In this document: positions 1 to 64,000 of the stretch, piece by piece
How positions within the stretch are numbered: position 1 is the first letter of the stretch
Layout of the letters: every line of letters starts with the position of its first letter
Source: Oceanospirillaceae bacterium
GTDB taxonomy: Bacteria > Pseudomonadota > Gammaproteobacteria > Pseudomonadales > Litoribrevibacteraceae
NCBI GenBank assembly: GCA_015665455.1
Contig: JADFAD010000005.1
Location: forward strand, 1 to 64,000
Direction of reading: 5' to 3'
Length of the DNA: 64,000 nucleotides
Position numbers and translations under genes: made by a program
The notes under the pieces: generated by a model
The model's input: only the letters and a program-made list of their open reading frames with translations
Told to the model about the DNA's origin: nothing
Databases searched by the model: none

Positions 1-102
1 ACAATCGGTTAAATAACCATCAAAAACACTCGAAACAGATCACTTTTCCACCAACCAAATGATTCAGAGCCTCAAACCCAACAAAACAGAAACTCCAAAC
101 AC

Positions 103-132
103 AAAAAAGGCGAGCTAAAAGCTCGCCAAAAG
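103..132 (-). terminator. Rho-independent terminator of the first gene
   Basis: A perfect 7-bp stem (GGCGAGC at 109-115, GCTCGCC at 121-127) with a 5-nt loop is followed on the minus strand by a run of T (complement of the A run at 103-108). It lies just past the stop of the minus-strand gene ending at 149. The flanking bases 1-102 hold nothing I recognise. Confidence 0.85.
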
Positions 133-148
133 ATTTTAAGTACGGAAC

Positions 149-1447
149 TTAAAACAACCCTAAACTCGCATCGGTATACCTGGTCGTTTGCCTCGGTATC
201 CCGTTATTCACAGCTTCTTTCAAATCAATATTTATTCCACCTGTCGGTATATTTAAATAGAAGCCTTGTCCTGCTCGCATAATCCCTTCTACATATTCAC
301 CTTCAGCAATTGGATTTGAAGGGTCTGTAGAAACAAAGACATCAGTACGCCATGGCACTTCTTCTGTTTGAATGCCTAAGAACGCCCCTCGCGCTTCTTC
401 ACCATTACCAATATCCAAACTCTGATATTTATCTAAAGGAAAGCATGTATCGATTCCAATTAATTCGCAGCCTTCCGTATGCAAATCAATGTTACCCCCT
501 GTACACACTCCGAAAAGACCGTTTGAAGTACATGTAGTTGAAGCATTTGCATCCGCTGGAGCTAATAAAGAAATGGCTAAATCAACTGCAGTCCAGCTTA
601 AAAAACCAACATCTCCAGCATCTACCCTAAAATTATCACCAGTCTCAACACCAATATGCGTAGCCCTATAATCCAATGCCTGCCCAGGATTAGGATCATT
701 AGGCCCCTGCTGCAATATAGCCTCTGTAGATATGGGGCTATTACCCAATAAAACAGGCCCCAAAATTTCTAATATTTTACCAAAGAAACCTTCAGTATCC
801 TGAGTACCCAAAGATTGAGCATCATCTTGAATAATGACATCCAAGTTGCCAGACAGGGATTCGATATTGGTTGTAAATGTACCTTTCGCACCACCAAACC
901 CTAGACGGAAACCAGCAATACTTTGTACCCCATTCTCTTCTTTAAAGGCAAACTCAATAAATGGATCTTCAATATGAAAAGGTAAAGGTTTCCCCGTATC
1001 TTCTACAGTCAGCTGTCTTCCTGTATCAGGATCATTAGGAAACTTTGATGGATCTGGCTTTGGCAAACCATCTGAGCCGTAAACAATGTCCCCACTACTG
1101 TTGACTTCGAAATAATCATGAGGATTAAAATACGTCCCCAAAGCGACATCCGTCATATTAATATCTGCGCCAGAGTTTGTAATATCTCTGGGGTCATCAT
1201 ATCGGCCCAATTCTAACTTATCGATGTTTAAGACCGTATCAATACTAAGACCAGTATTTATTCGAGTGTACTTATAGGTAGTATCGCCTTCAGTAATTGA
1301 AGCAGGTTGATCAATGGTTATGAATGCTTGTCCTGTGTACTCAGACAATGCGTCATCTTGCAGTTCTTCCAGCTTTGCTTGTGAAGTAGTTGATACTGAA
1401 AATAGGCAAGACAAGATACAAGCTTTAAATGTGAGCTTATTCATCAT
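149..1447 (-). CDS. exported protein with N-terminal 'LSEYTGQA' motif (DUF6160-like)
   Basis: This is a 432-residue protein with a Sec-type signal peptide (about residues 1-24, cleavage after SQA). The mature N-terminus carries LQDDALSEYTGQAFI, which resembles the 'L-x-D-x-x-L-S-x-V-T-G-Q-A' start of exported DUF6160-type proteins in pseudomonads. The rest is rich in Asp, Gly, Thr and Asn, has no further membrane segment, and reads like a beta-rich cell-surface or periplasmic protein. A cytosine-rich stretch around residues 305-340 has five Cys that could form disulfides. The start ATG at 1447 (or 1444) has an AAAGGTCGT ribosome site. It stands alone with its own terminator. No function can be assigned; the family resemblance rests on the short N-terminal motif only. 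Confidence 0.75.
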   Translation of the reverse strand: MMNKLTFKACILSCLFSVSTTSQAKLEELQDDALSEYTGQAFITIDQPASITEGDTTYKYTRINTGLSIDTVLNIDKLELGRYDDPRDITNSGADINMTDVALGTYFNPHDYFEVNSSGDIVYGSDGLPKPDPSKFPNDPDTGRQLTVEDTGKPLPFHIEDPFIEFAFKEENGVQSIAGFRLGFGGAKGTFTTNIESLSGNLDVIIQDDAQSLGTQDTEGFFGKILEILGPVLLGNSPISTEAILQQGPNDPNPGQALDYRATHIGVETGDNFRVDAGDVGFLSWTAVDLAISLLAPADANASTTCTSNGLFGVCTGGNIDLHTEGCELIGIDTCFPLDKYQSLDIGNGEEARGAFLGIQTEEVPWRTDVFVSTDPSNPIAEGEYVEGIMRAGQGFYLNIPTGGINIDLKEAVNNGIPRQTTRYTDASLGLF

Positions 1448-1730
1448 ACGACCTTTTTATTATTGTTGTTGTTTTATATGATTCTAGAGTAATTGCTCCA
1501 ATAGTATATTAAACATACAGGACGATTTCATGCTTTAAATGGACAATGAAATATAAGTAAATAGCATTAGATGTCGCAAATATCCAATATCGTGATTTTA
1601 AGCGACAATTTAAGACAAGCGTTTGTTCGAATATGAACTTCTCTGCTTCCACTGATGAGAAACAGAGAGTAAATAAAGAGGGGGACCGTTCTATTAAGCT
1701 TGAATCAATGTGAACTCAGGATATCTAGAC
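1448..1730. other. intergenic region between two minus-strand genes
   Basis: These 283 bases are AT-rich and contain the upstream region of the exported protein. I see no ORF, strong hairpin or repeat in them. Confidence 0.5.
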
Positions 1731-2909
1731 TTAAGCATATTCACCAGCGGCAAACCCTGACGCCCAAGCCCATTGAAAGTTATATCCGCCCAACCAACCA
1801 GTAACATCTAGCACCTCCCCGATGAAAAACAAACCGGAGACCTTTTTCGCCTCCATCGTTTTAGAGGAAACGTCATTGGTATCAACACCACCGAGAGTCA
1901 CTTCTGCCGTTCGGTAACCTTCTGTCCCCGAAGGTGTTACATTCCAACGCGATAATTTTTCCACAATACTCGCTAATTCAGGCTCGTTATAAGTTTTAAT
2001 CGGGCGAGATTCAAACCAATCCGAACACATCAATTGAGCTACTTTTTTCGTAAACCGGTCTGAAAGAATGGTTTTCAACTCACTGTTAGGACGCGCTTCT
2101 TTTTCAGCTAAAAGCCACGCTTCCGCTGAATTCTCAGGAAAGAGGTTAATCTCAATCTCCGAACCTGGCTTCCAAAAAGAGGAGATTTGTAACATAGCAG
2201 GGCCACTGAGCCCTCGATGAGTAAACAAAAAGGCTTCTTTGAATGACTGACCATTGCAAGACACAGTACATTGTAATGAAGTACCAGATAACTCTGTGCA
2301 CCATCGCTTTAATTGATCCGTAATTGTAAACGGTACCAATCCTGCGCGAGTATCTAAGACAGTTAAACCAAACTGGCGAGCAATATCATAACCAAAGCCG
2401 GTCGCTCCCATAGTTGGTATTGATAGCCCCCCCGTAGCTATGACCAAAGACTCAGCGTTCATCTCAGAACTGTTTACTTGCAGTTTAAACGTTCCGTCTT
2501 GCTTCTCGACTGATTCAATCGTTTGACCCAATCGAATTTCAACACCTGCCGATTCACACTCATCTAAAAGCAACTCAAGGATATCTGAAGACTTGTTATC
2601 GCAAAAAAGCTGGCCCAAAGTTTTCTCGTGATATGGCACCCCATGTTTATCTACAAGACCTATAAAATCCCATTGGGTATATCGAGAAAGTGCCGACTTA
2701 CAAAAATGTTCATTCCCTGAGAGGTAGTTCTCTGGCTCAGCAAACATATTAGTAAAATTACAGCGCCCTCCACCCGACATTAAAATCTTCTTTCCTGGCT
2801 TATTTGCATGATCCAAAACAAGAACGTCACGGCCTCTTTGAGCGGCGGTGATAGCACACATTAGTCCAGCTGCACCAGCACCAATAATTATTACATCTTT
2901 ATTTGTCAT
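1731..2909 (-). CDS. NAD(P)/FAD-dependent oxidoreductase of the BaiN/HI0933 family
   Basis: The protein (392 aa) is a full-length HI0933/YhiN-type flavoprotein. The N-terminal Rossmann FAD-binding motif GAGAAGL is at residues 10-16, and the family-specific KKILMSGGGRCNFTN follows at about 42-56. ATGGLS near the middle and a C-terminal FIGEVLDVTGWLGGYNFQWA segment complete the FAD site typical of this group. The physiological substrate of most members is unknown; some act as flavin-dependent reductases. I chose ATG 2909 over the TTG one codon upstream, with AGGTT seven bases before it. It is monocistronic and divergent from the HD-GYP gene. Family assignment is secure, substrate is not. Confidence 0.93.
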   Translation of the reverse strand: MTNKDVIIIGAGAAGLMCAITAAQRGRDVLVLDHANKPGKKILMSGGGRCNFTNMFAEPENYLSGNEHFCKSALSRYTQWDFIGLVDKHGVPYHEKTLGQLFCDNKSSDILELLLDECESAGVEIRLGQTIESVEKQDGTFKLQVNSSEMNAESLVIATGGLSIPTMGATGFGYDIARQFGLTVLDTRAGLVPFTITDQLKRWCTELSGTSLQCTVSCNGQSFKEAFLFTHRGLSGPAMLQISSFWKPGSEIEINLFPENSAEAWLLAEKEARPNSELKTILSDRFTKKVAQLMCSDWFESRPIKTYNEPELASIVEKLSRWNVTPSGTEGYRTAEVTLGGVDTNDVSSKTMEAKKVSGLFFIGEVLDVTGWLGGYNFQWAWASGFAAGEYA

Positions 2910-3101
2910 CAAATAACCTATGATTCGAGCTAAATACAGCCAGGATAGCTGAGGCTCTTACAATTTTTGCGCAGTTTAGTCGATGCCTACCTCAAGTAAA
3001 AGTTAATTAGTTCACCAAACGATATATCAATTTTTTAGAAGAAAATAGAAATCGAACTACACTAAAACTAACTGTTCAAAAAACACACAACGGTTATAGC
3101 T

Positions 3102-4670
3102 ATGGGCGACAAACTTCTCTTCAATAATTCCTCAGACAACGAAAAAAACGAAACTCAGCCTTCCGAAGAAGCCACTATTAAACCTCAAGGTGTTTGGAAT
3201 ATTCTTGTTGTTGATGACGAGCCACAAATTCATCAAGTAACTCAAATGGTGCTTAAAGGGTTTGAGTTCGATAATAAAACACTGAAGTTCTACAGCGCCT
3301 ATTCAGCCACAGAAGCAAAAGAACGATTAAAAGAAAGAGAATACGCCCTCGCCTTGGTTGACGTAGTTATGGAAACCGAGCACGCAGGTTTGGATCTTGC
3401 AAAATACATAAGAGTCGATATCAATAATCACACCACACGAGTGGTGTTACGAACCGGACAACCAGGCCAAGCCCCCGAAGAAAAGGTTATTCGTGATTTA
3501 GATATTAATGACTATAAGGACAAAACAGAGCTCACTATTACCAAACTAAAAACGTTGTTCTTTTCCACTCTGCGGTCTTATCGTGACATAAAAACCATTG
3601 ATGTCCACAAACAAGGTTTAGAAAAAGTGATTGTCGCCAGCAATAAAATAATGGAGTTCAATCGACTTGAAGAGTTTGCCTCCGCAATGCTAATGCAGGT
3701 CACTAATATTCTTGGCTTGGATGAAAACGCCATCTACCTAAATACTCTCTCAGCATTTGCTGCGTCTCATCGCCAAGATCAATACCAAGTGTTAGCGGCA
3801 ACAGGCGATCAACTGGGAGTATTAACTGAGAAAGACTCAGAAGTTATTCCTGAGAACATCATGTCATTATTTGAAGAAGCAATGCGTTCAAAAGCATCGC
3901 TTCATAGAGAAGATTATTTTGTAGGATATTTTGCTACACGCTCAGGCAGTGAAAATTTGCTCTTTGTCTCAAATGTTGATTTTTTGTCTGATCTAGATCA
4001 CCGGCTCTTAGAGATTTTTTCAAACAGTGTCGCAATTGCCTACGAAAATTTATTGCTTCGAGACGAAATAGAAGAAACACAAAGAGAACTTGTTTATCTT
4101 TTAGGCGAAGCCGTTGAGAAACGCAGCAAAGAGACAGGCGGTCATGTAAAGCGCGTGGCTAAAATCAGTCAAATCCTTGCAGAGAAATCAAACTTAGGGA
4201 AGTCTTATTCCGAGCTTATTAGGCATGCTTCACCACTTCATGACGTTGGAAAAATTGCCATCCCCGACGCGATCCTAAATAAACCAGGTAAACACGACCC
4301 TAATGAATGGGAGATCATGAAAACCCACGCACAAGTCGGTTTTGATATTCTCTCTAAATCGGATAAGCGCATCCTCCAACTCGCTTCCATTATTGCGCTA
4401 CAACATCATGAAAAGTGGGATGGCTCAGGTTATCCAAACGGCTTATCCGGTGAAGATATTGATATATCAGGACGAATTGTGGCACTCGCAGACGTCTATG
4501 ATGCACTAGGAAGCAAACGTTGCTACAAAGAACCTTGGCCAGAAGAGAAAATTTTGTCTCTTATTCAAGAAGAATCAAGCAAACACTTTGATCCCGCGTT
4601 GGTTCAAGTACTGATCGACAACATACATCAAATATCCATTCTTAGAGAACAGTATCCAGATGAAAACTAA
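3102..4670 (+). CDS. REC-DUF3369-HD-GYP response regulator, cyclic-di-GMP phosphodiesterase
   Basis: This 522-aa response regulator probably hydrolyses cyclic-di-GMP. The receiver domain spans about residues 30-160, with the acidic pair D38/D39 and phospho-acceptor D87 (ALVDVVM). A DUF3369 linker-sensor region follows (about 170-320). The C-terminal HD-GYP domain has the metal-binding HDVGK motif at about 380 and HHEKWDGSGYPNGL at about 434-447, so the catalytic residues and the GYP motif are intact. A histidine kinase gene starts 59 bp downstream on the same strand and is the obvious cognate partner, though this is inferred from position. The domain order is common in marine gammaproteobacteria. 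Likely outputs are biofilm or motility, but nothing in the sequence picks one. Confidence 0.95.
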   Translation: MGDKLLFNNSSDNEKNETQPSEEATIKPQGVWNILVVDDEPQIHQVTQMVLKGFEFDNKTLKFYSAYSATEAKERLKEREYALALVDVVMETEHAGLDLAKYIRVDINNHTTRVVLRTGQPGQAPEEKVIRDLDINDYKDKTELTITKLKTLFFSTLRSYRDIKTIDVHKQGLEKVIVASNKIMEFNRLEEFASAMLMQVTNILGLDENAIYLNTLSAFAASHRQDQYQVLAATGDQLGVLTEKDSEVIPENIMSLFEEAMRSKASLHREDYFVGYFATRSGSENLLFVSNVDFLSDLDHRLLEIFSNSVAIAYENLLLRDEIEETQRELVYLLGEAVEKRSKETGGHVKRVAKISQILAEKSNLGKSYSELIRHASPLHDVGKIAIPDAILNKPGKHDPNEWEIMKTHAQVGFDILSKSDKRILQLASIIALQHHEKWDGSGYPNGLSGEDIDISGRIVALADVYDALGSKRCYKEPWPEEKILSLIQEESSKHFDPALVQVLIDNIHQISILREQYPDEN

Positions 4671-4729
4671 CAAGATGCATGCTTACTTAGTTGTATTCCA
4701 ATGCCGTTCTTTAATTAGAAGCATCGGCT

Positions 4730-6055
4730 ATGCGTGAATCAGAACGGATGACTCAACTGCTTGTTGAGATATCTCAATCTGAACATATCGATGAGGGCAA
4801 CATAGTTGCAACTTCAGAGTTGATTTCTCGCACCATTTGTAATGGTTTAAGCATTACCAGATCCAGCGTTTGGTTAATGAACGAAGATAAATCAGATCTA
4901 ACATGTATTTATGCGTTAAATAACAACCAAGAAGAATGTATCAATTACGAATCGGAAACGACTGATATCAACCATTACTTTTCAGAATTTAAAAACGGGA
5001 TATCTCTTGCCCTTGAAACCCAGTTAAATCAGCTAATCACGCCAGACTATGTAGCTGCATACATAAAACAAAGAAACGTCGGCTCATTATTGGACGCGAT
5101 CGTTTACAGAAACGGAAAAAAAGTAGGGATCATAAGAGCAGAGTATACAAAGACTAATCACTCTTGGAGGAAAGAAGATGAAAGCTTTCTCATTCATTTA
5201 ACAAATGTACTTAGTAGAACATTAATATCGAAGGAACTTCATCAAATAAAAAATAAACAAAACAAAGTTCATCAAGTCCTTCAGAACACCCAAGATGAAA
5301 TGATTAAACTAGAAAAAATGGCCACACTTGGAAATTTAGTTGCCGGCGTTACTCACGAGATAAACACACCGATAGGCATTGGTGTCACAACCGTCTCTCA
5401 CCTTGAATACCTAACCAAACAAATAGAGCAGGAATTCAATGCAGGGAGCATCACAGAAAAGCATTTCAATACCTACCTTCAATCAGCCAATGAAGCATGT
5501 CTGCTTTTAATGGACAACCTCACCCGAGCAGCCAACCTAATAAAAAGCTTCAAACAAGTCGCTGTTGACCAAACGGATGACTCATTACTGCAAATAGACT
5601 TGCACGATACATTAAAGAATATAACCAACTCAGTGCGACCAGAGTTACATAAGAAATATCAAACCAAGGTTGAATTTAAGTGTGAGCCAGGAATTTACCT
5701 CAGGACCTGCCCCGGGAGCATTGCACAAGTCATCACAAATTTACTGATTAATGCAGGCATTCATGCATTTGATCATTCACAAAAAGATAGGCAAGTGACG
5801 GTTCAAGGAGAAATGAAGCATCAGCACATAATAATCACAGTCACAGACAATGGTTCAGGCATAGAGCAAGCCTTACAACCTAAAATTTTTGACCCATTTG
5901 TAACAACAAAGCGTGGCCAAGGTGGCAGTGGTTTAGGTTTGAACATCGTACAAACACTTGTCACTCAAAAGCTTAAAGGATCAATTTCATTAGAATCTGT
6001 TCTAGGAGAGCTAACCCGATTCACAATTTACCTTCCAAACCAAGCCGCTAATTGA
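4730..6055 (+). CDS. soluble GAF-domain sensor histidine kinase
   Basis: This 441-aa kinase has no membrane segment, so it senses a cytoplasmic signal. Residues about 15-175 form a GAF domain. The phospho-acceptor H box is GVTHEINTP (His about 209), followed by a helical dimerisation region. The HATPase_c domain has the N box ITNLLINAG (about 335), the G1 box TDNGSGI (about 373) and the G2 box GGSGLGLNI (about 397). The 'HEINTP' H-box is typical of kinases that feed HD-GYP or GGDEF response regulators. It lies 59 bp after the HD-GYP regulator and is probably co-transcribed with it. Its 3' end overlaps the convergent MFS gene by 8 bp. ATG 4730 is taken; ATG 4748 is a possible alternative. Confidence 0.92.
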   Translation: MRESERMTQLLVEISQSEHIDEGNIVATSELISRTICNGLSITRSSVWLMNEDKSDLTCIYALNNNQEECINYESETTDINHYFSEFKNGISLALETQLNQLITPDYVAAYIKQRNVGSLLDAIVYRNGKKVGIIRAEYTKTNHSWRKEDESFLIHLTNVLSRTLISKELHQIKNKQNKVHQVLQNTQDEMIKLEKMATLGNLVAGVTHEINTPIGIGVTTVSHLEYLTKQIEQEFNAGSITEKHFNTYLQSANEACLLLMDNLTRAANLIKSFKQVAVDQTDDSLLQIDLHDTLKNITNSVRPELHKKYQTKVEFKCEPGIYLRTCPGSIAQVITNLLINAGIHAFDHSQKDRQVTVQGEMKHQHIIITVTDNGSGIEQALQPKIFDPFVTTKRGQGGSGLGLNIVQTLVTQKLKGSISLESVLGELTRFTIYLPNQAAN

Positions 6056-7340
6056 ATGCATTTCTGTCAACACTGATCGAACTCTGACTTCTTTTATACA
6101 AATACACTGCGAATAAAGAAATCAACGCACTTCCTCCCGCGAAGAAAAACATCAATTGATAACTTTGAATTTGATCAGCAACGATTCCGGCAAGAACACC
6201 TACGATTCCGGCAGAGAAAACCTGAAGACACGCTTGAACAGTGTAATCTCCTCCTTCATGTCCCTCGCGGCAATGACTCATCATCACAGCAAATAAAACA
6301 ACTGTAGACATCGTATCAATCACTTGATCAGAAACGACGATCAAATAAATGAACGACATAAGGGATGCATCATTAACAGCAAATAAATTAGGTATGAATG
6401 AATAGGCTGATATTGATACCGCCTGTAGAAGAGTAAATACAACAAGTAAAGTGACCGGGCGTATTTTAGTGTACAGCCAACCAGCCATTACAGCACCGGC
6501 TAATCCCACAAGAGATGCCACCAAAGTTATTTCACCAACTTGACTCAAAGATAAATCAAAGTCGATTAACATAGGTTTAACCAATGTAGAGCTCATACTG
6601 TCAGCGATTTTAAAAGTCACTAACACCAACACCCAACTAAAAATATTATGTTTTTTAAAAAAGCTCCAAAAATCATAAGCGCCCTGCCCTTTGATTGTTG
6701 AACTCTGACCATCCATCTCCAAGGCGGTTGAATGAGATTTCTTAAATATTTCAATTTCATTGAACCTTAGCGTTGGCAATAACATCAAGATAAGAGTCAA
6801 AGCAACAAGCTGAACAGACAGCATCCAACCAATATCATTAATAAGAATAAGTAACCCTGAGCCACCCAACATCAAACCTATTTTGTAACCACACACTTGG
6901 ACACTGTTACCTAGCCCCCTAAGTTTCTCAGGCAACATAGTGACAGCAAGACCATCCGTGGCTATATCTTGCGTAGAGGAAAATAGATTCACAAGGAACA
7001 ATAAGATAAACAAACATATCAAACCATCACTGAACAACCATTCAGGTGATAGAAAAGAAAGTAAGAACATCACTGAAATAGCCCCAGTCTGCATGACTAA
7101 GATCCAGCTACGATGAGGGCCAAGTCGTTGTATCTGATAACGGTCTAACAGTGGCGCCCATAAAAACTTAAACAACCAAGGTAAAGCCAGAAGCTTTAAC
7201 ATCCCAATGGCCGTTAGAGAACTTCCATACTCACGCATAATCGCAGGCATACCATGCGCTAATAAACCAGAAGGCAAACCTTGTGAAAAATAAAGAGAAG
7301 TCAGTAAAACAAACAAAAAACGATTGGACATTAAGGTCAT
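6048..7340 (-). CDS. MFS permease, AmpG/FptX-like
   Basis: A 430-aa inner-membrane transporter with about 12 hydrophobic segments. The N-terminus (SLYFSQGLPSGLLAHGMPAI, then LPWLFKFLWAPLLDRY) matches the signature of the MFS branch that contains AmpG (anhydromuropeptide import) and RhtX/FptX (siderophore import). The acidic/Arg pair in the 2-3 loop (APLLDRY) is present. The substrate cannot be decided: no siderophore biosynthesis or cell-wall recycling gene is adjacent. The start ATG 7340 has no clear ribosome site; ATG 7331 is an alternative. It converges with the histidine kinase gene, overlapping its stop by 8 bp. Confidence 0.88.
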   Translation of the reverse strand: MTLMSNRFLFVLLTSLYFSQGLPSGLLAHGMPAIMREYGSSLTAIGMLKLLALPWLFKFLWAPLLDRYQIQRLGPHRSWILVMQTGAISVMFLLSFLSPEWLFSDGLICLFILLFLVNLFSSTQDIATDGLAVTMLPEKLRGLGNSVQVCGYKIGLMLGGSGLLILINDIGWMLSVQLVALTLILMLLPTLRFNEIEIFKKSHSTALEMDGQSSTIKGQGAYDFWSFFKKHNIFSWVLVLVTFKIADSMSSTLVKPMLIDFDLSLSQVGEITLVASLVGLAGAVMAGWLYTKIRPVTLLVVFTLLQAVSISAYSFIPNLFAVNDASLMSFIYLIVVSDQVIDTMSTVVLFAVMMSHCREGHEGGDYTVQACLQVFSAGIVGVLAGIVADQIQSYQLMFFFAGGSALISLFAVYLYKRSQSSISVDRNAFN

Positions 7341-7467
7341 AATAAATGGGCAAATGCTAAAGGAATGATATCAATGCACGCGAGTCGCGTGATTACGATC
7401 GAGACATCATATCCAAAGACCCGTCTAAGAACCAGAATGAAGAAACAAACTGGGTAACTAAAAACAA

Positions 7468-8706
7468 CTAAAACAACTCAATATCTTCATCATTACAAAT
7501 ATCCTGAGAAGACCCTTCCTCCTCCAGCACTTCACACGTCACCGCCTTACTGGCAATGGCCTTATCCACCATGTTATTTTGCTGCTCGACTAAATGATCC
7601 AATAATCGAGTCACGTTCATGATCGATCCTTTCAAGTTTGCCCCCGAATCCAAAACATCATTGGCTTCAGTCACGGCAGAATCAATGCGCTTAATTAAAT
7701 AAGTTTCTTGATCATCATCCAACCCTAAACCAGGCACAACCTCATCCAACTCCATCAGCATGTTATTCATGATAGTCGCGACACTTTCTTGGTTTTCTTG
7801 TAACGCCTCGGTCAGTTGCATCAAGGTTTGCTTAACAATATCAAAGGATTTACCTAGGTTTCGAGATTGATTGATTAATTGCGCCTCAATATTTAAAGAC
7901 CGTACAGTTGCATTCGCAACCTCAATCATAAACGGTAATAGATCTTTATATCGCCCATAGCGGTCGGGTTCATCCGACGGCATGTTTTTAACAAGCAACG
8001 AAATATTAGGGTAGTTAATCTGCGTTCGTTTACCGAAATCATTGAATCGCTCTGCCGTTGAAAGCATAGTAATTAACTCTTGCTCTAAAGGACTAACCAC
8101 AGGATTGGTTTTACTGCCGGTAAAGAATAAAACCCCGTCCTCTGTTGTAATCATCAGACTGCAGCTTAATCCGAACTGATCCGTTGCTTTAAAAAACTGC
8201 GCCGCAAGTAATTCATACGTTCCAATACTGTGGCTTCGTTCAACAAACCGTATTGCCGTGCCAAATTCGCTGGTACCAGACATGGCTTGGTAGGCCGCTT
8301 TATTAGCATCATCAACCTGTTGTTTAAGGCCATCTCTTTCTTTTCTATATGCCGTAAGCTTCGTTAATTTGGCCCTTAACATTTCAGGTTCAAACGGTTT
8401 AACAATGAAATCTTCCGCACCTACTTCTAGACCATGAAGACGCTCAGAGGTTGAACTAAGAGATGAGATAAATATGATAGGCGTGTCTTTCTCGGCACCG
8501 GAAGACGATTTAATTTTCTGACAAACTTCAAAGCCCGACATTTCAGGCATTTCTACATCAAGAAGAATTAAATCTGGGTTTTCAGAAGCCACCATTTCGA
8601 TGCCAGCAGGGCCATTTTTAGCCGTGCAAACTTGATAGTTATCTTCCAAAGATTTTAATACTGCTTTACGCGCCACAGCATCATCATCCACCACAAGTAC
8701 TTTCAT
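7468..8706 (-). CDS. response regulator with an uncharacterised alpha-helical output region
   Basis: The first 120 or so residues form a classical receiver domain (acidic residues at 7-9, phospho-acceptor D50 in LLDVEMPEM, conserved Lys in FIVKPFEPEM). A short coiled segment (about 115-145) follows. The remaining 270 residues do not match any output domain I know: the middle contains a mixed alpha/beta part that looks sensor-like (SLMITTEDGVLFF), and the last 130 residues are strongly helical with many Gln, Asn and Asp. There is no HTH, GGDEF, EAL, HD or kinase motif. The start ATG has GGAG seven bases upstream. No kinase lies immediately next to it; the nearest is the GAF kinase 1.4 kb away on the other strand. 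Confidence 0.88.
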   Translation of the reverse strand: MKVLVVDDDAVARKAVLKSLEDNYQVCTAKNGPAGIEMVASENPDLILLDVEMPEMSGFEVCQKIKSSSGAEKDTPIIFISSLSSTSERLHGLEVGAEDFIVKPFEPEMLRAKLTKLTAYRKERDGLKQQVDDANKAAYQAMSGTSEFGTAIRFVERSHSIGTYELLAAQFFKATDQFGLSCSLMITTEDGVLFFTGSKTNPVVSPLEQELITMLSTAERFNDFGKRTQINYPNISLLVKNMPSDEPDRYGRYKDLLPFMIEVANATVRSLNIEAQLINQSRNLGKSFDIVKQTLMQLTEALQENQESVATIMNNMLMELDEVVPGLGLDDDQETYLIKRIDSAVTEANDVLDSGANLKGSIMNVTRLLDHLVEQQNNMVDKAIASKAVTCEVLEEEGSSQDICNDEDIELF

Positions 8707-8878
8707 TCACGAGCTCCATATCACCAATACCACTTAAATATTGGCTATTCCTGATATTTCTATAAGTTAACTTGACGTTATACTATGCATACACGCTATA
8801 AAAACGAAAAACTGCACATTAACTAAAGCAGTTATCTTCATCGTTTAATAACCTTAGTAGAAATCAGGAAATTCGCAC

Positions 8879-9541
8879 ATGAGAGATCTTCCATTCTATT
8901 CCAAGAAATATCCGTACAGCTTCATGTCGAATTTCTTACAATCGACAAGTATACGAAGATTCGCTCACATCAACTTAACCGCGCTTGTATGCCTGATTAT
9001 TTCGACCACAGTTCAAGCCGAAGCGTTATACCTCCCAAATCAAATAAACTACGGACAAGTCATTACGCATCAAACATACAAAATTGATGCAACTTACGGT
9101 CGAGGAGCCGTTGCCGGAGCAATAGCTGGAGCTGTCATAGCAGAAAATGATCGAGGGTGGGGCGCACTTGGAGGGGCTTTAATTGGCGCAGGGCTCGAAG
9201 CGGCAGTGACGTCAGGGCAAGAAACCCACCAAGTGGTTATACAACTGGCTTCCGGACAATCATTCTCAGTTGCAACGCCACCAAATAATCTACGCACCGG
9301 CGATTGCGTTGCTGTTGAACAAACACCCAAAGGCGCTGAGCTCATGAAAGTTAATTACCGTTTTTGCAAACAAGCCAAACAAGACGTTAACTTAAACAGA
9401 CAGCAAGCCCCCTCAACGCCAGCAAATGACAGTCAAGTATCTAAAGAAAGTAGATGCTCGAACGCTCGAAGTCGATTGCGCCACGCCAGCGACGATCAAT
9501 ACAATCAAGTACTCGCCGATGTCCAACAATACTGCCAATGA
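8879..9541 (+). CDS. exported glycine-zipper protein
   Basis: This 220-aa protein has a hydrophobic export segment at about residues 30-47 ending in VQA, so the precursor has an unusually long N-region if ATG 8879 is used. That start has AGGAA eight bases upstream; ATG 8924 (residue 16) would give a more usual signal peptide but lacks a ribosome site. The mature part carries a glycine zipper (GAVAGAIAGAVIAENDRG then GALGGALIGAG, about 76-106) of the type seen in SlyB/Pcp outer-membrane proteins, but there is no lipobox Cys. The C-terminal third is polar. It is probably an envelope protein that inserts in or coats a membrane; the exact role is unknown. Confidence 0.8.
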   Translation: MRDLPFYSKKYPYSFMSNFLQSTSIRRFAHINLTALVCLIISTTVQAEALYLPNQINYGQVITHQTYKIDATYGRGAVAGAIAGAVIAENDRGWGALGGALIGAGLEAAVTSGQETHQVVIQLASGQSFSVATPPNNLRTGDCVAVEQTPKGAELMKVNYRFCKQAKQDVNLNRQQAPSTPANDSQVSKESRCSNARSRLRHASDDQYNQVLADVQQYCQ

Positions 9542-9601
9542 CAACAGTGAAATTCTCGGCCATTCAGGTTGAGTCCACCTAATTGAATTCTGGAAAATAA
9601 A

Positions 9602-10294
9602 ATGCCAGAGAAGAAAAGCGTTGAACCGCTTGAGTTAACTCAAGAAGATTACCAAGCACAACACAAGCAACGATTAGCGCACATGCCATGGTTATACCAC
9701 TCTCTTAAACCTAGATTGAAAGTTTGGGCTGAACCATGGCAAGAAGAGCTCCAATTACGCATCCGTTCTTTAGAAACGGTGACATTTGGAAACAGCTGCT
9801 TTGTCGCACCCTCTGCAAACTTATTCGCAGAGCGCGGAAGAGACATTAACATAGGTAACTTCACCACCATTGCAGCAAATGTTTTTATTCATGGACCCGC
9901 AACCATCGGCAATTACGTTGGCATCAACCATGGCGTCAGTATGGACGGAGGCTCGTCAGGCATTACCATAGGCGACCACTCAAGAATTGCTTGCCAATGT
10001 ACATTCTTTGCGTTCAATCATGGATTAGCCCCTGACCTATTGGTTCGCGAGCAAGCAGTGACATCAAAAGGAATTACTATTGGTGAGGACGTTTGGGTCG
10101 GTGCAAACAGCAGCATTGTCGACGGGATTCAAATTCACGATCATGCAATCGTAGGCATGGGGTCTGTCGTTACTCAGGACATACCAGAGTACGCCATTGC
10201 CGTGGGAAACCCAGCCCGAGTCATTGGCGACAGACGAGACAAGCCTGACGCTCAATGGCAGTGGGTCTTGAACGGGGAAACTAGGGAGAGTTAA
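9602..10294 (+). CDS. left-handed beta-helix (hexapeptide) acyltransferase
   Basis: A 230-aa protein of the LbH acyltransferase class (maltose/galactoside O-acetyltransferase and NodL/WbbJ relatives). The N-terminal 65 residues are helical; hexapeptide turns run from about 70 to 210 (INIGNFTTIAANVFIHG, ITIGDHSRIACQCTF, ITIGEDVWVGANSSIVDG). A His in the FNHGLA loop sits where the catalytic His of this family normally lies. The C-terminal 'VGNPARVIGDRR' is the usual end of the helix. It probably acetylates a sugar or glycan, using acetyl-CoA; the acceptor is unknown. No polysaccharide cluster is nearby. Its last 4 bp overlap the convergent 79-aa gene. Confidence 0.9.
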   Translation: MPEKKSVEPLELTQEDYQAQHKQRLAHMPWLYHSLKPRLKVWAEPWQEELQLRIRSLETVTFGNSCFVAPSANLFAERGRDINIGNFTTIAANVFIHGPATIGNYVGINHGVSMDGGSSGITIGDHSRIACQCTFFAFNHGLAPDLLVREQAVTSKGITIGEDVWVGANSSIVDGIQIHDHAIVGMGSVVTQDIPEYAIAVGNPARVIGDRRDKPDAQWQWVLNGETRES

Positions 10295-10530
10295 AACTCT
10301 TCTACGTCTTCCTCCTCGTCTTCGTCAACGCCGTCCACAATTTCAGTGACCACAGCAGAACCACATTTAAGGCACTCACCTTCAATAAACACACGGCCAT
10401 TTTCTTCGTACTCCTTAGGGTTTTTCATACCTAAGTCGACTTCCATACATTCATTACACCAAGTTTGATCTAAAAACGCTTGCTGTTCTTCTTCTGGACG
10501 AAGGTTGAAATCACGATCTTCTCTACTCAT
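10291..10530 (-). CDS. small acidic protein with two CxxC knuckles
   Basis: This 79-aa protein has CNEC at residues 25-28 and CLKC at 54-57, which together could bind one zinc ion. The tail is a run of Asp, Glu and Val ending in EDVEEF. No signal peptide or membrane segment is present. The start ATG at 10530 has GGTAATAGAG before it. It overlaps the stop of the acyltransferase gene by 4 bp, tail to tail. Similar small zinc-ribbon proteins occur in many gammaproteobacteria without known function. Confidence 0.75.
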   Translation of the reverse strand: MSREDRDFNLRPEEEQQAFLDQTWCNECMEVDLGMKNPKEYEENGRVFIEGECLKCGSAVVTEIVDGVDEDEEEDVEEF

Positions 10531-10673
10531 CTCTATTACCTTAAAAACTAAATGACCTTAACTCTAAGTATAAACTCTCAGAAACCTGAGAATAAGAGTA
10601 AGTGTATAGCATTATTCTAAGAATTAACTAACAAAAATTAAGTGATATAAGTATCAGCAAGAAGCTTTATTAC

Positions 10674-10685
10674 TTGACATGTCAA
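10674..10685. promoter_or_regulatory. 12-bp palindrome upstream of the LysR gene
   Basis: TTGACATGTCAA is a perfect 12-bp palindrome 63 bp before the LysR start codon. It also contains TTGACA, but there is no well-spaced -10 match behind it, so an operator for the LysR protein itself is the better guess. This is inference from position. Confidence 0.3.
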
Positions 10686-10748
10686 TTAAATATAATCAAC
10701 TATATCAACCTTTGAATTCTTTGATATTAATCGAGAGATGGCACAGTG

Positions 10749-11651
10749 ATGACTCAGCTCCCCCCTTTGCAAAGCTTAAAAGCGTTTTTAATGGCCGCCC
10801 ACCATGAAAGCTTTAAACTGGCTGCGAGTGAGCTTCACCTAACTCCATCTGCAGTAAGCCATCAAATCAAAGGTCTTGAAGACCTACTGGGTATAACACT
10901 TTTTCGTCGTCATAACCGTCAAATTAAATTGACTCCTGCGGGACAAATGTATCAAAAGGTCGTTAACCAAGCGTTAACAGAGTTAACATCTGGCACCGAT
11001 AAACTTCAAAGACACTTTGGCCACAATGTTCTTCGCGCTCGTATTCCTCCTATGATCGCTGCTGATTACGTCATACCAAACCTCAGCTATTTTCAACAGG
11101 ATAATCCGGACATTGAACTTAGGCTTGAAACCAGCCTTCAGAGAGTATCTCCCGAGCGAGACGACATAGACATCATGCTGTATTTTGGTGAGCCCACCAA
11201 CAATACAGAGTTAGTCTTTGAAAAGGTTTTACCTCTTAGTGTTACACCGATCATGACACCGGAATATTACCAAACCCACAAACCTTCTATTGAAGAGCTA
11301 TCTCAACACCGTTTGATACACTCCTCAATGGCATCCGATGGCTGGCAACGTTTTTTTAAAGCCTTTGATCTTGAGTATCAACCTAAAAGCAGTGACCTTT
11401 GGCTGGATTCCTATTCTTCTATGCTACAAAGTTGCTGCGCTGGCCACGGTATCACACTGGGTTTACTTCCTCTGCTTCAACCTCGATTGGATCAAGAGGA
11501 GTTGGTTCGACCCTACCCAACAGACTTACCTATAGCCGAGGCTATCTATCTTGTTTACAGAAAAGACAGACAACAAAGCCCTGCTATAAACGCCTTCAAT
11601 GACTGGATAACCGAGCTTCTTAAAACACTCATACTGGAGGATTTCAGATGA
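10749..11651 (+). CDS. LysR-family regulator, GcvA-like
   Basis: A full-length (300 aa) LysR transcription factor. The N-terminal winged HTH (PLQSLKAFLMAAHHESFKLA, then LHLTPSAVSHQIKGLEDLLG) is of the GcvA/AmpR subtype, recognised by 'LTPSAVSHQIKxLE'. The effector-binding domain spans about 92-295. I use ATG 10749; the GTG directly before it is in frame. It precedes the MMPL/LolA-like pair by about 155 bp on the same strand, so it may regulate that pair, although LysR genes more often control divergent targets. Effector unknown. Confidence 0.9.
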   Translation: MTQLPPLQSLKAFLMAAHHESFKLAASELHLTPSAVSHQIKGLEDLLGITLFRRHNRQIKLTPAGQMYQKVVNQALTELTSGTDKLQRHFGHNVLRARIPPMIAADYVIPNLSYFQQDNPDIELRLETSLQRVSPERDDIDIMLYFGEPTNNTELVFEKVLPLSVTPIMTPEYYQTHKPSIEELSQHRLIHSSMASDGWQRFFKAFDLEYQPKSSDLWLDSYSSMLQSCCAGHGITLGLLPLLQPRLDQEELVRPYPTDLPIAEAIYLVYRKDRQQSPAINAFNDWITELLKTLILEDFR

Positions 11652-11806
11652 ATTATATTCACCATTACTTTTAAAACTTTCGTTTGTGATAACGATTTAA
11701 AGAACGCACAATACTGCCTCGAAAAATAAAAAGAACACGCAATAAATTATTCAAATAAGAATTCACAGGTAAAACTAATAATTATTGCTATCTCTAAGGA
11801 AGCGCT

Positions 11807-14287
11807 ATGACAGGGAACACCTCTTCAGCCTCTAACAACTCAACCAGCACATCTAATAAACCAGATAATATAGCGGAACTGTTGATTAAGGCTCGCTACC
11901 TAACATTAATAGCAACAGCGGCTATCTTTTACATCTGCTTTCTTGGTTTAAAGAACATTACCTTCACAACGGATTATCGTATTTTTTTCAGTCACGATAA
12001 CCCTCATATGTTGGCGTTTGAAAATCTTCAAGAAACCTACACAAAAGATGATTCTCTGCTGTTCGTCATAGAATCCAAACAAGGGAACGTCTTCGAACAA
12101 AAAACGTTATCAATGATTGAAAAGATCACAGATGAAGGCTGGACGGTTCCTTACTCTTCTCGTGTCGACTCCATTACTAACTACCAACATACATACGCTG
12201 AAGATGATGACCTCATCGTCGGTAACTTAATCGAATATGCAGATGAGCTAACCGAAGAAGACTTTCAGAACGCACAACAAATCGCATTAACCGAACCCAT
12301 ATTAAAAGACCGCATCATTTCAAAAGACAGCAGAGTTACGGCAGTAAATGTCACGGTCCGCCTACCGGGAATAAATAAAGTAAAAGAAGTACCTGAGATT
12401 GTTACCCAAGGTCGGGAAATGATCGAACAGTATCGAGCTGAGTACGGTGATATTGCTAACTTCTATTTGGCAGGTTCTGTCATCAATAACAACGCCTTTA
12501 AAGAAGCCTCCGTTAATGATTTAACCAGTTTAATTCCCCTCGCGATGCTATTGGCCATTTTGGGAATCGCAATCTACATGTTCTACGCAAGTAGAAGTAT
12601 CGTAACAACGATATCAGGGACCTTCGCTACTGTTATTATCATTATTGCCTCGATCTGGACGGCTGAAGGCATTGCAGGCTGGTTAGGAATAAACTTATCA
12701 CCACCCGCAGCCAATGCGCCTACGATGATTCTGACACTCGCCATTGCTGACAGCATTCATATTCTTGTGTCATTCTTTTTGGCAAGCCAGCGTGGCCTAA
12801 TTAAGAGAGAAGCAATTAAAGAAAGTTTACGTCTAAACTTCCAACCGGTGTTCCTCACAAGCTTAACCACAATGATTGGCTTCCTTACTCTTAACTTCAG
12901 TGATTCTCCTCCGTTCAGAGACATGGGGAATGTGGTAGCAATTGGCGTTATATTCGCTTGGATATACTCCATCGTTTTATTGCCTGCTTTGATCATGATT
13001 CTGCCCTTCAAGGTCAAAATCACAAAGAAAACAGAACTGCCGTTAATGCGTAAGATTGCCAACGTAACCATTCTGCATCACCGACCTATATTAATAGGTG
13101 TGCTGACGGTTATTATTGGGTTTGGCGCCTTTGTACCAAAGAATGAGCTGTACGATGTATGGGCTGAATATTTCGATGAAAGCATGCCTGTTCGTCAAGC
13201 CATTGATTTCACCCAATTCAACTTAACCGGTATCGCCACCGTTGAATATTCATTGTCTGCGAACGAAGAAAACGGCGTCACTAACCCTGAATATCTGGAA
13301 GGCCTTGAAAAATACACTAACTGGTTAGAACAACAACCGGAGGTGGCTCATGTGAACAGTTTCATTCACGTAATGAAACGTCTGAATAGAAATATGCACG
13401 GTGACGATCCTGCTTGGTATAAAGTTCCGGCCGACCGAGAATTGGCAGCCCAGTACCTTTTACTTTATGAGATTTCATTACCTTTTGGGTTGGATCTCAA
13501 CAACCAAGTAAACATCGACAAATCAGCGACTCGCGTTGTCGTAAGCATTCACAGATTAAGCACCGTAGACCTTCTCGCGTTTGCAGACCGAGCACATGAA
13601 TGGATGAAAGCAAACCTACCAGAATACATGGTCGATCAAGGCTCAAGCCGCGACATTATGTTTGCTCACATTGGTGAAAGAAACATTGACAGTATGCTCC
13701 AAGGAACCGCCATCGCCATCGTATTAATATCGTTGGTGCTTGCCATTGCACTTAAATCGTATCGATACGGCTTACTCAGTCTTCTGCCTAACATTGCACC
13801 TGCCGCCATCGCGTTCGGTATTTGGGGCATTGTAAGCGGTAGAGTTGGGGTTTCGTTATCCATTGTGACCTGCATGACATTAGGGATTGTCGTTGACTAC
13901 ACCGTTCACCTGCTTAGTAAGTACTTACGAGCAAAGAGAGAACAAGGCCTATCGACAGACGATGCAATTCGCTATGCATTCGATACCGTAGGCATCGCAT
14001 TAATAGTGACAACAGCGATATTATGTGTGAACTTCGGAATCTTGGCGTTTTCTAATTTCAGTATGAACTCCCAAATGGGCCTCATGACTGCAATGACTAT
14101 TTTGATTGCCCTAATTCTTGATTTCCTATTCTTACCGGCGCTTTTGAAGTTTTTATCTGAACGTCAAAAGAAACGCAAAGACCCAGCCGACACAGAACGT
14201 GATTCGCAATCGACAAACACATCGAATCAAGTTAATTCCTCGATTCAACAAAAATTCAACAAGGAGCCTGAGCATGAACCGGTCTAA
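11807..14287 (+). CDS. MMPL/RND-superfamily exporter
   Basis: An 826-aa inner-membrane protein with the two-fold MMPL architecture: one TM helix at about 32-52, a large periplasmic loop (about 55-235), a five-helix block (about 240-405), a second helix near 425, a second periplasmic loop (450-620) and a second block (about 625-800). MMPL proteins carry hydrophobic compounds or lipids by proton-motive force. The tail after 800 is polar and Ser/Thr/Gln-rich. A strong AAGGAAG ribosome site precedes ATG 11807. Its end overlaps the start of the LolA-like gene by 14 bp, so the two are translationally coupled and probably act together in moving a lipid or lipoprotein to the outer membrane. Confidence 0.92.
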   Translation: MTGNTSSASNNSTSTSNKPDNIAELLIKARYLTLIATAAIFYICFLGLKNITFTTDYRIFFSHDNPHMLAFENLQETYTKDDSLLFVIESKQGNVFEQKTLSMIEKITDEGWTVPYSSRVDSITNYQHTYAEDDDLIVGNLIEYADELTEEDFQNAQQIALTEPILKDRIISKDSRVTAVNVTVRLPGINKVKEVPEIVTQGREMIEQYRAEYGDIANFYLAGSVINNNAFKEASVNDLTSLIPLAMLLAILGIAIYMFYASRSIVTTISGTFATVIIIIASIWTAEGIAGWLGINLSPPAANAPTMILTLAIADSIHILVSFFLASQRGLIKREAIKESLRLNFQPVFLTSLTTMIGFLTLNFSDSPPFRDMGNVVAIGVIFAWIYSIVLLPALIMILPFKVKITKKTELPLMRKIANVTILHHRPILIGVLTVIIGFGAFVPKNELYDVWAEYFDESMPVRQAIDFTQFNLTGIATVEYSLSANEENGVTNPEYLEGLEKYTNWLEQQPEVAHVNSFIHVMKRLNRNMHGDDPAWYKVPADRELAAQYLLLYEISLPFGLDLNNQVNIDKSATRVVVSIHRLSTVDLLAFADRAHEWMKANLPEYMVDQGSSRDIMFAHIGERNIDSMLQGTAIAIVLISLVLAIALKSYRYGLLSLLPNIAPAAIAFGIWGIVSGRVGVSLSIVTCMTLGIVVDYTVHLLSKYLRAKREQGLSTDDAIRYAFDTVGIALIVTTAILCVNFGILAFSNFSMNSQMGLMTAMTILIALILDFLFLPALLKFLSERQKKRKDPADTERDSQSTNTSNQVNSSIQQKFNKEPEHEPV

Positions 14288-15080
14288 CCCATCGTTTTAC
14301 AAAGCAGCATTGTTTGGCACATTAATCATGGCATCAGCCAATCAAATGGCCATGGCAGAAACAGCAGAAGAAAAAGGACTGGCCATTGCTCAAGAAGCCG
14401 ATAAACGAAATACCGGCTGGCAGGACTCTTCAGCGTCAATGACCATGATTTTACGCAACAAGCGTGGCGATAAAACCACCAGAGACTTGTCTGTAAAAGC
14501 CTTAGAAATGGAAAACGACGGAGACAAAAGCCTCACCATTTTCAATTCTCCAAGAGATGTTAAAGGTACGTCACTGCTGTCCTTCTCTCACAAAGTAGAG
14601 TCTGATGACCAATGGTTATATCTGCCTAAGTTAGGTCGAGTAAAGCGCATTGCGAGCCGAAATAAATCAGGCCCCTTCATGGGAAGCGAATTCGCTTTTG
14701 AAGACATGACGCCTCAAGAAGTTGAAAAATACGAATATAAGTACTTAAGAGATGAAGTGTTTAACGGCATGAACTGCTTTGTGGTCGAGCGTGATCCTGT
14801 GGATAAATACTCAGGTTACACGAAACAGGTCGCATGGGTTGATCAAGAAGAATATAGAACATTAAAGGTAGAATTCTACGATCGTAAAAAATCTCTGCTC
14901 AAAACTATGGAAACCAGCGAATGGAATGAATACCTAGATCAATACTGGCGCCCACATAAAACCACGATGAAAAACCTTCAGACAGGTAAGAGCACAGATC
15001 TTGTAATGAGTGACTTCTCTTTCCGTAACGGTTTAGACGATGGTGACTTCAATAAAAACAGTTTAAAACGCGCCCGCTAA
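14274..15080 (+). CDS. outer-membrane lipoprotein-sorting (LolA-like) periplasmic protein
   Basis: A 268-aa exported protein with a signal peptide ending in AMA (about residues 1-25 from ATG 14274). I prefer this start to the in-frame upstream codon at 14199 because AAGGAG sits 8 bases before it and the signal peptide then starts correctly. The mature protein matches the LolA-like 'outer membrane lipoprotein-sorting' family that pairs with MMPL transporters (MILRNKRGDKTTRDLSVKAL, WLYLPKLGRVKRI, GSEFAFEDM, and the DPVDKYSGYTKQVAWVD strand). The fold is an open beta-barrel that carries a lipid-like ligand through the periplasm. It is coupled to the MMPL gene. A hairpin at 15088-15124 ends the unit. 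Confidence 0.92.
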   Translation: MNRSNPSFYKAALFGTLIMASANQMAMAETAEEKGLAIAQEADKRNTGWQDSSASMTMILRNKRGDKTTRDLSVKALEMENDGDKSLTIFNSPRDVKGTSLLSFSHKVESDDQWLYLPKLGRVKRIASRNKSGPFMGSEFAFEDMTPQEVEKYEYKYLRDEVFNGMNCFVVERDPVDKYSGYTKQVAWVDQEEYRTLKVEFYDRKKSLLKTMETSEWNEYLDQYWRPHKTTMKNLQTGKSTDLVMSDFSFRNGLDDGDFNKNSLKRAR

Positions 15081-15087
15081 AACGAAT

Positions 15088-15124
15088 TTCGAATCTTGCC
15101 GTCGTTCACATGGCAAGATTCGAA
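15088..15124 (+). terminator. hairpin after the LolA-like gene
   Basis: TTCGAATCTTGCC (15088-15100) and GGCAAGATTCGAA (15112-15124) form a perfect 13-bp stem with an 11-nt loop, eight bases after the stop codon. It lacks a long T run, so it may stabilise the 3' end as much as terminate. Confidence 0.65.
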
Positions 15125-15259
15125 AACCTCATTAAATTAACTTATTAGAAATCCCTTTCTCTATCCTAATTCCAACTAGTGACTCTCCTTTAATTCCTGA
15201 TACACTTCTCGGCTTCAAAACTAAACCCTACTTTTTATTTATTCCATCAAGGCAGCCCT

Positions 15260-15748
15260 ATGAGTGACACCTTACCTCGTTTTATTGCTATAGAAGGCAG
15301 TAGCTACAGTGATCAAAGCTTCCCAGTCATTGCTGCCTGGTCGCTTGCAAACAACGACATAAAAGACGTAATTATTACTCCCGAAGAAAACTGGGAAGAC
15401 GAAGACGCTCGCTTAAGTGACCTAAACATTGAAGAATATCAGTTAACCCAAATGGGGCATCCCGCATGGGAGATATTACGTGAACTCAATAACGACCTTG
15501 AAGGTGAAACGGTTTATTGTACAAACGCACCTATCATTGAACGCTGGTTAGAGTTCATGGCAAGCGCATTTAATGATGAGCTTAACTTTGAAATTGAAAG
15601 TGTCTACGAACTTTTTCCTGACCGTGTCCCTGAAGAGTTTGATGACCAACTAAGAGAATGTGCTGATTTACTGTTAATGTCACAAGATAAAAGTGATGAG
15701 CAAGTCCGTCTTTTACAAGAGACCTGGATTAGACTTAATCAGCAATAA
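15260..15748 (+). CDS. degenerate DEDD 3'-5' exonuclease-like protein
   Basis: This 162-aa protein has the shape of short RNase H-fold DEDDh exonucleases, whose members read FIDFEAS..S.YPIEVAW, later LN..L.G..VYSDA..D..WL and a final H....D. Here the first motif is FIAIEGSS (A10 instead of Asp, E12 kept), followed by FPVIAAWSL; the middle is ELNNDLEGETVYCTNAPIIERWL (N89 instead of Asp), and the last motif is KSDEQVRLL with no His/Asp pair. So three of four catalytic acids seem to be lost and the protein is probably not a nuclease. The comparison is from memory of the family, without an alignment run. It sits 62 bp upstream of rdgC on the same strand. Confidence 0.8.
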   Translation: MSDTLPRFIAIEGSSYSDQSFPVIAAWSLANNDIKDVIITPEENWEDEDARLSDLNIEEYQLTQMGHPAWEILRELNNDLEGETVYCTNAPIIERWLEFMASAFNDELNFEIESVYELFPDRVPEEFDDQLRECADLLLMSQDKSDEQVRLLQETWIRLNQQ

Positions 15749-15810
15749 GATTTATTGAGCTTTGTTACATTCATTTATATTTCCAACTTATTACAGGTAA
15801 AACACAGTTC

Positions 15811-16710
15811 ATGTTTAAACAATGCTTCACTTACCAAATTACACGACCATTAGAAATCGATGCCGCTGAACTTGAAAAAAGACTCAAAGAATACCCGTTT
15901 AAATCATGCGGTCAGCAAGAACGTAAACGCAATGGCTGGGCAGCACCAGTAAAACAAGCGCCGGATATGCTTGTTCATGAAATCATGGGGTTCTGGGTTA
16001 TAACCCTTAGACAGCAAGAGAAAGTGATTCCACCTTCAGCAATCAATGAAAAACTAGAAGAAAAACTGGCAGAGATTGAAGCCGAACATGGCCGACCGGT
16101 ACGTCGTAAAGAAAAAGCGCAATTAAAAGAAGACATCACCGCCCTATTATTGCCAAACGCACTGTCTCGCACCAATGACACGTTGGCCGTCATTGCACCT
16201 GAAAAGAACATGATGTTTGTCAACGCAGGAAGCTCATCCAAGGCAGAAGAAATCGCCAGCAGTTTACGTAAAGCACTAGGCACTATGCCTGTTGTGCCAT
16301 ATCAAACAGAACTATCACCTGCAACTGTCATGTCTGCATGGCTCAATGGCAATCATGACTTACCACAGCACATGACACTGGGTTATGAAGCGGTTCTGAA
16401 AAGCGACGATGAAGACGGCGGGTCGGTTCGACTAACAGGCATGGACGTAGCCGATGATCATGCCCTGAACTATCTGAATAATGGTATGAGTGTCACTCGC
16501 CTTGCCCTTAATTGGAAAGACAAACTTGATCTAGTCATTGATGATCAGCTTATTATTAAGCGCATTAAGTTGTCTGATACCTATTCAGAAGAAATCCACG
16601 ATGAACTGGGTGAGTCTGATGCCATCAGTCAGTTCACTGGCTCAGTGGCCCTAATCATCACAGAGATGCTGGATGTTATTGCTAGCCTGAACGAAAACTT
16701 CAGTGATTAG
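15811..16710 (+). CDS. rdgC: recombination-associated protein RdgC
   Basis: The 299-aa protein matches RdgC along its whole length (start MFKQCFTYQITRPLEID, the GWAAPV and MLVHEIMGFWVITLRQQEK segments, RKEKAQLKEDI, and LSDTYSEEIHDELGESDA near the end). RdgC forms a ring dimer around double-stranded DNA and limits RecA loading. A complete family-length protein, with no truncation. It follows the exonuclease-like gene by 62 bp, and both could be transcribed together. AGGT lies upstream of ATG 15811 at a wide spacing. Confidence 0.96.
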   Translation: MFKQCFTYQITRPLEIDAAELEKRLKEYPFKSCGQQERKRNGWAAPVKQAPDMLVHEIMGFWVITLRQQEKVIPPSAINEKLEEKLAEIEAEHGRPVRRKEKAQLKEDITALLLPNALSRTNDTLAVIAPEKNMMFVNAGSSSKAEEIASSLRKALGTMPVVPYQTELSPATVMSAWLNGNHDLPQHMTLGYEAVLKSDDEDGGSVRLTGMDVADDHALNYLNNGMSVTRLALNWKDKLDLVIDDQLIIKRIKLSDTYSEEIHDELGESDAISQFTGSVALIITEMLDVIASLNENFSD

Positions 16711-16847
16711 TATGAGCGCCTCACACAAGGGATTGGATTAGCCGACATTACAATAGCGAACTACGTCAAATCAAAGCGTTTAATGACGTGTTCGCTACTT
16801 CCCTCTGCAGCTCAGTCCTTCTACAATGCCCCTACTATAAAAACAAT

Positions 16848-16859
16848 GTACTCGAGTAC
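16848..16859. promoter_or_regulatory. 12-bp palindrome before the SRPBCC gene
   Basis: GTACTCGAGTAC is a perfect palindrome 54 bp before the SRPBCC start codon, followed by a GTACATACATACATA stretch. It could be an operator; nothing else supports that. Confidence 0.25.
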
Positions 16860-16913
16860 TCACAGTACATACATACATAATCACTCGGTTAGATAAATCT
16901 TTAAGGAATAACG

Positions 16914-17384
16914 ATGGCTTTTGATGTATCCATTGAAATCAGCAAATCATTCTCTGTTGAAGCAAACGCAGATGCAGTATTCAAGGTACTTGCGGATGTG
17001 CCTGACTCCGCCAGCCATTTTCCAAAATTAGCAAACCTAGTTAAAGAAAGTGAAAATGTATACCGCTGGGAAATGGAAAAGATAGGCGCAGGTGCAGCGT
17101 CTCTTCAAACCATTTATGCGTGCGAATACAACTCCGATGCAGCGACTCGTAACATTACGTGGAAGCCTACAAAAACCGCTGACGGTAATGGTCAGGTTTC
17201 AGGCGCTTGGAAAATAACTGAGAACGCTAATGGCGGTACCGATCTTGAGTTTTCAACGCAAGCAACACTGACGTTGCCTTTGCCTAAGCTAACTCGCGGA
17301 ATGGTTTCTCCTGTGGTTAAAACTGAATTTGAAACCATGGTAGACAAATACATCTCTAACTTGAGCAGTGCATTTAAAGCTTAA
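16914..17384 (+). CDS. SRPBCC (START/CoxG-like) domain protein
   Basis: A 156-aa single-domain protein of the SRPBCC ligand-binding fold. The N-terminal 'IEISKSFSVEANADAVFKVLADV' arrangement and the DSASHFP motif are typical of the polyketide cyclase/CoxG branch. It has no signal peptide. The family binds hydrophobic small molecules; the ligand here is unknown. AAGGAAT lies six bases before ATG. It is monocistronic, bounded by a shared terminator with the convergent acetyltransferase gene. Confidence 0.85.
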   Translation: MAFDVSIEISKSFSVEANADAVFKVLADVPDSASHFPKLANLVKESENVYRWEMEKIGAGAASLQTIYACEYNSDAATRNITWKPTKTADGNGQVSGAWKITENANGGTDLEFSTQATLTLPLPKLTRGMVSPVVKTEFETMVDKYISNLSSAFKA

Positions 17385-17397
17385 GTAAGGAGACTTG

Positions 17398-17432
17398 AAG
17401 TAAAAGTCATTGCAAGCCAATGACTTTTACTT
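17398..17432. terminator. bidirectional terminator
   Basis: AAGTAAAAGTCATTG (17398-17412) and CAATGACTTTTACTT (17418-17432) make a perfect 15-bp stem with a 5-nt loop. It lies between the convergent stops at 17384 and 17453, so it serves both strands. Confidence 0.85.
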
Positions 17433-17452
17433 TGATTTCTAAGCCACTGCCC

Positions 17453-20188
17453 CTATCCATTTGCCAAAGATTCCATTCGTACCTTTTGCCACTCCTCCGT
17501 CGGCTTATTCAACGGTAAAAATAATTCAGTCACTTGTTCCTCAGCATTATAACGACTCTCAAAGCCCAACTTTTCAGCCAGCCTCAACATAGCTGAGTTT
17601 TCAGGCAGGACCGTTCCGATCATTGCTAAGGTTTTACGCTTCGTACAATACTGAATCATTTTATTCATCAAAGTAACGCCCAAACCTTCGCCTTTCAGAT
17701 CATCCCGAACCATCACCGCAAACTCTGTTGATACATTATCAGGGTCAGTCCACGTTCTTACTTCGCCAAGAATAGTGTCTTCGCCCAATTCATTTTGCTG
17801 TACAGCAACAAATGCCATTTCACGGTCATAATCAATTTGAGTTAAACGGGCAATTTCTGTTTCGGAAAACTGAGCTTGCCGATGAAAGAACCTAAACCGG
17901 TTGGCTTCAGCCGAAATACTGTCTTGAAACTCAATGATTGCATGGGCATCTTCTGCACGAATAGGTCGAAGAACCACCTCACTCTTCGAGCGTTTCATCA
18001 CTGTCTGCTCAATCAAATGCTCAGGATAACCATGAAAGACTGTGGATTCCTTTGTCCCAACCACACCTGATGCATTATAAATAACCAGTTTATCCTTACG
18101 ATGAAATTGAGCTGAAACTTCAAGTAATGACAACGTTGGCTGATCCATCACCATTTGAGATAAGGACACCAACGCTTTAGAAAGAATCTTCTTTTGCAGT
18201 TCTCCAACCTCACCATTATCTTTCAATAAATGCGACACATAAGAACGGCGAATCAAGTCGCTTGCTAATGTCATATTAAGGGGAGGAAACGCCACCTGAC
18301 GGTCCGCTCTGATATTAACCGTAGAGCCACCAGCACCAAAGAAGATCAATGGTCCAAACTTGCCATCTCGGGTAATACCAAAGTTAAACTGCAATCCGAA
18401 TGAGGGTTTCAATACCTTCTGAGCACTGAAACATAAAATAGGATTTTCTGGATCTTGTTGCTTGTAACGCTTCAATAAGGTCTCTGCCGCTTCAACCAAT
18501 TCCTCTTGATCAAGAATATTACGTTGGCACCCTCTCCATTTAAGCGGATCTTCTCGATATGAAAACGGCATCAGTCGTCGAGAATTAATAACGGTCAAGT
18601 TAACAGGAAATCCAATCTCTTCTACTTTCTGCTGCAAGCTGAGGATATCTTCGTCAAAAACAGTATCCACCATTTCAAAGCCATACAAGCGTACCAAGCC
18701 AACCATCGTATCCGGTTTCAGTACACTGCCAGCAGAGTAAGGTTTTAATAAACGCTTTGAGTCGTCTTTTATTCCTGGAATATTAAGCCGAACCGGTGTT
18801 TCCCGAAGAATAGAACGCGTGAAGTGGTAATTCATTGCATGACGATAGGCTTGCGTTGCAATCTCAGGGCTATTAAATGAAGGAATGGCGTTCTCATCAA
18901 ATAAATCTCGGGCTTGTTGAAGACTGCTTTCACCCACCCAACACATTAACATAGGCACTTTTATGGTCGACTTATGCTCAGCTAGAGTTTCCGCGATTTC
19001 CATCGAGTGTGCATGAGCACTTGGTACATGCAAAACCATTAAAATATCCACATTAGGGTCAGCAGAAATAATTTGAGAAGCCTTTAGGTAGGTTTGCTCT
19101 GAAGCGCCCACGTCCAAGTCAACCGGATTCCTATGAGACCAATATCTAGGAAGCACCTTACTTAATTTATCAATCGTATCAGGCGAAAGGTCAGCCAAAA
19201 GATCACGAGCATGATCACGTAACCGATCACTGGCTACCATAGCCATACCAATGCTGTTTGAAATAATCGCTAACCGATGCCCTTTAAAACGCTTTTGCTG
19301 CTCCAGAATGGGTAAACTTTCCATCAGGTCGATCGGTGCTTTCAAATGCATCACACCCAATCGTCGAAACATTTGTTTATAAATCCGTCCCGTATCTTGA
19401 ATGCCCTCTGCGACCGTCGCTTTTTTCCCATCATACAAAACATTACTGTCGCCTGACCGCACCGCTACGACCAATTTGGATTTTGCTGCGGCCCCCACAG
19501 CAGCCACAAACTTGGCAGGCCGCTTAACATCTTCGACATGGAGAACAATCACCTTCACTGCACGATGCAAAGACAAATAGTCAACAATGTCAGCTAGATC
19601 AACATCGCCTCGATCATCCAAGTTAATAAAATGAGAAAAACCAAAGCCCCTAGCGTAAGCCCAATCTAGGATACTACTTGCCACCGTTCCTGATTGACCA
19701 ATGTATGCCACATTGCCGGGAAGAATGGGGAGATGCCCATAACTGATATTGATGGGGTTAATCGAAGACATTAACCCCAGTGTGTTCGGTCCAATCACCC
19801 GAATATTATGCGCTTTAGCTAACCGCAATACCGCCAAGTTTATGTTGTTATCCAACCAACTGTGCTTACGAGATAACCCCCCCGTAAGTAACATTACTGC
19901 GTGAACGCCCTTCCACACCAATTGCTGCATAATCAGCAATAAGGTTTCCGGTGGCGTACACACCACAGCTAAATCCAACTGTTCAGGCAAAGACTTAATA
20001 CGTTTATAGGTAGGCACACCAAAAATATCATCTTGACGATGTTTATTGACGGCATAAACAGATCCCTGAAAATTACTCTCCAACAAATTCTTTAAAACGA
20101 TCTGACCCATCTTGCCTTCTTTATCAGAGGCACCGATGACCGCAATCGAACGAGGCTCAAAAAAGTACTTCAGATATTTCGTGGCCAT
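17453..20188 (-). CDS. PatZ-type protein lysine acetyltransferase (ADP-forming acyl-CoA ligase domain plus GNAT)
   Basis: This 911-aa protein joins an acyl-CoA synthetase (ADP-forming)-like body to a C-terminal GNAT acetyltransferase, the layout of Salmonella Pat and E. coli PatZ/YfiQ. The CoA-binding domain is at about 1-135 (IAVIGASDKEGKMG near residue 16), the ligase domains reach about 460, and an ATP-grasp-like part is at about 490-700. The GNAT domain begins near EVVLRPIRAEDAHAI (about 738) and ends near 885. PatZ acetylates and inactivates acetyl-CoA synthetase and other proteins; the ligase body acts as an acetyl-CoA sensor. The gene is divergent from an HDAC-like deacetylase across 183 bp. 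Length and layout are complete. Confidence 0.93.
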   Translation of the reverse strand: MATKYLKYFFEPRSIAVIGASDKEGKMGQIVLKNLLESNFQGSVYAVNKHRQDDIFGVPTYKRIKSLPEQLDLAVVCTPPETLLLIMQQLVWKGVHAVMLLTGGLSRKHSWLDNNINLAVLRLAKAHNIRVIGPNTLGLMSSINPINISYGHLPILPGNVAYIGQSGTVASSILDWAYARGFGFSHFINLDDRGDVDLADIVDYLSLHRAVKVIVLHVEDVKRPAKFVAAVGAAAKSKLVVAVRSGDSNVLYDGKKATVAEGIQDTGRIYKQMFRRLGVMHLKAPIDLMESLPILEQQKRFKGHRLAIISNSIGMAMVASDRLRDHARDLLADLSPDTIDKLSKVLPRYWSHRNPVDLDVGASEQTYLKASQIISADPNVDILMVLHVPSAHAHSMEIAETLAEHKSTIKVPMLMCWVGESSLQQARDLFDENAIPSFNSPEIATQAYRHAMNYHFTRSILRETPVRLNIPGIKDDSKRLLKPYSAGSVLKPDTMVGLVRLYGFEMVDTVFDEDILSLQQKVEEIGFPVNLTVINSRRLMPFSYREDPLKWRGCQRNILDQEELVEAAETLLKRYKQQDPENPILCFSAQKVLKPSFGLQFNFGITRDGKFGPLIFFGAGGSTVNIRADRQVAFPPLNMTLASDLIRRSYVSHLLKDNGEVGELQKKILSKALVSLSQMVMDQPTLSLLEVSAQFHRKDKLVIYNASGVVGTKESTVFHGYPEHLIEQTVMKRSKSEVVLRPIRAEDAHAIIEFQDSISAEANRFRFFHRQAQFSETEIARLTQIDYDREMAFVAVQQNELGEDTILGEVRTWTDPDNVSTEFAVMVRDDLKGEGLGVTLMNKMIQYCTKRKTLAMIGTVLPENSAMLRLAEKLGFESRYNAEEQVTELFLPLNKPTEEWQKVRMESLANG

Positions 20189-20371
20189 ATTGAACTTTCC
20201 CTTAATTCTTCTCTATTCCATTGAAAAGCAGTATATTTCGGATATCCATTGAAAGCATCGCTAAAATGAACTTGGATTGGTATAGCTCAATGTTTTGATC
20301 ATTCTATGATGTTAGTTTTTGAATAGAAAATAACTAAAATTATAAAATTCACAAAGGTTGATAGTGTACCT
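20189..20371. promoter_or_regulatory. divergent region between the acetyltransferase and deacetylase genes
   Basis: The 183 bp between the two start codons must hold both promoters. An imperfect direct repeat, TCCATTGAAA(A)GCA, occurs near 20217 and again near 20247. I cannot assign a regulator; a CRP site would be plausible by analogy with other patZ genes but I do not see a convincing match. Confidence 0.35.
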
Positions 20372-21328
20372 ATGTCCGTTACGTTAATAAGCCACCCCGC
20401 TTGCTTAAAGCATACAATGACAGATCATCATCCTGAGTGCCCTGAACGACTTAAAGAAATCATGGCTTACTTAGAAAAACAGCCGTTTTACGATGATCTA
20501 AAAAAAGTACAAGCAACCAAAGCCGACCGAGCTCTCGTAGAAGCCATTCACCCAGCCGGGTATATTGACCAACTCGAAGGCCTCGAACCCGAGAACGGTA
20601 TCATTATGGTAGATCATGATACGGCTTTACGGTCAGGATCTATGGACTCCATTTGGTACGCAGCAGGCGCAGGCTTAAACGCAGTGGATGAAGTCATGGG
20701 AGGCAGCAGCCGAGTAGCGTTTTGTGCAACCAGGCCGCCCGGTCATCACGCAGAGCCCAGAAAAGCCATGGGGTTTTGTTTTTTCAGTAACATCGCCATC
20801 GCGGCCAAATACGCTTTGGACCATTACGGTTTAGAACGCGTTGCAATTATTGATTTTGATGTGCACCAAGCGAACGGCACCATTGAATGTCTGAAAGACG
20901 ACCCACGAGCCTTGGTCTGTACCTCATTTCAACACCCGTATTACCCCAACAGTCATTGGTACGGTTTACCAGAAAATATCATCAACCTCCCCATTGAAGA
21001 ACACAGCACCGGCGCATTCATTCGCCAAGCAGTCCATGATATTTGGGAACCGGCCTTAGAAATCCATAACCCGCAGCTCATCTTAATTTCAGCCGGCTTT
21101 GATGCTCACCGTTTGGATGCAATGGCCACTGTCGATTGGGAAACCCGAGATTACGCTTGGATCACGCGCTGGGTTCAAAATATTGCTTATAAGTATTGCC
21201 AAGGAAAAATGGTCAGCATGTTAGAAGGTGGCTATGCACTGTGCTCATTACCGCAATGTGTGGCCGCTCACATTGGTGTATTCATGAACGATGAGAAATC
21301 CATGATGTTGTCACGCGTTAAACAGTAA
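20372..21328 (+). CDS. histone deacetylase/AcuC-family protein deacylase
   Basis: A 318-aa zinc hydrolase of the arginase/deacetylase fold. The family motifs are intact: ATRPPGHHAEP (general-base His pair at about 125-126), IDFDVHQANGT (zinc ligands Asp and His at about 164-166), SAGFDAH (zinc ligand Asp at about 244) and LEGGYAL (transition-state Tyr near 285). Bacterial members remove acetyl groups from acetyl-CoA synthetase (AcuC) or from acetylpolyamines. The divergent PatZ-type acetyltransferase gene strongly suggests protein deacetylation here, but a polyamine substrate is not excluded. AAAGG lies 13 bases before ATG. Confidence 0.93.
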   Translation: MSVTLISHPACLKHTMTDHHPECPERLKEIMAYLEKQPFYDDLKKVQATKADRALVEAIHPAGYIDQLEGLEPENGIIMVDHDTALRSGSMDSIWYAAGAGLNAVDEVMGGSSRVAFCATRPPGHHAEPRKAMGFCFFSNIAIAAKYALDHYGLERVAIIDFDVHQANGTIECLKDDPRALVCTSFQHPYYPNSHWYGLPENIINLPIEEHSTGAFIRQAVHDIWEPALEIHNPQLILISAGFDAHRLDAMATVDWETRDYAWITRWVQNIAYKYCQGKMVSMLEGGYALCSLPQCVAAHIGVFMNDEKSMMLSRVKQ

Positions 21329-21459
21329 TATTGGAAAGCAGTAATATCGGAAAACAATGACACTGGAAAAATACTCATCGACAACATGCCACGCCGCGAT
21401 TCTCACTGCCCCCTATTTAATCGACCAAAGTGCGCATCTACAAGCCAAATTCCCATTAC

Positions 21460-21485
21460 TTGGTAAGTCCCTGTATACTTACCAA
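21460..21485 (+). terminator. 9-bp inverted repeat between deacetylase and DUF2986 genes
   Basis: TTGGTAAGT (21460-21468) and ACTTACCAA (21477-21485) are perfect arms around an 8-nt loop, about 130 bp past the deacetylase stop and 39 bp before the DUF2986 start. It could be a terminator or an operator; no T run follows. Confidence 0.4.
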
Positions 21486-21523
21486 TACAACCTCCGTCAT
21501 CTTAAATTAGTTGTTTGAATATT

Positions 21524-21733
21524 ATGAACCGCCGTAAAAAGATCAAAACGATTCTGAAAAAGAAAAACAAACGAGCAAACGCAAAAAAAGACTCTGAAGT
21601 GAGCCCATCAAAGATGAAGCCTCGATACGTATCGAAGGCCGAACGCGCTGCTCAGGAAGAAGAACAAAAAGACATAGAAAACAATGCCGAGAGCGCAGCT
21701 GAGATTACAGAAGCCGCCCCCGAAGAGAAATAA
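21524..21733 (+). CDS. DUF2986 protein
   Basis: This 69-aa protein matches the DUF2986 family: an Arg/Lys-rich start (MNRRKKIKTILKKKNKRANA) and the KPRYVSKAERAAQEE segment. It has an acidic, Ala/Glu-rich tail. The ATG at 21524 is preferred to the TTG three codons upstream. The strongly basic N-terminus suggests nucleic acid or ribosome binding, but no function is known. It is followed by the endopeptidase gene 61 bp downstream. Confidence 0.8.
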   Translation: MNRRKKIKTILKKKNKRANAKKDSEVSPSKMKPRYVSKAERAAQEEEQKDIENNAESAAEITEAAPEEK

Positions 21734-21794
21734 GCACCACGATACTTATCTTAATTCAAATAATAATGGTCGGGCTTACACCCAATATTACCCA

Positions 21795-22478
21795 ATGAAT
21801 TCAGCTAATCTGAAATACCTGACCATTTTCTGCGCTTTATTATCGTTCCAAGCAAACGCCAACGTCAGCACCTGCTTCGGCACTACCTCAAAGGGCTATT
21901 TAGAAAACGGCATTAAGTTACCTTCAAAAGGGAATAATTTCGAAAGCTACAGTACCCTTGGTAACTTACTTGGCCGCACATACGTGCACTCAGCCGTTCA
22001 TACCATCATTATCAACGCCTTTCAAAGACTAGAAGACGAGCACCCAGATAAAGTATTTAAGTACGCTGAAACAGGGTTTGAGCAAGGCGGCCCCTTTCGT
22101 CCACATCGAACCCATCAAAACGGCCTCTCCGTAGACTTTATGTCGCCTATTAACAATCAGAAAGGCATTTCTGTGCATTTGCCCACAAATCCAATGAACA
22201 AATGGGGATACAATATTGAGTTCGATGAAGATGGAAAGTTTGAAGAATACAGCATCGATTTTGAAGCGTTAGCCGCTCATATCGTTGCCCTTCATAAAGA
22301 ATCTAAGAAGCTTGGTTACGATTTATGGCGAGTTATCTTCGACCCTAAGTTTCAACCCAAATTATTTACGACGCAACATGCCGACTACTTGAGAACACAT
22401 GTTCAGTTTTCAAAGAAGGCATCTTGGGTCAGGCACGATGAACATTACCATGTTGATTTCGAGGTGCCATGTAAATAG
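21795..22478 (+). CDS. penicillin-insensitive murein endopeptidase, MepA-like (peptidase M74)
   Basis: A 227-aa exported LAS-type metallopeptidase. From ATG 21795 the signal peptide is about 1-22 (FCALLSFQANA), which is why I reject the longer in-frame start at 21684. The zinc-site motifs are present: HRTHQNGLSVDF (H-x6-D) and HYHVDF (H-x-H) near the C-terminus. MepA cleaves the D-alanyl-meso-diaminopimelyl crosslinks of peptidoglycan. It is somewhat shorter than E. coli MepA (about 274 aa), with divergence in the C-terminal loops, so it may be a sister family. The mature part has two Cys that could bridge. Confidence 0.85.
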   Translation: MNSANLKYLTIFCALLSFQANANVSTCFGTTSKGYLENGIKLPSKGNNFESYSTLGNLLGRTYVHSAVHTIIINAFQRLEDEHPDKVFKYAETGFEQGGPFRPHRTHQNGLSVDFMSPINNQKGISVHLPTNPMNKWGYNIEFDEDGKFEEYSIDFEALAAHIVALHKESKKLGYDLWRVIFDPKFQPKLFTTQHADYLRTHVQFSKKASWVRHDEHYHVDFEVPCK

Positions 22479-22513
22479 AGCGTTAACCTGACAACTCATA
22501 ATAAAGCAGATCA

Positions 22514-22909
22514 GTGACCGTACATACTCTAACTAAACCCCAGACTAACCCCCTTGCAGACCCCACACGTAAAAAATTAGTCTTTGTATCCACGCTGTGT
22601 TCCGCATCGGTGTTGTTGTTATTCGGACTTTATTCTTTAACGACGCCTCTGTGTGCATTAAGTAAATCGATTGAAAGTGGACTTCACCTTCTATCATTTC
22701 TCATTATTATCCCAACGCTCGTTCCTTTTCTGGCGTATGCACACATGACAGAAGAACGAAATGCTCGGTACTGCGTGGTCTTTCTCTTACCATTTGTGGC
22801 ATTCTGTATTTTTACTTCAGCTCAACGCAATAACCTTTCGAATTCAGGGGATGATTTCTTTTCCACCCCCCCTGTTAATTGCATGTACGAAATATCAACG
22901 CAACCTTAA
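22514..22909 (+). CDS. small inner-membrane protein of unknown function
   Basis: A 131-aa protein with three hydrophobic segments (about 23-45, 58-78 and 86-103). The start would be GTG 22514, with only a weak ribosome site, and lies 35 bp after the endopeptidase stop, so it may be in that operon. I do not recognise a family. The C-terminus is polar and probably exposed. Confidence 0.6.
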   Translation: MTVHTLTKPQTNPLADPTRKKLVFVSTLCSASVLLLFGLYSLTTPLCALSKSIESGLHLLSFLIIIPTLVPFLAYAHMTEERNARYCVVFLLPFVAFCIFTSAQRNNLSNSGDDFFSTPPVNCMYEISTQP

Positions 22910-22912
22910 CCG

Positions 22913-23341
22913 TTAGTTCACTTGAGGCGGGATGGTTCTTGGCTCCCAAGACCACCATTCATGCTCCCCATCGTTTGAATCATCCTGTTTCTGCTGAATG
23001 TCCCAAGTGACAAAATAATCAGGATTTTCAATATCAATGTTATTATCTGCGTTTTTGTAATGCCCCTTAGGCGCAACAAACCAAGCACTGAGCGACGGAG
23101 GTAAAACAAATAAATCTTCATCCTGTTTGTTCAGACCGGACGCACTGTCTACCACGCTATCCACAGCAATAATGAGCGACTCAGGTTTCTCTTGATTATC
23201 TAACTGAATAGCAATGCCATTCTCTTCATGAACCGAAATAACAGTGCCAGCCAACTGCACTTGCTTTAACAAGTCACCCTGCACGTTCAAATACGTTAAT
23301 CCAATCAAGCAAGTTTTGTTTACTAAATCATCAAGCGTCAT
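22913..23341 (-). CDS. conserved hypothetical protein
   Basis: This 142-aa protein is acidic and has no signal peptide or membrane segment. The N-terminal half (LIGLTYLNVQGDLLKQVQLA followed by GTVISVHEENGIAIQL) looks like a small SH3-like beta-barrel; the C-terminal half is Trp- and Asp-rich (WDIQQKQDD, EWWSWEPRTIPP). I cannot name a family. Its stop is 4 bp from the stop of the convergent membrane protein gene. Confidence 0.7.
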   Translation of the reverse strand: MTLDDLVNKTCLIGLTYLNVQGDLLKQVQLAGTVISVHEENGIAIQLDNQEKPESLIIAVDSVVDSASGLNKQDEDLFVLPPSLSAWFVAPKGHYKNADNNIDIENPDYFVTWDIQQKQDDSNDGEHEWWSWEPRTIPPQVN

Positions 23342-23451
23342 AACATCACTTCATTCGTCAAATTGTTGATATCTTAGATCATTAAACCTAGGAAATTTTC
23401 GTGCGAGTTTAACAGTTTTTAAAACTAAACTCAGTTTCCTCCAGTAAGTCA

Positions 23452-23479
23452 TTACTTCCCTGCACTCTATCGCTATACT
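23452..23479 (+). promoter_or_regulatory. putative sigma-70 promoter for the alpha-2-macroglobulin gene
   Basis: TTACTT (23452-23457) and TATACT (23474-23479) are separated by 16 bp and end 33 bp before the preferred start codon. The -10 match is good, the -35 fair. Confidence 0.4.
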
Positions 23480-23512
23480 TGTTCAAACATTTTGCAGGGA
23501 GCAACGAGAGCT

Positions 23513-26500
23513 ATGTACGCAATTACATCAGGGTTGATGTCCATTCTGTTCATGATCATCAAAGTCATTCTATTTCCCATCCTTTGGCCACTTAAGTTTA
23601 TTTTTAACCGTTTGCTTGGTATCAGTTGGACAGCTCCGATATGGCTTCAAGCGCTCAATAAAAAGCGTCAACTCTCACCGTTCAAGTTTTGGGGAACGAT
23701 TTTCTCATCTGTTTTCATTTTACTCGGCAGCATGGGCGGCTATCTTTGGTATCAATCCATCCCAAAGTCAGCGCAAGTACTCGCGCAACTGTACGCTCCA
23801 GAAGTAACTCCAAACGAGGAAACACTCCGCCCCGAACCGCTCAATATTTACTTTGATTATGAGCATTCGCGTAATTCCGTAATTCCTGATGGTGAACTGT
23901 CGGTCGCCCCTATCGAAGAAGTAGATAATGAAATAACCAAAGGCATACGTTTATTCCCCAACAAAGCAGGGAAATGGCAATGGGTTGGAGATAAACAGAT
24001 CACCTTCATTCCCAAACAAGACTGGCCTGCAGATCAAGCTTACAAAGTGACCTTCGAACCAGAGCTGTTCGCCGATTCAATCGAAATGTCCGAACTGGAA
24101 TACGAATTCACTACCCCAACGTTCTACGTTCAGGCTGAGGACTTCCGTTTATACAAAGACCCAACCAAACAGAACGAACAACGTTTGGTAGCAACGTTGT
24201 CATTCAGTCACGCGGTGAATAAAGAATCCCTTGAAGAGGGATTAGCGCTAGTCGTTAAAAATACAAAAAAGGCGACGGTCACCCCTGAGAACTATTCGTT
24301 TGAAATCAAATACGGCCTTAATGATCGAGAAGCTTACATAACCAGTGCACCAATAACACTAACAGAATCAGAGAGTTATGCTAATTTAATACTGAACAAA
24401 CACGTAAAAGCAGCGGCCAATAATGCAAACTTTAATTCGGTGATCAATGAAAAAATTCTGCTGCCTGACGTTTCAAGTTTCTTAAAAGTCAAAAAAGCAG
24501 ATTTCGATATTTTACGGAATCAAAACAATGAACCAGAGCAAATCTTAACCCTGCAATTTACCGATAGCATCACTGTGCAGGAAATTAAAAACAAACTGGA
24601 GATCCATCTGCTTCCAAAATCAAATAAAAGCTGGAGCATCACACGAGCCCAAAGAGCAACCGTTAATCAAACAGGGCTTACACTGGACCTGATGGAAAAC
24701 GAACGAGACTTTTCCAATCACTACAGCTTAAAGCTGGATATCCCCGAGAACCACAAAGTTTACGTAAAAGTAAAACAAGGTTTACGCTCTACTAGTGACT
24801 ATAAACTCACAAAGAAATACCAAACCGTACTCAGAACGCCTGACTATCCTCGTGAAACTAAGATCATGGGCGACGGATCATTAATGTCTCTCAACGGAGA
24901 TCAAACCTTAAGTTTCATGGCTCGCGGTCACAAGGCAATTAAAGTCACGCTAGGCAAGTTGATAGACCACCAACTGAACCATTTAATCAGCCAGACGGGT
25001 GGAGATATCTCTAACCCCTATTTTCAAAGCTATTTATTTGATCAAGACAACATCACATCCAGCTACGAAAAAATACTTCACTTAAGTGCCACGCATCCAA
25101 AGGCACTGACATACGCCTCCCTGCCCCTTACACCGTACTTAAAAAAGCAAGGTATGGGCGTATTTTTCATTAAAGTCGAAGGCTGGAATCCTGATTCAAA
25201 CTACCGAGCGTACGGAACAGAAGATCAACGCCTAATTATGGTAACTGACCTAGGAGTCATCGTTAAAAAGACCCGAGATTACAATCGACAAAATGTCTTT
25301 GTGCAGTCACTGAGCTCCGGAAAACCAATTAAAAACGCAAACGTCCAAGTGCTTGGGAAAAATGGGTTAGCGGTATTCAATGGAAAAACCAATGCATCAG
25401 GCATGGTTGAAGTGCATGATTTATCGGCCTTAAGAAAAGAGAAAAGACCGACCGTGTATGTTGTTAGCCAAGGCAAAAACGTCTCATTCTTACCTTTTGA
25501 TAAAGGCAGTAGAAGAGTTAACTACTCACGCTTTGATATCTCAGGCAGCAATCATTCTGGTGATGCCAATACAAGACTGACCGCGTATGTGTTTTCTGAT
25601 CGAGGCATTTACCGCCCCGGTGAAACGGTCAAGTTAGCCAGTATTGTTAAAAATCGAAATTTCCAGCACAGCGAAGGTATCCCTCTAGAGTTTGAAATCA
25701 AAGACGCTCGCAACAAGCGCGTATTGAAGAAAAAATTAAAGCTGAACAGCAAAGGCTTTTTTGACGTTGATTTAAAAACAGAACTGACCAGCAATACCGG
25801 TAATTATCAAGCCAATGTCTACTTACTGACCAAGCGAGGCTATAGAGATTACCGCCTAGGAGGTGTCAGTTTCAAAGTCGAAGAATTCCAACCAGATACC
25901 CTAAAAATTGAAACCCAGCTATCTCCGAAACAACTGAAAGGCTGGCTAAACGAACCAAAGCTGTCAGGCCAAGTGGATCTTAAAAACTTATTCGGTACAC
26001 CAGCACAAGACCGTAAAGTCCATGGGACAATGGAACTAACCCCCATTTCATTTGGATTCCCAGAATACAAAGCCTATCACTTCATTGACCCTCTACGAGA
26101 TGACAAAGCACAACTCAGGAACGTCACTGAAGCACTCGAAAGCCAAACAACCAATGCTGATGGCATCGCGAACTTTACAATGGATTTATCGCAATACAGC
26201 AAAGGAACCTACCGTTTGAATTTCACTGCTGAAGGATTTGAAGCCGGTGGCGGCCGCAGTGTGTTCGCCAGTAGCAATGCGTTGGTTTCTCCTTTAGACA
26301 CGTTAGTTGGATACAAAACCGACGGCGAACTGGATTACCTCAAGAAAGATCAAACTCGCAAGCTGTCTTTCATCGGAGTAAACCACCAGTTGGAGCAAGT
26401 TGCCTTAGGGAAACTGACCCTCAAGCGTATTTTGAAGCAGCCTATTTCTACCTTAGTCATGGCGAACGATGGAACGTACTCTTATCAATCCGTTATCAAA

Positions 26501-29293
26501 GATCGAGTACAGCAAGAAACCCAAGTTGAACTGACTGGTATAGGGTTTGATTATTCTCTACACACCAAAGAAGCAGGCCAATACCAACTGCAAGTCTATA
26601 ACGATCAAAACGAGTTACTGACCAAAGTCGATTACCATGTCATCGCGGCTGGCAACATGTCAGGCCAATTAGAAAAGAACGCCGAACTCACATTGAAACT
26701 GGACCGCAAAGATTACAAAGCAGGCGATGTCATCGAAATGAACATCATTGCGCCTTATTCGGGGTCAGGTTTGATCACCATCGAAAGCAACAAAGTGCAT
26801 AACTATAAATGGTTCAAAACCAGCACAAACAGCACGGTAGAAACCATTACGATACCGAATGACCTCGAAGGAAATGCCTATGTAAACGTCGCATTTGTTC
26901 GATCACCGGATTCAAAAGAAATATTTACCAGCCCTCTGAGCTATGCGGTAAAACCATTCAACATTGATCACAGTGCACGTGAAGTTGATATCACCTTAAA
27001 CACCAAACCTTTAGTACGCCCAGGCTCGCCGATGAAGATCGGTTATAAAACCAACAAGCCATCCAACATCGTGGTGTTTGCTGTGGATGAAGGCATTCTT
27101 CAAGTAGCAAATTATCAACAACCTAAGCCTTTGGATCACTTCCTGACCAAAACAGCCCTTCAAGTAAATACTTACCAAATATTGGATTTGATCTTACCTG
27201 AATATCGCATCTTATTAGAACAAGCAGGTATTGGCGGTGGTGCTCAAGGAATGAAGCTCTTAGGAGCAAACCTCAATCCATTCAGCCGGACGTTGGATAA
27301 ACCTGCCGTGTATTGGTCTGGCATTATCTCAGCTGATCAAAATGAACGCACTGTCACCTTCGATGTGCCCGATACATTCAGTGGCAGTCTAAAAGTGATG
27401 GCCGTTGCCGTAAGTGATGCAGCAATGGGCGCTACCAGCAAAGACAGCATTGTACGAGGGCCATTTGTATTGTCTCCGAATGTACTCACGGTTGCGGCAC
27501 CTAACGATCAATTCGAAGTTGTCGTCGGCGTGGCCAATGGCATCGAGGGTTCAGGCAATAACGCGGAGGTAAATGTCACGGTTGAGGTCTCTGATAACCT
27601 GACGATTGTGGGCGACAGTTCAAGTAAACTGCTCATCAGCGAAGGCAGTGAAAAGAAAGCCCGATTCAAACTGTTAGCAAAATCCGAATCATCAAAAGTA
27701 CTGGGGGAAGCCAAAGTCACCTTCATTGCACAACACAATGGTGAAATATCCCAACGATCAGCAACACTCAGCTTGCGACCAGCCTCTTCTTTTGCAACAC
27801 GGATAACCACAGGCCACAGTGAAGATGACATTACAGTGGATCTCACCCCTACGCTTTACTCAGCCTTCAGTGATAAAACAGCCACGGCCTCTGCAAGCCC
27901 AATGGTATTAACAGAAGGCCTAACAGAGTATTTAAACAACTACATTCACGGTTGTACCGAACAAGTGGTCAGTAAAGTATTTCCTTGGGTGACCCTCTCC
28001 CAAGAGCGACCAGAACAACGGGAAGAAACGCGTGAAAAGCTACGTATTCTGTTCGATAAGCTCAGATCACGACAAGTCTCAGACGGCGGTTTCGGTTATT
28101 GGCCAAACGGTCGCAGCCGAGTGTTCCCGTCATTATATGCAACGCATTTACTGACGGAGGCTAAGCTTTATAACTATCCGGTGCCCAAGGATATTCTGGA
28201 GCGAGCATTACAAAGAGTTCGTGACATTGCTCGAGAACAAACCGAAAGCTTACGTGAAGCGCGTCAGCGAGCCATAGCCATCTATTTACTGACGCGAAAC
28301 CAAATCGTGGCGACCAGTTATTTAGTGGATCTTCATGAATCGTTACAGAACAGCAATTCGGATTGGGAACAAGACATCACAGCAGCCTACCTTGCCGCCA
28401 GTTACCAGTTACTAAAGAAAGACGACATTGCAGAAGAGTTGATCAATCACTACGAATTGGGCAAACCAGCCCATGAACGAACAGACTTCCAATCCGAACT
28501 GACGATGGATGCCCAATACGTCTACCTAGTATCAAGTCATTTCCCAGAACAGCAGAAGGCGCTTGATGTCGATACTACGGTAATGAGCTTATTAAAAGCG
28601 CCTATCAACGGTCGAATCAACACCATCAGTTCGTCCTACACAACCATGGCATTGAGCGCTTACAGTCAACAAAATCGTAACCGCTACGGCCAAGACAATG
28701 TAACATTCACAGACATCAGTAAAGCGCTGGCTAAACATCAAATCTTGTCTCTGAATACCAGTGCCGACTTCCCAGAAGTAGACCTCTCCTTACCGAGCAA
28801 TCAGCTAAACATTGATGCAAACCACCCGTTCTTCTATCAAACCATTCAGTCCGGTTTCGATTCTCAACTACCAACCGAATCAAACTATCAAGGATTAGAA
28901 GTTTTTAAAGCGTTCTTAGACGAAGAAGGCAATGTCACGACTAACTTAACGCAAGGTCAAGAAGTCAATGTTCGGGTCCGAGTTCGGGCCACCAGCGGAG
29001 ATACAGTTACCAATACCGCCGTGATTGATTTACTGCCCGGCGGTTTCGAAGTCGTTCGAAGCTCTGTTCCGAGAGAGACTGACGGATGGCGAGCGGATTA
29101 CGTCGACATAAGAGAAGATCGAGTCGTTTTCTACGGCACGTTCAATAAAGGGATTACCGAACTCAATTACCGAGTTAAAGCAACATCGGCGGGCGAATTT
29201 ACAATTCCTCCGATTCACGCTGAATCCATGTACGATCCGGCGATATTCGGTCACTCAGCCGCCAGTAACGTCTCAGTGAAAGCCGAGGATTAA
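23513..29293 (+). CDS. bacterial alpha-2-macroglobulin, membrane-anchored, thioester-type
   Basis: A very large (1926-aa) periplasmic protease-trap protein. I choose ATG 23513 over the TTG at 23492: GGGAG lies about 12 bases before it. Unlike E. coli YfhM, which is a lipoprotein, this one has two N-terminal hydrophobic segments (about 1-35 and 58-80) and no lipobox, so it is anchored in the inner membrane. The body contains the MG-type beta domains, a bait-like region, and the thioester motif C-T-E-Q in YIHGCTEQ with the Cys at about 1481, which is intact. Such proteins trap attacking proteases after cell-wall breach. The pbpC-type gene follows, as in E. coli. Confidence 0.94.
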   Translation: MYAITSGLMSILFMIIKVILFPILWPLKFIFNRLLGISWTAPIWLQALNKKRQLSPFKFWGTIFSSVFILLGSMGGYLWYQSIPKSAQVLAQLYAPEVTPNEETLRPEPLNIYFDYEHSRNSVIPDGELSVAPIEEVDNEITKGIRLFPNKAGKWQWVGDKQITFIPKQDWPADQAYKVTFEPELFADSIEMSELEYEFTTPTFYVQAEDFRLYKDPTKQNEQRLVATLSFSHAVNKESLEEGLALVVKNTKKATVTPENYSFEIKYGLNDREAYITSAPITLTESESYANLILNKHVKAAANNANFNSVINEKILLPDVSSFLKVKKADFDILRNQNNEPEQILTLQFTDSITVQEIKNKLEIHLLPKSNKSWSITRAQRATVNQTGLTLDLMENERDFSNHYSLKLDIPENHKVYVKVKQGLRSTSDYKLTKKYQTVLRTPDYPRETKIMGDGSLMSLNGDQTLSFMARGHKAIKVTLGKLIDHQLNHLISQTGGDISNPYFQSYLFDQDNITSSYEKILHLSATHPKALTYASLPLTPYLKKQGMGVFFIKVEGWNPDSNYRAYGTEDQRLIMVTDLGVIVKKTRDYNRQNVFVQSLSSGKPIKNANVQVLGKNGLAVFNGKTNASGMVEVHDLSALRKEKRPTVYVVSQGKNVSFLPFDKGSRRVNYSRFDISGSNHSGDANTRLTAYVFSDRGIYRPGETVKLASIVKNRNFQHSEGIPLEFEIKDARNKRVLKKKLKLNSKGFFDVDLKTELTSNTGNYQANVYLLTKRGYRDYRLGGVSFKVEEFQPDTLKIETQLSPKQLKGWLNEPKLSGQVDLKNLFGTPAQDRKVHGTMELTPISFGFPEYKAYHFIDPLRDDKAQLRNVTEALESQTTNADGIANFTMDLSQYSKGTYRLNFTAEGFEAGGGRSVFASSNALVSPLDTLVGYKTDGELDYLKKDQTRKLSFIGVNHQLEQVALGKLTLKRILKQPISTLVMANDGTYSYQSVIKDRVQQETQVELTGIGFDYSLHTKEAGQYQLQVYNDQNELLTKVDYHVIAAGNMSGQLEKNAELTLKLDRKDYKAGDVIEMNIIAPYSGSGLITIESNKVHNYKWFKTSTNSTVETITIPNDLEGNAYVNVAFVRSPDSKEIFTSPLSYAVKPFNIDHSAREVDITLNTKPLVRPGSPMKIGYKTNKPSNIVVFAVDEGILQVANYQQPKPLDHFLTKTALQVNTYQILDLILPEYRILLEQAGIGGGAQGMKLLGANLNPFSRTLDKPAVYWSGIISADQNERTVTFDVPDTFSGSLKVMAVAVSDAAMGATSKDSIVRGPFVLSPNVLTVAAPNDQFEVVVGVANGIEGSGNNAEVNVTVEVSDNLTIVGDSSSKLLISEGSEKKARFKLLAKSESSKVLGEAKVTFIAQHNGEISQRSATLSLRPASSFATRITTGHSEDDITVDLTPTLYSAFSDKTATASASPMVLTEGLTEYLNNYIHGCTEQVVSKVFPWVTLSQERPEQREETREKLRILFDKLRSRQVSDGGFGYWPNGRSRVFPSLYATHLLTEAKLYNYPVPKDILERALQRVRDIAREQTESLREARQRAIAIYLLTRNQIVATSYLVDLHESLQNSNSDWEQDITAAYLAASYQLLKKDDIAEELINHYELGKPAHERTDFQSELTMDAQYVYLVSSHFPEQQKALDVDTTVMSLLKAPINGRINTISSSYTTMALSAYSQQNRNRYGQDNVTFTDISKALAKHQILSLNTSADFPEVDLSLPSNQLNIDANHPFFYQTIQSGFDSQLPTESNYQGLEVFKAFLDEEGNVTTNLTQGQEVNVRVRVRATSGDTVTNTAVIDLLPGGFEVVRSSVPRETDGWRADYVDIREDRVVFYGTFNKGITELNYRVKATSAGEFTIPPIHAESMYDPAIFGHSAASNVSVKAED

Positions 29294-29355
29294 CCCCAAG
29301 GCCAACAACAAGTAAACAGTTCTTACAATAAACAGCACTTATAAAGCAGTAGAAT

Positions 29356-31803
29356 GTGATTTCAAAGAGCATTTCGTCAAAGCAACCTAATAAGAAAAAA
29401 CAACACCCAACGGCCAGAGGACTGGCCACGGGGGTTGCTTTGTTCTGCTTCATGTTGCTGCTTATTCTGTGGCTGTCCCCTAAGCCATCCCTGTTTTCTT
29501 GGCAAACTTGGTCAACCGCCTACGTTGACCGAAATGGTGAGCTCCTGCGGCTTACCCTCGCTGACGACGACAAATATCGACTTAAGACTGACTTAACAGA
29601 CGTTTCTCCGCACCTAGTCAAAGCGGCTTTATTGTATGAGGATCAATATTTCTATGATCATCCGGGCGTTCACCTCCCTGCTCTGTGGCGTGCCTTTTGG
29701 AGCACGTATGTTTTAAAGGAACGGCAAATCGGAGCATCCACCATTACTATGCAGCTGGCCAGAATTGCATTTGATATTGATTCTTCCACGATTCCAGGAA
29801 AGCTCCAACAAATCGCGGCGGCTCTTTGGATCGAAAGGCATTACACCAAAGAACAAATCCTGACGGCTTATTTAAACCGCGTGCCTTATGGTGGAAACAT
29901 TGAAGGTATCTCTGCTGCCAGCTTAATTTATTTTCAAAAGAAACCAGCACAACTTAACCCCGCCGAAGCAATGGCATTGGCTGTTATCCCCCAAAACCCC
30001 TCCAAAAGAAACCCAGTCACTGCTTCGGGCTATCAAGCGATGATTGAAGCAAGACAACGCATTTATGCTCGTTGGCATCAAGCTCAATCGGGTTCTGACG
30101 ATTCTCTCGCTCGTTCAACGAATAGCGACACCCTACAACTGTGGATGAACATGCCACTTCAAATACATACGACCAAAGACCTGCCGTTCCAAGCCCCTCA
30201 CTTTATTGAGCACCTCAGGAAAACGCAGCCAAATCTCAGAAATGAAGTACAAACAACTCTGAATGTTCAATCCCAAAACAGCATTCAAAAGTGGGTCAAC
30301 CTATGGTTAGAAGAACAATCAGAATTACAGCTCAATAACGCTGGAGCACTGCTCATCAATCATAAGACCATGGAAATTGAAGCTTGGTTAGGTTCAGCCA
30401 ACTTCTTTGACAATGCCATCGAAGGTCAAGTGGACATTGTTACCGCAAAACGCTCACCAGGCTCCACGCTTAAGCCCTTTGTCTACGGGTTAGCATTACA
30501 ACAAGGTGTCATCCACCCCAAGACCTTGTTAAAAGATACCCCCAGTCGTTACGCGGCCTATACACCAGAGAATTACGATCTTGCATACGCGGGTCCGATT
30601 TCAGCAACGGATGCATTAATCACCAGTCGAAACGTCCCTGCGGTTCGATTAACGGCGAAATTAAAGTCCCCTGACTTATACCAGTTTCTGACAGAGGCTC
30701 AAATTACCAAAGTAAAAGCAAAGTCCCATTACGGTTTGTCCTTAGCGCTTGGCGGCATGGAAATCACCATGTTAGAGATGGCTAAGTTGTATGCAATACT
30801 TGCAAATCAAGGGTTATGGCAACCTGCAAAGTCTTTATTAACGTTACCATCTAGCAAAACATCCAGCAAAACTCACTCATCCTCCAACGAAACAATCTCC
30901 TCACGTCAATTGATGTCTCCCGAAAGCGCTTGGCTCATTGAAAACATGCTTCAACAGAACCCTGCACCAGACAGTTTAAATTCAGATCATGTAAAAACTT
31001 TAACTCAACAACCGAACATTGCATGGAAAACAGGCACCTCATTCGCCTTTCGAGACGCATGGTCCGCCGGCTTTGATGAAGATCACGTACTTGTCATCTG
31101 GCTTGGCCACTTTAATAGCGAGAGCAACCCTAACCTTATTGGCCGATCCGCTGCAGGCCCTTTGTTCTTTGATGTATTCCGTGACTTACAAACCGGCTCT
31201 GAGTCTTTCTTCCAACCAGTGCGAAGTAAACCCGACAACATCAAACAAGTCGATATATGCGCCTCAACCGGAGCATTACCAGGCCGCTTCTGCCCACGAA
31301 CTGAGAAAGGCTGGTTTATTCCCGGCGTCTCTCCTATAAAGGTGTCTGATGTCTACCGTCAAATCCCCATCGTAACTGCCACAGGCAAACGAGCATGTTA
31401 TCCACAAGCCAATAAAACTCACATGGCTGTTTATGAGTTTTGGCCATCGGACGTATTAAGGCTCTTTCAAATGGCCGGAATCCAGCGCAAACAACCGCCT
31501 GCATTCGCCGAACCCTGTGACATTGAAGACTTATCCACAGGAGGGGCTAAACCCATAATACGAAGCCCGTTGAATCGACTAATTTATCAAATTGCCAACG
31601 GTCAGGATGAAATCCCCTTCCAAGCTATTCTAGACACCGACGTTGAAACAACCTATTGGTTCCTCAATCAAAGCTTCATCGGCAGTGCCACCAAGAACAC
31701 CCCTTTATTCTGGAAAGCTAAACCAGGCCATTATCAAATCACCGTTGTAGACGATAAAGGCTTAAGTGATTCCCTTGAATTTGAAGTTAGAAAAATAAAC
31801 TAG
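29356..31803 (+). CDS. pbpC: penicillin-binding protein 1C
   Basis: An 815-aa bifunctional peptidoglycan synthase. A single TM anchor (about 27-44) is followed by the glycosyltransferase-51 domain (LLYEDQYFYDHPGV, catalytic Glu near 95; STITMQLARI) and the transpeptidase domain (SPGSTLKPF with Ser near 371; TSRN near 425; WKTGTS near 558). The C-terminal part (about 700-815) is the BiPBP_C beta domain of PbpC. It starts at a GTG 62 bp after the alpha-2-macroglobulin stop, and the pair are functional partners: PbpC repairs the wall while the macroglobulin traps protease. No in-frame ATG lies before the TM, so GTG is the only sensible start. Confidence 0.95.
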   Translation: MISKSISSKQPNKKKQHPTARGLATGVALFCFMLLLILWLSPKPSLFSWQTWSTAYVDRNGELLRLTLADDDKYRLKTDLTDVSPHLVKAALLYEDQYFYDHPGVHLPALWRAFWSTYVLKERQIGASTITMQLARIAFDIDSSTIPGKLQQIAAALWIERHYTKEQILTAYLNRVPYGGNIEGISAASLIYFQKKPAQLNPAEAMALAVIPQNPSKRNPVTASGYQAMIEARQRIYARWHQAQSGSDDSLARSTNSDTLQLWMNMPLQIHTTKDLPFQAPHFIEHLRKTQPNLRNEVQTTLNVQSQNSIQKWVNLWLEEQSELQLNNAGALLINHKTMEIEAWLGSANFFDNAIEGQVDIVTAKRSPGSTLKPFVYGLALQQGVIHPKTLLKDTPSRYAAYTPENYDLAYAGPISATDALITSRNVPAVRLTAKLKSPDLYQFLTEAQITKVKAKSHYGLSLALGGMEITMLEMAKLYAILANQGLWQPAKSLLTLPSSKTSSKTHSSSNETISSRQLMSPESAWLIENMLQQNPAPDSLNSDHVKTLTQQPNIAWKTGTSFAFRDAWSAGFDEDHVLVIWLGHFNSESNPNLIGRSAAGPLFFDVFRDLQTGSESFFQPVRSKPDNIKQVDICASTGALPGRFCPRTEKGWFIPGVSPIKVSDVYRQIPIVTATGKRACYPQANKTHMAVYEFWPSDVLRLFQMAGIQRKQPPAFAEPCDIEDLSTGGAKPIIRSPLNRLIYQIANGQDEIPFQAILDTDVETTYWFLNQSFIGSATKNTPLFWKAKPGHYQITVVDDKGLSDSLEFEVRKIN

Positions 31804-31944
31804 CACACCATACTTTTTAAACTCTCATAAAATAGAACTACTTCAAAAACAAAAACTTAGACTTCTGTATGATTCTCCCGTCAAAAATTCAGACACTTTA
31901 TAAGATCTGAACAAAACAAAAACAATTGGATTTGGAGCATTACT

Positions 31945-32781
31945 TTGAAACAACTGACTCAATTCGTCGTTGCCGGCGTATCTGCCATGACGTTATCAAC
32001 GTCTGTATTCGCAAGCAGCTGCTTACCTGAATACACCACAGCAGAAACGGAAACCCTTAAGCTTTTAACGGACGTAGAAACAATTTCCGACGTCTATGAC
32101 GTCCAATATCGTATGTCGACCATTGCTCAAACGCTCGGCGAGAGAGCCGACCCACGAGGAACCTTCCCTGTTGTATATTCCGTCATGACAGACGAAGCAA
32201 CACGCTCAGTGAGTGAAGGTTATTACGAAGACCAAGAAAAAGCAGAAGAGCTCTTAATCGAGTTTGCCAGTCGTTACTTTGAAAACTACAACGCGTACTT
32301 AAATAACGCATCGATGGACCACCACTGGGTCCAATACTTTAATCTAACCGAAGACTGTTCACGCGAGACTCTGCGTCTAGCGGCCTCAGGAATTAACAGT
32401 CACATCACCATAGATTTAGCCGCCGCTGTGGACGCCATTGACGCGCCAAAAGACTTCAAAGACGACTTCGATCTATATGGATCAGTACTGGTCACGAAAG
32501 CCAATGTAATCAATGAAAAGATGTACGAATACTACGGCGTTGATGGCACCGAATTCTTCTCTGGTTTCTTCTTAGGCGAATGGTACGACAAGTTTAATGG
32601 CACTGGCGCGGCCACCGAATTAGCCTTTACGGTCGTGCGCACTCAAGCGTGGGTAAACGGACGTTTATTGCAGCGCCCATTATTTGTTATCCCGACGTAT
32701 ACGGCCATGAACGTGTCCTTCTACAATCGAGAGCTAATCTTAGCCAACCTTGAAAAAACAGGTCTTCTCAACGGCGAGTAG
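31945..32781 (+). CDS. exported DUF5995-family protein
   Basis: A 278-aa protein with a signal peptide ending VFA (about residues 1-23). The start is a TTG, supported by GGAG seven bases upstream. The mature part resembles DUF5995 (the 'HWVQYFNL' and 'ASGINSHITIDLAAAV' segments), a helical family of unknown function usually cytosolic in actinobacteria; the His, Asn and Asp residues in that stretch are conserved in the family. Export of a DUF5995 protein is unusual as far as I know. It is monocistronic or joined to the next exported protein across a hairpin at 32793-32825. Confidence 0.75.
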   Translation: MKQLTQFVVAGVSAMTLSTSVFASSCLPEYTTAETETLKLLTDVETISDVYDVQYRMSTIAQTLGERADPRGTFPVVYSVMTDEATRSVSEGYYEDQEKAEELLIEFASRYFENYNAYLNNASMDHHWVQYFNLTEDCSRETLRLAASGINSHITIDLAAAVDAIDAPKDFKDDFDLYGSVLVTKANVINEKMYEYYGVDGTEFFSGFFLGEWYDKFNGTGAATELAFTVVRTQAWVNGRLLQRPLFVIPTYTAMNVSFYNRELILANLEKTGLLNGE

Positions 32782-32792
32782 TTTCGATTACT

Positions 32793-32825
32793 ATCTTAGG
32801 CACTGGATCTTCTTGTGCCTAAGAT
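32793..32825 (+). terminator. perfect 11-bp hairpin after the DUF5995 gene
   Basis: ATCTTAGGCAC (32793-32803) and GTGCCTAAGAT (32815-32825) surround an 11-nt loop. It lies 11 bp after the stop and 25 bp before the next start codon. There is no T run, so it could be an intercistronic hairpin rather than a full terminator. Confidence 0.55.
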
Positions 32826-32850
32826 CATTGAATCACGGAGCAACTCTGCC

Positions 32851-33300
32851 ATGCGAAGCATACTACTGCCTCTTCTCTGCCTGTTCAGTCTTCCCACCAT
32901 AGCGAATAACAATTCGGATATCACAGAGGGCTTATCCCACTTCATCCTAGGCCAATACCAATTGATTGGTAAGAAGATAGATTCCCAGGACACCTATGTT
33001 GGTCAATTAATCATATCCGCCAAAGACACCAACTCAGAAAACGTCGAATTAATTATCACGCGAATCATTGACGGCAAAACAACTCATGGATCCGCAGCCA
33101 TTGAAACCACGATGCACAGCGAATCTACTGTGTTAAGAATGCGATTCACAAACGATGATATTAACTATGAAAACACCTGTTTGATTCGTGGCGATCTTGA
33201 TAATTACGCAAGGATCAGCTGCTACTTGTACCAACCAAACGTTCGAACTGACGATCCCGGTCTTGAAGCATTATTCATCGATCACCGTCAAAAACGTTGA
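32851..33300 (+). CDS. small exported protein of unknown function
   Basis: From ATG 32851 this is a 149-aa protein with a signal peptide (about 1-18, ending TIA). I reject the GTG at 32815, which is 12 codons upstream and inside the hairpin. The mature protein is beta-rich (LSHFILGQYQLIGKK, YVGQLIISAKD, LIITRIIDGKTT) with two Cys at the end of the barrel-like part. I do not recognise a family. It follows DUF5995 by 69 bp, and both are exported. Confidence 0.7.
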   Translation: MRSILLPLLCLFSLPTIANNNSDITEGLSHFILGQYQLIGKKIDSQDTYVGQLIISAKDTNSENVELIITRIIDGKTTHGSAAIETTMHSESTVLRMRFTNDDINYENTCLIRGDLDNYARISCYLYQPNVRTDDPGLEALFIDHRQKR

Positions 33301-33416
33301 TATCCATTTCACTGCTCTCGTCTAAATACCATCACCTAAAGAATCTCAACGATAAACTATGTCGATTGTCTGAGTTATGCCTGATTTATGGAAAAATTCT
33401 AATAAAGAATTAAGAT

Positions 33417-33431
33417 CAAAGGTAACCTTTG
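33417..33431. promoter_or_regulatory. 15-bp palindrome upstream of an unknown gene
   Basis: CAAAGGT-A-ACCTTTG is a perfect 7-1-7 palindrome 24 bp before the start codon at 33456. Its position near the start suggests a repressor operator. Confidence 0.3.
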
Positions 33432-33455
33432 GCCAATTTAAACGTCTACTGAACT

Positions 33456-34208
33456 ATGAAAAATAAGACTTCCCCATTTTACGATGTAAATTCAGTCGAC
33501 AAAGAAACACACCACCTGTTACAAAGAGAGCTCAACAAAGAGCCCCAAATCAAAAACGCGCAACAAAAGAGAGAACACCACGAAACCATCTATCGTCGTG
33601 CATTGGACGCCTACCGACTAAAAAATCAACAAGATGCCGCTCGCATAAAAACACTCTCAAAAAAGCAATGTACGTTCGGAGATCACATACACTCATTACC
33701 CACCACCGTTAAGCACTGGAGCCTACAGTGCAAATTAACGCCCTGCAGTGTAATGACCAAAGATGGTATCAAGCACGACCCGGCAATCATTGTTCCTTAC
33801 TCATTCTGTGAAACTGCACCGGTCATGAGTTTGTACCCTCTGTGCTACAAGTTTGGAGGAACAATAATTACTGCCGAAGAAGTACAGTCCGTCACAGAGA
33901 GCCCTTTCACTTTGCCAATGAGCATCATCGAGGCGTCAATGTCATCGGATGAAATATCCATGGGGAGTTTTGCGGCGTTACAAGTATCCATTCATAATCA
34001 AGACCACTTCGTTATCCCTGACCATGCCATATTTGCTCAATTTGAACACTACGAGGGTAATCAAGTGAACCCAGAATACTGGTCTTATTTGGGGAACAGC
34101 CCCAACCTTGAAGAAGACACAGAACATGCCAACATATTACAAGCCAGAGACAACTGGCCAACGAGTTTTCAGGAATCTCAAGTGTCATTAATCATTGCGA
34201 ATATTTAG
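33456..34208 (+). CDS. hypothetical protein
   Basis: A 250-aa protein with no signal peptide. The first 70 residues are highly charged and probably helical (Lys/Glu/Arg rich, RALDAYRLKNQQDAARIKTL). The rest is mixed alpha/beta with six Cys (CTFGD, LQCKLTPC, FCETA, LCYKFGG). I recognise no family. Ribosome site weak. It converges with the coiled-coil gene, 13 bp between stops. Confidence 0.65.
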   Translation: MKNKTSPFYDVNSVDKETHHLLQRELNKEPQIKNAQQKREHHETIYRRALDAYRLKNQQDAARIKTLSKKQCTFGDHIHSLPTTVKHWSLQCKLTPCSVMTKDGIKHDPAIIVPYSFCETAPVMSLYPLCYKFGGTIITAEEVQSVTESPFTLPMSIIEASMSSDEISMGSFAALQVSIHNQDHFVIPDHAIFAQFEHYEGNQVNPEYWSYLGNSPNLEEDTEHANILQARDNWPTSFQESQVSLIIANI

Positions 34209-34221
34209 AGACACTCAGTGT

Positions 34222-35169
34222 TTATTCTTCCACCAGCTTCCACTGCCCATCTTCATCCATGCATATATCTTTGTGTGCAATTTCAGGCTTGTCGTTCTTC
34301 GTTTTGAAACTCATCTCTAACTTCTTACAATCTTTACCTTCAAGTTGATACGCTTGATCAAAGGTGACTCTGCCTTCATTGCCCGTTTCCACGTTTATCC
34401 AGCTTTTAGACTTAGGCTCATCCGAAGACAGAACATGCTTCGCCGCATCCTCAATCATTTGAATATCGTCCTCTGTCATTTTCTCCGCACTTTTAAAGCT
34501 GGAAGAAACCAAACGTTCAGCGCCTCGAAATAATTCAAAAGGAGACGTGATGACCCCTTTTAGTACCCCGGTAATCGCCCCCTTACCTATTTGCTCGGAA
34601 ATCTCTTTGGAGTTATCCACAATCACATCAACCCGATCCAAATAACCAGGGATAACTTTTCGGGTTTCCACCACCTGATCAAGTACCTTAGGCACTAAAG
34701 GTAAGGCTTTTTCAACTGTATCGTTGGTTCGATGAATGACCTGAACCGCGTCATTCGATGTTTGTAAGATTTTAGGCACGTCGTTTTGGAGTTGATCAAT
34801 CTGATCTTGCATCCGATCCACGCGCAGATAAACGTCTGGCAATGACTCGCGAGTCGCTTTAACTTCGTTAAGCAACTGAGGTACCGTCTTACGAATCGCC
34901 TCAACTTCTTTCACGACCGAAGGAATGGAATCATTCACATGTTCAACCGTTTTTAAAATATCAGGAATCTGATTCACCAAAGGCTTCAAGGTATCTTCCG
35001 TGCCTTCAATGCCCTTATTAATGCTCTCGATTTGAGTCAAAATACTGGGAATTTGATTGACCACTTGAACAACCGCATAAGCGAAATAAGCAATAGCAGC
35101 GGAAAGACAGAATAACGCCAGAGATAGAAATAGCTGTTTGGAGCTGGAAACACGTTCTGTATTGGCCAC
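34222..35169 (-). CDS. membrane-anchored coiled-coil protein with 14-residue repeats
   Basis: A 315-aa protein anchored by one TM helix (about 13-37). Residues 40-186 are built of 14-residue units that mostly begin with a hydrophobic residue plus Pro (IPSILTQIESINKG, IPDILKTVEHVNDS, IPSVVKEVEAIRKT, VPQLLNEVKATRES, LPDVYLRVDRMQDQ, VPKVLDQVVETRKV, IPGYLDRVDVIVDN). Fourteen residues are two heptads, so this is a long helical rod in the periplasm, kinked at Pro. The last 115 residues form a small domain with KDCKKLEMSF and KDICMDEDGQWKLVEE at the end. The start is GTG 35169 with GAAAGGA upstream at a wide spacing. Function unknown; a spacer or tether role is a guess. Confidence 0.75.
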   Translation of the reverse strand: MANTERVSSSKQLFLSLALFCLSAAIAYFAYAVVQVVNQIPSILTQIESINKGIEGTEDTLKPLVNQIPDILKTVEHVNDSIPSVVKEVEAIRKTVPQLLNEVKATRESLPDVYLRVDRMQDQIDQLQNDVPKILQTSNDAVQVIHRTNDTVEKALPLVPKVLDQVVETRKVIPGYLDRVDVIVDNSKEISEQIGKGAITGVLKGVITSPFELFRGAERLVSSSFKSAEKMTEDDIQMIEDAAKHVLSSDEPKSKSWINVETGNEGRVTFDQAYQLEGKDCKKLEMSFKTKNDKPEIAHKDICMDEDGQWKLVEE

Positions 35170-35254
35170 AGTAAACCAGAGTCCTTTCTAAGATAGTGAA
35201 GATAGATCAATCCTCACTACCTTAGACATATGCTCAGGCTGCATCAACCTTTTA

Positions 35255-36190
35255 TTAAAGAACCCTCTTTTCAGAGTGATCGAATCTGGATAACCGAAGG
35301 TTTTTTAAATCATAGTTAATCACCAAGTTGCCCAGCATAGTCAGGCCTAGGCCGACGAAACTGGTCATCTGCCATTGATAGCTTTCAAACCAACTGGACA
35401 GTAACAAAGCCACCACCGGAAACATCACCGTTGCATAGGCTGCTTTATTTGCGCCTAATCTCGCCACCAAGGTTAAATACGTCGTAAACCCAACAATCGA
35501 ACCAAACACACTCAAATAAACCAGCGCGCCCAAATACTGCGGCCGAGTATCAATCACCAGCGACTCTGACGTCGCAAATAAAATACCGGCCAAAATCAAA
35601 GTACCGTAAGCCATGCCGTATGCATTGGTGGTAATAGGCGCAATGCCCTTCAAACTGTTACGTTTCGAGATCATATTCCCCAAAGAAAAGAAGTACGTGC
35701 CTAAGCACGCCAATGCTAATCCTTTTAGAGTATCCGTTGATACACCAGCAGCCCCCGAATCCAATCCTTCATTTTGTAACTCGGGTAAAAACAGCAAGAC
35801 CAACCCAGTGGTACCAATCACCCCCGCGACTAAGACCTTCTTAGGAATGGACTCCTTCCAAATCAGTCGATTATTGACCGCATTGAACAGCGTTGCTAAT
35901 GAGAACACCACTGCGACCAAACCGCTGGTTACATATTGAGTTGCGTTATAGAAACAAATGAAATTCAAAGAGAACAAGCATGCTCCTTGAAGCATCATGA
36001 ACGTGTGATCTGAGCGATCTGTTTTTTGAAGTTTGCCCGTAAACCACATCCATGGCAGTAACAGCAATGCGGCCAGCGCAAAGCGATAAAATACAGAAAC
36101 ATTAACCGGTACATCACCTAACTGAAAATAAATGGCCAGCCAAGTACTGCCCCATATCAGGACAGTCGCTGCGTATAAAGATGCGTTCAT
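35255..36190 (-). CDS. EamA-family (DMT) transporter
   Basis: A 311-aa inner-membrane protein with ten hydrophobic helices and two EamA repeats (about 5-140 and 155-295). The N-terminus ATVLIWGSTWLAIYFQLGDV is typical of the YdcZ/RhaT-like DMT group. Members export amino acids or other metabolites. GAGGTCAAT lies just before ATG 36190. A 23-bp sequence 69 bp upstream (36259-36281) recurs before the AraC gene at 38743, so that regulator probably controls this gene. The next gene on the minus strand is the coiled-coil protein, 85 bp away. Confidence 0.9.
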   Translation of the reverse strand: MNASLYAATVLIWGSTWLAIYFQLGDVPVNVSVFYRFALAALLLLPWMWFTGKLQKTDRSDHTFMMLQGACLFSLNFICFYNATQYVTSGLVAVVFSLATLFNAVNNRLIWKESIPKKVLVAGVIGTTGLVLLFLPELQNEGLDSGAAGVSTDTLKGLALACLGTYFFSLGNMISKRNSLKGIAPITTNAYGMAYGTLILAGILFATSESLVIDTRPQYLGALVYLSVFGSIVGFTTYLTLVARLGANKAAYATVMFPVVALLLSSWFESYQWQMTSFVGLGLTMLGNLVINYDLKNLRLSRFDHSEKRVL

Positions 36191-36258
36191 ATTGACCTCA
36201 TGTCGATGCAGATTAACGAGAATATGAACGCAGATTAAATGAAATGTTTTCAGTAAGA

Positions 36259-36281
36259 TTGCACGATCTTGCGGTATTTTC
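36259..36281. promoter_or_regulatory. putative AraC-type operator upstream of the EamA gene
   Basis: The core TTGCACGATCTTGCGGT followed by ATTTTC is nearly identical to a sequence at 38743-38766 before the AraC gene. It is 69 bp upstream of the EamA start. Length and spaced GC-rich half-sites fit AraC-family binding. Confidence 0.6.
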
Positions 36282-36369
36282 TTAGGTAAACGTTAGAAAT
36301 GACTTAACTGAACGCGTTCAAACAACGATCATAAATAACGCAATTGGCGTAAAGCAGAACGACTGAGGT

Positions 36370-36429
36370 ACTATATCAACTAGGCACTATATCAATATCG
36401 ACTAGGCACTATATCAATATCAACTAGGC
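36370..36429 (+). repeat. 22-bp tandem repeat
   Basis: Two direct copies of a 22-bp unit (36386-36407 and 36408-36429, one mismatch), each reading ACTATATCAATATC, then R, then ACTAGGC, are preceded by a 16-bp partial copy (36370-36385). There is no spacer between copies. It sits 180 bp upstream of the Rho-like start codon. Confidence 0.85.
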
Positions 36430-36608
36430 ACAATTAAGGTACTGTAAGCTACGATAAGAAAGTTTCCGTCACCTCAGTGTGTCTATGCAACTTATCCACA
36501 TGCAGCACGAACACGAACGAAGCCTGCCATCGAAGTGACTCTGAGCAGGAATCAGCGAGTGATACTCGTCGAAAAACACTTACTCCCCAGAACGACAAAG
36601 CCAATATC

Positions 36609-37574
36609 ATGACCCGAAAAATATTAAGTTTGAAGGTAAAACGAAATAAAGACACCAAACCCACCGATGACGCCATCAAAGACACACCGAAAAATACGTC
36701 CGATGATCCCAAAAAGCGTTTCTTAGAGGGCGTTGCCATCCATCCCACACCGAGTATTCGTTTAGAGTCGGGATCACAGCAACTCACAACTCGGGCAATG
36801 GATTTGATCACGCCAATTGGTATGGGACAGCGAGGCTTAATTGTCGCACCTCCAGGTTCAGGAAAGTCGACCCTTCTGAAACACGTTTGTCAGGCGGTGG
36901 GGGAAGCATACCCAGAGATGAAACTCTATGCGTTACTCATTGATGAACGACCGGAAGAAGTCACTGATTTCAAACGCAGCGTACCAGCTAACGTTCACGC
37001 CTCATCCTCAGATGAAAGCTATGAACAACATGTTCGTGTCGCCAATGACCTGCTTAACACCGCCCTTCGAGAAGCAGGCCAGGGCCACAACGTAATGATC
37101 GTCATTGATTCTCTAACCAGATTGACTCGCGTTCATAATGCAGGACGAAAAAGCAGTGGTCGCACGCTATCCGGCGGGATTGATGCGAGAGCTATGGAAA
37201 TACCAAGAAAGTTGTTTGGCGCGGCACGAAAAATAGAAAACGGAGGCTCACTCACCATTCTAGGAACCGTTCTTGTCGACACCGGAAGCCAAATGGACCA
37301 AGTCATATTTGAGGAATTCAAGGGCACAGGAAACATGGAAATCGTCTTATCACGAGACGCGGCCCATCAACGGATTTTTCCTGCAATAGACATCGCTAAA
37401 AGCAGCACCCGTCGAGAAGAACTCCTTTTAGATTCAAAAGACATTGAAAGTATTCGATTGTTACGCAGGGGGCTGACCAATCTAAAACCTGTGGACGGCG
37501 CGAAGAAGTTGATTGAGCTATTGAAAAAGCACCCAACAAATGCAGAGCTGTTAGCTACATTGAAAACAGATTAA
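36609..37574 (+). CDS. Rho-like ATPase without the N-terminal RNA-binding domain
   Basis: From ATG 36609 this is a 321-aa protein. Residues 1-40 are basic and low-complexity; from about 41 to the end it matches the C-terminal RecA-like motor of transcription terminator Rho. Walker A is PPGSGKST (K86), the catalytic Glu is in IDERPEE (E113), Walker B is VMIVIDSLTR (D167) and the Arg finger lies in SSTRREELL (R268). The Q-loop is SSGRTLSGGIDA (182-193) and the R-loop VDTGSQMDQ (223-231), where Rho normally has Lys in place of the Gln. Canonical Rho is about 419 aa with an OB-fold RNA-binding domain; that part is missing. It is therefore probably a paralogue with a different role. The start is uncertain. 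Confidence 0.85.
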   Translation: MTRKILSLKVKRNKDTKPTDDAIKDTPKNTSDDPKKRFLEGVAIHPTPSIRLESGSQQLTTRAMDLITPIGMGQRGLIVAPPGSGKSTLLKHVCQAVGEAYPEMKLYALLIDERPEEVTDFKRSVPANVHASSSDESYEQHVRVANDLLNTALREAGQGHNVMIVIDSLTRLTRVHNAGRKSSGRTLSGGIDARAMEIPRKLFGAARKIENGGSLTILGTVLVDTGSQMDQVIFEEFKGTGNMEIVLSRDAAHQRIFPAIDIAKSSTRREELLLDSKDIESIRLLRRGLTNLKPVDGAKKLIELLKKHPTNAELLATLKTD

Positions 37575-37636
37575 TTAATTCAAACCCGTTATTACCGGCT
37601 AATGATTAAACATTAGCGAATAAAGGAAATAAGAAC

Positions 37637-37669
37637 GTAAGAAGCAAAGGCCCTAGCTTTGCTTCTTAC
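37637..37669. terminator. 13-bp perfect hairpin between convergent genes
   Basis: GTAAGAAGCAAAG (37637-37649) and CTTTGCTTCTTAC (37657-37669) flank a 7-nt loop. It lies between the Rho-like stop (37574) and the DUF4382 stop (37678) and probably ends transcripts from both sides, more likely the minus strand, where a T-rich stretch follows. Confidence 0.7.
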
Positions 37670-37677
37670 CGAAGCAA

Positions 37678-38607
37678 CTAAACGGCGTCAGGAACGGTCA
37701 CTTCGGTCGTTTCGCCTTCTGTTACTGTGACATTTTGAGTATCGTCGAACGTTAAGTCATCGTCGTCTTCCGGCTCATCTGCATCTTCCTGACAATGAAA
37801 CGCTAACGTATACTCGCCCTCTTCAATGTGTGCAAAAATAAACTCATAAACACCATCGTCTTCGTCAAATTCAACAGGCGCTGTGACTTCCGGTTCATTT
37901 TCACTGCCCAAATCATCGGGCGTCTGATCCGCCCCTTCAAACAAATAGACAAATCCGGCAAAGTCTTGAACATCAGTGCACCAACCGCTTAAAGACGTCT
38001 CATCCATCGTACCTGAAATTCCGCCCACTTCGTCGTCCTGAACCATTCTAAGCACAGGTTTTAACCGCAATTCATCGCTGTTGCCACGTCGAACTAACGA
38101 CTTCCTCAAATCAAAATCAATGGTCACGGACAAAGTTCCGGATTCAGGAATGGTAAAACCACGAACCACTTTTAAACCAGTTTGAGCGTTACTCGGAATC
38201 GTTAAGGGTACTTGCGACGCATCATCAAGTACTGCGTATGTGTCCGTCCCGCCTTCAATCACGCTGAGCCGTAGCCAATCATATTCGCCAGCCTCAAGAG
38301 ATTCATTCACCAATAAAGGATCAACGTTTTCACCCGTTAGCGTGGTCAGTTCAATTTGAATCGGCTCATCAAGTGTAATGACTTGCGCGTCAGAGTCTTC
38401 TTCATCCGCACGTTTGATGGTAATCGCATCAAAGGTCACAAACACCTGTGTTACATCCTCCACTGGTGCGTCCGTAATAGAAACAGAAAAACCGCCACTG
38501 GAAGTACTGACACTGGAAGAACTCCCTGAAGATGAGCCTCCGCCTCCACAAGCAACAACCGTAGAACTGATCAGCGCCAAGACTGCTTTTTTATTCAACC
38601 AAACCAT
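37678..38607 (-). CDS. DUF4382 lipoprotein
   Basis: A 309-aa lipoprotein: signal peptide and lipobox VVAC at about 17-20, then a Gly/Ser linker (CGGGGSSSGSSSS). The DUF4382 domain follows (FSVSITDAPVEDVTQVFVTF, then ITIKRADEED, VTIDFDLRKSLVRRG). A second region (about 195-309) is acidic and beta-rich, possibly a carboxypeptidase-regulatory-like fold. Such proteins are found on the outer membrane of many marine gammaproteobacteria without known function. GAGAGGAA precedes ATG 38607. The divergent AraC gene starts 306 bp away. Confidence 0.88.
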   Translation of the reverse strand: MVWLNKKAVLALISSTVVACGGGGSSSGSSSSVSTSSGGFSVSITDAPVEDVTQVFVTFDAITIKRADEEDSDAQVITLDEPIQIELTTLTGENVDPLLVNESLEAGEYDWLRLSVIEGGTDTYAVLDDASQVPLTIPSNAQTGLKVVRGFTIPESGTLSVTIDFDLRKSLVRRGNSDELRLKPVLRMVQDDEVGGISGTMDETSLSGWCTDVQDFAGFVYLFEGADQTPDDLGSENEPEVTAPVEFDEDDGVYEFIFAHIEEGEYTLAFHCQEDADEPEDDDDLTFDDTQNVTVTEGETTEVTVPDAV

Positions 38608-38742
38608 GGAAGATTCCTCTCTGAACTCTTTTCATATTTCTTTACAAAAAGTATAGGCCTCTAGGTCATAACAGTTTCAAATTATTGAATATTCACTGAT
38701 AACTGGTTTCGAACTCTTCTTCCCATATTTAACCCGTAGGTT

Positions 38743-38766
38743 TTGCACAATCTTGCGGTTATTTTC
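38743..38766. promoter_or_regulatory. putative AraC-type operator upstream of the AraC gene
   Basis: TTGCACAATCTTGCGGT followed by TATTTTC repeats the 36259 sequence with one substitution and one inserted T. It is 147 bp before the AraC start and 136 bp before the DUF4382 start, so it could act on either or both. Confidence 0.6.
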
Positions 38767-38841
38767 CGTAGAAAGATTGAGCTAACAGAGTTCTGCAAGT
38801 ACTCTGATTAAAGGCTCGGCTTAAAACACTCGACGTAACTT

Positions 38842-38877
38842 AGAGCTCAGAACAAAATAAGAGCTCAGAAGAAAATA
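38842..38877 (+). repeat. 18-bp direct tandem repeat
   Basis: AGAGCTCAGAACAAAATA (38842-38859) is followed at once by a second copy (38860-38877) differing at a single base. It lies about 36 bp before the AraC start codon, just ahead of the ribosome site. Confidence 0.8.
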
Positions 38878-38913
38878 ACCGACAATAGCCAAATACCTAT
38901 AGGGAGGATCAGC

Positions 38914-39777
38914 ATGAATCATCAAGAATCAGTTTTCGATACGCTCGATCGTTCCAATGCAACGCTGCTTGCCGACCATCAAATCAATCAACACTATAGA
39001 ACGACCCATTGGACCAACGACCTTGATCGTGTGAATTACCATACCGATAAAGTTCACACTCTAAGTTTTTATGTAAAAGGCGGTGAAGGATCTCGTCGGT
39101 TAGACGTCAACAAAGGCAGTGGCCACACTGGGAGCCTATGCATATTCCCTCAGTTTCATGAATCTCAATGGGAAATCTCTTCTGAGTTTCGATTTGCACA
39201 CCTGTATTTTACGGACGAGTCCATCAAGCAATACGCCTCAACCACGTTGGACATAGAACCCCGCTTGATCGAGATACCTGATTTAACGTTTCACGAAGAC
39301 GAAAAGCTCATGGGTCTTGCTCATCAGTTATTTCTACCTGAATTGATCAGCAGCCCTACCGCATTAGAAAAAGAACAACAGATCCAACAAATCTTTGCAC
39401 ATCTTTTATCGGATCAACGTTATTGCCTAAACCACACAGCAAACATCACCGGTGGTCTGAGCCCTTCTGCATTGCTAAAAACCAGAGAATTCATCCACGC
39501 GAATTACCAGCAAAACATCCACCTAGCCACACTGGCCGCCTTGATTGATTTGAGTGAATTTCACTTCTTAAGAATGTTCAAAGCATCCACGGGGTTTACC
39601 CCCAACGATTACCTCATGTATGTACGCATTCAAGCGACCAAGCAAGCCATTAAAAACCATCAACCCATGGTCGATATAGCTCTTGCTTGTGGGTTTAGTA
39701 ATCAAAGCCACATGAACAGAACATTCAAAAAGTGGGTAGGCGTGACGCCGGGTGCTTTTAAGAAACAAGTTAAATAA
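38914..39777 (+). CDS. AraC-family transcriptional regulator
   Basis: A 287-aa regulator with an N-terminal sensing domain (about 1-165, cupin-like, with His-rich segments) and a C-terminal double HTH (about 185-285: REFIHANYQQNIHLATLAAL, LSEFHFLRMFKASTGFTP, DIALACGFSNQSHMNRTFKK). A very strong AGGGAGG ribosome site is nine bases before ATG. The shared motif upstream of this gene and of the EamA transporter suggests autoregulation plus control of the exporter, a common pairing. Effector unknown. Confidence 0.92.
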   Translation: MNHQESVFDTLDRSNATLLADHQINQHYRTTHWTNDLDRVNYHTDKVHTLSFYVKGGEGSRRLDVNKGSGHTGSLCIFPQFHESQWEISSEFRFAHLYFTDESIKQYASTTLDIEPRLIEIPDLTFHEDEKLMGLAHQLFLPELISSPTALEKEQQIQQIFAHLLSDQRYCLNHTANITGGLSPSALLKTREFIHANYQQNIHLATLAALIDLSEFHFLRMFKASTGFTPNDYLMYVRIQATKQAIKNHQPMVDIALACGFSNQSHMNRTFKKWVGVTPGAFKKQVK

Positions 39778-39823
39778 TAAGTTAAACTTTAGAAACATAT
39801 GTCTCCAAAGGTCATCACTCAAA

Positions 39824-40075
39824 ATGTCCGAGCTATTGGTTAAGTCAGCGAAACACGTCAAGTCTCATATATTGGAAGTTCTATTTTCAGATGGTCATAT
39901 TGAATACGTCGACTTCGCTCCGTTCATATTTTCTAACGGTCATCCTGATTACGAAACCTATAAATCAGAAGGCGAGTTTCTAAAGTTTGATTTGATTGAC
40001 GGGAACTTAAACTGGGATGACTACACCATGATATTTCCGGTAGAAGACTTGTATAAAAACAAGCTCACAAAATAG
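39824..40075 (+). CDS. DUF2442 protein
   Basis: From ATG 39824 this is an 83-aa protein matching DUF2442: HILEVLFSDGHIEYVDFAPF, then DLIDGNLNWDDYTMIFPVEDLY. I reject the longer in-frame start at 39752, which would overlap the AraC gene. DUF2442 proteins are often next to small toxin-like DUF4160 genes, but none is adjacent here. Role unknown. Confidence 0.8.
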   Translation: MSELLVKSAKHVKSHILEVLFSDGHIEYVDFAPFIFSNGHPDYETYKSEGEFLKFDLIDGNLNWDDYTMIFPVEDLYKNKLTK

Positions 40076-40088
40076 CTATCACTTACCT

Positions 40089-40116
40089 TTAATGGCTCTA
40101 CTTCCGGAGCCATTAA
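40089..40116 (+). terminator. terminator hairpin after DUF2442
   Basis: TTAATGGCTC (40089-40098) pairs with GAGCCATTAA (40107-40116) around an 8-nt loop, 14 bp past the stop. A T-rich segment (ATTTTGTTGTTG) begins ten bases later. Confidence 0.6.
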
Positions 40117-40216
40117 GTCATAAGATTTTGTTGTTGATTCTCTAAATAACTCGAATAAACATCCACTCAAGTTGATTCAGAACTTTCCTACGATCTCAAC
40201 AGAAGTTCTCATGTAT

Positions 40217-40867
40217 TCATTTCACGCCCTGCTCAATTTCACGCCACAAGTGTTCCAAAATCAACGGCTGAGCTTCCGCTGTTGGGTGCAATCCATCCGG
40301 CTGAATGAACTCTTTACGTGTTGCAACTGTCTCAAGCATGAAGGGTACTAACGCGGTATTGTATTCATCCGCCAATTGTTGGAAGGTGTTATGAAACATC
40401 TGGCTGTAACGTCGACCGTAATTACTAGGAACATGCATCCCCAATAGCAGTACTTTGGCCTTCGCTTGTTGCGACTGTTGGATGATATTCGCTAGGTTCT
40501 TCTTCATTTCCGGAATGGATAAACCTCGCAAGCCATCGTTTGCGCCAAGCTCTAGTATTACGAGGTCTGGGGACGTATTAACAAGCAACTGCTCAATTTG
40601 AGCAGCGCCTTCAACGGACGTCTGACCACTGATACTGACATTATGCACAGTGACCTTCGGACCTTGTTGATGCACTTGATCAAGCTTTATCTGCAATAGC
40701 GACGGCCAACTTTGTTCTACTTTAATGCCATAACCTGCACTTAAACTGTCGCCTACAATAAGCACAGATTTCACGGGTTCGTTTGTTTGGGCAAGACTCT
40801 GAGAACTTACAATGACGAACGTTTGAAAAACAACGAACATCCAAACTGCGTTTAACATTTTTTTCAT
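40217..40867 (-). CDS. tesA: TesA-type arylesterase/lysophospholipase L1 (SGNH hydrolase)
   Basis: A 216-aa exported esterase. The signal peptide is about 1-27 (ending LAQ). The SGNH blocks are VGDSLSAGYG (nucleophile Ser), GQTSVEG, LGANDGL and DGLHPT (Asp-His of the triad). These periplasmic enzymes act as thioesterase, protease I and lysophospholipase. It follows the DUF523/DUF1722 gene by 11 bp on the minus strand and is divergent, with that gene between, from the ybbA/ybbP ABC genes, the usual tesA neighbours. Confidence 0.95.
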   Translation of the reverse strand: MKKMLNAVWMFVVFQTFVIVSSQSLAQTNEPVKSVLIVGDSLSAGYGIKVEQSWPSLLQIKLDQVHQQGPKVTVHNVSISGQTSVEGAAQIEQLLVNTSPDLVILELGANDGLRGLSIPEMKKNLANIIQQSQQAKAKVLLLGMHVPSNYGRRYSQMFHNTFQQLADEYNTALVPFMLETVATRKEFIQPDGLHPTAEAQPLILEHLWREIEQGVK

Positions 40868-40878
40868 TCAGTGCTGAC

Positions 40879-41850
40879 CTATGTGGTTATTTTTTCTTCT
40901 AGTATTTGACGTACTTTTAACTCGTCTGCATCCGGGAATAAATAATACTGTTCAGACAGATATGGGTGTGGATACCTCTTCAAAAGTTCCAATAATAACT
41001 GCCTTGGCTGGTTTAATGGCACCTGTCCAACCCGATATCGTTCCAGCACGTTTAAGAATTGAGCTTTTTCTCTGGATGCGACGGTCTTAATGAAACCCAG
41101 TAGATGCATTAATACATTCGTGTGGCTTTCACGCGTCGCAAGGTTCGACAAAGCGTTCATTAAGTGTGATAAATACATGCCACTCAAGGTTTGTATGTCC
41201 TTACTTCCAGCCTCAGCAACCAGCTTTCCTAACGTACGATATTCGACCTCATGATGGGCCTGAATCAAAAACTTATGCCGTGTGTGGAAGGCCACCAACG
41301 CCTTGGGCGTCATCCCTTTTTGTTGAAGGTTCAGCCAACGATCATAGACAAACACCCGGGTTAAAAAGCTTTCTCGTAACCCCTCATCTTCAAGCCGGGA
41401 CTCTTCTTCGACAGGCAGTTGTGGAAAACGTTTCATCAGCGCTTCAGCAAACTTACCCGCTCCTCGGGCGACCTCTTCATTTGCAGCGTTATGCACTTTC
41501 ACATTCTGCATACCACAACTGGGGGATTTACTTTTAAAAATATACCCCCGTAAAGAAGCAACCTCTTCTACAACACGGTCAGCATACGCCACCAACAAAT
41601 CAGTCACATCGTTTGAAGGGTTATCTATACCACGAACGAGAATTCGGTCCCCTTGTTCCACCAGTTTTATGGGTGCTCTTGGGACGCCCAAACCAATGGC
41701 CATCTCAGGGCAAAACGTATGAAATTCAAAACATTCAGAAAGTGTTTGGGTAATAAATCGATTAAGCTTATGGGTATGGTCATACCGAACTTTTTCGCCC
41801 ATTAAACAACTACTGACCCCTACGGGGATTTTATGCCCATACGTCATCAT
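40879..41850 (-). CDS. DUF523-DUF1722 protein (YbgA-containing)
   Basis: A 323-aa two-domain protein. The DUF523 domain spans about 1-155 (PVGVSSCLMGEKVRYDHTHK, FCPEMAIGLGVPRAPIKLV, FKSKSPSCGMQNVKV, with Cys residues that could hold a metal). The YbgA-like DUF1722 domain is about 195-310 (FHTRHKFLIQAHHEVEYRTLG). Such fusions are linked in other bacteria with photolyase genes and DNA-damage responses; no photolyase is present here. It sits 11 bp upstream of tesA in what looks like one operon. Confidence 0.9.
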   Translation of the reverse strand: MMTYGHKIPVGVSSCLMGEKVRYDHTHKLNRFITQTLSECFEFHTFCPEMAIGLGVPRAPIKLVEQGDRILVRGIDNPSNDVTDLLVAYADRVVEEVASLRGYIFKSKSPSCGMQNVKVHNAANEEVARGAGKFAEALMKRFPQLPVEEESRLEDEGLRESFLTRVFVYDRWLNLQQKGMTPKALVAFHTRHKFLIQAHHEVEYRTLGKLVAEAGSKDIQTLSGMYLSHLMNALSNLATRESHTNVLMHLLGFIKTVASREKAQFLNVLERYRVGQVPLNQPRQLLLELLKRYPHPYLSEQYYLFPDADELKVRQILEEKITT

Positions 41851-41921
41851 TTTGTCCTGAACGATTTAGCATTACTATAGTCAAACATCTCATCTTTAAT
41901 TGTCACGGAACCGCGCACCCT

Positions 41922-42668
41922 ATGGCTGTCATCAAAGCTGAAAACCTAAGCAAACAAGTGTCTTTGGGCGATCAAACACTGAGCATCTTATCAGCCCTGA
42001 ATCTCGAGGTGAATGCACGAGAGACCATCGCCATCATCGGCCGCTCCGGTTCCGGTAAATCCACGTTGTTAAGTCTATTAGCGGGGTTAGATTCGGCCTC
42101 TTCGGGCAAGATTTCCTTAAACGGTAATGAATTGACTGAACTGAATGAAGATGGCCGTGCTGCGGTTCGTAATCAACACGTGGGGTTTATTTTCCAATCC
42201 TTTCAATTGCTGCCCCATTTAACGGCACTGGATAACGTCATGTTACCGCTGGAATTGGCTGGCGATAAACAAGCGCAACGCAAAGCCGAAGCCTGGTTGG
42301 ACAAAGTCGGTTTGGGCAGTCGCATGCATCACCAACCGAATCAACTTTCCGGTGGTGAGCAACAACGCGTCGCCATAGCCCGCGCCTTTGTCACCGAACC
42401 TGAAATTTTATTCGCCGATGAACCGACGGGCAACCTTGACCCCACTACTGGCCAAACCATTGTCGACTTGTTGTTTGAACTGAATGCCGAACATGGCACC
42501 ACTCTGGTACTTGTCACTCACGATCACCAATTAGCGCATTTATGCCAACGATACGTCACACTGGAAAATGGGGCTCTGTTCGAAGGACGGAAAGAAGACC
42601 CACTAGAAAACGCTGAACATGAACCAACAAAAACACAGCAAACTCCGCCATTCGCGAGGAATTGCTAA
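41922..42668 (+). CDS. ybbA: YbbA-type ABC transporter ATP-binding protein
   Basis: A 248-aa ATPase of the LolD/MacB class. Walker A is GRSGSGKS at 40-47, the signature [14 protein letters not shown] is near 145, and Walker [11 protein letters not shown] near 165, with the H-loop His in VTHDH. Partner permease follows with a few bases of overlap or spacing. In E. coli the YbbA/YbbP pair is of uncertain function and is divergent from tesA; here the divergence is separated by one extra gene. The last 20 residues are polar and variable. Confidence 0.93.
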
Positions 42669-42670
42669 CC

Positions 42671-45280
42671 ATGGGACACATATTCAAGCTTGGCTTAAAG
42701 CACTGGCGCAGTGATTTTTCCAGCGCAGAAATGCGTCTGTTGCTGATTGCGACCCTAGTGGCAGCCATGAGCATGACCATGATCACCACCTTCACCGATC
42801 GCTTGACCCGAACGATGGAATATCGGGCCAGTGAATTGATTGCCGGAGATTTAATCCTTCAAAGTCAAAATTCCATTAACCCGGAGTGGATCAAGGAAGC
42901 AAAACAAAGGGGTTTAAATCACGTACCCGCCATTGTCTTTTCCACGATGGCGTACGCCAACGATGCATTGGAATTATCTCGTGTCCGTGCGGTAGGTGAA
43001 GGTTATCCGCTTAAAGGTGAAAACCAAGTCACCGATCAGCCTTACGGCAAAAGTCAAGTGATTCATGGCGCACCTGCACCGGGTAACGTTTGGGTCGATC
43101 AACGTGTTATCCAAGCGCTGAATGTCTCCGTCGGCGACACCATCGAACTGGGGGATTCAGAATTCTTGGTGGAATACATCCTCGTTCAAGACGCCGACCG
43201 CAGTGGCAACTTCTACAGTCCCTTCGGCGCCATCATGATGAATATGGAGGACTTGGAAGCCACTGGCGTTCTTGGCCCCGGCAGCCGTGTCACCCAGAAA
43301 CAGTACTTCACTGCCCCCTCGAATAAAGAAGAGCAGTCGCTTTCAGGAAGTCAAAAAGGTTCGGCACATCCAACAACAGACGACAAAAACTCCGACCTGC
43401 AAGCAGTCATTAATTTCGCGGACTGGTTGAAGCCTCAATTAACGGAACATGAACGACTGAGTGGCGCCATCGATTCCGACACCAGCATGGGCACTGCGGT
43501 ACAAAGAGCACAACAATACCTAAGCCTTGCCAGTTTGGTGGCAGTATTATTGGCGGGCGTTGCCATCGCAATGGCAAGCCAACGCTTCAGTGAACGCCAT
43601 TATGAGACCGCAGCGCTGCTTCGCTGCTTAGGGGCAGAACAAAAAGACATCTCCCGTATATTCATTTTAAAGTTATTACTCACAGGGTTGGTTGCTTCAG
43701 CCTTAGGGTGTGCCATAGGTTTTCTCGCCCATTATGGCTTGTTTCAACTGATGCAGGGCTTACTGCCCACAGACATTATGCCCGCCCAATGGGGCCCGGT
43801 TATCATCAGCCTGTTGTCCAGTTTGGTGGTGTTACTGGCGTTTGCCTTTGCGCCCATTCAGCAGTTGAAATCGGTGTCACCGGTAAGGGTTCTTCGCAGA
43901 GAACTAAACCCTAAACCCGTACGACTGAATGTGTTTTACCTATTGGCAATATTCGCCATCGGTGGGCTTGCCTACGTGCTGACCAGCAACTTCAAACTGA
44001 CCTTGATTTTCGTTGTTGGATTAAGCGCCCTTTCCTTGCTTTATGGAGGCTTAGCGGCGGGCTTCTTAGTCATGATCCACCGTGTATCAAACCACTTGCC
44101 ACGGCGTATTCAGACCGGATTCAACCAACTTTATCGTCACCGTTATTATGCCATTTCGCAGCTGGGCGCGTTTGCCTTCATCTTTACGGCTATTACGCTG
44201 ATCATTGTGGTAAGAACCGATTTGTTCTCCCGTTGGCAGGCGTCCATTCCTGCCGATACACCCAACCATTTTGCAATCAATGTTCTGCCGGACACCAAAG
44301 ACGAATTTGAACACTTTCTTGAACAAAAAGGCGTTAACGCCAGTGCTTTCTATCCGATTGTTCGTGGCCGTCTGGTTGAAATCAATGGCCAGGAAGTGAA
44401 ACAGGCCGTCTCGAAAGAAGATGACGTCCGAGCAGTCCAACGTGAATTAAGTCTGACCTGGAGTGACCAACCGGGTGCGGACTCAGAAATTATTGAAGGC
44501 GACTGGTGGCCAACCACCATCAAGCCTAATTCGATTAAGGCGTCTCCATCCATCATTACTCCGGAAGTTAATCGCGTATCCATCGAAAGCGAACTGGCTC
44601 AAAAGCTGAATATTCAAGTCGGTGATGAATTAACGTTCACCATCGTTGGTCAACAACTGAACGCCACCGTGCATAACATCCGTAAAGTAAAATGGGATAA
44701 CTTCAAACCGAACTTTTACATGGTGTTTGAACCCGGTGTCCTGAATGATTTCCACCACACCTACATCAACAGTTTCTACCTTAAGAATCAAAACACCGAG
44801 CTGCTGCTCGATATCAACCGCAACTTCAAGGCTGTGACCATCATCCCCACCGAAAAAGTCATCAAACAGGTACGGGAGATACTCGAACAAACCACCGTCG
44901 CGGTGGAATACATCCTCATGTTGGTATTGCTTGCAGGCGTCGTGCTGCTATTCGCGACCCTACTCAGCACCCTTTCATTACGCCGCCATGAAGCCGCCAT
45001 TTACCGAACACTCGGCGCCTCTGGGTCTTACATTCGAAACTTAATTGTTTATGAATATTTATGGCTTGGGTTACTTGCTGGGGCTTTAGCCATGATGTCG
45101 ACGGAGTTACTCAGCTGGGCGCTCTATAGCAACGTGTTTCAGGTGGATTGGAAGGCTCACCCCGTGCTTTGGGCACTCACACCGTTGTTCGCCATGGCGG
45201 TGATCGTTGTGAGTGGTTGGTTGGCCAGCCGACCTGTGATGACGGCTTCACCTAATCGGTTGCTACGGGAAGTTGGGTAG
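42671..45280 (+). CDS. ybbP: YbbP-type FtsX-like ABC permease
   Basis: An 869-aa permease with the ten-helix duplicated FtsX arrangement: an N-terminal helix and a large periplasmic domain, a FtsX block (about 270-410), a second helix set, another periplasmic domain (about 500-720) and a C-terminal FtsX block (about 735-865). ATG 42671 is preferred to the TTG at 42662, since GAGGAA is nine bases before it. The protein ends normally (MTASPNRLLREVG). The final 124 bp run antisense under the truncated toxin frame. Confidence 0.92.
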   Translation: MGHIFKLGLKHWRSDFSSAEMRLLLIATLVAAMSMTMITTFTDRLTRTMEYRASELIAGDLILQSQNSINPEWIKEAKQRGLNHVPAIVFSTMAYANDALELSRVRAVGEGYPLKGENQVTDQPYGKSQVIHGAPAPGNVWVDQRVIQALNVSVGDTIELGDSEFLVEYILVQDADRSGNFYSPFGAIMMNMEDLEATGVLGPGSRVTQKQYFTAPSNKEEQSLSGSQKGSAHPTTDDKNSDLQAVINFADWLKPQLTEHERLSGAIDSDTSMGTAVQRAQQYLSLASLVAVLLAGVAIAMASQRFSERHYETAALLRCLGAEQKDISRIFILKLLLTGLVASALGCAIGFLAHYGLFQLMQGLLPTDIMPAQWGPVIISLLSSLVVLLAFAFAPIQQLKSVSPVRVLRRELNPKPVRLNVFYLLAIFAIGGLAYVLTSNFKLTLIFVVGLSALSLLYGGLAAGFLVMIHRVSNHLPRRIQTGFNQLYRHRYYAISQLGAFAFIFTAITLIIVVRTDLFSRWQASIPADTPNHFAINVLPDTKDEFEHFLEQKGVNASAFYPIVRGRLVEINGQEVKQAVSKEDDVRAVQRELSLTWSDQPGADSEIIEGDWWPTTIKPNSIKASPSIITPEVNRVSIESELAQKLNIQVGDELTFTIVGQQLNATVHNIRKVKWDNFKPNFYMVFEPGVLNDFHHTYINSFYLKNQNTELLLDINRNFKAVTIIPTEKVIKQVREILEQTTVAVEYILMLVLLAGVVLLFATLLSTLSLRRHEAAIYRTLGASGSYIRNLIVYEYLWLGLLAGALAMMSTELLSWALYSNVFQVDWKAHPVLWALTPLFAMAVIVVSGWLASRPVMTASPNRLLREVG

Positions 45281-45465
45281 GCTAAATGACTCCGCCGTGT
45301 CTTTTCCGAGAACACTTGCCAATCTTCGGGGTAATCAGCAATACGCTGCAATGTATTGACGACTTCATCTAAAAACTGATTCCCCAAGCCCACAACTTGA
45401 GCATTGTAGTATTCAATGGCTTCATCAAGTTCTTGCTGGGCGGGCTCCAGAAATTCAATTTTCAT
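45157..45465 (-). pseudogene. RelE/ParE-family toxin with lost C-terminus
   Basis: The first 58 residues (MKIEFLEPAQQELDEAIEYY, LGNQFLDEVV, PEDWQVFSEKTRR) are a typical ParE/RelE-like toxin that goes with 'addiction module' antitoxins. Family members continue after TRR with a Cys/Arg-rich strand and FPYGLIYQV, then AVAHLHR. Here the frame instead changes at about 45292 into sequence antisense to the end of ybbP and stops at 45157, giving 102 aa. The second half therefore has no toxin similarity and the key C-terminal Arg/His region is gone. The antitoxin gene stop overlaps the start (TAATG). Probably inactive. Confidence 0.75.
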
Positions 45466-45680
45466 TATTTATATTTTGATAGGACTTTATCTAAAGAAAT
45501 TGTCTTAAGCTGACTAGATTCGTACGCTTTAATACGTGATTCCGCTTCTTCTGCCCATAACTCGTCAATATTCTTATCCGGTTCATCCAGACTAGACAGC
45601 AAAATTTCCACTAATTCGACTTTCTCTTCAATTGACAGAGATAAAGCTTCACCAACAATTTCTTTGTTCACATGCGCCAT
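45465..45680 (-). CDS. addiction-module antitoxin
   Basis: From ATG 45680 (GGAG eight bases upstream) this is a 71-aa protein with the addiction-module antitoxin pattern: helical, LSIEEKVELVEILLSSLD, then DELWAEEAESRIKAYESSQL. An alternative ATG at 45695 adds five residues. It overlaps the toxin start by 1 bp. Since the toxin appears broken, this gene is probably a surviving remnant with autoregulatory or orphan-antitoxin function. Confidence 0.82.
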   Translation of the reverse strand: MAHVNKEIVGEALSLSIEEKVELVEILLSSLDEPDKNIDELWAEEAESRIKAYESSQLKTISLDKVLSKYK

Positions 45681-45920
45681 ATTGAAACGCTCCATACATT
45701 CATCTAGTGTCAGTCTAACACATGAAATCTAACGTCTATCTTATCAAAACAATTCTTATTTCATGATAAGGACTTCGCATTATAAAATACGATTAAAGTG
45801 ATAATCAGCCAGTCTTTCTGATTCAGCTCATACCATTAGTAATGTCGCATTTGTTGGAGATTTCACACAAAGTATAATGGCTTCTAAATACGGACTTTCC
45901 TTCAAAGCAGAGAATCAACA
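45681..45920. other. intergenic region between antitoxin and an unknown gene
   Basis: This 240-bp stretch is AT-rich with an imperfect inverted repeat (CTTATCA near 45739, TGATAAG near 45763). No credible ORF or RNA gene is seen. Confidence 0.4.
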
Positions 45921-46715
45921 TTGAAAACAAGCTTTAAAACCTCCCACAGTGAAATCATCGTTGAAATTGAAGTTGAAGACCTTAGCTCGTTTGAAAGCTT
46001 AAATGCTTTGGCCGATGTCTATCTCGATCTTTCGTATCACATTGATGAAAATATACTCAAGCATGGTGTAAAGGTTGAATACAGTACTCTGACCTTTTCC
46101 ATTGATGTCATCACACCGAGTGGCAGATTGGAAGAAGAGGAGGTATTTTCAAAGTTTGTGGGAAACCCGATCTTAGAATCGAAAGCGGCCAACTTCATCA
46201 GCAATGTAAACATGTGGTGTCGGGCAAACGAGGCGCACATTTGGCAGGATGATGAAAACCCACTGGCGGAGTGCACTGCTTATGTTCTTTGCCTGCAAGA
46301 TTTAAAATATATTCCTCTGTATATTGAATTATTGGTGCAAAATGATTTGGATCACGAGGTCTACCAGAATGAGCACATTGCAGCATTAGTCGAAAAACAC
46401 GGCCTGTGTAAGAGCTTACTTACCTTGTTGGCCCACAGAATCGGCGGCGCTTGTGGCCAATGGGGCATGGATCAGGTGGGAGAATACAAGCCGCAATTAC
46501 TTGACTACTTCAGTGAACACCCGGAACAGAGGTCTCTGTTTTTAAAAACCGGCTTTAAATCCATACTGGATCAACATATGGGCCACCAGTTGTGGTTTGA
46601 GCCAATCCGTTTTTTGGCGGGTTTCATTCAAGATGAGCAAGAAAGAAACCATTGGTTAAAGGATCAGCAAGAATACGCGGAAGTGTATTTCGGCGATGGT
46701 ATTGATTTTGACTAA
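45921..46715 (+). CDS. hypothetical protein
   Basis: A 264-aa acidic, cytosolic-looking protein starting at a TTG. The N-terminal 90 residues look like a small beta-rich domain; the C-terminal half is helical (YIPLYIELLVQND, LLTLLAHRIGGACGQWGMDQ, FEPIRFLAGFI). It has no family I can name. It converges with the Imm49 gene across a strong terminator, and both are in the accessory patch. Confidence 0.65.
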   Translation: MKTSFKTSHSEIIVEIEVEDLSSFESLNALADVYLDLSYHIDENILKHGVKVEYSTLTFSIDVITPSGRLEEEEVFSKFVGNPILESKAANFISNVNMWCRANEAHIWQDDENPLAECTAYVLCLQDLKYIPLYIELLVQNDLDHEVYQNEHIAALVEKHGLCKSLLTLLAHRIGGACGQWGMDQVGEYKPQLLDYFSEHPEQRSLFLKTGFKSILDQHMGHQLWFEPIRFLAGFIQDEQERNHWLKDQQEYAEVYFGDGIDFD

Positions 46716-46746
46716 GCTTCTGAAGGCAACTGGGTCAAAATAGAAC

Positions 46747-46767
46747 GGCCTAACCTGGGGTTAGGCC
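46747..46767. terminator. bidirectional terminator between convergent genes
   Basis: GGCCTAACC (46747-46755) and GGTTAGGCC (46759-46767) form a tight 9-bp stem with a 3-nt loop, between the stops at 46715 and 46775. Confidence 0.8.
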
Positions 46768-46774
46768 ATTCAAT

Positions 46775-47674
46775 TCACTCAATCTCACCTTCATAAAAAT
46801 CAGTTGCAACAGAAGGTGGCTGCTCAAACTCACCATACACCAACCATTCAGGCACATAGGCTGATTTTTTAGGGAGCTTAAACCCTTTTTGATCGTACAT
46901 AAGAGATGAGACAGCGGTAATTGGGAATGAAATCCAGCCGTCGTGCTCGTCTCTTAAACGTTTGCAAGAATTCCAGTATTCCTTATGGCTTTTTACTGCA
47001 TCTAACCAAGTTTCACGATACTCATCCTCATCGGCATTCGTTACCGTCAAAATCATCAACTTAACGAACGGAAATAAAACCAATAAAGCATAATCCTTCA
47101 CATCCTGGGATTTAAACTCAATCCCAGACTTTTCAAGAGCCGACAACATGATAGACCTTAAGTCCGCGTCTTCATTACCTTCACCAAGAACTGCCCCAAG
47201 GAAATCCATGATGGAATCCGTGTATTCGTTATTCCCCATAGGGACATTACGAAAGTGTTCTTTGGTGATCTGACATAATCGAACAATGGCTGCGTTGTCT
47301 TTCAATAAGATAGCGACAGAAAGGTGCCGCAACCAATAATAAAAGCGGAAATCATCTGCACAGTACTCGCCCACCACATTATAGGTTTTACCATCGATGG
47401 TAAAGCGAATTTCTTTGCCTTCGCTGGTCACAAAGCGATAATAAGACACGCCCGTTTGATGAATAAGATTCAAATAACCAGCTAATTTATTACAGTCCTG
47501 TTCAACTTGAACCTCATAGCAAAAAAGCTCTATCGCTACATTGTTAGCGCTGCTTAGATATACTTTTGGGGCTCTATCCAAGCCTTTCGAAGTGTAAATT
47601 TCCCAAGAGTCTGCGAACATACTCCGGTTGTTTTCAAAGATATGACTTTGTTTCGTGGGTGGATGTTTAGTCAT
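46775..47674 (-). CDS. Imm49-family immunity protein
   Basis: A 299-aa soluble protein. The C-terminal half matches the Imm49 family of polymorphic-toxin immunity proteins (YYWLRHLSVAILLKDNAAIV, then DEYRETWLDAVKSHKEYW, GWISFPITAVSSLMYDQKGF, YVPEWLVYGEF). Imm49 proteins protect against polymorphic toxins of neighbours or the cell itself. No toxin, VgrG, PAAR, Hcp or Rhs gene is in the window, so it is an orphan. The toxin specificity cannot be inferred. An upstream gene on the minus strand is the lipoprotein at 48742. Confidence 0.8.
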   Translation of the reverse strand: MTKHPPTKQSHIFENNRSMFADSWEIYTSKGLDRAPKVYLSSANNVAIELFCYEVQVEQDCNKLAGYLNLIHQTGVSYYRFVTSEGKEIRFTIDGKTYNVVGEYCADDFRFYYWLRHLSVAILLKDNAAIVRLCQITKEHFRNVPMGNNEYTDSIMDFLGAVLGEGNEDADLRSIMLSALEKSGIEFKSQDVKDYALLVLFPFVKLMILTVTNADEDEYRETWLDAVKSHKEYWNSCKRLRDEHDGWISFPITAVSSLMYDQKGFKLPKKSAYVPEWLVYGEFEQPPSVATDFYEGEIE

Positions 47675-47701
47675 TCTGTCTTTCCTTAAGTTTCTTATCC
47701 A

Positions 47702-48742
47702 TCAAAGCCGACTGATCTTTCCGGTACAGCTCACATCACTGATGATGTCGCTTCTGATGACTTTGACCTGATCGTATTTACGAATCTTTTCCACCAAACT
47801 GGGTTCCGTCACTTCAATGATGGCGCGTGTGGGCTCCACCAACGTGGCGACTTTGGCTTCGCCAATGGGTGCTACGTCATGACGGCCTAATTCACCCACA
47901 CGGCCCAGTTGCACTTTTTGGCCCGCAACAAAGCCTGCGGCTGCTCCGCCAGAGATTTCAAAGTAATGCACTTTGCCATCGCTGTAGTAATTCAACACAT
48001 AAGCGGTGGGTGTTAGGTAAGTTGCTAACGCATGACCTCCGCAATCGGCGATGTCTTCAACGATGTCTCTTCGAAGGTTCTGATACATCATGCTGGATTT
48101 ACTTTGTGAAGTGGTTGGGCAACGAAAGGTATCAAAGTCATCGTTTTCTGAGCTTTCTAACCAAAAGCTTTTCAGCGTGCGATATTCCGGCAGCGGCTTC
48201 AGCTTTAAATCGAAATGGGCTTCCAAGGTGTATTCACAACTGCCAGGGCGTTTATCTTCACACACCGGACACCAGATAGGGTCTGAATAGGTTTGCTCAA
48301 AATTGGAACGGTTCATGTTCACTTCGAGAATGTAATCCACAATGGACTGACCGGCGTATTCACCGGAGCGATTCAATTCAGCGGTTTGGATGAAATCTTT
48401 AAGGGCTTTTCGATTCGGGTTGTTCGTACCAAAAAGGCGGTTCATGTGGCCTTTGGCCGCTGCGGGGGGTTGTTTGAGTTGAATGCCCGCTTTGCGAAGT
48501 TTCTCTTTCCAGCGCTGCAAAATATCGGATTCCACTCGTAAACCATCACGGCCATCATTTTTCGCCAATAACCAAAGGGTGGTAGGATCGCCTTTAAGCT
48601 CCGCAGCCAAGGGTTTGTGTTCGGCTTCTGGCAATGGGCGCTCCATAGGAATTTGTTGGCGAGTCAAAGTACTGCACCCCACCACGGTAATCAGAAACGT
48701 CAATAATGCCGCTAGCCTAACAATCCTTTTCATTTGATTCAT
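47702..48742 (-). CDS. lipoprotein of unknown function
   Basis: A 346-aa lipoprotein: signal peptide with lipobox TVVGC at about 19-23. The central part has four Cys in WCPVC and DKRPGSCEY/CPTTS regions. The C-terminal part (about 265-335) is beta-rich with alternating V/I residues and two VxL..V..  strands (GQKVQLGRVGELGRHDVAPI), reminiscent of the small barrel at the end of FlgT-type proteins, but that is only a visual impression. AAAGGA lies upstream of ATG 48742. It follows the LPP20 gene by 39 bp, in the same direction, so the three lipoproteins may be a unit. Confidence 0.75.
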   Translation of the reverse strand: MNQMKRIVRLAALLTFLITVVGCSTLTRQQIPMERPLPEAEHKPLAAELKGDPTTLWLLAKNDGRDGLRVESDILQRWKEKLRKAGIQLKQPPAAAKGHMNRLFGTNNPNRKALKDFIQTAELNRSGEYAGQSIVDYILEVNMNRSNFEQTYSDPIWCPVCEDKRPGSCEYTLEAHFDLKLKPLPEYRTLKSFWLESSENDDFDTFRCPTTSQSKSSMMYQNLRRDIVEDIADCGGHALATYLTPTAYVLNYYSDGKVHYFEISGGAAAGFVAGQKVQLGRVGELGRHDVAPIGEAKVATLVEPTRAIIEVTEPSLVEKIRKYDQVKVIRSDIISDVSCTGKISRL

Positions 48743-48781
48743 CGTCCTTTCATTTCTGTATTATTTTTGTTCGTTTAATTA

Positions 48782-49792
48782 TTAATGCTGACGTTTGCTA
48801 AACATTGCTGTGATGCTCGAATCACGGAGTGATCTTAACAGCTTTTCATTGGCTTTTTGCTCGGCATCTTTGTACGAGCCGATTGAAACGGCACTTTCAG
48901 TTAACTTGCGACTGGCCAAGATGGGCCCCGACGCTTTCTTCAACAGCACAACCAAAGTCACCTCACTGTGGTAATCCCCTTGCAGTTTCTTGCGCGTCAC
49001 TCGCGTATTGAATTCCATTTCGCTTTGTTTTGAATGGGCTTTGGATCGAATAACATGAATGTGTTCGGCCGTTAATTGCTCTTTTATTAAAGCAGTCAAA
49101 CCTTGTATTTGTGTATTATCGTCAATGGCCAGTGCCAGTGTTTTCTTCAATTGGGCCAAGCCGTGGTCGTAGCGAGTCAGCAACTGCTGGCTTTGAACAA
49201 CGACGTCACTGCTTTTATTTACTGCGGTAGCACTTACGAGTAACCAGCTATCCGTTAAGCGATTAACCAGCTCAGTTTGAGAATGCAATGCCCACCAATG
49301 TTCAAACGCATTGTTGGTATTGCGACCGGCCTGAAGTGTTCGTTTCAAGCGTGGAATCATCACGGCTAAGTCGTTCATTAAGTAGTCGTGTAACACCGCT
49401 TTATTCAGTTGAACCTGCACGTAATAACTTAACCCGATTTTTGCTTGTTTCAATGTATTCAGGTTAGGTAAAGCAATGTCTTTGAAGTGTGCATGGCTGG
49501 ACTTTTCAACGTACAAACGATGGAAGTCCTGATCCGTCACCTCCATGGTTTTTACTTCGCTGGAAACATGACTCAACAATTGAGCGGCCAAAGATTCTTT
49601 AGCGTTCTTATGGGCTTCGCGCAAACTGACACCTTCACCGACCGCATAAAAATGTTGATTATCCACCGTCGGTTGAGACACCCAAGAAGGCAACGCAGAG
49701 TGAGGCGTTGAAAGACAAGCAGATAAGAAAATTATAAAAGAAAACACAAAAACTATTCGGCTCGCACGTTTCAAACGGCATTTCCCTGTCAC
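48782..49792 (-). CDS. LPP20-family lipoprotein, paralogue 1
   Basis: A 336-aa outer-membrane lipoprotein: signal peptide and lipobox LSAC (Cys at about 26). The LPP20 domain begins LPSWVSQPTVDNQHFYAVGEG. It is closely related to the next gene (50109-51134), sharing LPSWVS, FYAVGEG, NNAFE.WW, ESQQLLTRYD and LVVLLKKASG, so the two came from a tandem duplication. It starts at GTG 49792 with AAAGGGATC upstream. LPP20 proteins are outer-membrane lipoproteins of unclear function. The last 200 residues are a large helical and beta domain with no known fold. Confidence 0.85.
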   Translation of the reverse strand: MTGKCRLKRASRIVFVFSFIIFLSACLSTPHSALPSWVSQPTVDNQHFYAVGEGVSLREAHKNAKESLAAQLLSHVSSEVKTMEVTDQDFHRLYVEKSSHAHFKDIALPNLNTLKQAKIGLSYYVQVQLNKAVLHDYLMNDLAVMIPRLKRTLQAGRNTNNAFEHWWALHSQTELVNRLTDSWLLVSATAVNKSSDVVVQSQQLLTRYDHGLAQLKKTLALAIDDNTQIQGLTALIKEQLTAEHIHVIRSKAHSKQSEMEFNTRVTRKKLQGDYHSEVTLVVLLKKASGPILASRKLTESAVSIGSYKDAEQKANEKLLRSLRDSSITAMFSKRQH

Positions 49793-50108
49793 GATAATGA
49801 TCCCTTTTTTAACCTTTTATTTGTACCAACCATGGTTAGTACTGACCCATTCTAAACCGAGCAGATAACGCCTTAGGTGACCAACGCCCTAACGATTTTG
49901 GGTATTCTAAACCAAACACGTGACGTATTTATACTTTGAAAAGATGAATCAGTATCAGGCAAACAACGGAATTCGGAAAGGGAAAGGAGTTAACAGAGCT
50001 AGTGTTTAACAAGGATAACAAGAGAGTCTGCCCATCCGAGGATAATTTATCTCCGAATGGGCAATTGCAATAAATAGATTCAAATAGACTCTGAATACAG
50101 ACGCCAAT
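49793..50108. other. 316-bp gap between the LPP20 paralogues
   Basis: It contains an imperfect hairpin near 50029-50063 that probably ends the upstream (minus-strand) LPP20 transcript, and upstream sequence of the second paralogue. No other gene is seen. Confidence 0.5.
50029..50063 (-). terminator. imperfect terminator hairpin after LPP20 paralogue 2
   Basis: TGCCCATCCGAG (50029-50040) can pair with CTCCGAATGGGCA (50051-50063) with a bulge, 46 bp past the stop at 50109. The minus-strand sequence after it is T-rich. Confidence 0.5.
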
Positions 50109-51134
50109 CTATGATTGGCGTTTACTGAACAATACCGTAACGTTGGATTCGCGAAGTGCATTCAGTAATTGAGCATTCGCTTTCTTCTCAGCGTCTTTAA
50201 ATGAACTGTCTGATACTGCACTTTCTGTGAGTTCTCGGCTCGCCAAGATCACACCAGACGCCTTCTTAAGTAAAACTACAAGCGTCACTTTACTGTGATA
50301 ATCGCCTTCTAATTTCACTCGTTTAACTTGCGTATTAAACTCGATTTCATTGTGTCTGGATTTACGACCTGGATACACAACTTTTACATTTTCAGCAGTA
50401 AGTTGTTCATTGGCAAATTTAGTCAGGCCTTTAATTGGCGTGTTATCATCCACTCGTAATTTAAGGGTCTTCTTCACACGGCCCATGGCATTATCATAGC
50501 GAGTAAGTAATTGCTGACTTTCAACGATCAATTCGCCGTTTTTATTGTTCGTTGTGGACGTCGCAATCAACCAATCGTTCGTCAGCTTCTTAACTAAGTC
50601 CGTTTGGGATTGCAGCACCCACCAATATTCAAACGCATTATTGGCATTTTTACCGGTACGTAAGCTGTTCGATAAACGACGATTTAAGCCTTCGAGTTCA
50701 GTAATAAGGTAAGTACTCAAGTCCGACTTTTTTAATTTCACTTGAGCAAAGTGACTTTTCTCAATGTGCGCTTGCTCACTGATGGTCACTCTAGGCAGGT
50801 CGATGTCTTTGAAGTCCGCTTCATTGGCTTTCTTTACGTACAGATCACGAAAATCCTGATCCGATACATTGATTGTTTTGGCATCGTTATTTACGCCTGC
50901 CAGCAACTGGGATTCCAACGCTTCTTGCGCATTTTGCTGGGCTTCATTTTGATTGAGACCTTCACCCACTGCATAGAAGTGTTCATTGTCTAATGCCGGG
51001 GTTGATACCCAAGAAGGAAGTGTTTTTTCATTAGTCGTCTGACAACCCGCCAGAAAACCAAAAAGAATAAGCACAAAGCCAATACGGTTTGCGCTCAGCG
51101 TGCTAAATACCTTTTGCATGATGAGAGAGTCCAT
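50109..51134 (-). CDS. LPP20-family lipoprotein, paralogue 2
   Basis: A 341-aa lipoprotein with lipobox LAGC (Cys near 31). It aligns with paralogue 1 over its whole length by eye, with no gap longer than a few residues. The LPP20 segment is LPSWVSTPALDNEHFYAVGEG. ATG 51134 or 51119 could start it; the latter gives a more typical signal peptide. Ordering on the minus strand is paralogue 2, then paralogue 1, then the 346-aa lipoprotein. Confidence 0.85.
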   Translation of the reverse strand: MDSLIMQKVFSTLSANRIGFVLILFGFLAGCQTTNEKTLPSWVSTPALDNEHFYAVGEGLNQNEAQQNAQEALESQLLAGVNNDAKTINVSDQDFRDLYVKKANEADFKDIDLPRVTISEQAHIEKSHFAQVKLKKSDLSTYLITELEGLNRRLSNSLRTGKNANNAFEYWWVLQSQTDLVKKLTNDWLIATSTTNNKNGELIVESQQLLTRYDNAMGRVKKTLKLRVDDNTPIKGLTKFANEQLTAENVKVVYPGRKSRHNEIEFNTQVKRVKLEGDYHSKVTLVVLLKKASGVILASRELTESAVSDSSFKDAEKKANAQLLNALRESNVTVLFSKRQS

Positions 51135-51386
51135 TCCGTCAAAAAAATAGAAACTATCATACTTTTGTTTCTATTTGGGAACACAACTTCTCAAAATTCG
51201 AACAAAATTCATATTAAACGACAAACGACTCGATCAAACGGTTGACATCATGCATTCGCCCTAGGTTTGTTGCAAATATATGACAATCAATCCTAAGTTA
51301 TCTATCTAAAAAAACACACACTTCAATCTCTCTTTTTGATGAACCAAACCTTGATTGCTAATCTTTTGTAAAAGGATATTCAAAAG

Positions 51387-51878
51387 ATGATCAGGGGCTC
51401 CAGCATGATTACAAAACACGTAAAATCTCAACTCGAAGTTGGATTCAGTAATCAACAGTACAAAAAAATACGAGACCTCTGGAAGCATCATTCAATCTCG
51501 GAAGACGACCGTAATATTGATGGAATACTGAGCACCCTGACCGACGATTGTGAATACGTAATGATGCCTTCTGGGGACAAATGGGTAGGGAAAGAAGGCG
51601 CAAGTCAGTTTTATCAGGAAGTACTTACTGCCTACCCCGACATTCATTTCGAATTACAGAACATAGTCATTGGACCTCAAGGCGTATTTGAAGAGGCCAT
51701 CGCCACAGGTACTTTAATGGGTAACTGGCGTCATTGGATAGGAGATGGCCAAAAAGTTGTGTTCCCTGTTCAGATATTTTTTCCTTGGTGTGAAAAAAGA
51801 GAAAAGTTCAAAGGTGAACGCGTCTTCCTTGACTACAACCGTATTCTCTCGGAGCTGATCATAAAGTCGAGCCTCTAA
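51387..51878 (+). CDS. SnoaL-like (NTF2-fold) protein
   Basis: A 163-aa protein whose central region is a SnoaL-like domain: RNIDGILSTLTDDCEYVMMPSGDKWVGKEG, GASQFYQEVLTAYPDIHFELQNI and AIATGTLMG. Members are small-molecule binding or isomerase/cyclase proteins. Start may be ATG 51387 (AAAGGAT upstream) or ATG 51405 (AGGGG upstream). The substrate is unknown. It stands alone, divergent from the LPP20 group. Confidence 0.8.
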   Translation: MIRGSSMITKHVKSQLEVGFSNQQYKKIRDLWKHHSISEDDRNIDGILSTLTDDCEYVMMPSGDKWVGKEGASQFYQEVLTAYPDIHFELQNIVIGPQGVFEEAIATGTLMGNWRHWIGDGQKVVFPVQIFFPWCEKREKFKGERVFLDYNRILSELIIKSSL

Positions 51879-51915
51879 GAGACTCCCCTTTATCCCGTGC
51901 TGTACTTTATGTAAA

Positions 51916-52830
51916 TTACGACAACCAAAGCGATAAAATAACGCCAGAGATCACGGCCATCCCCAAAACAACCACCAAGAACGCGGCAATCATTTTGTTT
52001 TTAAACATGGATTTAAGCAAAATCACTTCCGTCAAACTTGCACCCGCACTGCCGATAATCAAAGCCATAACAGCCCCCAGCCCCATTCCTTTCGCAGCCA
52101 GAGCAGCGCTTAAAGGAATGACAGCTTCCGCACGGATGTATAAAGGAATACCCACCACTGCAGCAAAAGGAATCGCGAGCAGATTATCTTCTTGTGCGTA
52201 TTGGGCAATAAAATCCGTTGGCATGAAGCCATAAATCAGCGAACCAATACTGACGCCAACCAAAAGATACGGAAACGCCTTTTTAAAATCCTTCCACGTT
52301 TGATTCCATACCCTCTGCCATTTCCCTAGAACGCGCGAACGGTTATTAGCATTGGTACTGGATGCACCTGAACACGTTGTTTTCGGTACTTCATAAGCAA
52401 CGGCTTTCACGTATTGTTCAAAACCCAGTCGCTCTAGTAGATATCCGGCAACGATTGAAACCGTCAACGCCATCATGAAGTAATAAAGCGTGATACCCAA
52501 ACCAAACGTAACTACGAATAAGCCAATAATAATGGGGTTCAGTAATGGGCTTGCAAATAAAAATACCATCATAGTACCAAACCCGGCTTTTGCTCTTAAT
52601 AACCCCTTAAGAAATGGAATGGTAGAACACGAGCAAAAGGGGGTAATCGCACCTAGAAATGCAGCAAACACATACCCTTTACCGTTCTTTGAACTCAATA
52701 TTTGTCGAATCTTTTCAGGGGGTATGTATTCCTGAAGTACACCAACGAAATAACTAATAATTAAAAACAGCGCTGTCAGCTCCACGGCTAAAAACGCGAA
52801 CATTTCGAACGTTTGTTGCCAACCCGTCAT
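51916..52830 (-). CDS. YraQ/DUF318-type permease
   Basis: A 304-aa inner-membrane permease with eight or so helices. The family motifs are present: GYVFAAFLGAITPFCSCSTIP (the PFCSCS Cys pair) and AKAGFGTMMVFLFASPLLNP. The relatives include ArsP organoarsenical permeases and metal or unknown-substrate exporters. ATG 52830 is chosen over GTG 52839 because AGAGG is nine bases upstream. It is divergent from an ArsR regulator, with twin inverted repeats in the shared region, so it is probably induced by the metal or thiol-reactive ligand sensed by that regulator. Confidence 0.9.
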   Translation of the reverse strand: MTGWQQTFEMFAFLAVELTALFLIISYFVGVLQEYIPPEKIRQILSSKNGKGYVFAAFLGAITPFCSCSTIPFLKGLLRAKAGFGTMMVFLFASPLLNPIIIGLFVVTFGLGITLYYFMMALTVSIVAGYLLERLGFEQYVKAVAYEVPKTTCSGASSTNANNRSRVLGKWQRVWNQTWKDFKKAFPYLLVGVSIGSLIYGFMPTDFIAQYAQEDNLLAIPFAAVVGIPLYIRAEAVIPLSAALAAKGMGLGAVMALIIGSAGASLTEVILLKSMFKNKMIAAFLVVVLGMAVISGVILSLWLS

Positions 52831-52863
52831 GTCTTTCACCTCTCATGATCAATTCATTTAAAC

Positions 52864-52936
52864 TATATTTCTAGTTTTATCGAAATATATACTTACGAAT
52901 TTATCTCGTCAATATATTTCTGGTAATATAGAAATA
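52864..52936. promoter_or_regulatory. twin inverted-repeat operators between the permease and ArsR genes
   Basis: TATATTTC-N10-GAAATATA (52864-52889) and TATTTC-N10-GAAATA (52915-52936) share the same half-site and the same 10-bp spacer; the centres are 49 bp apart. They lie between the permease start (52830) and the ArsR start (52949). This is the expected place and type of site for an ArsR-family repressor. Confidence 0.7.
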
Positions 52937-52948
52937 ACAAACCGATGA

Positions 52949-53263
52949 ATGGACACCCATATGGAACTTGAAGCAGCAGCAAAAGCGTTTAAAGAGTTAG
53001 GCCACCCTTCTCGTTTAGAAATTTATAAACTGTTGGTAAAAGCGGGTCATCAAGGGGCGCCGGTCGGTGATCTTCAGCAGGCATTAGACATTCCAAATTC
53101 CACCCTGTCCCACCATGTAGCGGCGTTGGTGAAGTCTGGTTTAATCAAACAAAATCGAGATGGCAGAACGCTTTACTGCATTCCACAATACGAAGTCTTA
53201 AAAGACTTAATTGACTTCCTAATGAATGAGTGTTGTGCAAGCGATCAAATTCCAACCAATTAG
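52949..53263 (+). CDS. ArsR-family transcriptional repressor
   Basis: A 104-aa winged-HTH repressor: FKELGHPSRLEIYKLLVKAG, the recognition helix in LDIPNSTLSHHVAALVKSGL and the wing QNRDGRTLYC. The C-terminus carries NECCAS, a Cys pair that could bind a thiophilic ligand, but the helix-3 ELCVCD motif of classical ArsR is absent. So the inducer is not necessarily arsenic. ATG 52949 (or 52961) starts it. It is divergent from the permease. Confidence 0.93.
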   Translation: MDTHMELEAAAKAFKELGHPSRLEIYKLLVKAGHQGAPVGDLQQALDIPNSTLSHHVAALVKSGLIKQNRDGRTLYCIPQYEVLKDLIDFLMNECCASDQIPTN

Positions 53264-53358
53264 ACAACTATGTTATCCTACCCGCACTCTGAGAGCATGC
53301 TTAAAGATAAGCAGTAAGAAATACGCTGTTATAACGTTAACGTTGAGGAAGTACAGAA

Positions 53359-54030
53359 ATGAACGAACTGGTTGCGTTTACTCTAATAGCATTACTGCTG
53401 GTCATCTCACCAGGGCCAAACGGCGTTCTTATTCTAAAAACAGTGTCTTCACACGGTAAGTCTTCCAGCGTAGCAAATGTATTTGGCTTAACCTCCGCAA
53501 CGTTCCTTCACGGTGCATTTTCAATCTTTGGGTTGTCTGCATTGCTGCTTCAATCCGCTGAACTGTTTCTAGCGGTAAAAATTATCGGCGCAGCCTATCT
53601 TTTTTATATCGGATTAAAAGCCATCAAAGGTTCATTTACCGCGCATCAAACCGATGATCTAACAAACAGTTCAACAACAAACGACTCGGCTACGAACAAA
53701 AAAGAGAAGCGTAGCTTTTTATACTTCTTCTCTGAAGGGTTTCTGACACAGCTGCTCAACCCTAAAGTGTCGATGTTTTATTTGGCCGCATTCCCACAGT
53801 TCATTTCTTTCGACGCGATAAACTACCTAGAAGCGTTTAGTCTTGTCGCAATCCACGCAGGAATTATATTCTTCTGGTTCATGGGCATGACGCAGGTCGT
53901 AGGACGTATTAAAAAAATGGCCAGTGAATCCAATATAGGTCGTTGGGTGCAACGCACTTCCGGTTCGATTTTAGTGTACTTTGGTGGAATGTTATTAACG
54001 CAAGAGGCGCAAACTCAACCGGTTGACTGA
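53359..54030 (+). CDS. LysE/RhtB-family exporter
   Basis: A 223-aa inner-membrane protein with six helices and the N-terminal LysE motif ISPGPNGVLILKT. RhtB/LysE proteins export amino acids such as threonine, homoserine or lysine. The loop after helix 3 is polar and Asn/Thr/Ser-rich (SSTTNDSATNKKEK), longer than usual. GAGGAAG precedes ATG. It is 95 bp after the ArsR gene but of unrelated function. Confidence 0.9.
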   Translation: MNELVAFTLIALLLVISPGPNGVLILKTVSSHGKSSSVANVFGLTSATFLHGAFSIFGLSALLLQSAELFLAVKIIGAAYLFYIGLKAIKGSFTAHQTDDLTNSSTTNDSATNKKEKRSFLYFFSEGFLTQLLNPKVSMFYLAAFPQFISFDAINYLEAFSLVAIHAGIIFFWFMGMTQVVGRIKKMASESNIGRWVQRTSGSILVYFGGMLLTQEAQTQPVD

Positions 54031-54111
54031 TGGCTTAGTCATTACCTTAAAGTCCATGCCTTTGAAGCTCGAGCCTTTAAAGTTAACGATTGTAAAATCA
54101 ACCGCCGATCA

Positions 54112-55062
54112 TTATTTTCTAAAAGGCATCCAATAATGATGCTTTAAACTTGTTGCTTGCTCACCGACCACCCCAAAAGCACATCGTTCACGGTTTTCGG
54201 GTTGATAGTAGGTTTTCCAAAGCCGATCCCAAACGGAAAAACAAGAACCAAAGTTTTTATCGTAGTGCTGCCTTTCTTTACTGTGATGTATTTGATGCAT
54301 CCTAGGACTAATAAAAAGGGTTTCGAGCCTTCCGAATGAGACGCGAACTTGGGAATGCCTTAAGTTCGCAGCGGCCATGTTGAATATGACCCCAAGTAAA
54401 TCAACGCCAATAACCTCCCAAGTACTGATTTGTCCTTCGAACAAAAACAAAAACACACCACTGACACCTCCTATCACCAATAGGTTACGCCAAGCCGCTA
54501 AGAACATTTCTAATGGATGAGAACGATACAAGGTAATTGGCGTTAGCACTTCCGCCGTATGATGGACTTTATGAATTTTCCATAACCACGGCACTCGATG
54601 CATGAGCCAATGCAATAAAAATCGACTGAAATCTTCGGCGATAAATAAGCTAATACTGAATAACGCAATTAGTACGGGTTTCGATATCTCGATGTCCAAG
54701 TTTGAACCATCGAGATAACCATCAAAAACGGCCCTTAAACCACCAGCAACGCTAACAGCAATAAGCAGCTTCCCAACCAATAAAGGCGCAATGATTACGG
54801 CTTTAATACCGCCGTTTAAAAACCACAGTTGGTAATCTAAACGCGCTGACGGGTGCCACCAGTATTGTTTTCCACCTAGGTATTTGGAGATCAAACCTAG
54901 GTTAAACTGTCTATGCCTATGCCAAATATACACGCAGATGAACAACAACGAACTGACGATAGCCAACCAATACAATCGCCGAGACGGGTCGAACGGAAAG
55001 GTAATCGGGCTAAGGAAACCGTTTATGGCTTCATGTAGTACGGCAAAGACAGGCTCGAACAC
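54112..55062 (-). CDS. sterol desaturase-family (fatty-acid hydroxylase) protein
   Basis: A 316-aa membrane protein of the di-iron histidine-box family. The histidine motifs are HWLMHR, HKVHH, and HQIHHSKERQHYDKNFG. About five hydrophobic segments are seen. Such proteins hydroxylate or desaturate lipids, sterols or carotenoids; the substrate cannot be told. Starts at GTG 55062 with AGGT seven bases upstream. It is transcribed separately from the TonB receptor across a bidirectional terminator. Confidence 0.9.
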   Translation of the reverse strand: MFEPVFAVLHEAINGFLSPITFPFDPSRRLYWLAIVSSLLFICVYIWHRHRQFNLGLISKYLGGKQYWWHPSARLDYQLWFLNGGIKAVIIAPLLVGKLLIAVSVAGGLRAVFDGYLDGSNLDIEISKPVLIALFSISLFIAEDFSRFLLHWLMHRVPWLWKIHKVHHTAEVLTPITLYRSHPLEMFLAAWRNLLVIGGVSGVFLFLFEGQISTWEVIGVDLLGVIFNMAAANLRHSQVRVSFGRLETLFISPRMHQIHHSKERQHYDKNFGSCFSVWDRLWKTYYQPENRERCAFGVVGEQATSLKHHYWMPFRK

Positions 55063-55090
55063 TAAAGGACCTATTGCTTAGATTGACATC

Positions 55091-55131
55091 AAAAAAGGGA
55101 GAGGCCGCAGTGACACGGCCTCCCCCTTTTT
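55091..55131. terminator. strong bidirectional terminator
   Basis: The stem GGGAGAGGCCG (55097-55107) and CGGCCTCCCC (116-125) surrounds an 8-nt loop and is flanked by an A run (55091-55096) and a T run (55127-55131). It ends the receptor transcript on the minus strand. Confidence 0.9.
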
Positions 55132-55143
55132 ATAAGCTCAAAC

Positions 55144-57411
55144 TTAAAAGTTATACGCAACAGAAGCGATAACCGTCCGTGGTTTATTCGGGCGAGCACC
55201 TAAAGGTCGACGAGCCACGAGCGCCTCTTCGTCCATCAAGTTTTCAACCGTTGCTTGAAAGTGCCAGTTGTCCTGATAGTAATAGTTAGCCGCTAAATCA
55301 AACACGGTCAGTGCATCTGTTACTTCACTGTCATCGGTATCACCTTGGCCAGCCGTTTCACGCATTTCACTGGTGTATTTCATAGCAACAAGGAAATCCC
55401 AATTGTCACCAGTCAAACCGCTTTCTAAACGCAATTGATGTTCCGGCGTATAAGGAAGCTCATCTCCTTTCGTCACATCGCCCCACTGAGAAAAGCTGGA
55501 GTTAAACGAGCTCTGAAAAATTGCTTCTGTGAATGTATAAGTAACGTTCACAGGGATTCGAAGCGCTAATCCAGCAATGTTTGCTCGAGGATTCCAACGA
55601 CTCACAAATTCCAACCCTGAAATCTCAGCTTCACCCCCATTGAAGCCATCACCAGCGTCACAGCCTGTATCACTGGTTCTGCATCGACCGGTTAAATTGG
55701 AATAATCACTGAAGAAACCGATGGCTTCCAAGCTGTAATCTTCAAGATTAAATCGAAGTCCGTATTCCCAATTAATGCTTTCTTCAGGATCTAAATCGTC
55801 GGAACCTGAAATGGGTCCACTCGGCGTAAACCCTTTATTCACCCCAACTAAAAATCCAAGAGAATCCGTGAACTGATAGAACGCACCCAAACCAGGGATT
55901 AGAATTTTATCTGATGAATCATTGCTTTCGCTGTCATCCTGTTTATCCGTAAACTCATAATCAATCACCTCACCACGAAGTCCGGCAGTGACCGTCCAGT
56001 CTTGGTAAGTCAACTCATCTTTAACAAAGGCTGCAAAAGCAGTGGATTCACCTTTATTTACCAAACGATCAGCACGTTCAACGCCATCAAACACCATCAC
56101 TCCATTGATCATGTTATAGGCTTTCACAGAATGCTCACGCTCTACGTAATCATTATGAAGGCGTACACCCGCTTCTAAGGCGTGCTCTATGTTGCCCGTA
56201 ACCAAATCAAACGAGGCACTGAAATCAATGCCCTGTGAAATGTAATCACGTTTATTCGTACTGACATCCAAACGTTGATTTTCTTGAGTCGCATTCACTT
56301 CACCCGTCAATATCTGGTAGTAAAGCTGCTCAAGATCACCGGTCGGGTTGGTCAATACATCCGAAATGGAAACAGGCGCATTCAACCAAGGGTCACTTGG
56401 GTCACTGGTGTTTTTACGAAAGTCTTCCAGCTTTTCCCATGCTCGCGTAAAGTCATGACGATACACACGAGTTGTGAGGTCCAAGCCGTTATCAAAACTC
56501 ATCACGTGGGACAAATTAATCTGCTTATGATCCCATTCCATGTTATCCAGCTGACTGCCTAAATAACGACGATAAGGATCATTATCAAAGTCGTCATCCG
56601 TTAATCCCAAATACGTCTCATCGGAATGTTCATTGCTGTAACCTAGATTCAAATCCAGACGATGATACACAGGGGCATTCGGATCAGACGTAACACGAAA
56701 TTTCATGTTCAAATCATTTCGTTCAAATCCCGTGTCTTCGTTATTGTCCAACTCTTTGAAACCGTCGGCTGCCAGCGTAAGACCTTCCACTAAAAACCCA
56801 TAATTGCCTTGAGTTCCGCCGGTATACGCATGGAGCTTTCGATAGTTATCCGTACCGTAAGATGCACTCACTCGACCCGCGTTTTCTTCTGGGATTTGAG
56901 TAGACACCATATTTAAAGCACCACCCACTGTATTTGGGCCATATTTAATTGCTACAGGCCCTTTAAATACTTCAACCGCTTCCATACGAGCAACGTTGGG
57001 GAAGTAATATGCGGAAGGCGCTGAATAAGGTGCAGGACCAATTAATATGCCGTCTTCCATCACCGTAATTTTCTGACTACGTTCCGCTGGCGCACCGCGC
57101 ATACCAATGTTTGGGCGAAGGCCGTAACCGTCTTCATTTCGAACATAAACACCTGGCGTACTTGATAACACCTGATGGATATCACTGTAATTGAATTTCT
57201 CTAATTCCTGCTGATCCATAATATGGGCAGAACCGGGCAACGATTGAATATCCTCTTTACCGCCCGTAATTAACACTTCACTCATCTCTACCACATGAAT
57301 GCTGTCTTCGGAAGTTTCGGTTTCCACGGTTTGTGCATTAGATATTTGTGTATTAGATAGTAATGGCAACAAGACCAATATACTGCTCATTAATTGATGC
57401 GAATTTTTCAC
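55144..57411 (-). CDS. TonB-dependent outer-membrane receptor
   Basis: A 755-aa receptor. The start is GTG 57411, with AGAGGT five bases before it; a longer ATG frame at 57492 would overlap imelysin by 56 bp and has no signal peptide at its front. The signal peptide is about 1-26, followed by a TonB-box-like segment (VVEMSEVLITGG) and the plug domain (LPGSAHIMDQQELEK, YVRNEDGYGLRPNIGMRGAP, EVFKGPVAIKYGPNTVGGALN). The barrel ends with the usual terminal Phe (VASVAYNF). It is the last gene of a unit with imelysin and DUF4856, probably for iron or copper uptake. No specific ligand is predicted. Confidence 0.93.
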   Translation of the reverse strand: MKNSHQLMSSILVLLPLLSNTQISNAQTVETETSEDSIHVVEMSEVLITGGKEDIQSLPGSAHIMDQQELEKFNYSDIHQVLSSTPGVYVRNEDGYGLRPNIGMRGAPAERSQKITVMEDGILIGPAPYSAPSAYYFPNVARMEAVEVFKGPVAIKYGPNTVGGALNMVSTQIPEENAGRVSASYGTDNYRKLHAYTGGTQGNYGFLVEGLTLAADGFKELDNNEDTGFERNDLNMKFRVTSDPNAPVYHRLDLNLGYSNEHSDETYLGLTDDDFDNDPYRRYLGSQLDNMEWDHKQINLSHVMSFDNGLDLTTRVYRHDFTRAWEKLEDFRKNTSDPSDPWLNAPVSISDVLTNPTGDLEQLYYQILTGEVNATQENQRLDVSTNKRDYISQGIDFSASFDLVTGNIEHALEAGVRLHNDYVEREHSVKAYNMINGVMVFDGVERADRLVNKGESTAFAAFVKDELTYQDWTVTAGLRGEVIDYEFTDKQDDSESNDSSDKILIPGLGAFYQFTDSLGFLVGVNKGFTPSGPISGSDDLDPEESINWEYGLRFNLEDYSLEAIGFFSDYSNLTGRCRTSDTGCDAGDGFNGGEAEISGLEFVSRWNPRANIAGLALRIPVNVTYTFTEAIFQSSFNSSFSQWGDVTKGDELPYTPEHQLRLESGLTGDNWDFLVAMKYTSEMRETAGQGDTDDSEVTDALTVFDLAANYYYQDNWHFQATVENLMDEEALVARRPLGARPNKPRTVIASVAYNF

Positions 57412-57436
57412 TAGCGACCTCTGGGGGTAATGATCA

Positions 57437-58732
57437 TTAATCGTTATCGGATTCTGCGCGTTCAGGCAGTCTGATATTGATGACATCGGCAAAGGTGCCT
57501 TTTAAAATGTCTGTAATTTGACGAATCTGCCCATGAATCTGGCAAGCTTCGTGTGAGGTAACCGTTGCGGGATCATCGGATGAGTTTTGGCAAATTTGAG
57601 CTTGTGTTGCATTGGCAATGTCTTCTATTTCATCCGCCAACGTTAAGTTGTTATCCACAAAGCTTTGAAGGCTTGCAATGCTTACATTCGTTTTATTTAA
57701 TAAGTCGGCAACCGTGGACTCAAAACCACGTACTCTTAAGATGTCATCAAAGCCATTAACTAAGCCTAATGACTCTCCTGATTCAGCATCTTCATTTGAA
57801 AAGCCACCGACCAACAAGGCCTTGAAACCGTTTAGGTTTGAAAGAAGATTCTTAGCACCGCTTTCACTCAGCGTGAATTGAAGCTGATCTTCACAGGTGG
57901 TGGTAAAGCAACTCTGCTGCAAACCGAATGGAATCCCCAGTTTTTCATCTTTCGCTTCAACATCTAAATAAAACAAAGCTTCAAACGCAGACGTTAATGC
58001 ATCGTCTTGGCTGGCAATATTGGAATCAGCGCCTCCTGCACTAATGTAGTTATTTCGATAATCATCCCCACCGCTAATCCAGGCATTATGCAGGCCTTGA
58101 GCCGTGGTATTTAAATCCGATGCAACGGCTTCGGCGTAAGCGCAACGTTGAGTTAAGCGTTCGTTATCCGTCAAGTCATTCCAATTCTGCGTTTCTACTA
58201 CAGAACTTGGGCAAGTATGTGTTAACGTCGAGTTAAACAGAAGATACTCCATGGCATCCAAACCACGACCGCCATCCCTAACCGCATCAACAGTGATAAG
58301 ACCGTCATCGAACGAAGCGACACTGCGATCAACCACACAACTGCTGGCCGAGTCTGGTGAATTCAAGCGTTTAGACTGTGCCTGATCATTCTCTGCAATC
58401 GGCCCTATTTGAAATGCCAAACTGGTTTGTACATCATTTAAAACAGACGACCAGCGAATTCGAGTTTGGGCTAATTCAGTGGCTTCATTTACGCCACCAA
58501 TGGCCGTGCAATAACTTTGAACAGACGTTAATAACTCACCCGTACTGTCCATTAAATTGGCGTAAGTCGGAATCACGACATTGTCAGCAATGACAGTTAA
58601 TGTATCTTGATATTCTGTACTTGCAGCGGTCGCTTCCGTTTCGACGGGATTACCACTGTCATCGTTGGCGCACCCAACCAGCCCCATGGCTAAGAAAATA
58701 CTTAATGCAGATCGCGTGATAAGAGTATTCAA
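57437..58732 (-). CDS. imelysin-family lipoprotein
   Basis: From the TTG at 58732 (AACGGAG just upstream) this is a 431-aa lipoprotein with lipobox LVGC at about 18-21. It matches imelysin-like (IrpA/EfeO-M75) proteins: RIRWSSVLNDVQTSLAFQIGP, RGLDAMEYLLFN and CAYAEAVASDL. Imelysin domains carry a G-x-H-x-x-E motif; here it is G-L-D-A-M-E, with Asp instead of His. Members are periplasmic or surface metal-binding proteins in iron uptake. It precedes the receptor gene by 25 bp and follows the DUF4856 gene across a hairpin region. Two Cys pairs (SCVVD, QSCFTTTCED) may bridge. Confidence 0.9.
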   Translation of the reverse strand: MNTLITRSALSIFLAMGLVGCANDDSGNPVETEATAASTEYQDTLTVIADNVVIPTYANLMDSTGELLTSVQSYCTAIGGVNEATELAQTRIRWSSVLNDVQTSLAFQIGPIAENDQAQSKRLNSPDSASSCVVDRSVASFDDGLITVDAVRDGGRGLDAMEYLLFNSTLTHTCPSSVVETQNWNDLTDNERLTQRCAYAEAVASDLNTTAQGLHNAWISGGDDYRNNYISAGGADSNIASQDDALTSAFEALFYLDVEAKDEKLGIPFGLQQSCFTTTCEDQLQFTLSESGAKNLLSNLNGFKALLVGGFSNEDAESGESLGLVNGFDDILRVRGFESTVADLLNKTNVSIASLQSFVDNNLTLADEIEDIANATQAQICQNSSDDPATVTSHEACQIHGQIRQITDILKGTFADVINIRLPERAESDND

Positions 58733-58788
58733 CGCAGACTCCGTTGTTATCAAAGAGAATCAAATTTGAGAGGATTTGTAGCTAAATA

Positions 58789-58861
58789 AACAAAAGGAGC
58801 TCCGAGAGCTTCACTCCGAAAGCTTCACTTCGAAAGCTTCACTTCGAAAGCCCCTTTTGTT
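58789..58861 (-). repeat. 14-bp tandem repeats enclosed by an inverted repeat
   Basis: Between the DUF4856 stop and the imelysin start, a 14-bp unit (CGAAAGCTTCACTT) occurs 3.4 times (58803-58850). The arms AACAAAAGG (58789-58797) and CCTTTTGTT (58853-58861) flank it and can pair, which on the minus strand is followed by a T-rich stretch. The whole thing could be an intercistronic attenuator or terminator. Confidence 0.8.
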
Positions 58862-58872
58862 ATTGGAATGAA

Positions 58873-60324
58873 TTACCAACCCGCGATTTGCGCGTCCGTA
58901 AATTCGTAAACGTCTTGCATGATGTCTAGAGCATCATCCAGATTCGCTTGATAAGTCGTTAGCGCAGCAGAACCTGCTTCGACCAATACCGGAGCGGAGC
59001 CCATCTTTGTTAGAACAGTCTCTAACTGCGCTTCGCTACTAGTATCCGCTAGGAAAGGTGAGTTTGAATTAAACTGAAGACCCAATGCAAAGCCACGCAT
59101 TTCGCTCCAATGTTTTGCATAATCTTTGAATTGATCTAGATCCGTGTAACCCGTAGCACTGTCTTTAAAATCATCAATGTCCGCTTTAACATCATTGATA
59201 TAATGAACCACTGTTGCAGCGACACACTTTTCCCAAGTCAAAGATGCTGTAGCAATGGCTTCATCCAACTCAGTTTGACGAGCCGTTGTCATTTCACCAT
59301 TCACGGTGGCTTCCGTAATGATTGCACGACCGGTTAAAAACGCACCAAACGCATCAGCAGTAAAATCAGTACCAAGGTCTGCTCGGTCGCGTTTTGCACA
59401 GTTGACGGAGTTCGCAAGATTGATTTCGCTCATCAAGTCGATCGTGCCCGAACCGCTGTAGTCGTTGTAGCCAGAACCAAACTCGGTACGACCACCTTTA
59501 CCTGCAATTTCATCATCGCTGTATTCGTTGTAGTTACGAGCAGCGCCGAAGTAACCGAATGCTTCATCCCATTTGTGCTCAGCACCTGAATACGTTTTAC
59601 CTTCGCTTTGCGTTAAGCTTGCAGCAAAGTCGGTATTAAGATAATCGTCAGTACCCTGGGAATACGCTACTGCCCCCAATAGAAATTTCTGAACCATTTG
59701 CTTGTAATCAATACCCGCTGCAGACACATAGTCCACATCAATGGATTCATTCGCACCGTTTACATTAACTGTTGGTGCGGTGACTGATGACGCAAGATTC
59801 GCGTAATCTGAGAAAAGTACGTCTACAAGATAATCTTCTGGAGAAGTCGTTGTACCGCCACCAATAAAACGACCTAATGGAAGTTCATTATCATTACCCG
59901 CCATTTTACCTTTCAGGTTTTTACCCGAAGAAATGTCACTGTAAACCGTTTGATCCAACGCTTGTCCATCAAGACTGAAACGAATGTTTTCAGCTGCAGA
60001 TGTAGCATCGTCAAAGTCATACAACGCAAGGAGTTCCGTTTCAATGGTTGCCGCACTGGACGTGTCTTTCGTACTATCACCGATGTACGTTTTTAAATCA
60101 TCAATCAAAACTTGGCGGAATGTCTGACCAGGGTAAGCAATACTGCTGTCACCATTAGAAAAGTTACTATCAAATGTATACGTGTCAGGAGCAGTAACGG
60201 CTGTTGAACCTTCACCGGATGTCACTGCACCGCTGTCATTTCCACTGCTGCTACCTCCACCACCGCAACCCGTTAAGACACCGCCCAAAACAAGTGAACA
60301 ACTAACCAAGATCGAAGACTTCAT
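58873..60324 (-). CDS. DUF4856 lipoprotein
   Basis: A 483-aa lipoprotein: signal peptide with LTGC lipobox (Cys near 20) followed by a Gly/Ser linker. The DUF4856 domain covers most of the rest (YPGQTFRQVLIDDLKTYIG, KMAGNDNELPLGRFIGGG, KWDEAFGYFGAARNYNEYSD, GRAIITEATVNG and HWSEMRGFALGLQFN). The protein is helical and, in other genomes, sits next to imelysin and TonB receptor genes. AGGGGG precedes ATG 60324. The gene is the first of the probable metal-uptake unit and has a Fur-like site upstream. Confidence 0.92.
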   Translation of the reverse strand: MKSSILVSCSLVLGGVLTGCGGGGSSSGNDSGAVTSGEGSTAVTAPDTYTFDSNFSNGDSSIAYPGQTFRQVLIDDLKTYIGDSTKDTSSAATIETELLALYDFDDATSAAENIRFSLDGQALDQTVYSDISSGKNLKGKMAGNDNELPLGRFIGGGTTTSPEDYLVDVLFSDYANLASSVTAPTVNVNGANESIDVDYVSAAGIDYKQMVQKFLLGAVAYSQGTDDYLNTDFAASLTQSEGKTYSGAEHKWDEAFGYFGAARNYNEYSDDEIAGKGGRTEFGSGYNDYSGSGTIDLMSEINLANSVNCAKRDRADLGTDFTADAFGAFLTGRAIITEATVNGEMTTARQTELDEAIATASLTWEKCVAATVVHYINDVKADIDDFKDSATGYTDLDQFKDYAKHWSEMRGFALGLQFNSNSPFLADTSSEAQLETVLTKMGSAPVLVEAGSAALTTYQANLDDALDIMQDVYEFTDAQIAGW

Positions 60325-60633
60325 ACTACCCCCTAGTACATTTGATAAACGTGATGTAACAGTTGTAAAGAACTGTAAAGATGCGCATCTTATTGATACT
60401 AATAATAAGAGTCAATCTCATTTGCATTTAATTTTTCATTTATGTTTTGATAATACAACCCATTAAAAAATCAACTACTTAGTCAAGCTTGAAAATAAAC
60501 TTCAATAGTTATAAGAACTTACACTAAGGAAACAAAAAGGATTTCTCGTAAATAAAGACAACAAAAAAACCTAATAAAAAAGAGTCAGAAAATCGAAGAT
60601 GCTTTAACAAGACTTCCAATCTATGGTTAAAGA
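60325..60633. other. 309-bp divergent region
   Basis: Upstream of both DUF4856 (minus) and the solute-binding protein (plus). It is AT-rich, has the Fur-like site at 60401-60425 and no ORF. No other element is clear. Confidence 0.5.
60401..60425 (-). promoter_or_regulatory. putative Fur box upstream of DUF4856
   Basis: On the minus strand the sequence reads GCAAATGAGATTGACTCTTA then TTATT, an AT-rich site with a GCAAATGAGA half that matches typical Fur boxes (consensus GATAATGATAATCATTATC); the other half is weaker. It is about 80-100 bp upstream of the DUF4856 start. This would make the metal-uptake unit iron-repressed. Confidence 0.45.
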
Positions 60634-61368
60634 ATGAACATTTTTTGGACACTATCTCTATTAATCCTCGTAACCTCTTCCCATGCTCAAAGCATACGAA
60701 TCGTTACTGAAGATTTTGCACCTTATAATTATGTAGAACAGGGAACACCGAAAGGCATATCAACTGAGATCGTACAAGCAATCCAAACCGAGCTAATTGA
60801 CCAAACCATAATCAAGACCTACCCATTTAAACGCACAATGGCGATTGCATTGAGTCATCCGAACACATTGATTTACTCCATAGTTCGAACGGCAGAAAGA
60901 GAAAATCAGTTCGAGTGGATTGGTACTCTCGTTCCCATGGTCGGAGGCTTGTTCAAACTTACATCCCGAACGGATATTCAGCCAAAAACATTGAATGATC
61001 TTCACAAATACCGAATCAGTGACATACAAGGCTCTGCCATTTGGGAATACTTAACTCAAAAGAACATTAAGGTTCATGAAATTCCTACAACCCAGCAAAA
61101 CATTAAACTTCTCAAGTTAGGTCGGATGGATCTCATTGCTACAGATGAATTGAATTTTTATTTCGAAATCAAAAGGCTAAGATTTAATCCCAAAGATTTT
61201 GCCTCAGCTTTCCCAATTCAAGACATGTCGACAGACTTGTGGCTAGCCATTAATAAAGACAGCGATAAGCAGCTTATTCTCGATCTCAAGCAGGCAATGA
61301 ACAAGGTAAAAGCAAGTCAAACGTTTACAGAGATTCTTGATCGTTACTACCTTTACAGAAATAAATAA
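60634..61368 (+). CDS. periplasmic solute-binding protein (SBP_bac_3-like)
   Basis: A 244-aa protein of the type-2 periplasmic binding fold. The signal peptide is about 1-18 (ending SHA), then IRIVTEDFAPYNYVEQGTPK, GISTEIVQAIQ, FKRTMAIALSHPNTLIYSIV and LWLAINKDS. No ABC transporter genes are adjacent, so it may be a free amino-acid or signal-binding protein, or part of a signalling system. It stands as a single gene before marC. Confidence 0.88.
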   Translation: MNIFWTLSLLILVTSSHAQSIRIVTEDFAPYNYVEQGTPKGISTEIVQAIQTELIDQTIIKTYPFKRTMAIALSHPNTLIYSIVRTAERENQFEWIGTLVPMVGGLFKLTSRTDIQPKTLNDLHKYRISDIQGSAIWEYLTQKNIKVHEIPTTQQNIKLLKLGRMDLIATDELNFYFEIKRLRFNPKDFASAFPIQDMSTDLWLAINKDSDKQLILDLKQAMNKVKASQTFTEILDRYYLYRNK

Positions 61369-61447
61369 ATAACAAACTTGAAGTCATTCTAGGCATTCCC
61401 CATATATACTTGTCTGTCCTTTGAATACATCAGCAACAAGGTATGCC

Positions 61448-62056
61448 ATGACCAATAACCTCATCGCAGATTTCATTTTCTTTTTCGCTGTCATTGACCC
61501 AATCGGAACTATCCCAGTATTTATTGCAGTTACACGCCATTACCAAGAATCGGTAAAAACCAAGATCGCCATTAAAGCGACTTTTATTGCCGCCGCCATT
61601 TTGCTTTTCTTTGTAGTTGCAGGCGAACTAATTCTAAATGCCATTGAGATCCCCTTACCTGCATTCCAAATCGCTGGCGGAATAGTGCTCTTTTTGTTTG
61701 CGTTATCCATGATCTTTGGTGAAAGTAAGCCCGACGAAGAAGTAAAAATGGCCAACAGCAGCGAAACAGCGGTATTCCCGTTGGCAATACCGTCGCTTGC
61801 TAGCCCCGGCGCTATGCTAGCTGCGGTCCTATTAACCAAAAATGACACCTATACCATTGCAGAACAAGCAATGACCACATCGATGATGCTTCTGGTGTTA
61901 TTAATCTCAATGGTCTTTATGTTATTAGCCAGCAAGTTATACCGTCTCATTGGCTTCAGTGGCGCCAGTATTATTAGCCGAGTGATGGGGCTTATTCTTT
62001 CTTCTGTGGCAGTCACGAGTATTCTTGGTGGCATAAAAGCGTACTTCAGCTTGTAA
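61448..62056 (+). CDS. MarC-family integral membrane protein
   Basis: A 202-aa protein with six helices. ATG 61448 (AAGG upstream) is preferred to the TTG at 61421. The MarC family is recognised by FFAVIDPIGTIPVFIA, GGIVLFLFALSMIFG and FPLAIPSLASPGAML. MarC proteins have no proven role despite the old name linking them to antibiotic resistance. A terminator follows. Confidence 0.9.
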   Translation: MTNNLIADFIFFFAVIDPIGTIPVFIAVTRHYQESVKTKIAIKATFIAAAILLFFVVAGELILNAIEIPLPAFQIAGGIVLFLFALSMIFGESKPDEEVKMANSSETAVFPLAIPSLASPGAMLAAVLLTKNDTYTIAEQAMTTSMMLLVLLISMVFMLLASKLYRLIGFSGASIISRVMGLILSSVAVTSILGGIKAYFSL

Positions 62057-62081
62057 ATGGCACCAACTTAAAACCCCGTTT

Positions 62082-62109
62082 GCAGAGCCTTCGTTTCCTA
62101 AGGCTCTGC
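62082..62109 (+). terminator. terminator after the MarC gene
   Basis: GCAGAGCCTT (62082-62091) and AAGGCTCTGC (62100-62109) form a perfect 10-bp stem with an 8-nt loop, followed by a T-rich stretch (CTTCTATTTC). Confidence 0.75.
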
Positions 62110-62211
62110 GCCTTCTATTTCTATCTGCTCCGTCTATTCCCACCTGCACATAAAGTAATCAGCCAACCGGTCGATGTATATATCAAATAAGAAAATATAC
62201 GAGGGTTCGGT

Positions 62212-64000
62212 GTGAACATACGCAGTAAATTTATTACCTCTTTGATGGCGGGTGTAATTATCCCTGTCGTCGTAATTACCTTCATTGCGGTATTGAAATT
62301 CGAAGAAAATGCAGTTTCTTCCTTTGAACAACAAAGTATCAATGAAATACGCCAAATTGATAATGCCTTCACTCTGTACCTAAACGGCTTAGCTGAAGAC
62401 GCTCTTTTCTTCTCAAAAACCAAAGAAATCCGAAGTTTAGACAGCTCCGTCACCAAGTATATGAATTCACCTGCTGAGGAAATGACACCGCTCTCAAACA
62501 GTAAGGTAGAGTCAGACGCTTATGAGTTAATGAAAGAGTTTGGCGAAGCACACCCTGATTTAGCCTATGTTTATCTGGGTACCAGCGATGGTGGTTACAT
62601 CCAATGGCCAACGGGGAAAAATGCTGCGAATTACGACCCTCGCAAACGACCTTGGTATTCGGCCGCCACGAAAACCCCAAACCAAGCCGTTCGAGCGCCG
62701 GCTTACGCAGAAGTAACAACAGGAACACCTCTCCTTGATTATCTCAAAGTATTTGAAGGACAAGGGATTTCTGGGGTGGTGGGTGTCGATGTTACCTTGG
62801 CAAAATTAACCGAAATGGTTCAACAAGTTAAATTTGGTCAAGCTGGCTATTTAATGCTAGTTGAAGACACAGGGGTCGTTTTGGCTGACCCGTCCAATAG
62901 CGAAAACAACTTCAAAGCATTAAGCGAATTAGGCGAAAGTTATTCAGCACTAACGAACCAAACCGGTTTGATTGAAATAACACTGAACGAAGAAACTTGG
63001 TTTGCCAGTGTCTATGTTTCACCTGCTCTTGGCTGGAAATTCATTGGCTTAATGCCTACCGAAGAGGTATTCGCACTCTCCTCCGAATTAGAAAATACCA
63101 TTCTATTCGTTAGCCTACTTCTCATTCTTGTTTTTGCGGTGCTGGGTTTTTGGTTATCAGGTTTAATAACCCATCCAATGAAAGTAATGACCCATGGCCT
63201 GCAAGAAATCGCCAGTGGCGAAGGCGATTTAACACGACGATTAACCGTAAAATCAAACGATGAATCAGGCATTATGGCCAATGGTTTTAATACCTTTGTC
63301 GACGTTATCCACAGATTAATTGATGAGATCAAAGAAAATGCGTCTCAGGTTGGCGATGAGGCTGAAAGTGCTAAACGAGTCTCTGAGCAAGTCAGAGAAA
63401 TTTCTGATCAACAAACGATGGCTATTGAGCAAGTGTCTACCGCGTTTAATGAGATGGTCTCTACTTCAAACGAAGTAGCCCAAAACTGCAATGAAACTGC
63501 ATCTGCTGCAGATAACAGTCAACAACAAGTACAGCAAGGCCGACAGTACATTCAAGAAACTTCAGAATCAGTAAACCTTCTTGAAGATATCATTGTGGGT
63601 TCAAATGATGCGATGAAAGAGCTTGCCGAGGAATCTGCGAACATCACTTCCATTTTGGATACCATTCGAGGCATTGCAGAACAAACCAATTTATTGGCAC
63701 TGAACGCCGCAATTGAAGCCGCTCGAGCGGGAGAACAAGGCAGAGGCTTTGCCGTAGTCGCGGATGAAGTACGAACACTCGCTCAGAAAACCGCCGAATC
63801 AACGGAAGAAATCGATACATTGATATCCTCTTTAACGAAACGAACGGGCATTGTCTCCGAAAAACTTTCGAGCAGTTTAGAACACTCAATGCAAACGGTT
63901 GAAACCACTGAAAAGACCAAAGCCGTGTTTGAAGCGATTCAGCAATCCGTTACAACCATTCGAGACATGGCAACTCAGATTGCCGCAGCCGCCGAAGAAC
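62212..64000 (+). CDS. methyl-accepting chemotaxis protein (3' end beyond the window)
   Basis: An open frame runs from GTG 62212 (GAGGG six bases upstream) to the window end with no stop, so 596 codons are visible. The first TM is about 8-28, then a periplasmic dCache-like sensor (about 35-290, with [11 protein letters not shown], which is typical of dCache), a second TM near 297-320, a HAMP domain (about 320-375), then the cytoplasmic signalling coil with the conserved hairpin tip ([17 protein letters not shown] then [12 protein letters not shown]) near 495-525. The ligand cannot be inferred. It lies 155 bp after marC and is probably monocistronic. Confidence 0.95.

Follow-up and report, generated by a model that had tools for sequence, protein, structure and literature searches.

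Linkage of a type-I Pat acetyltransferase gene with a class II-like zinc deacetylase gene: a predicted reversible lysine-acetylation module

In the window analysed here, a 64,000-nucleotide stretch of DNA from an Oceanospirillaceae bacterium, a type-I protein lysine acetyltransferase gene (PAT, 911 aa, positions 17453–20188, minus strand) and a class II-like Zn-dependent deacetylase gene (318 aa, 20372–21328, plus strand) diverge from each other across a 183 bp intergenic region (20189–20371), and the pairing of two such genes is more than chance. We consider it likely, with a probability of about 70%, that they encode a dedicated reversible lysine-acetylation module acting on acyl-CoA synthetases. 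The PAT would use its presumably dead acyl-CoA-synthetase region to sense acetyl-CoA and would switch off AMP-forming acyl-CoA synthetases by acetylating their conserved lysine, and the zinc deacetylase would hydrolyse the mark to acetate without NAD, restoring synthetase activity. The reading builds on observed architecture and catalytic residues, linkage across the class in divergent, tandem and convergent order, joint occurrence of the two genes, association of the same deacetylase with a second type of writer and an Acs of the target type; both enzyme activities, Acs as substrate and acetyl-CoA sensing we infer from known families.

The two genes and their products

The PAT carries the Pfam domains CoA_binding_2, Succ_CoA_lig, a sub-threshold Ligase_CoA_2, ATP-grasp_5 and a C-terminal GNAT, with near full-length matches to 9it0 and 9isq (E 4e-127 to 9it0, an 886-aa chain named ‘Protein acetyltransferase’). 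Within the GNAT domain (residues 738–877, 17558–17977, minus strand) Glu822, conserved in 82 of 86 aligned Pats, aligns with Glu809 of 9it0, which we take to be the catalytic residue. Domains and alignments place an NDP-forming acyl-CoA synthetase-like region at residues 6–706 (18071–20173, minus strand), where Val259 occupies the catalytic-His column and the HKSD/HKSE motif of relatives is not seen; the region is predicted to be catalytically dead, and the accessible text of one paper describes type-I Pat as having no catalytic His there (PMC8556138). Unlike the window protein, 48 of the 86 aligned Pats keep this His, the loop of one such relative aligning with 4xyl. The organism’s genome also encodes an Acs with the sequence PKTRSGKIMRR (SGK motif), a target type for Pat, on a different contig from the pair and not adjoining it.

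The deacetylase matches PF00850 (E 8.6e-76), and its AlphaFold model (pLDDT 95.5) superposes best, among the best 50 rows listed, on 5ji5, an HDAC superfamily protein from Burkholderia (Paraburkholderia) phymatum (Z 51.4, 43% identity, rmsd 1.0 over 305 residues). Among the matches listed, the solved structures closest to it include 5ji5, 5zmp and the class II enzymes HdaH and HDAC6; it is class II (HdaH/HDAC6)-like, with the features of cluster 1 of Graf et al. The label ‘AcuC-like’ given in the first-pass annotation finds no support, as no class I-named chain occurs among the best 60 of 131 sequence matches; none occurs in the 50 listed structural-match rows either, which rules nothing out. 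In an alignment of 173 deacetylases, the window sequence included, the His125-His126 catalytic dyad of the RPPGHH motif (20744–20749), the zinc ligands Asp163 and His165 (20858–20866) and Asp244 (21101–21103), and the catalytic Tyr288 of the EGGY motif (21233–21235), all on the plus strand, are identical in 173/173 sequences. Eight of the aligned sequences ran past a stop and for the tree were ended at the first one. The complete Pat gene, the deacetylase gene diverging from it and the intact zinc ligands recognised in the first-pass annotation are borne out by open reading frames, domains and catalytic residues. A plasmid search gave 41 records below 60% identity.

Could the deacetylase instead act on acetylpolyamines or another small molecule, the two genes sharing regulation only? 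The accessible text of Graf et al. (PMC11532494) reports that the gammaproteobacterial sub-cluster 1d is mostly annotated ApaH and that RPPGHH and EGGY are found in polyamine deacetylases too; the deacetylase also occurs without a PAT, and the polyamine deacetylase HDAC10 superposes on it almost as closely as HdaH does (Z 46.3 vs 46.8). Against this, the gatekeeper position, Glu in HDAC10, is Met251 in the window (21122–21124, plus strand) and Met, Leu or Ile in 132, 40 and 1 of the 173 sequences, never Glu. The window triplet A250-M251-A252 differs from the HDAC10-type PEG with its Glu, and also stands where bacterial polyamine deacetylases have PIS, the motif that, in what is accessible of the same paper, marks these enzymes and, in the bacterial ApaH of cluster 4, accompanies L1/L2 loops forming a head-to-head dimer (PMC11532494). 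Linkage to two different GNAT writers (see below) points towards acetylation of proteins, although a small molecule could be the substrate of a GNAT as well. The sequence speaks against acetylpolyamine-only activity, and we regard a small-molecule substrate as unlikely.

Alignment of the window’s intergenic region with that of G001, a genome from a sister genus, shows short common blocks (e.g. 20228–20237), and no promoter or operator was identified from these two regions. The nearest neighbours searched around the pair are RdgC, an SRPBCC-type protein and an M74 peptidase. Among the neighbour families of 84 loci we found no third conserved gene of the module, no flanking family occurring in more than 8 loci except a catch-all group in 13. 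An RdgC-like cluster, judged by eye, is present in 8 loci; the window, with its confirmed RdgC, may be among them, and we read the cluster as local synteny.

Linkage across the order and the class

The first-pass annotation had asked whether the pair is conserved, and it is. G001 has it, and so do, in a sample of 194 genomes from the order, 46 of the 81 that carry the deacetylase (38 divergent, 5 tandem and 3 convergent). The 81 are what remains of 88 found at 1e-40 once 7 without a match as strong as 1e-70 (best matches 2.5e-41 to 4.9e-55) are set aside. Of the 46 pairs 36 came from the search and ten from looking beside the deacetylase, which makes the ten unusable for co-occurrence; the fair figure is the presence of the deacetylase in 49 of the 50 genomes with a PAT at 1e-80. 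Some of the 21 order genomes in which no writer adjoins the deacetylase have short flanks (L218, L236, L242 and L248). In a class sample of 369 genomes the pair occurs in at least 37, a lower bound, since diverged PATs may still sit in the 34 deacetylase-only loci; reading 21 PAT-only loci gained one further pair (G427). The class pairs span many families and occur also in genomes without a match to an NAD-dependent eraser. Fisher tests of co-occurrence gave p = 8e-29 for the class and 5e-23 for the order, with phylogeny ignored.

The association is not strict. The two genes occur apart in 13 genomes of the order and 29 of the class, 20 of 86 class genomes with a PAT have no such deacetylase (14 of these 20 also without a SIR2 match), and no PAT lies in the examined flanks of 73 of the 80 named deacetylase loci, many of these 73 being betaproteobacterial. 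Apparent PATs without GNAT at L217 and L221–L223 were rejected, being short frames that simply run into the locus ends.

In the deacetylase tree (124 rows, thinned by omitting 49 of the 73 named loci without a linked PAT) divergent pairs lie on either side of the midpoint root, which means that inheritance accounts for part of the adjacency. This distribution, together with pair counts uncorrected for phylogeny, would also fit a gene order passively inherited from an ancestor, the two genes being unconnected in function. We judge this very improbable: the flanking genes are not conserved, tandem and convergent rearrangements, needing at least two changes each, still keep the genes together, and the writer is exchangeable.

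This exchange is seen at L052, G143 and G538, where the deacetylase follows in tandem, with a gap of at most 42 bp, a CoA-transferase-GNAT fusion that has no Pat synthetase region. Paraglaciecola chathamensis has a writer of this kind. A search for the CoA-transferase in 73 genomes matched 11, two of them clearly with GNAT; the 73 comprise all deacetylase-only genomes of the class (34) and of the order (22), 16 from the 42 that carry the genes apart, and G089, which has only a weaker deacetylase match. In G008 the search met a 615-aa frame containing a stop, and at the f39 loci L234 and L216 a CoA-transferase of ∼405 aa, its match without GNAT, is separated from the nearby deacetylase by a small frame.

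The second writer also bears on the idea that the deacetylase mainly strips autoacetylation from the PAT itself, the eraser tuning the writer and not the writer’s targets. Close linkage of the two genes would suit such a role, as would the reported autoacetylation-induced oligomerisation of E. coli PatZ; oligomerisation is also discussed in PMC8556138. We nevertheless find it improbable, as one of the writers linked to the deacetylase, the CoA-transferase-GNAT fusion, lacks the Pat synthetase region and as LdaA and AcuC, in the sources as far as accessible, act on synthetases.

Sirtuins and known systems

A zinc eraser in place of a sirtuin, as raised in the first-pass annotation, does not hold for this organism: its genome has two SIR2 genes, which rules out replacement there. 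One of them is closest to CobB-type models yet below their cut-offs. Across the order and class samples a SIR2 match is absent from 34 of 81 distinct pair genomes. The pair genomes are, however, not poorer in SIR2 than the samples at large, with 12/37 vs 79/369 in the class and 37/46 (counted by eye from a list) vs 141/194 in the order. Given these counts and the SIR2 genes here, nothing shows that the zinc enzyme replaces a sirtuin; by analogy with SrtN and LdaA, the SIR2 proteins and the deacetylase probably overlap in this organism. What stands of the original writer-eraser proposal is the conserved pair, with activities predicted; sirtuin replacement does not hold for this genome, and likeness to AcuC finds no support.

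Both halves of the arrangement have precedents. In Escherichia and Salmonella, Pat (PatZ/YfiQ) has the same type-I GNAT architecture and an Acs with the SGK motif, but is paired with the sirtuin CobB, whereas here a linked zinc deacetylase accompanies the PAT; a PF00850 search of 14 control genomes gave no match in E. coli. The Bacillus writer AcuA presumably has no acyl-CoA synthetase region, in contrast to the type-I Pat here. As described in accessible sources, the acuABC operon (with divergent acsA) links AcuA to the zinc eraser AcuC, as in the window, but AcuC is class I (cluster 2c) and the eraser here class II-like, and acuB (CBS-ACT) and acsA lie beside writer and eraser there, while neither adjoins the pair here. 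In R. palustris, acetylation of synthetases by RpPat is reversed by the Zn-dependent LdaA and, for some of the same synthetases, by the sirtuin SrtN, according to the accessible part of PMC6640162. RpPat, LdaA and SrtN offer the same combination of Pat writer and zinc eraser, LdaA being compared by description only. We take ldaA and pat not to be neighbours in R. palustris. A Pat writer with a zinc eraser, and a linked writer and zinc eraser, are each already known from R. palustris and Bacillus, respectively; for linkage of Pat with a zinc deacetylase, we found no published report in the open-access literature.

A broader reading, which we hold only tentatively and think somewhat more doubtful than not, is that in the class, taken to be Gammaproteobacteria, Pat-type writers were first, and still are most often, linked to a zinc-dependent eraser that needs no NAD, with the E. 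coli/Salmonella Pat-CobB pairing a special case; the eraser would be modular, kept in place as the acyl-CoA-sensing half of the writer is swapped between an NDP-forming acyl-CoA synthetase and a CoA-transferase. On this reading the synthetase half, which in many relatives retains its phospho-His loop, may there be catalytically active while joined to a GNAT. The SIR2 counts above made us hold the broader reading slightly less firmly.

Most bacterial classical deacetylases have, to our knowledge, no physiological substrate assigned to them, and the conserved linkage to Pat gives one group of them a likely role. It predicts that Pat-type regulation is often undone by zinc hydrolysis and not by NAD, and pair genomes without a sirtuin match provide a clean test case. 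If true, control of acetate and acyl-CoA metabolism would be uncoupled from redox state and sensitive to HDAC inhibitors.

A divergent acetyltransferase and zinc deacetylase

The type-I protein lysine acetyltransferase gene PAT (17453-20188, minus strand, 911 aa) and the zinc deacetylase gene (20372-21328, plus strand, 318 aa) are both complete and diverge across 183 bases, as the first-pass annotation described. PAT carries CoA_binding_2, Succ_CoA_lig, ATP-grasp_5 and GNAT domains in that order, and its residues 4-894 match (E 4e-127) a chain recorded as Protein acetyltransferase, 9it0, whose 886 residues are also the length of E. coli PatZ. Counted on the alignments, Glu822 of PAT pairs with Glu809 of 9it0, and Val259 occupies the column of His254 in the 4xyl alpha chain, which we take to be the catalytic histidine. 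Because of this substitution, and of SYRED around the site of HKSD/HKSE in relatives, the synthetase-like region of PAT looks dead from its sequence. The available text of PMC8556138 describes Pat synthetase domains as inactive, that histidine being absent. The column holds His in 48 of 86 aligned Pats (L173:1986-4664, for example, has SHTGALVG against SHTGSIAG in 4xyl), which suggests that many PAT relatives may be active synthetases.

The deacetylase matches PF00850 (E 8.6e-76; predicted structure at pLDDT 95.5), and its closest solved relative is 5ji5, the HDAC superfamily protein of Burkholderia (Paraburkholderia) phymatum (43% identical; Z 51.4 at an rmsd of 1.0 across 305 residues); 5zmp comes next, then HdaH, HDAC6 and HDAC10. 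The zinc ligands are intact, as first noted, and an alignment of 173 sequences shows no variation at any of the six catalytic residues; at the gatekeeper position 132 of them have Met, 40 Leu, one Ile and none Glu. The label 'AcuC-like' is unsupported, because no class I name occurs in the best 60 of 131 sequence matches to solved chains. In the portions available of Graf et al. 2024 (PMC11532494), RPPGHH and EGGY are tied to deacetylases, not long-chain deacylases, polyamine deacetylases likewise carry both motifs, and the gammaproteobacterial sub-cluster 1d is annotated mainly as ApaH.

Conservation and arrangement of the pair

Conservation of the pair in related genera, posed as a check at the outset, was found. 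In G001, a genome of the sister genus, the two genes are likewise divergent (75% identity to PAT, 81% to the deacetylase). Among 194 genomes of the order, at cut-offs of 1e-70 or better for the deacetylase and 1e-80 for PAT, the deacetylase is present in 81, PAT in 50 and both in 49; 36 of these 49, from 9 families and 18 genera, have them as neighbours with a spacing of 36-328 bp (divergent in 28, tandem in 5, convergent in 3). When the deacetylase loci of the other 32 genomes were all read, a more diverged PAT was seen adjoining the deacetylase in 10, always in divergent orientation. The 81 deacetylase genomes thus comprise 46 with adjacent genes, 13 with both genes apart, one (G143) with another writer, and 21 with no writer in the stretch of deacetylase flank covered.

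The class sampled is taken to be Gammaproteobacteria, because all seven named loci with linked PAT are labelled Gammaproteobacteria or Granulosicoccaceae and sit among the class rows on the tree. In the 369 genomes sampled from it (deacetylase cut-off 1e-60) PAT occurs in 86, the deacetylase in 99 and both in 65, adjacent in 36; one further pair (G427) came from reading the 21 PAT-only loci, giving 37 pairs (31 divergent, 4 tandem, 2 convergent). Two genomes, G000 and G072, are common to both samples, leaving 81 distinct pair genomes, with which the seven named loci may overlap. In a midpoint-rooted tree of 124 deacetylase rows, divergent pairs occur to either side of the root, and the tandem and convergent forms each require at least two changes.

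Neighbours were clustered for 84 loci classed as linked by script, which include two with the genes kilobases apart as well as G143; the largest specific family spans 8 loci and a catch-all group of long frames 13. An RdgC gene (15811-16710) lies two genes from PAT, and a neighbour cluster that resembles RdgC when judged by eye spans 8 linked loci, of which the window may be one. Elsewhere the window encodes an MMPL transporter frame overlapping a LolA-like outer-membrane lipoprotein-sorting protein frame (11807-15080), and a 1933-aa bacterial alpha-2-macroglobulin, after which comes a transglycosylase/transpeptidase that carries a BiPBP_C domain (23492-31803).

A second writer and sirtuins

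In both Paraglaciecola chathamensis (L052) and G143, a fusion of acetyl-CoA hydrolase/CoA-transferase domains to GNAT directly precedes the same deacetylase, in tandem and no more than a few bases away. Such fusions lie at L052:4154-6001 and L211:393-2312, both in tandem before the deacetylase, and at G538:C4:3520214-3522046, 42 bp from it. Of 73 genomes searched for it, almost all picked for a deacetylase without adjoining PAT, 11 gave matches and two (G143 and G538) a clear fusion, in both cases adjoining the deacetylase. By domain content GNAT is the part common to Pat and the fusion, which suggests that what the two writers share is the acetyl mark. At two loci of family f39 (L234 and L216; G039 and G178) a stand-alone CoA-transferase lies near the deacetylase with a small frame between, and its match contains no GNAT.

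The suggestion that a zinc eraser stands in for a sirtuin fails for the organism's own genome, since this encodes one SIR2 protein of 236 aa and another of 244 aa, the first with best models NF001755 and CobB NF040867, both under cut-off. The same genome has a second HDAC of 304 aa (L004:1444-2358, contig C8), which adjoins a gene that by eye is uvrC-like; its GGTHHA and GGGY resemble the cluster 5 motifs quoted in the available text of Graf et al. Across both samples the pair is often present where no sirtuin is detected: a SIR2 match is absent in 34 of the 81 pair genomes, namely 25 of 37 in the class (22 of the 31 with completeness of at least 95%) and 9 of 46 in the order, the latter counted by eye. 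Depletion of SIR2 in pair genomes was rejected (12/37 against 79/369 of all class genomes; 37/46 against 141/194 in the order). Fourteen of the 20 class genomes with PAT and without this deacetylase also lack a SIR2 match, so there either other erasers operate or the acetyl mark is not always reversed.

Proposed mechanism

PAT would acetylate the SGK-motif lysine of AMP-forming acyl-CoA synthetases, and the deacetylase would take the acetyl group off the same residue; the genome encodes an Acs with PKTRSGKIMRR. We consider this opposed action likely (probability roughly 0.7), because of the precedents of Pat/CobB, of reversible acetylation by Bacillus AcuA/AcuC (available text of PMC13121692 and PMC11255334) and of RpPat/LdaA/SrtN in Rhodopseudomonas palustris, where acetylation by RpPat is reversed by a Zn-dependent deacetylase and, for some targets, by a sirtuin (available text of PMC6640162 and PMC8603916). 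The combination of Pat with a zinc-dependent eraser is therefore already known biochemistry. No published report of the PAT-deacetylase linkage was found in the open-access literature, and what seems new is the conserved linkage itself, how widely it extends in the class, the presence of the pair in genomes where no sirtuin was detected, and the exchange of the writer.
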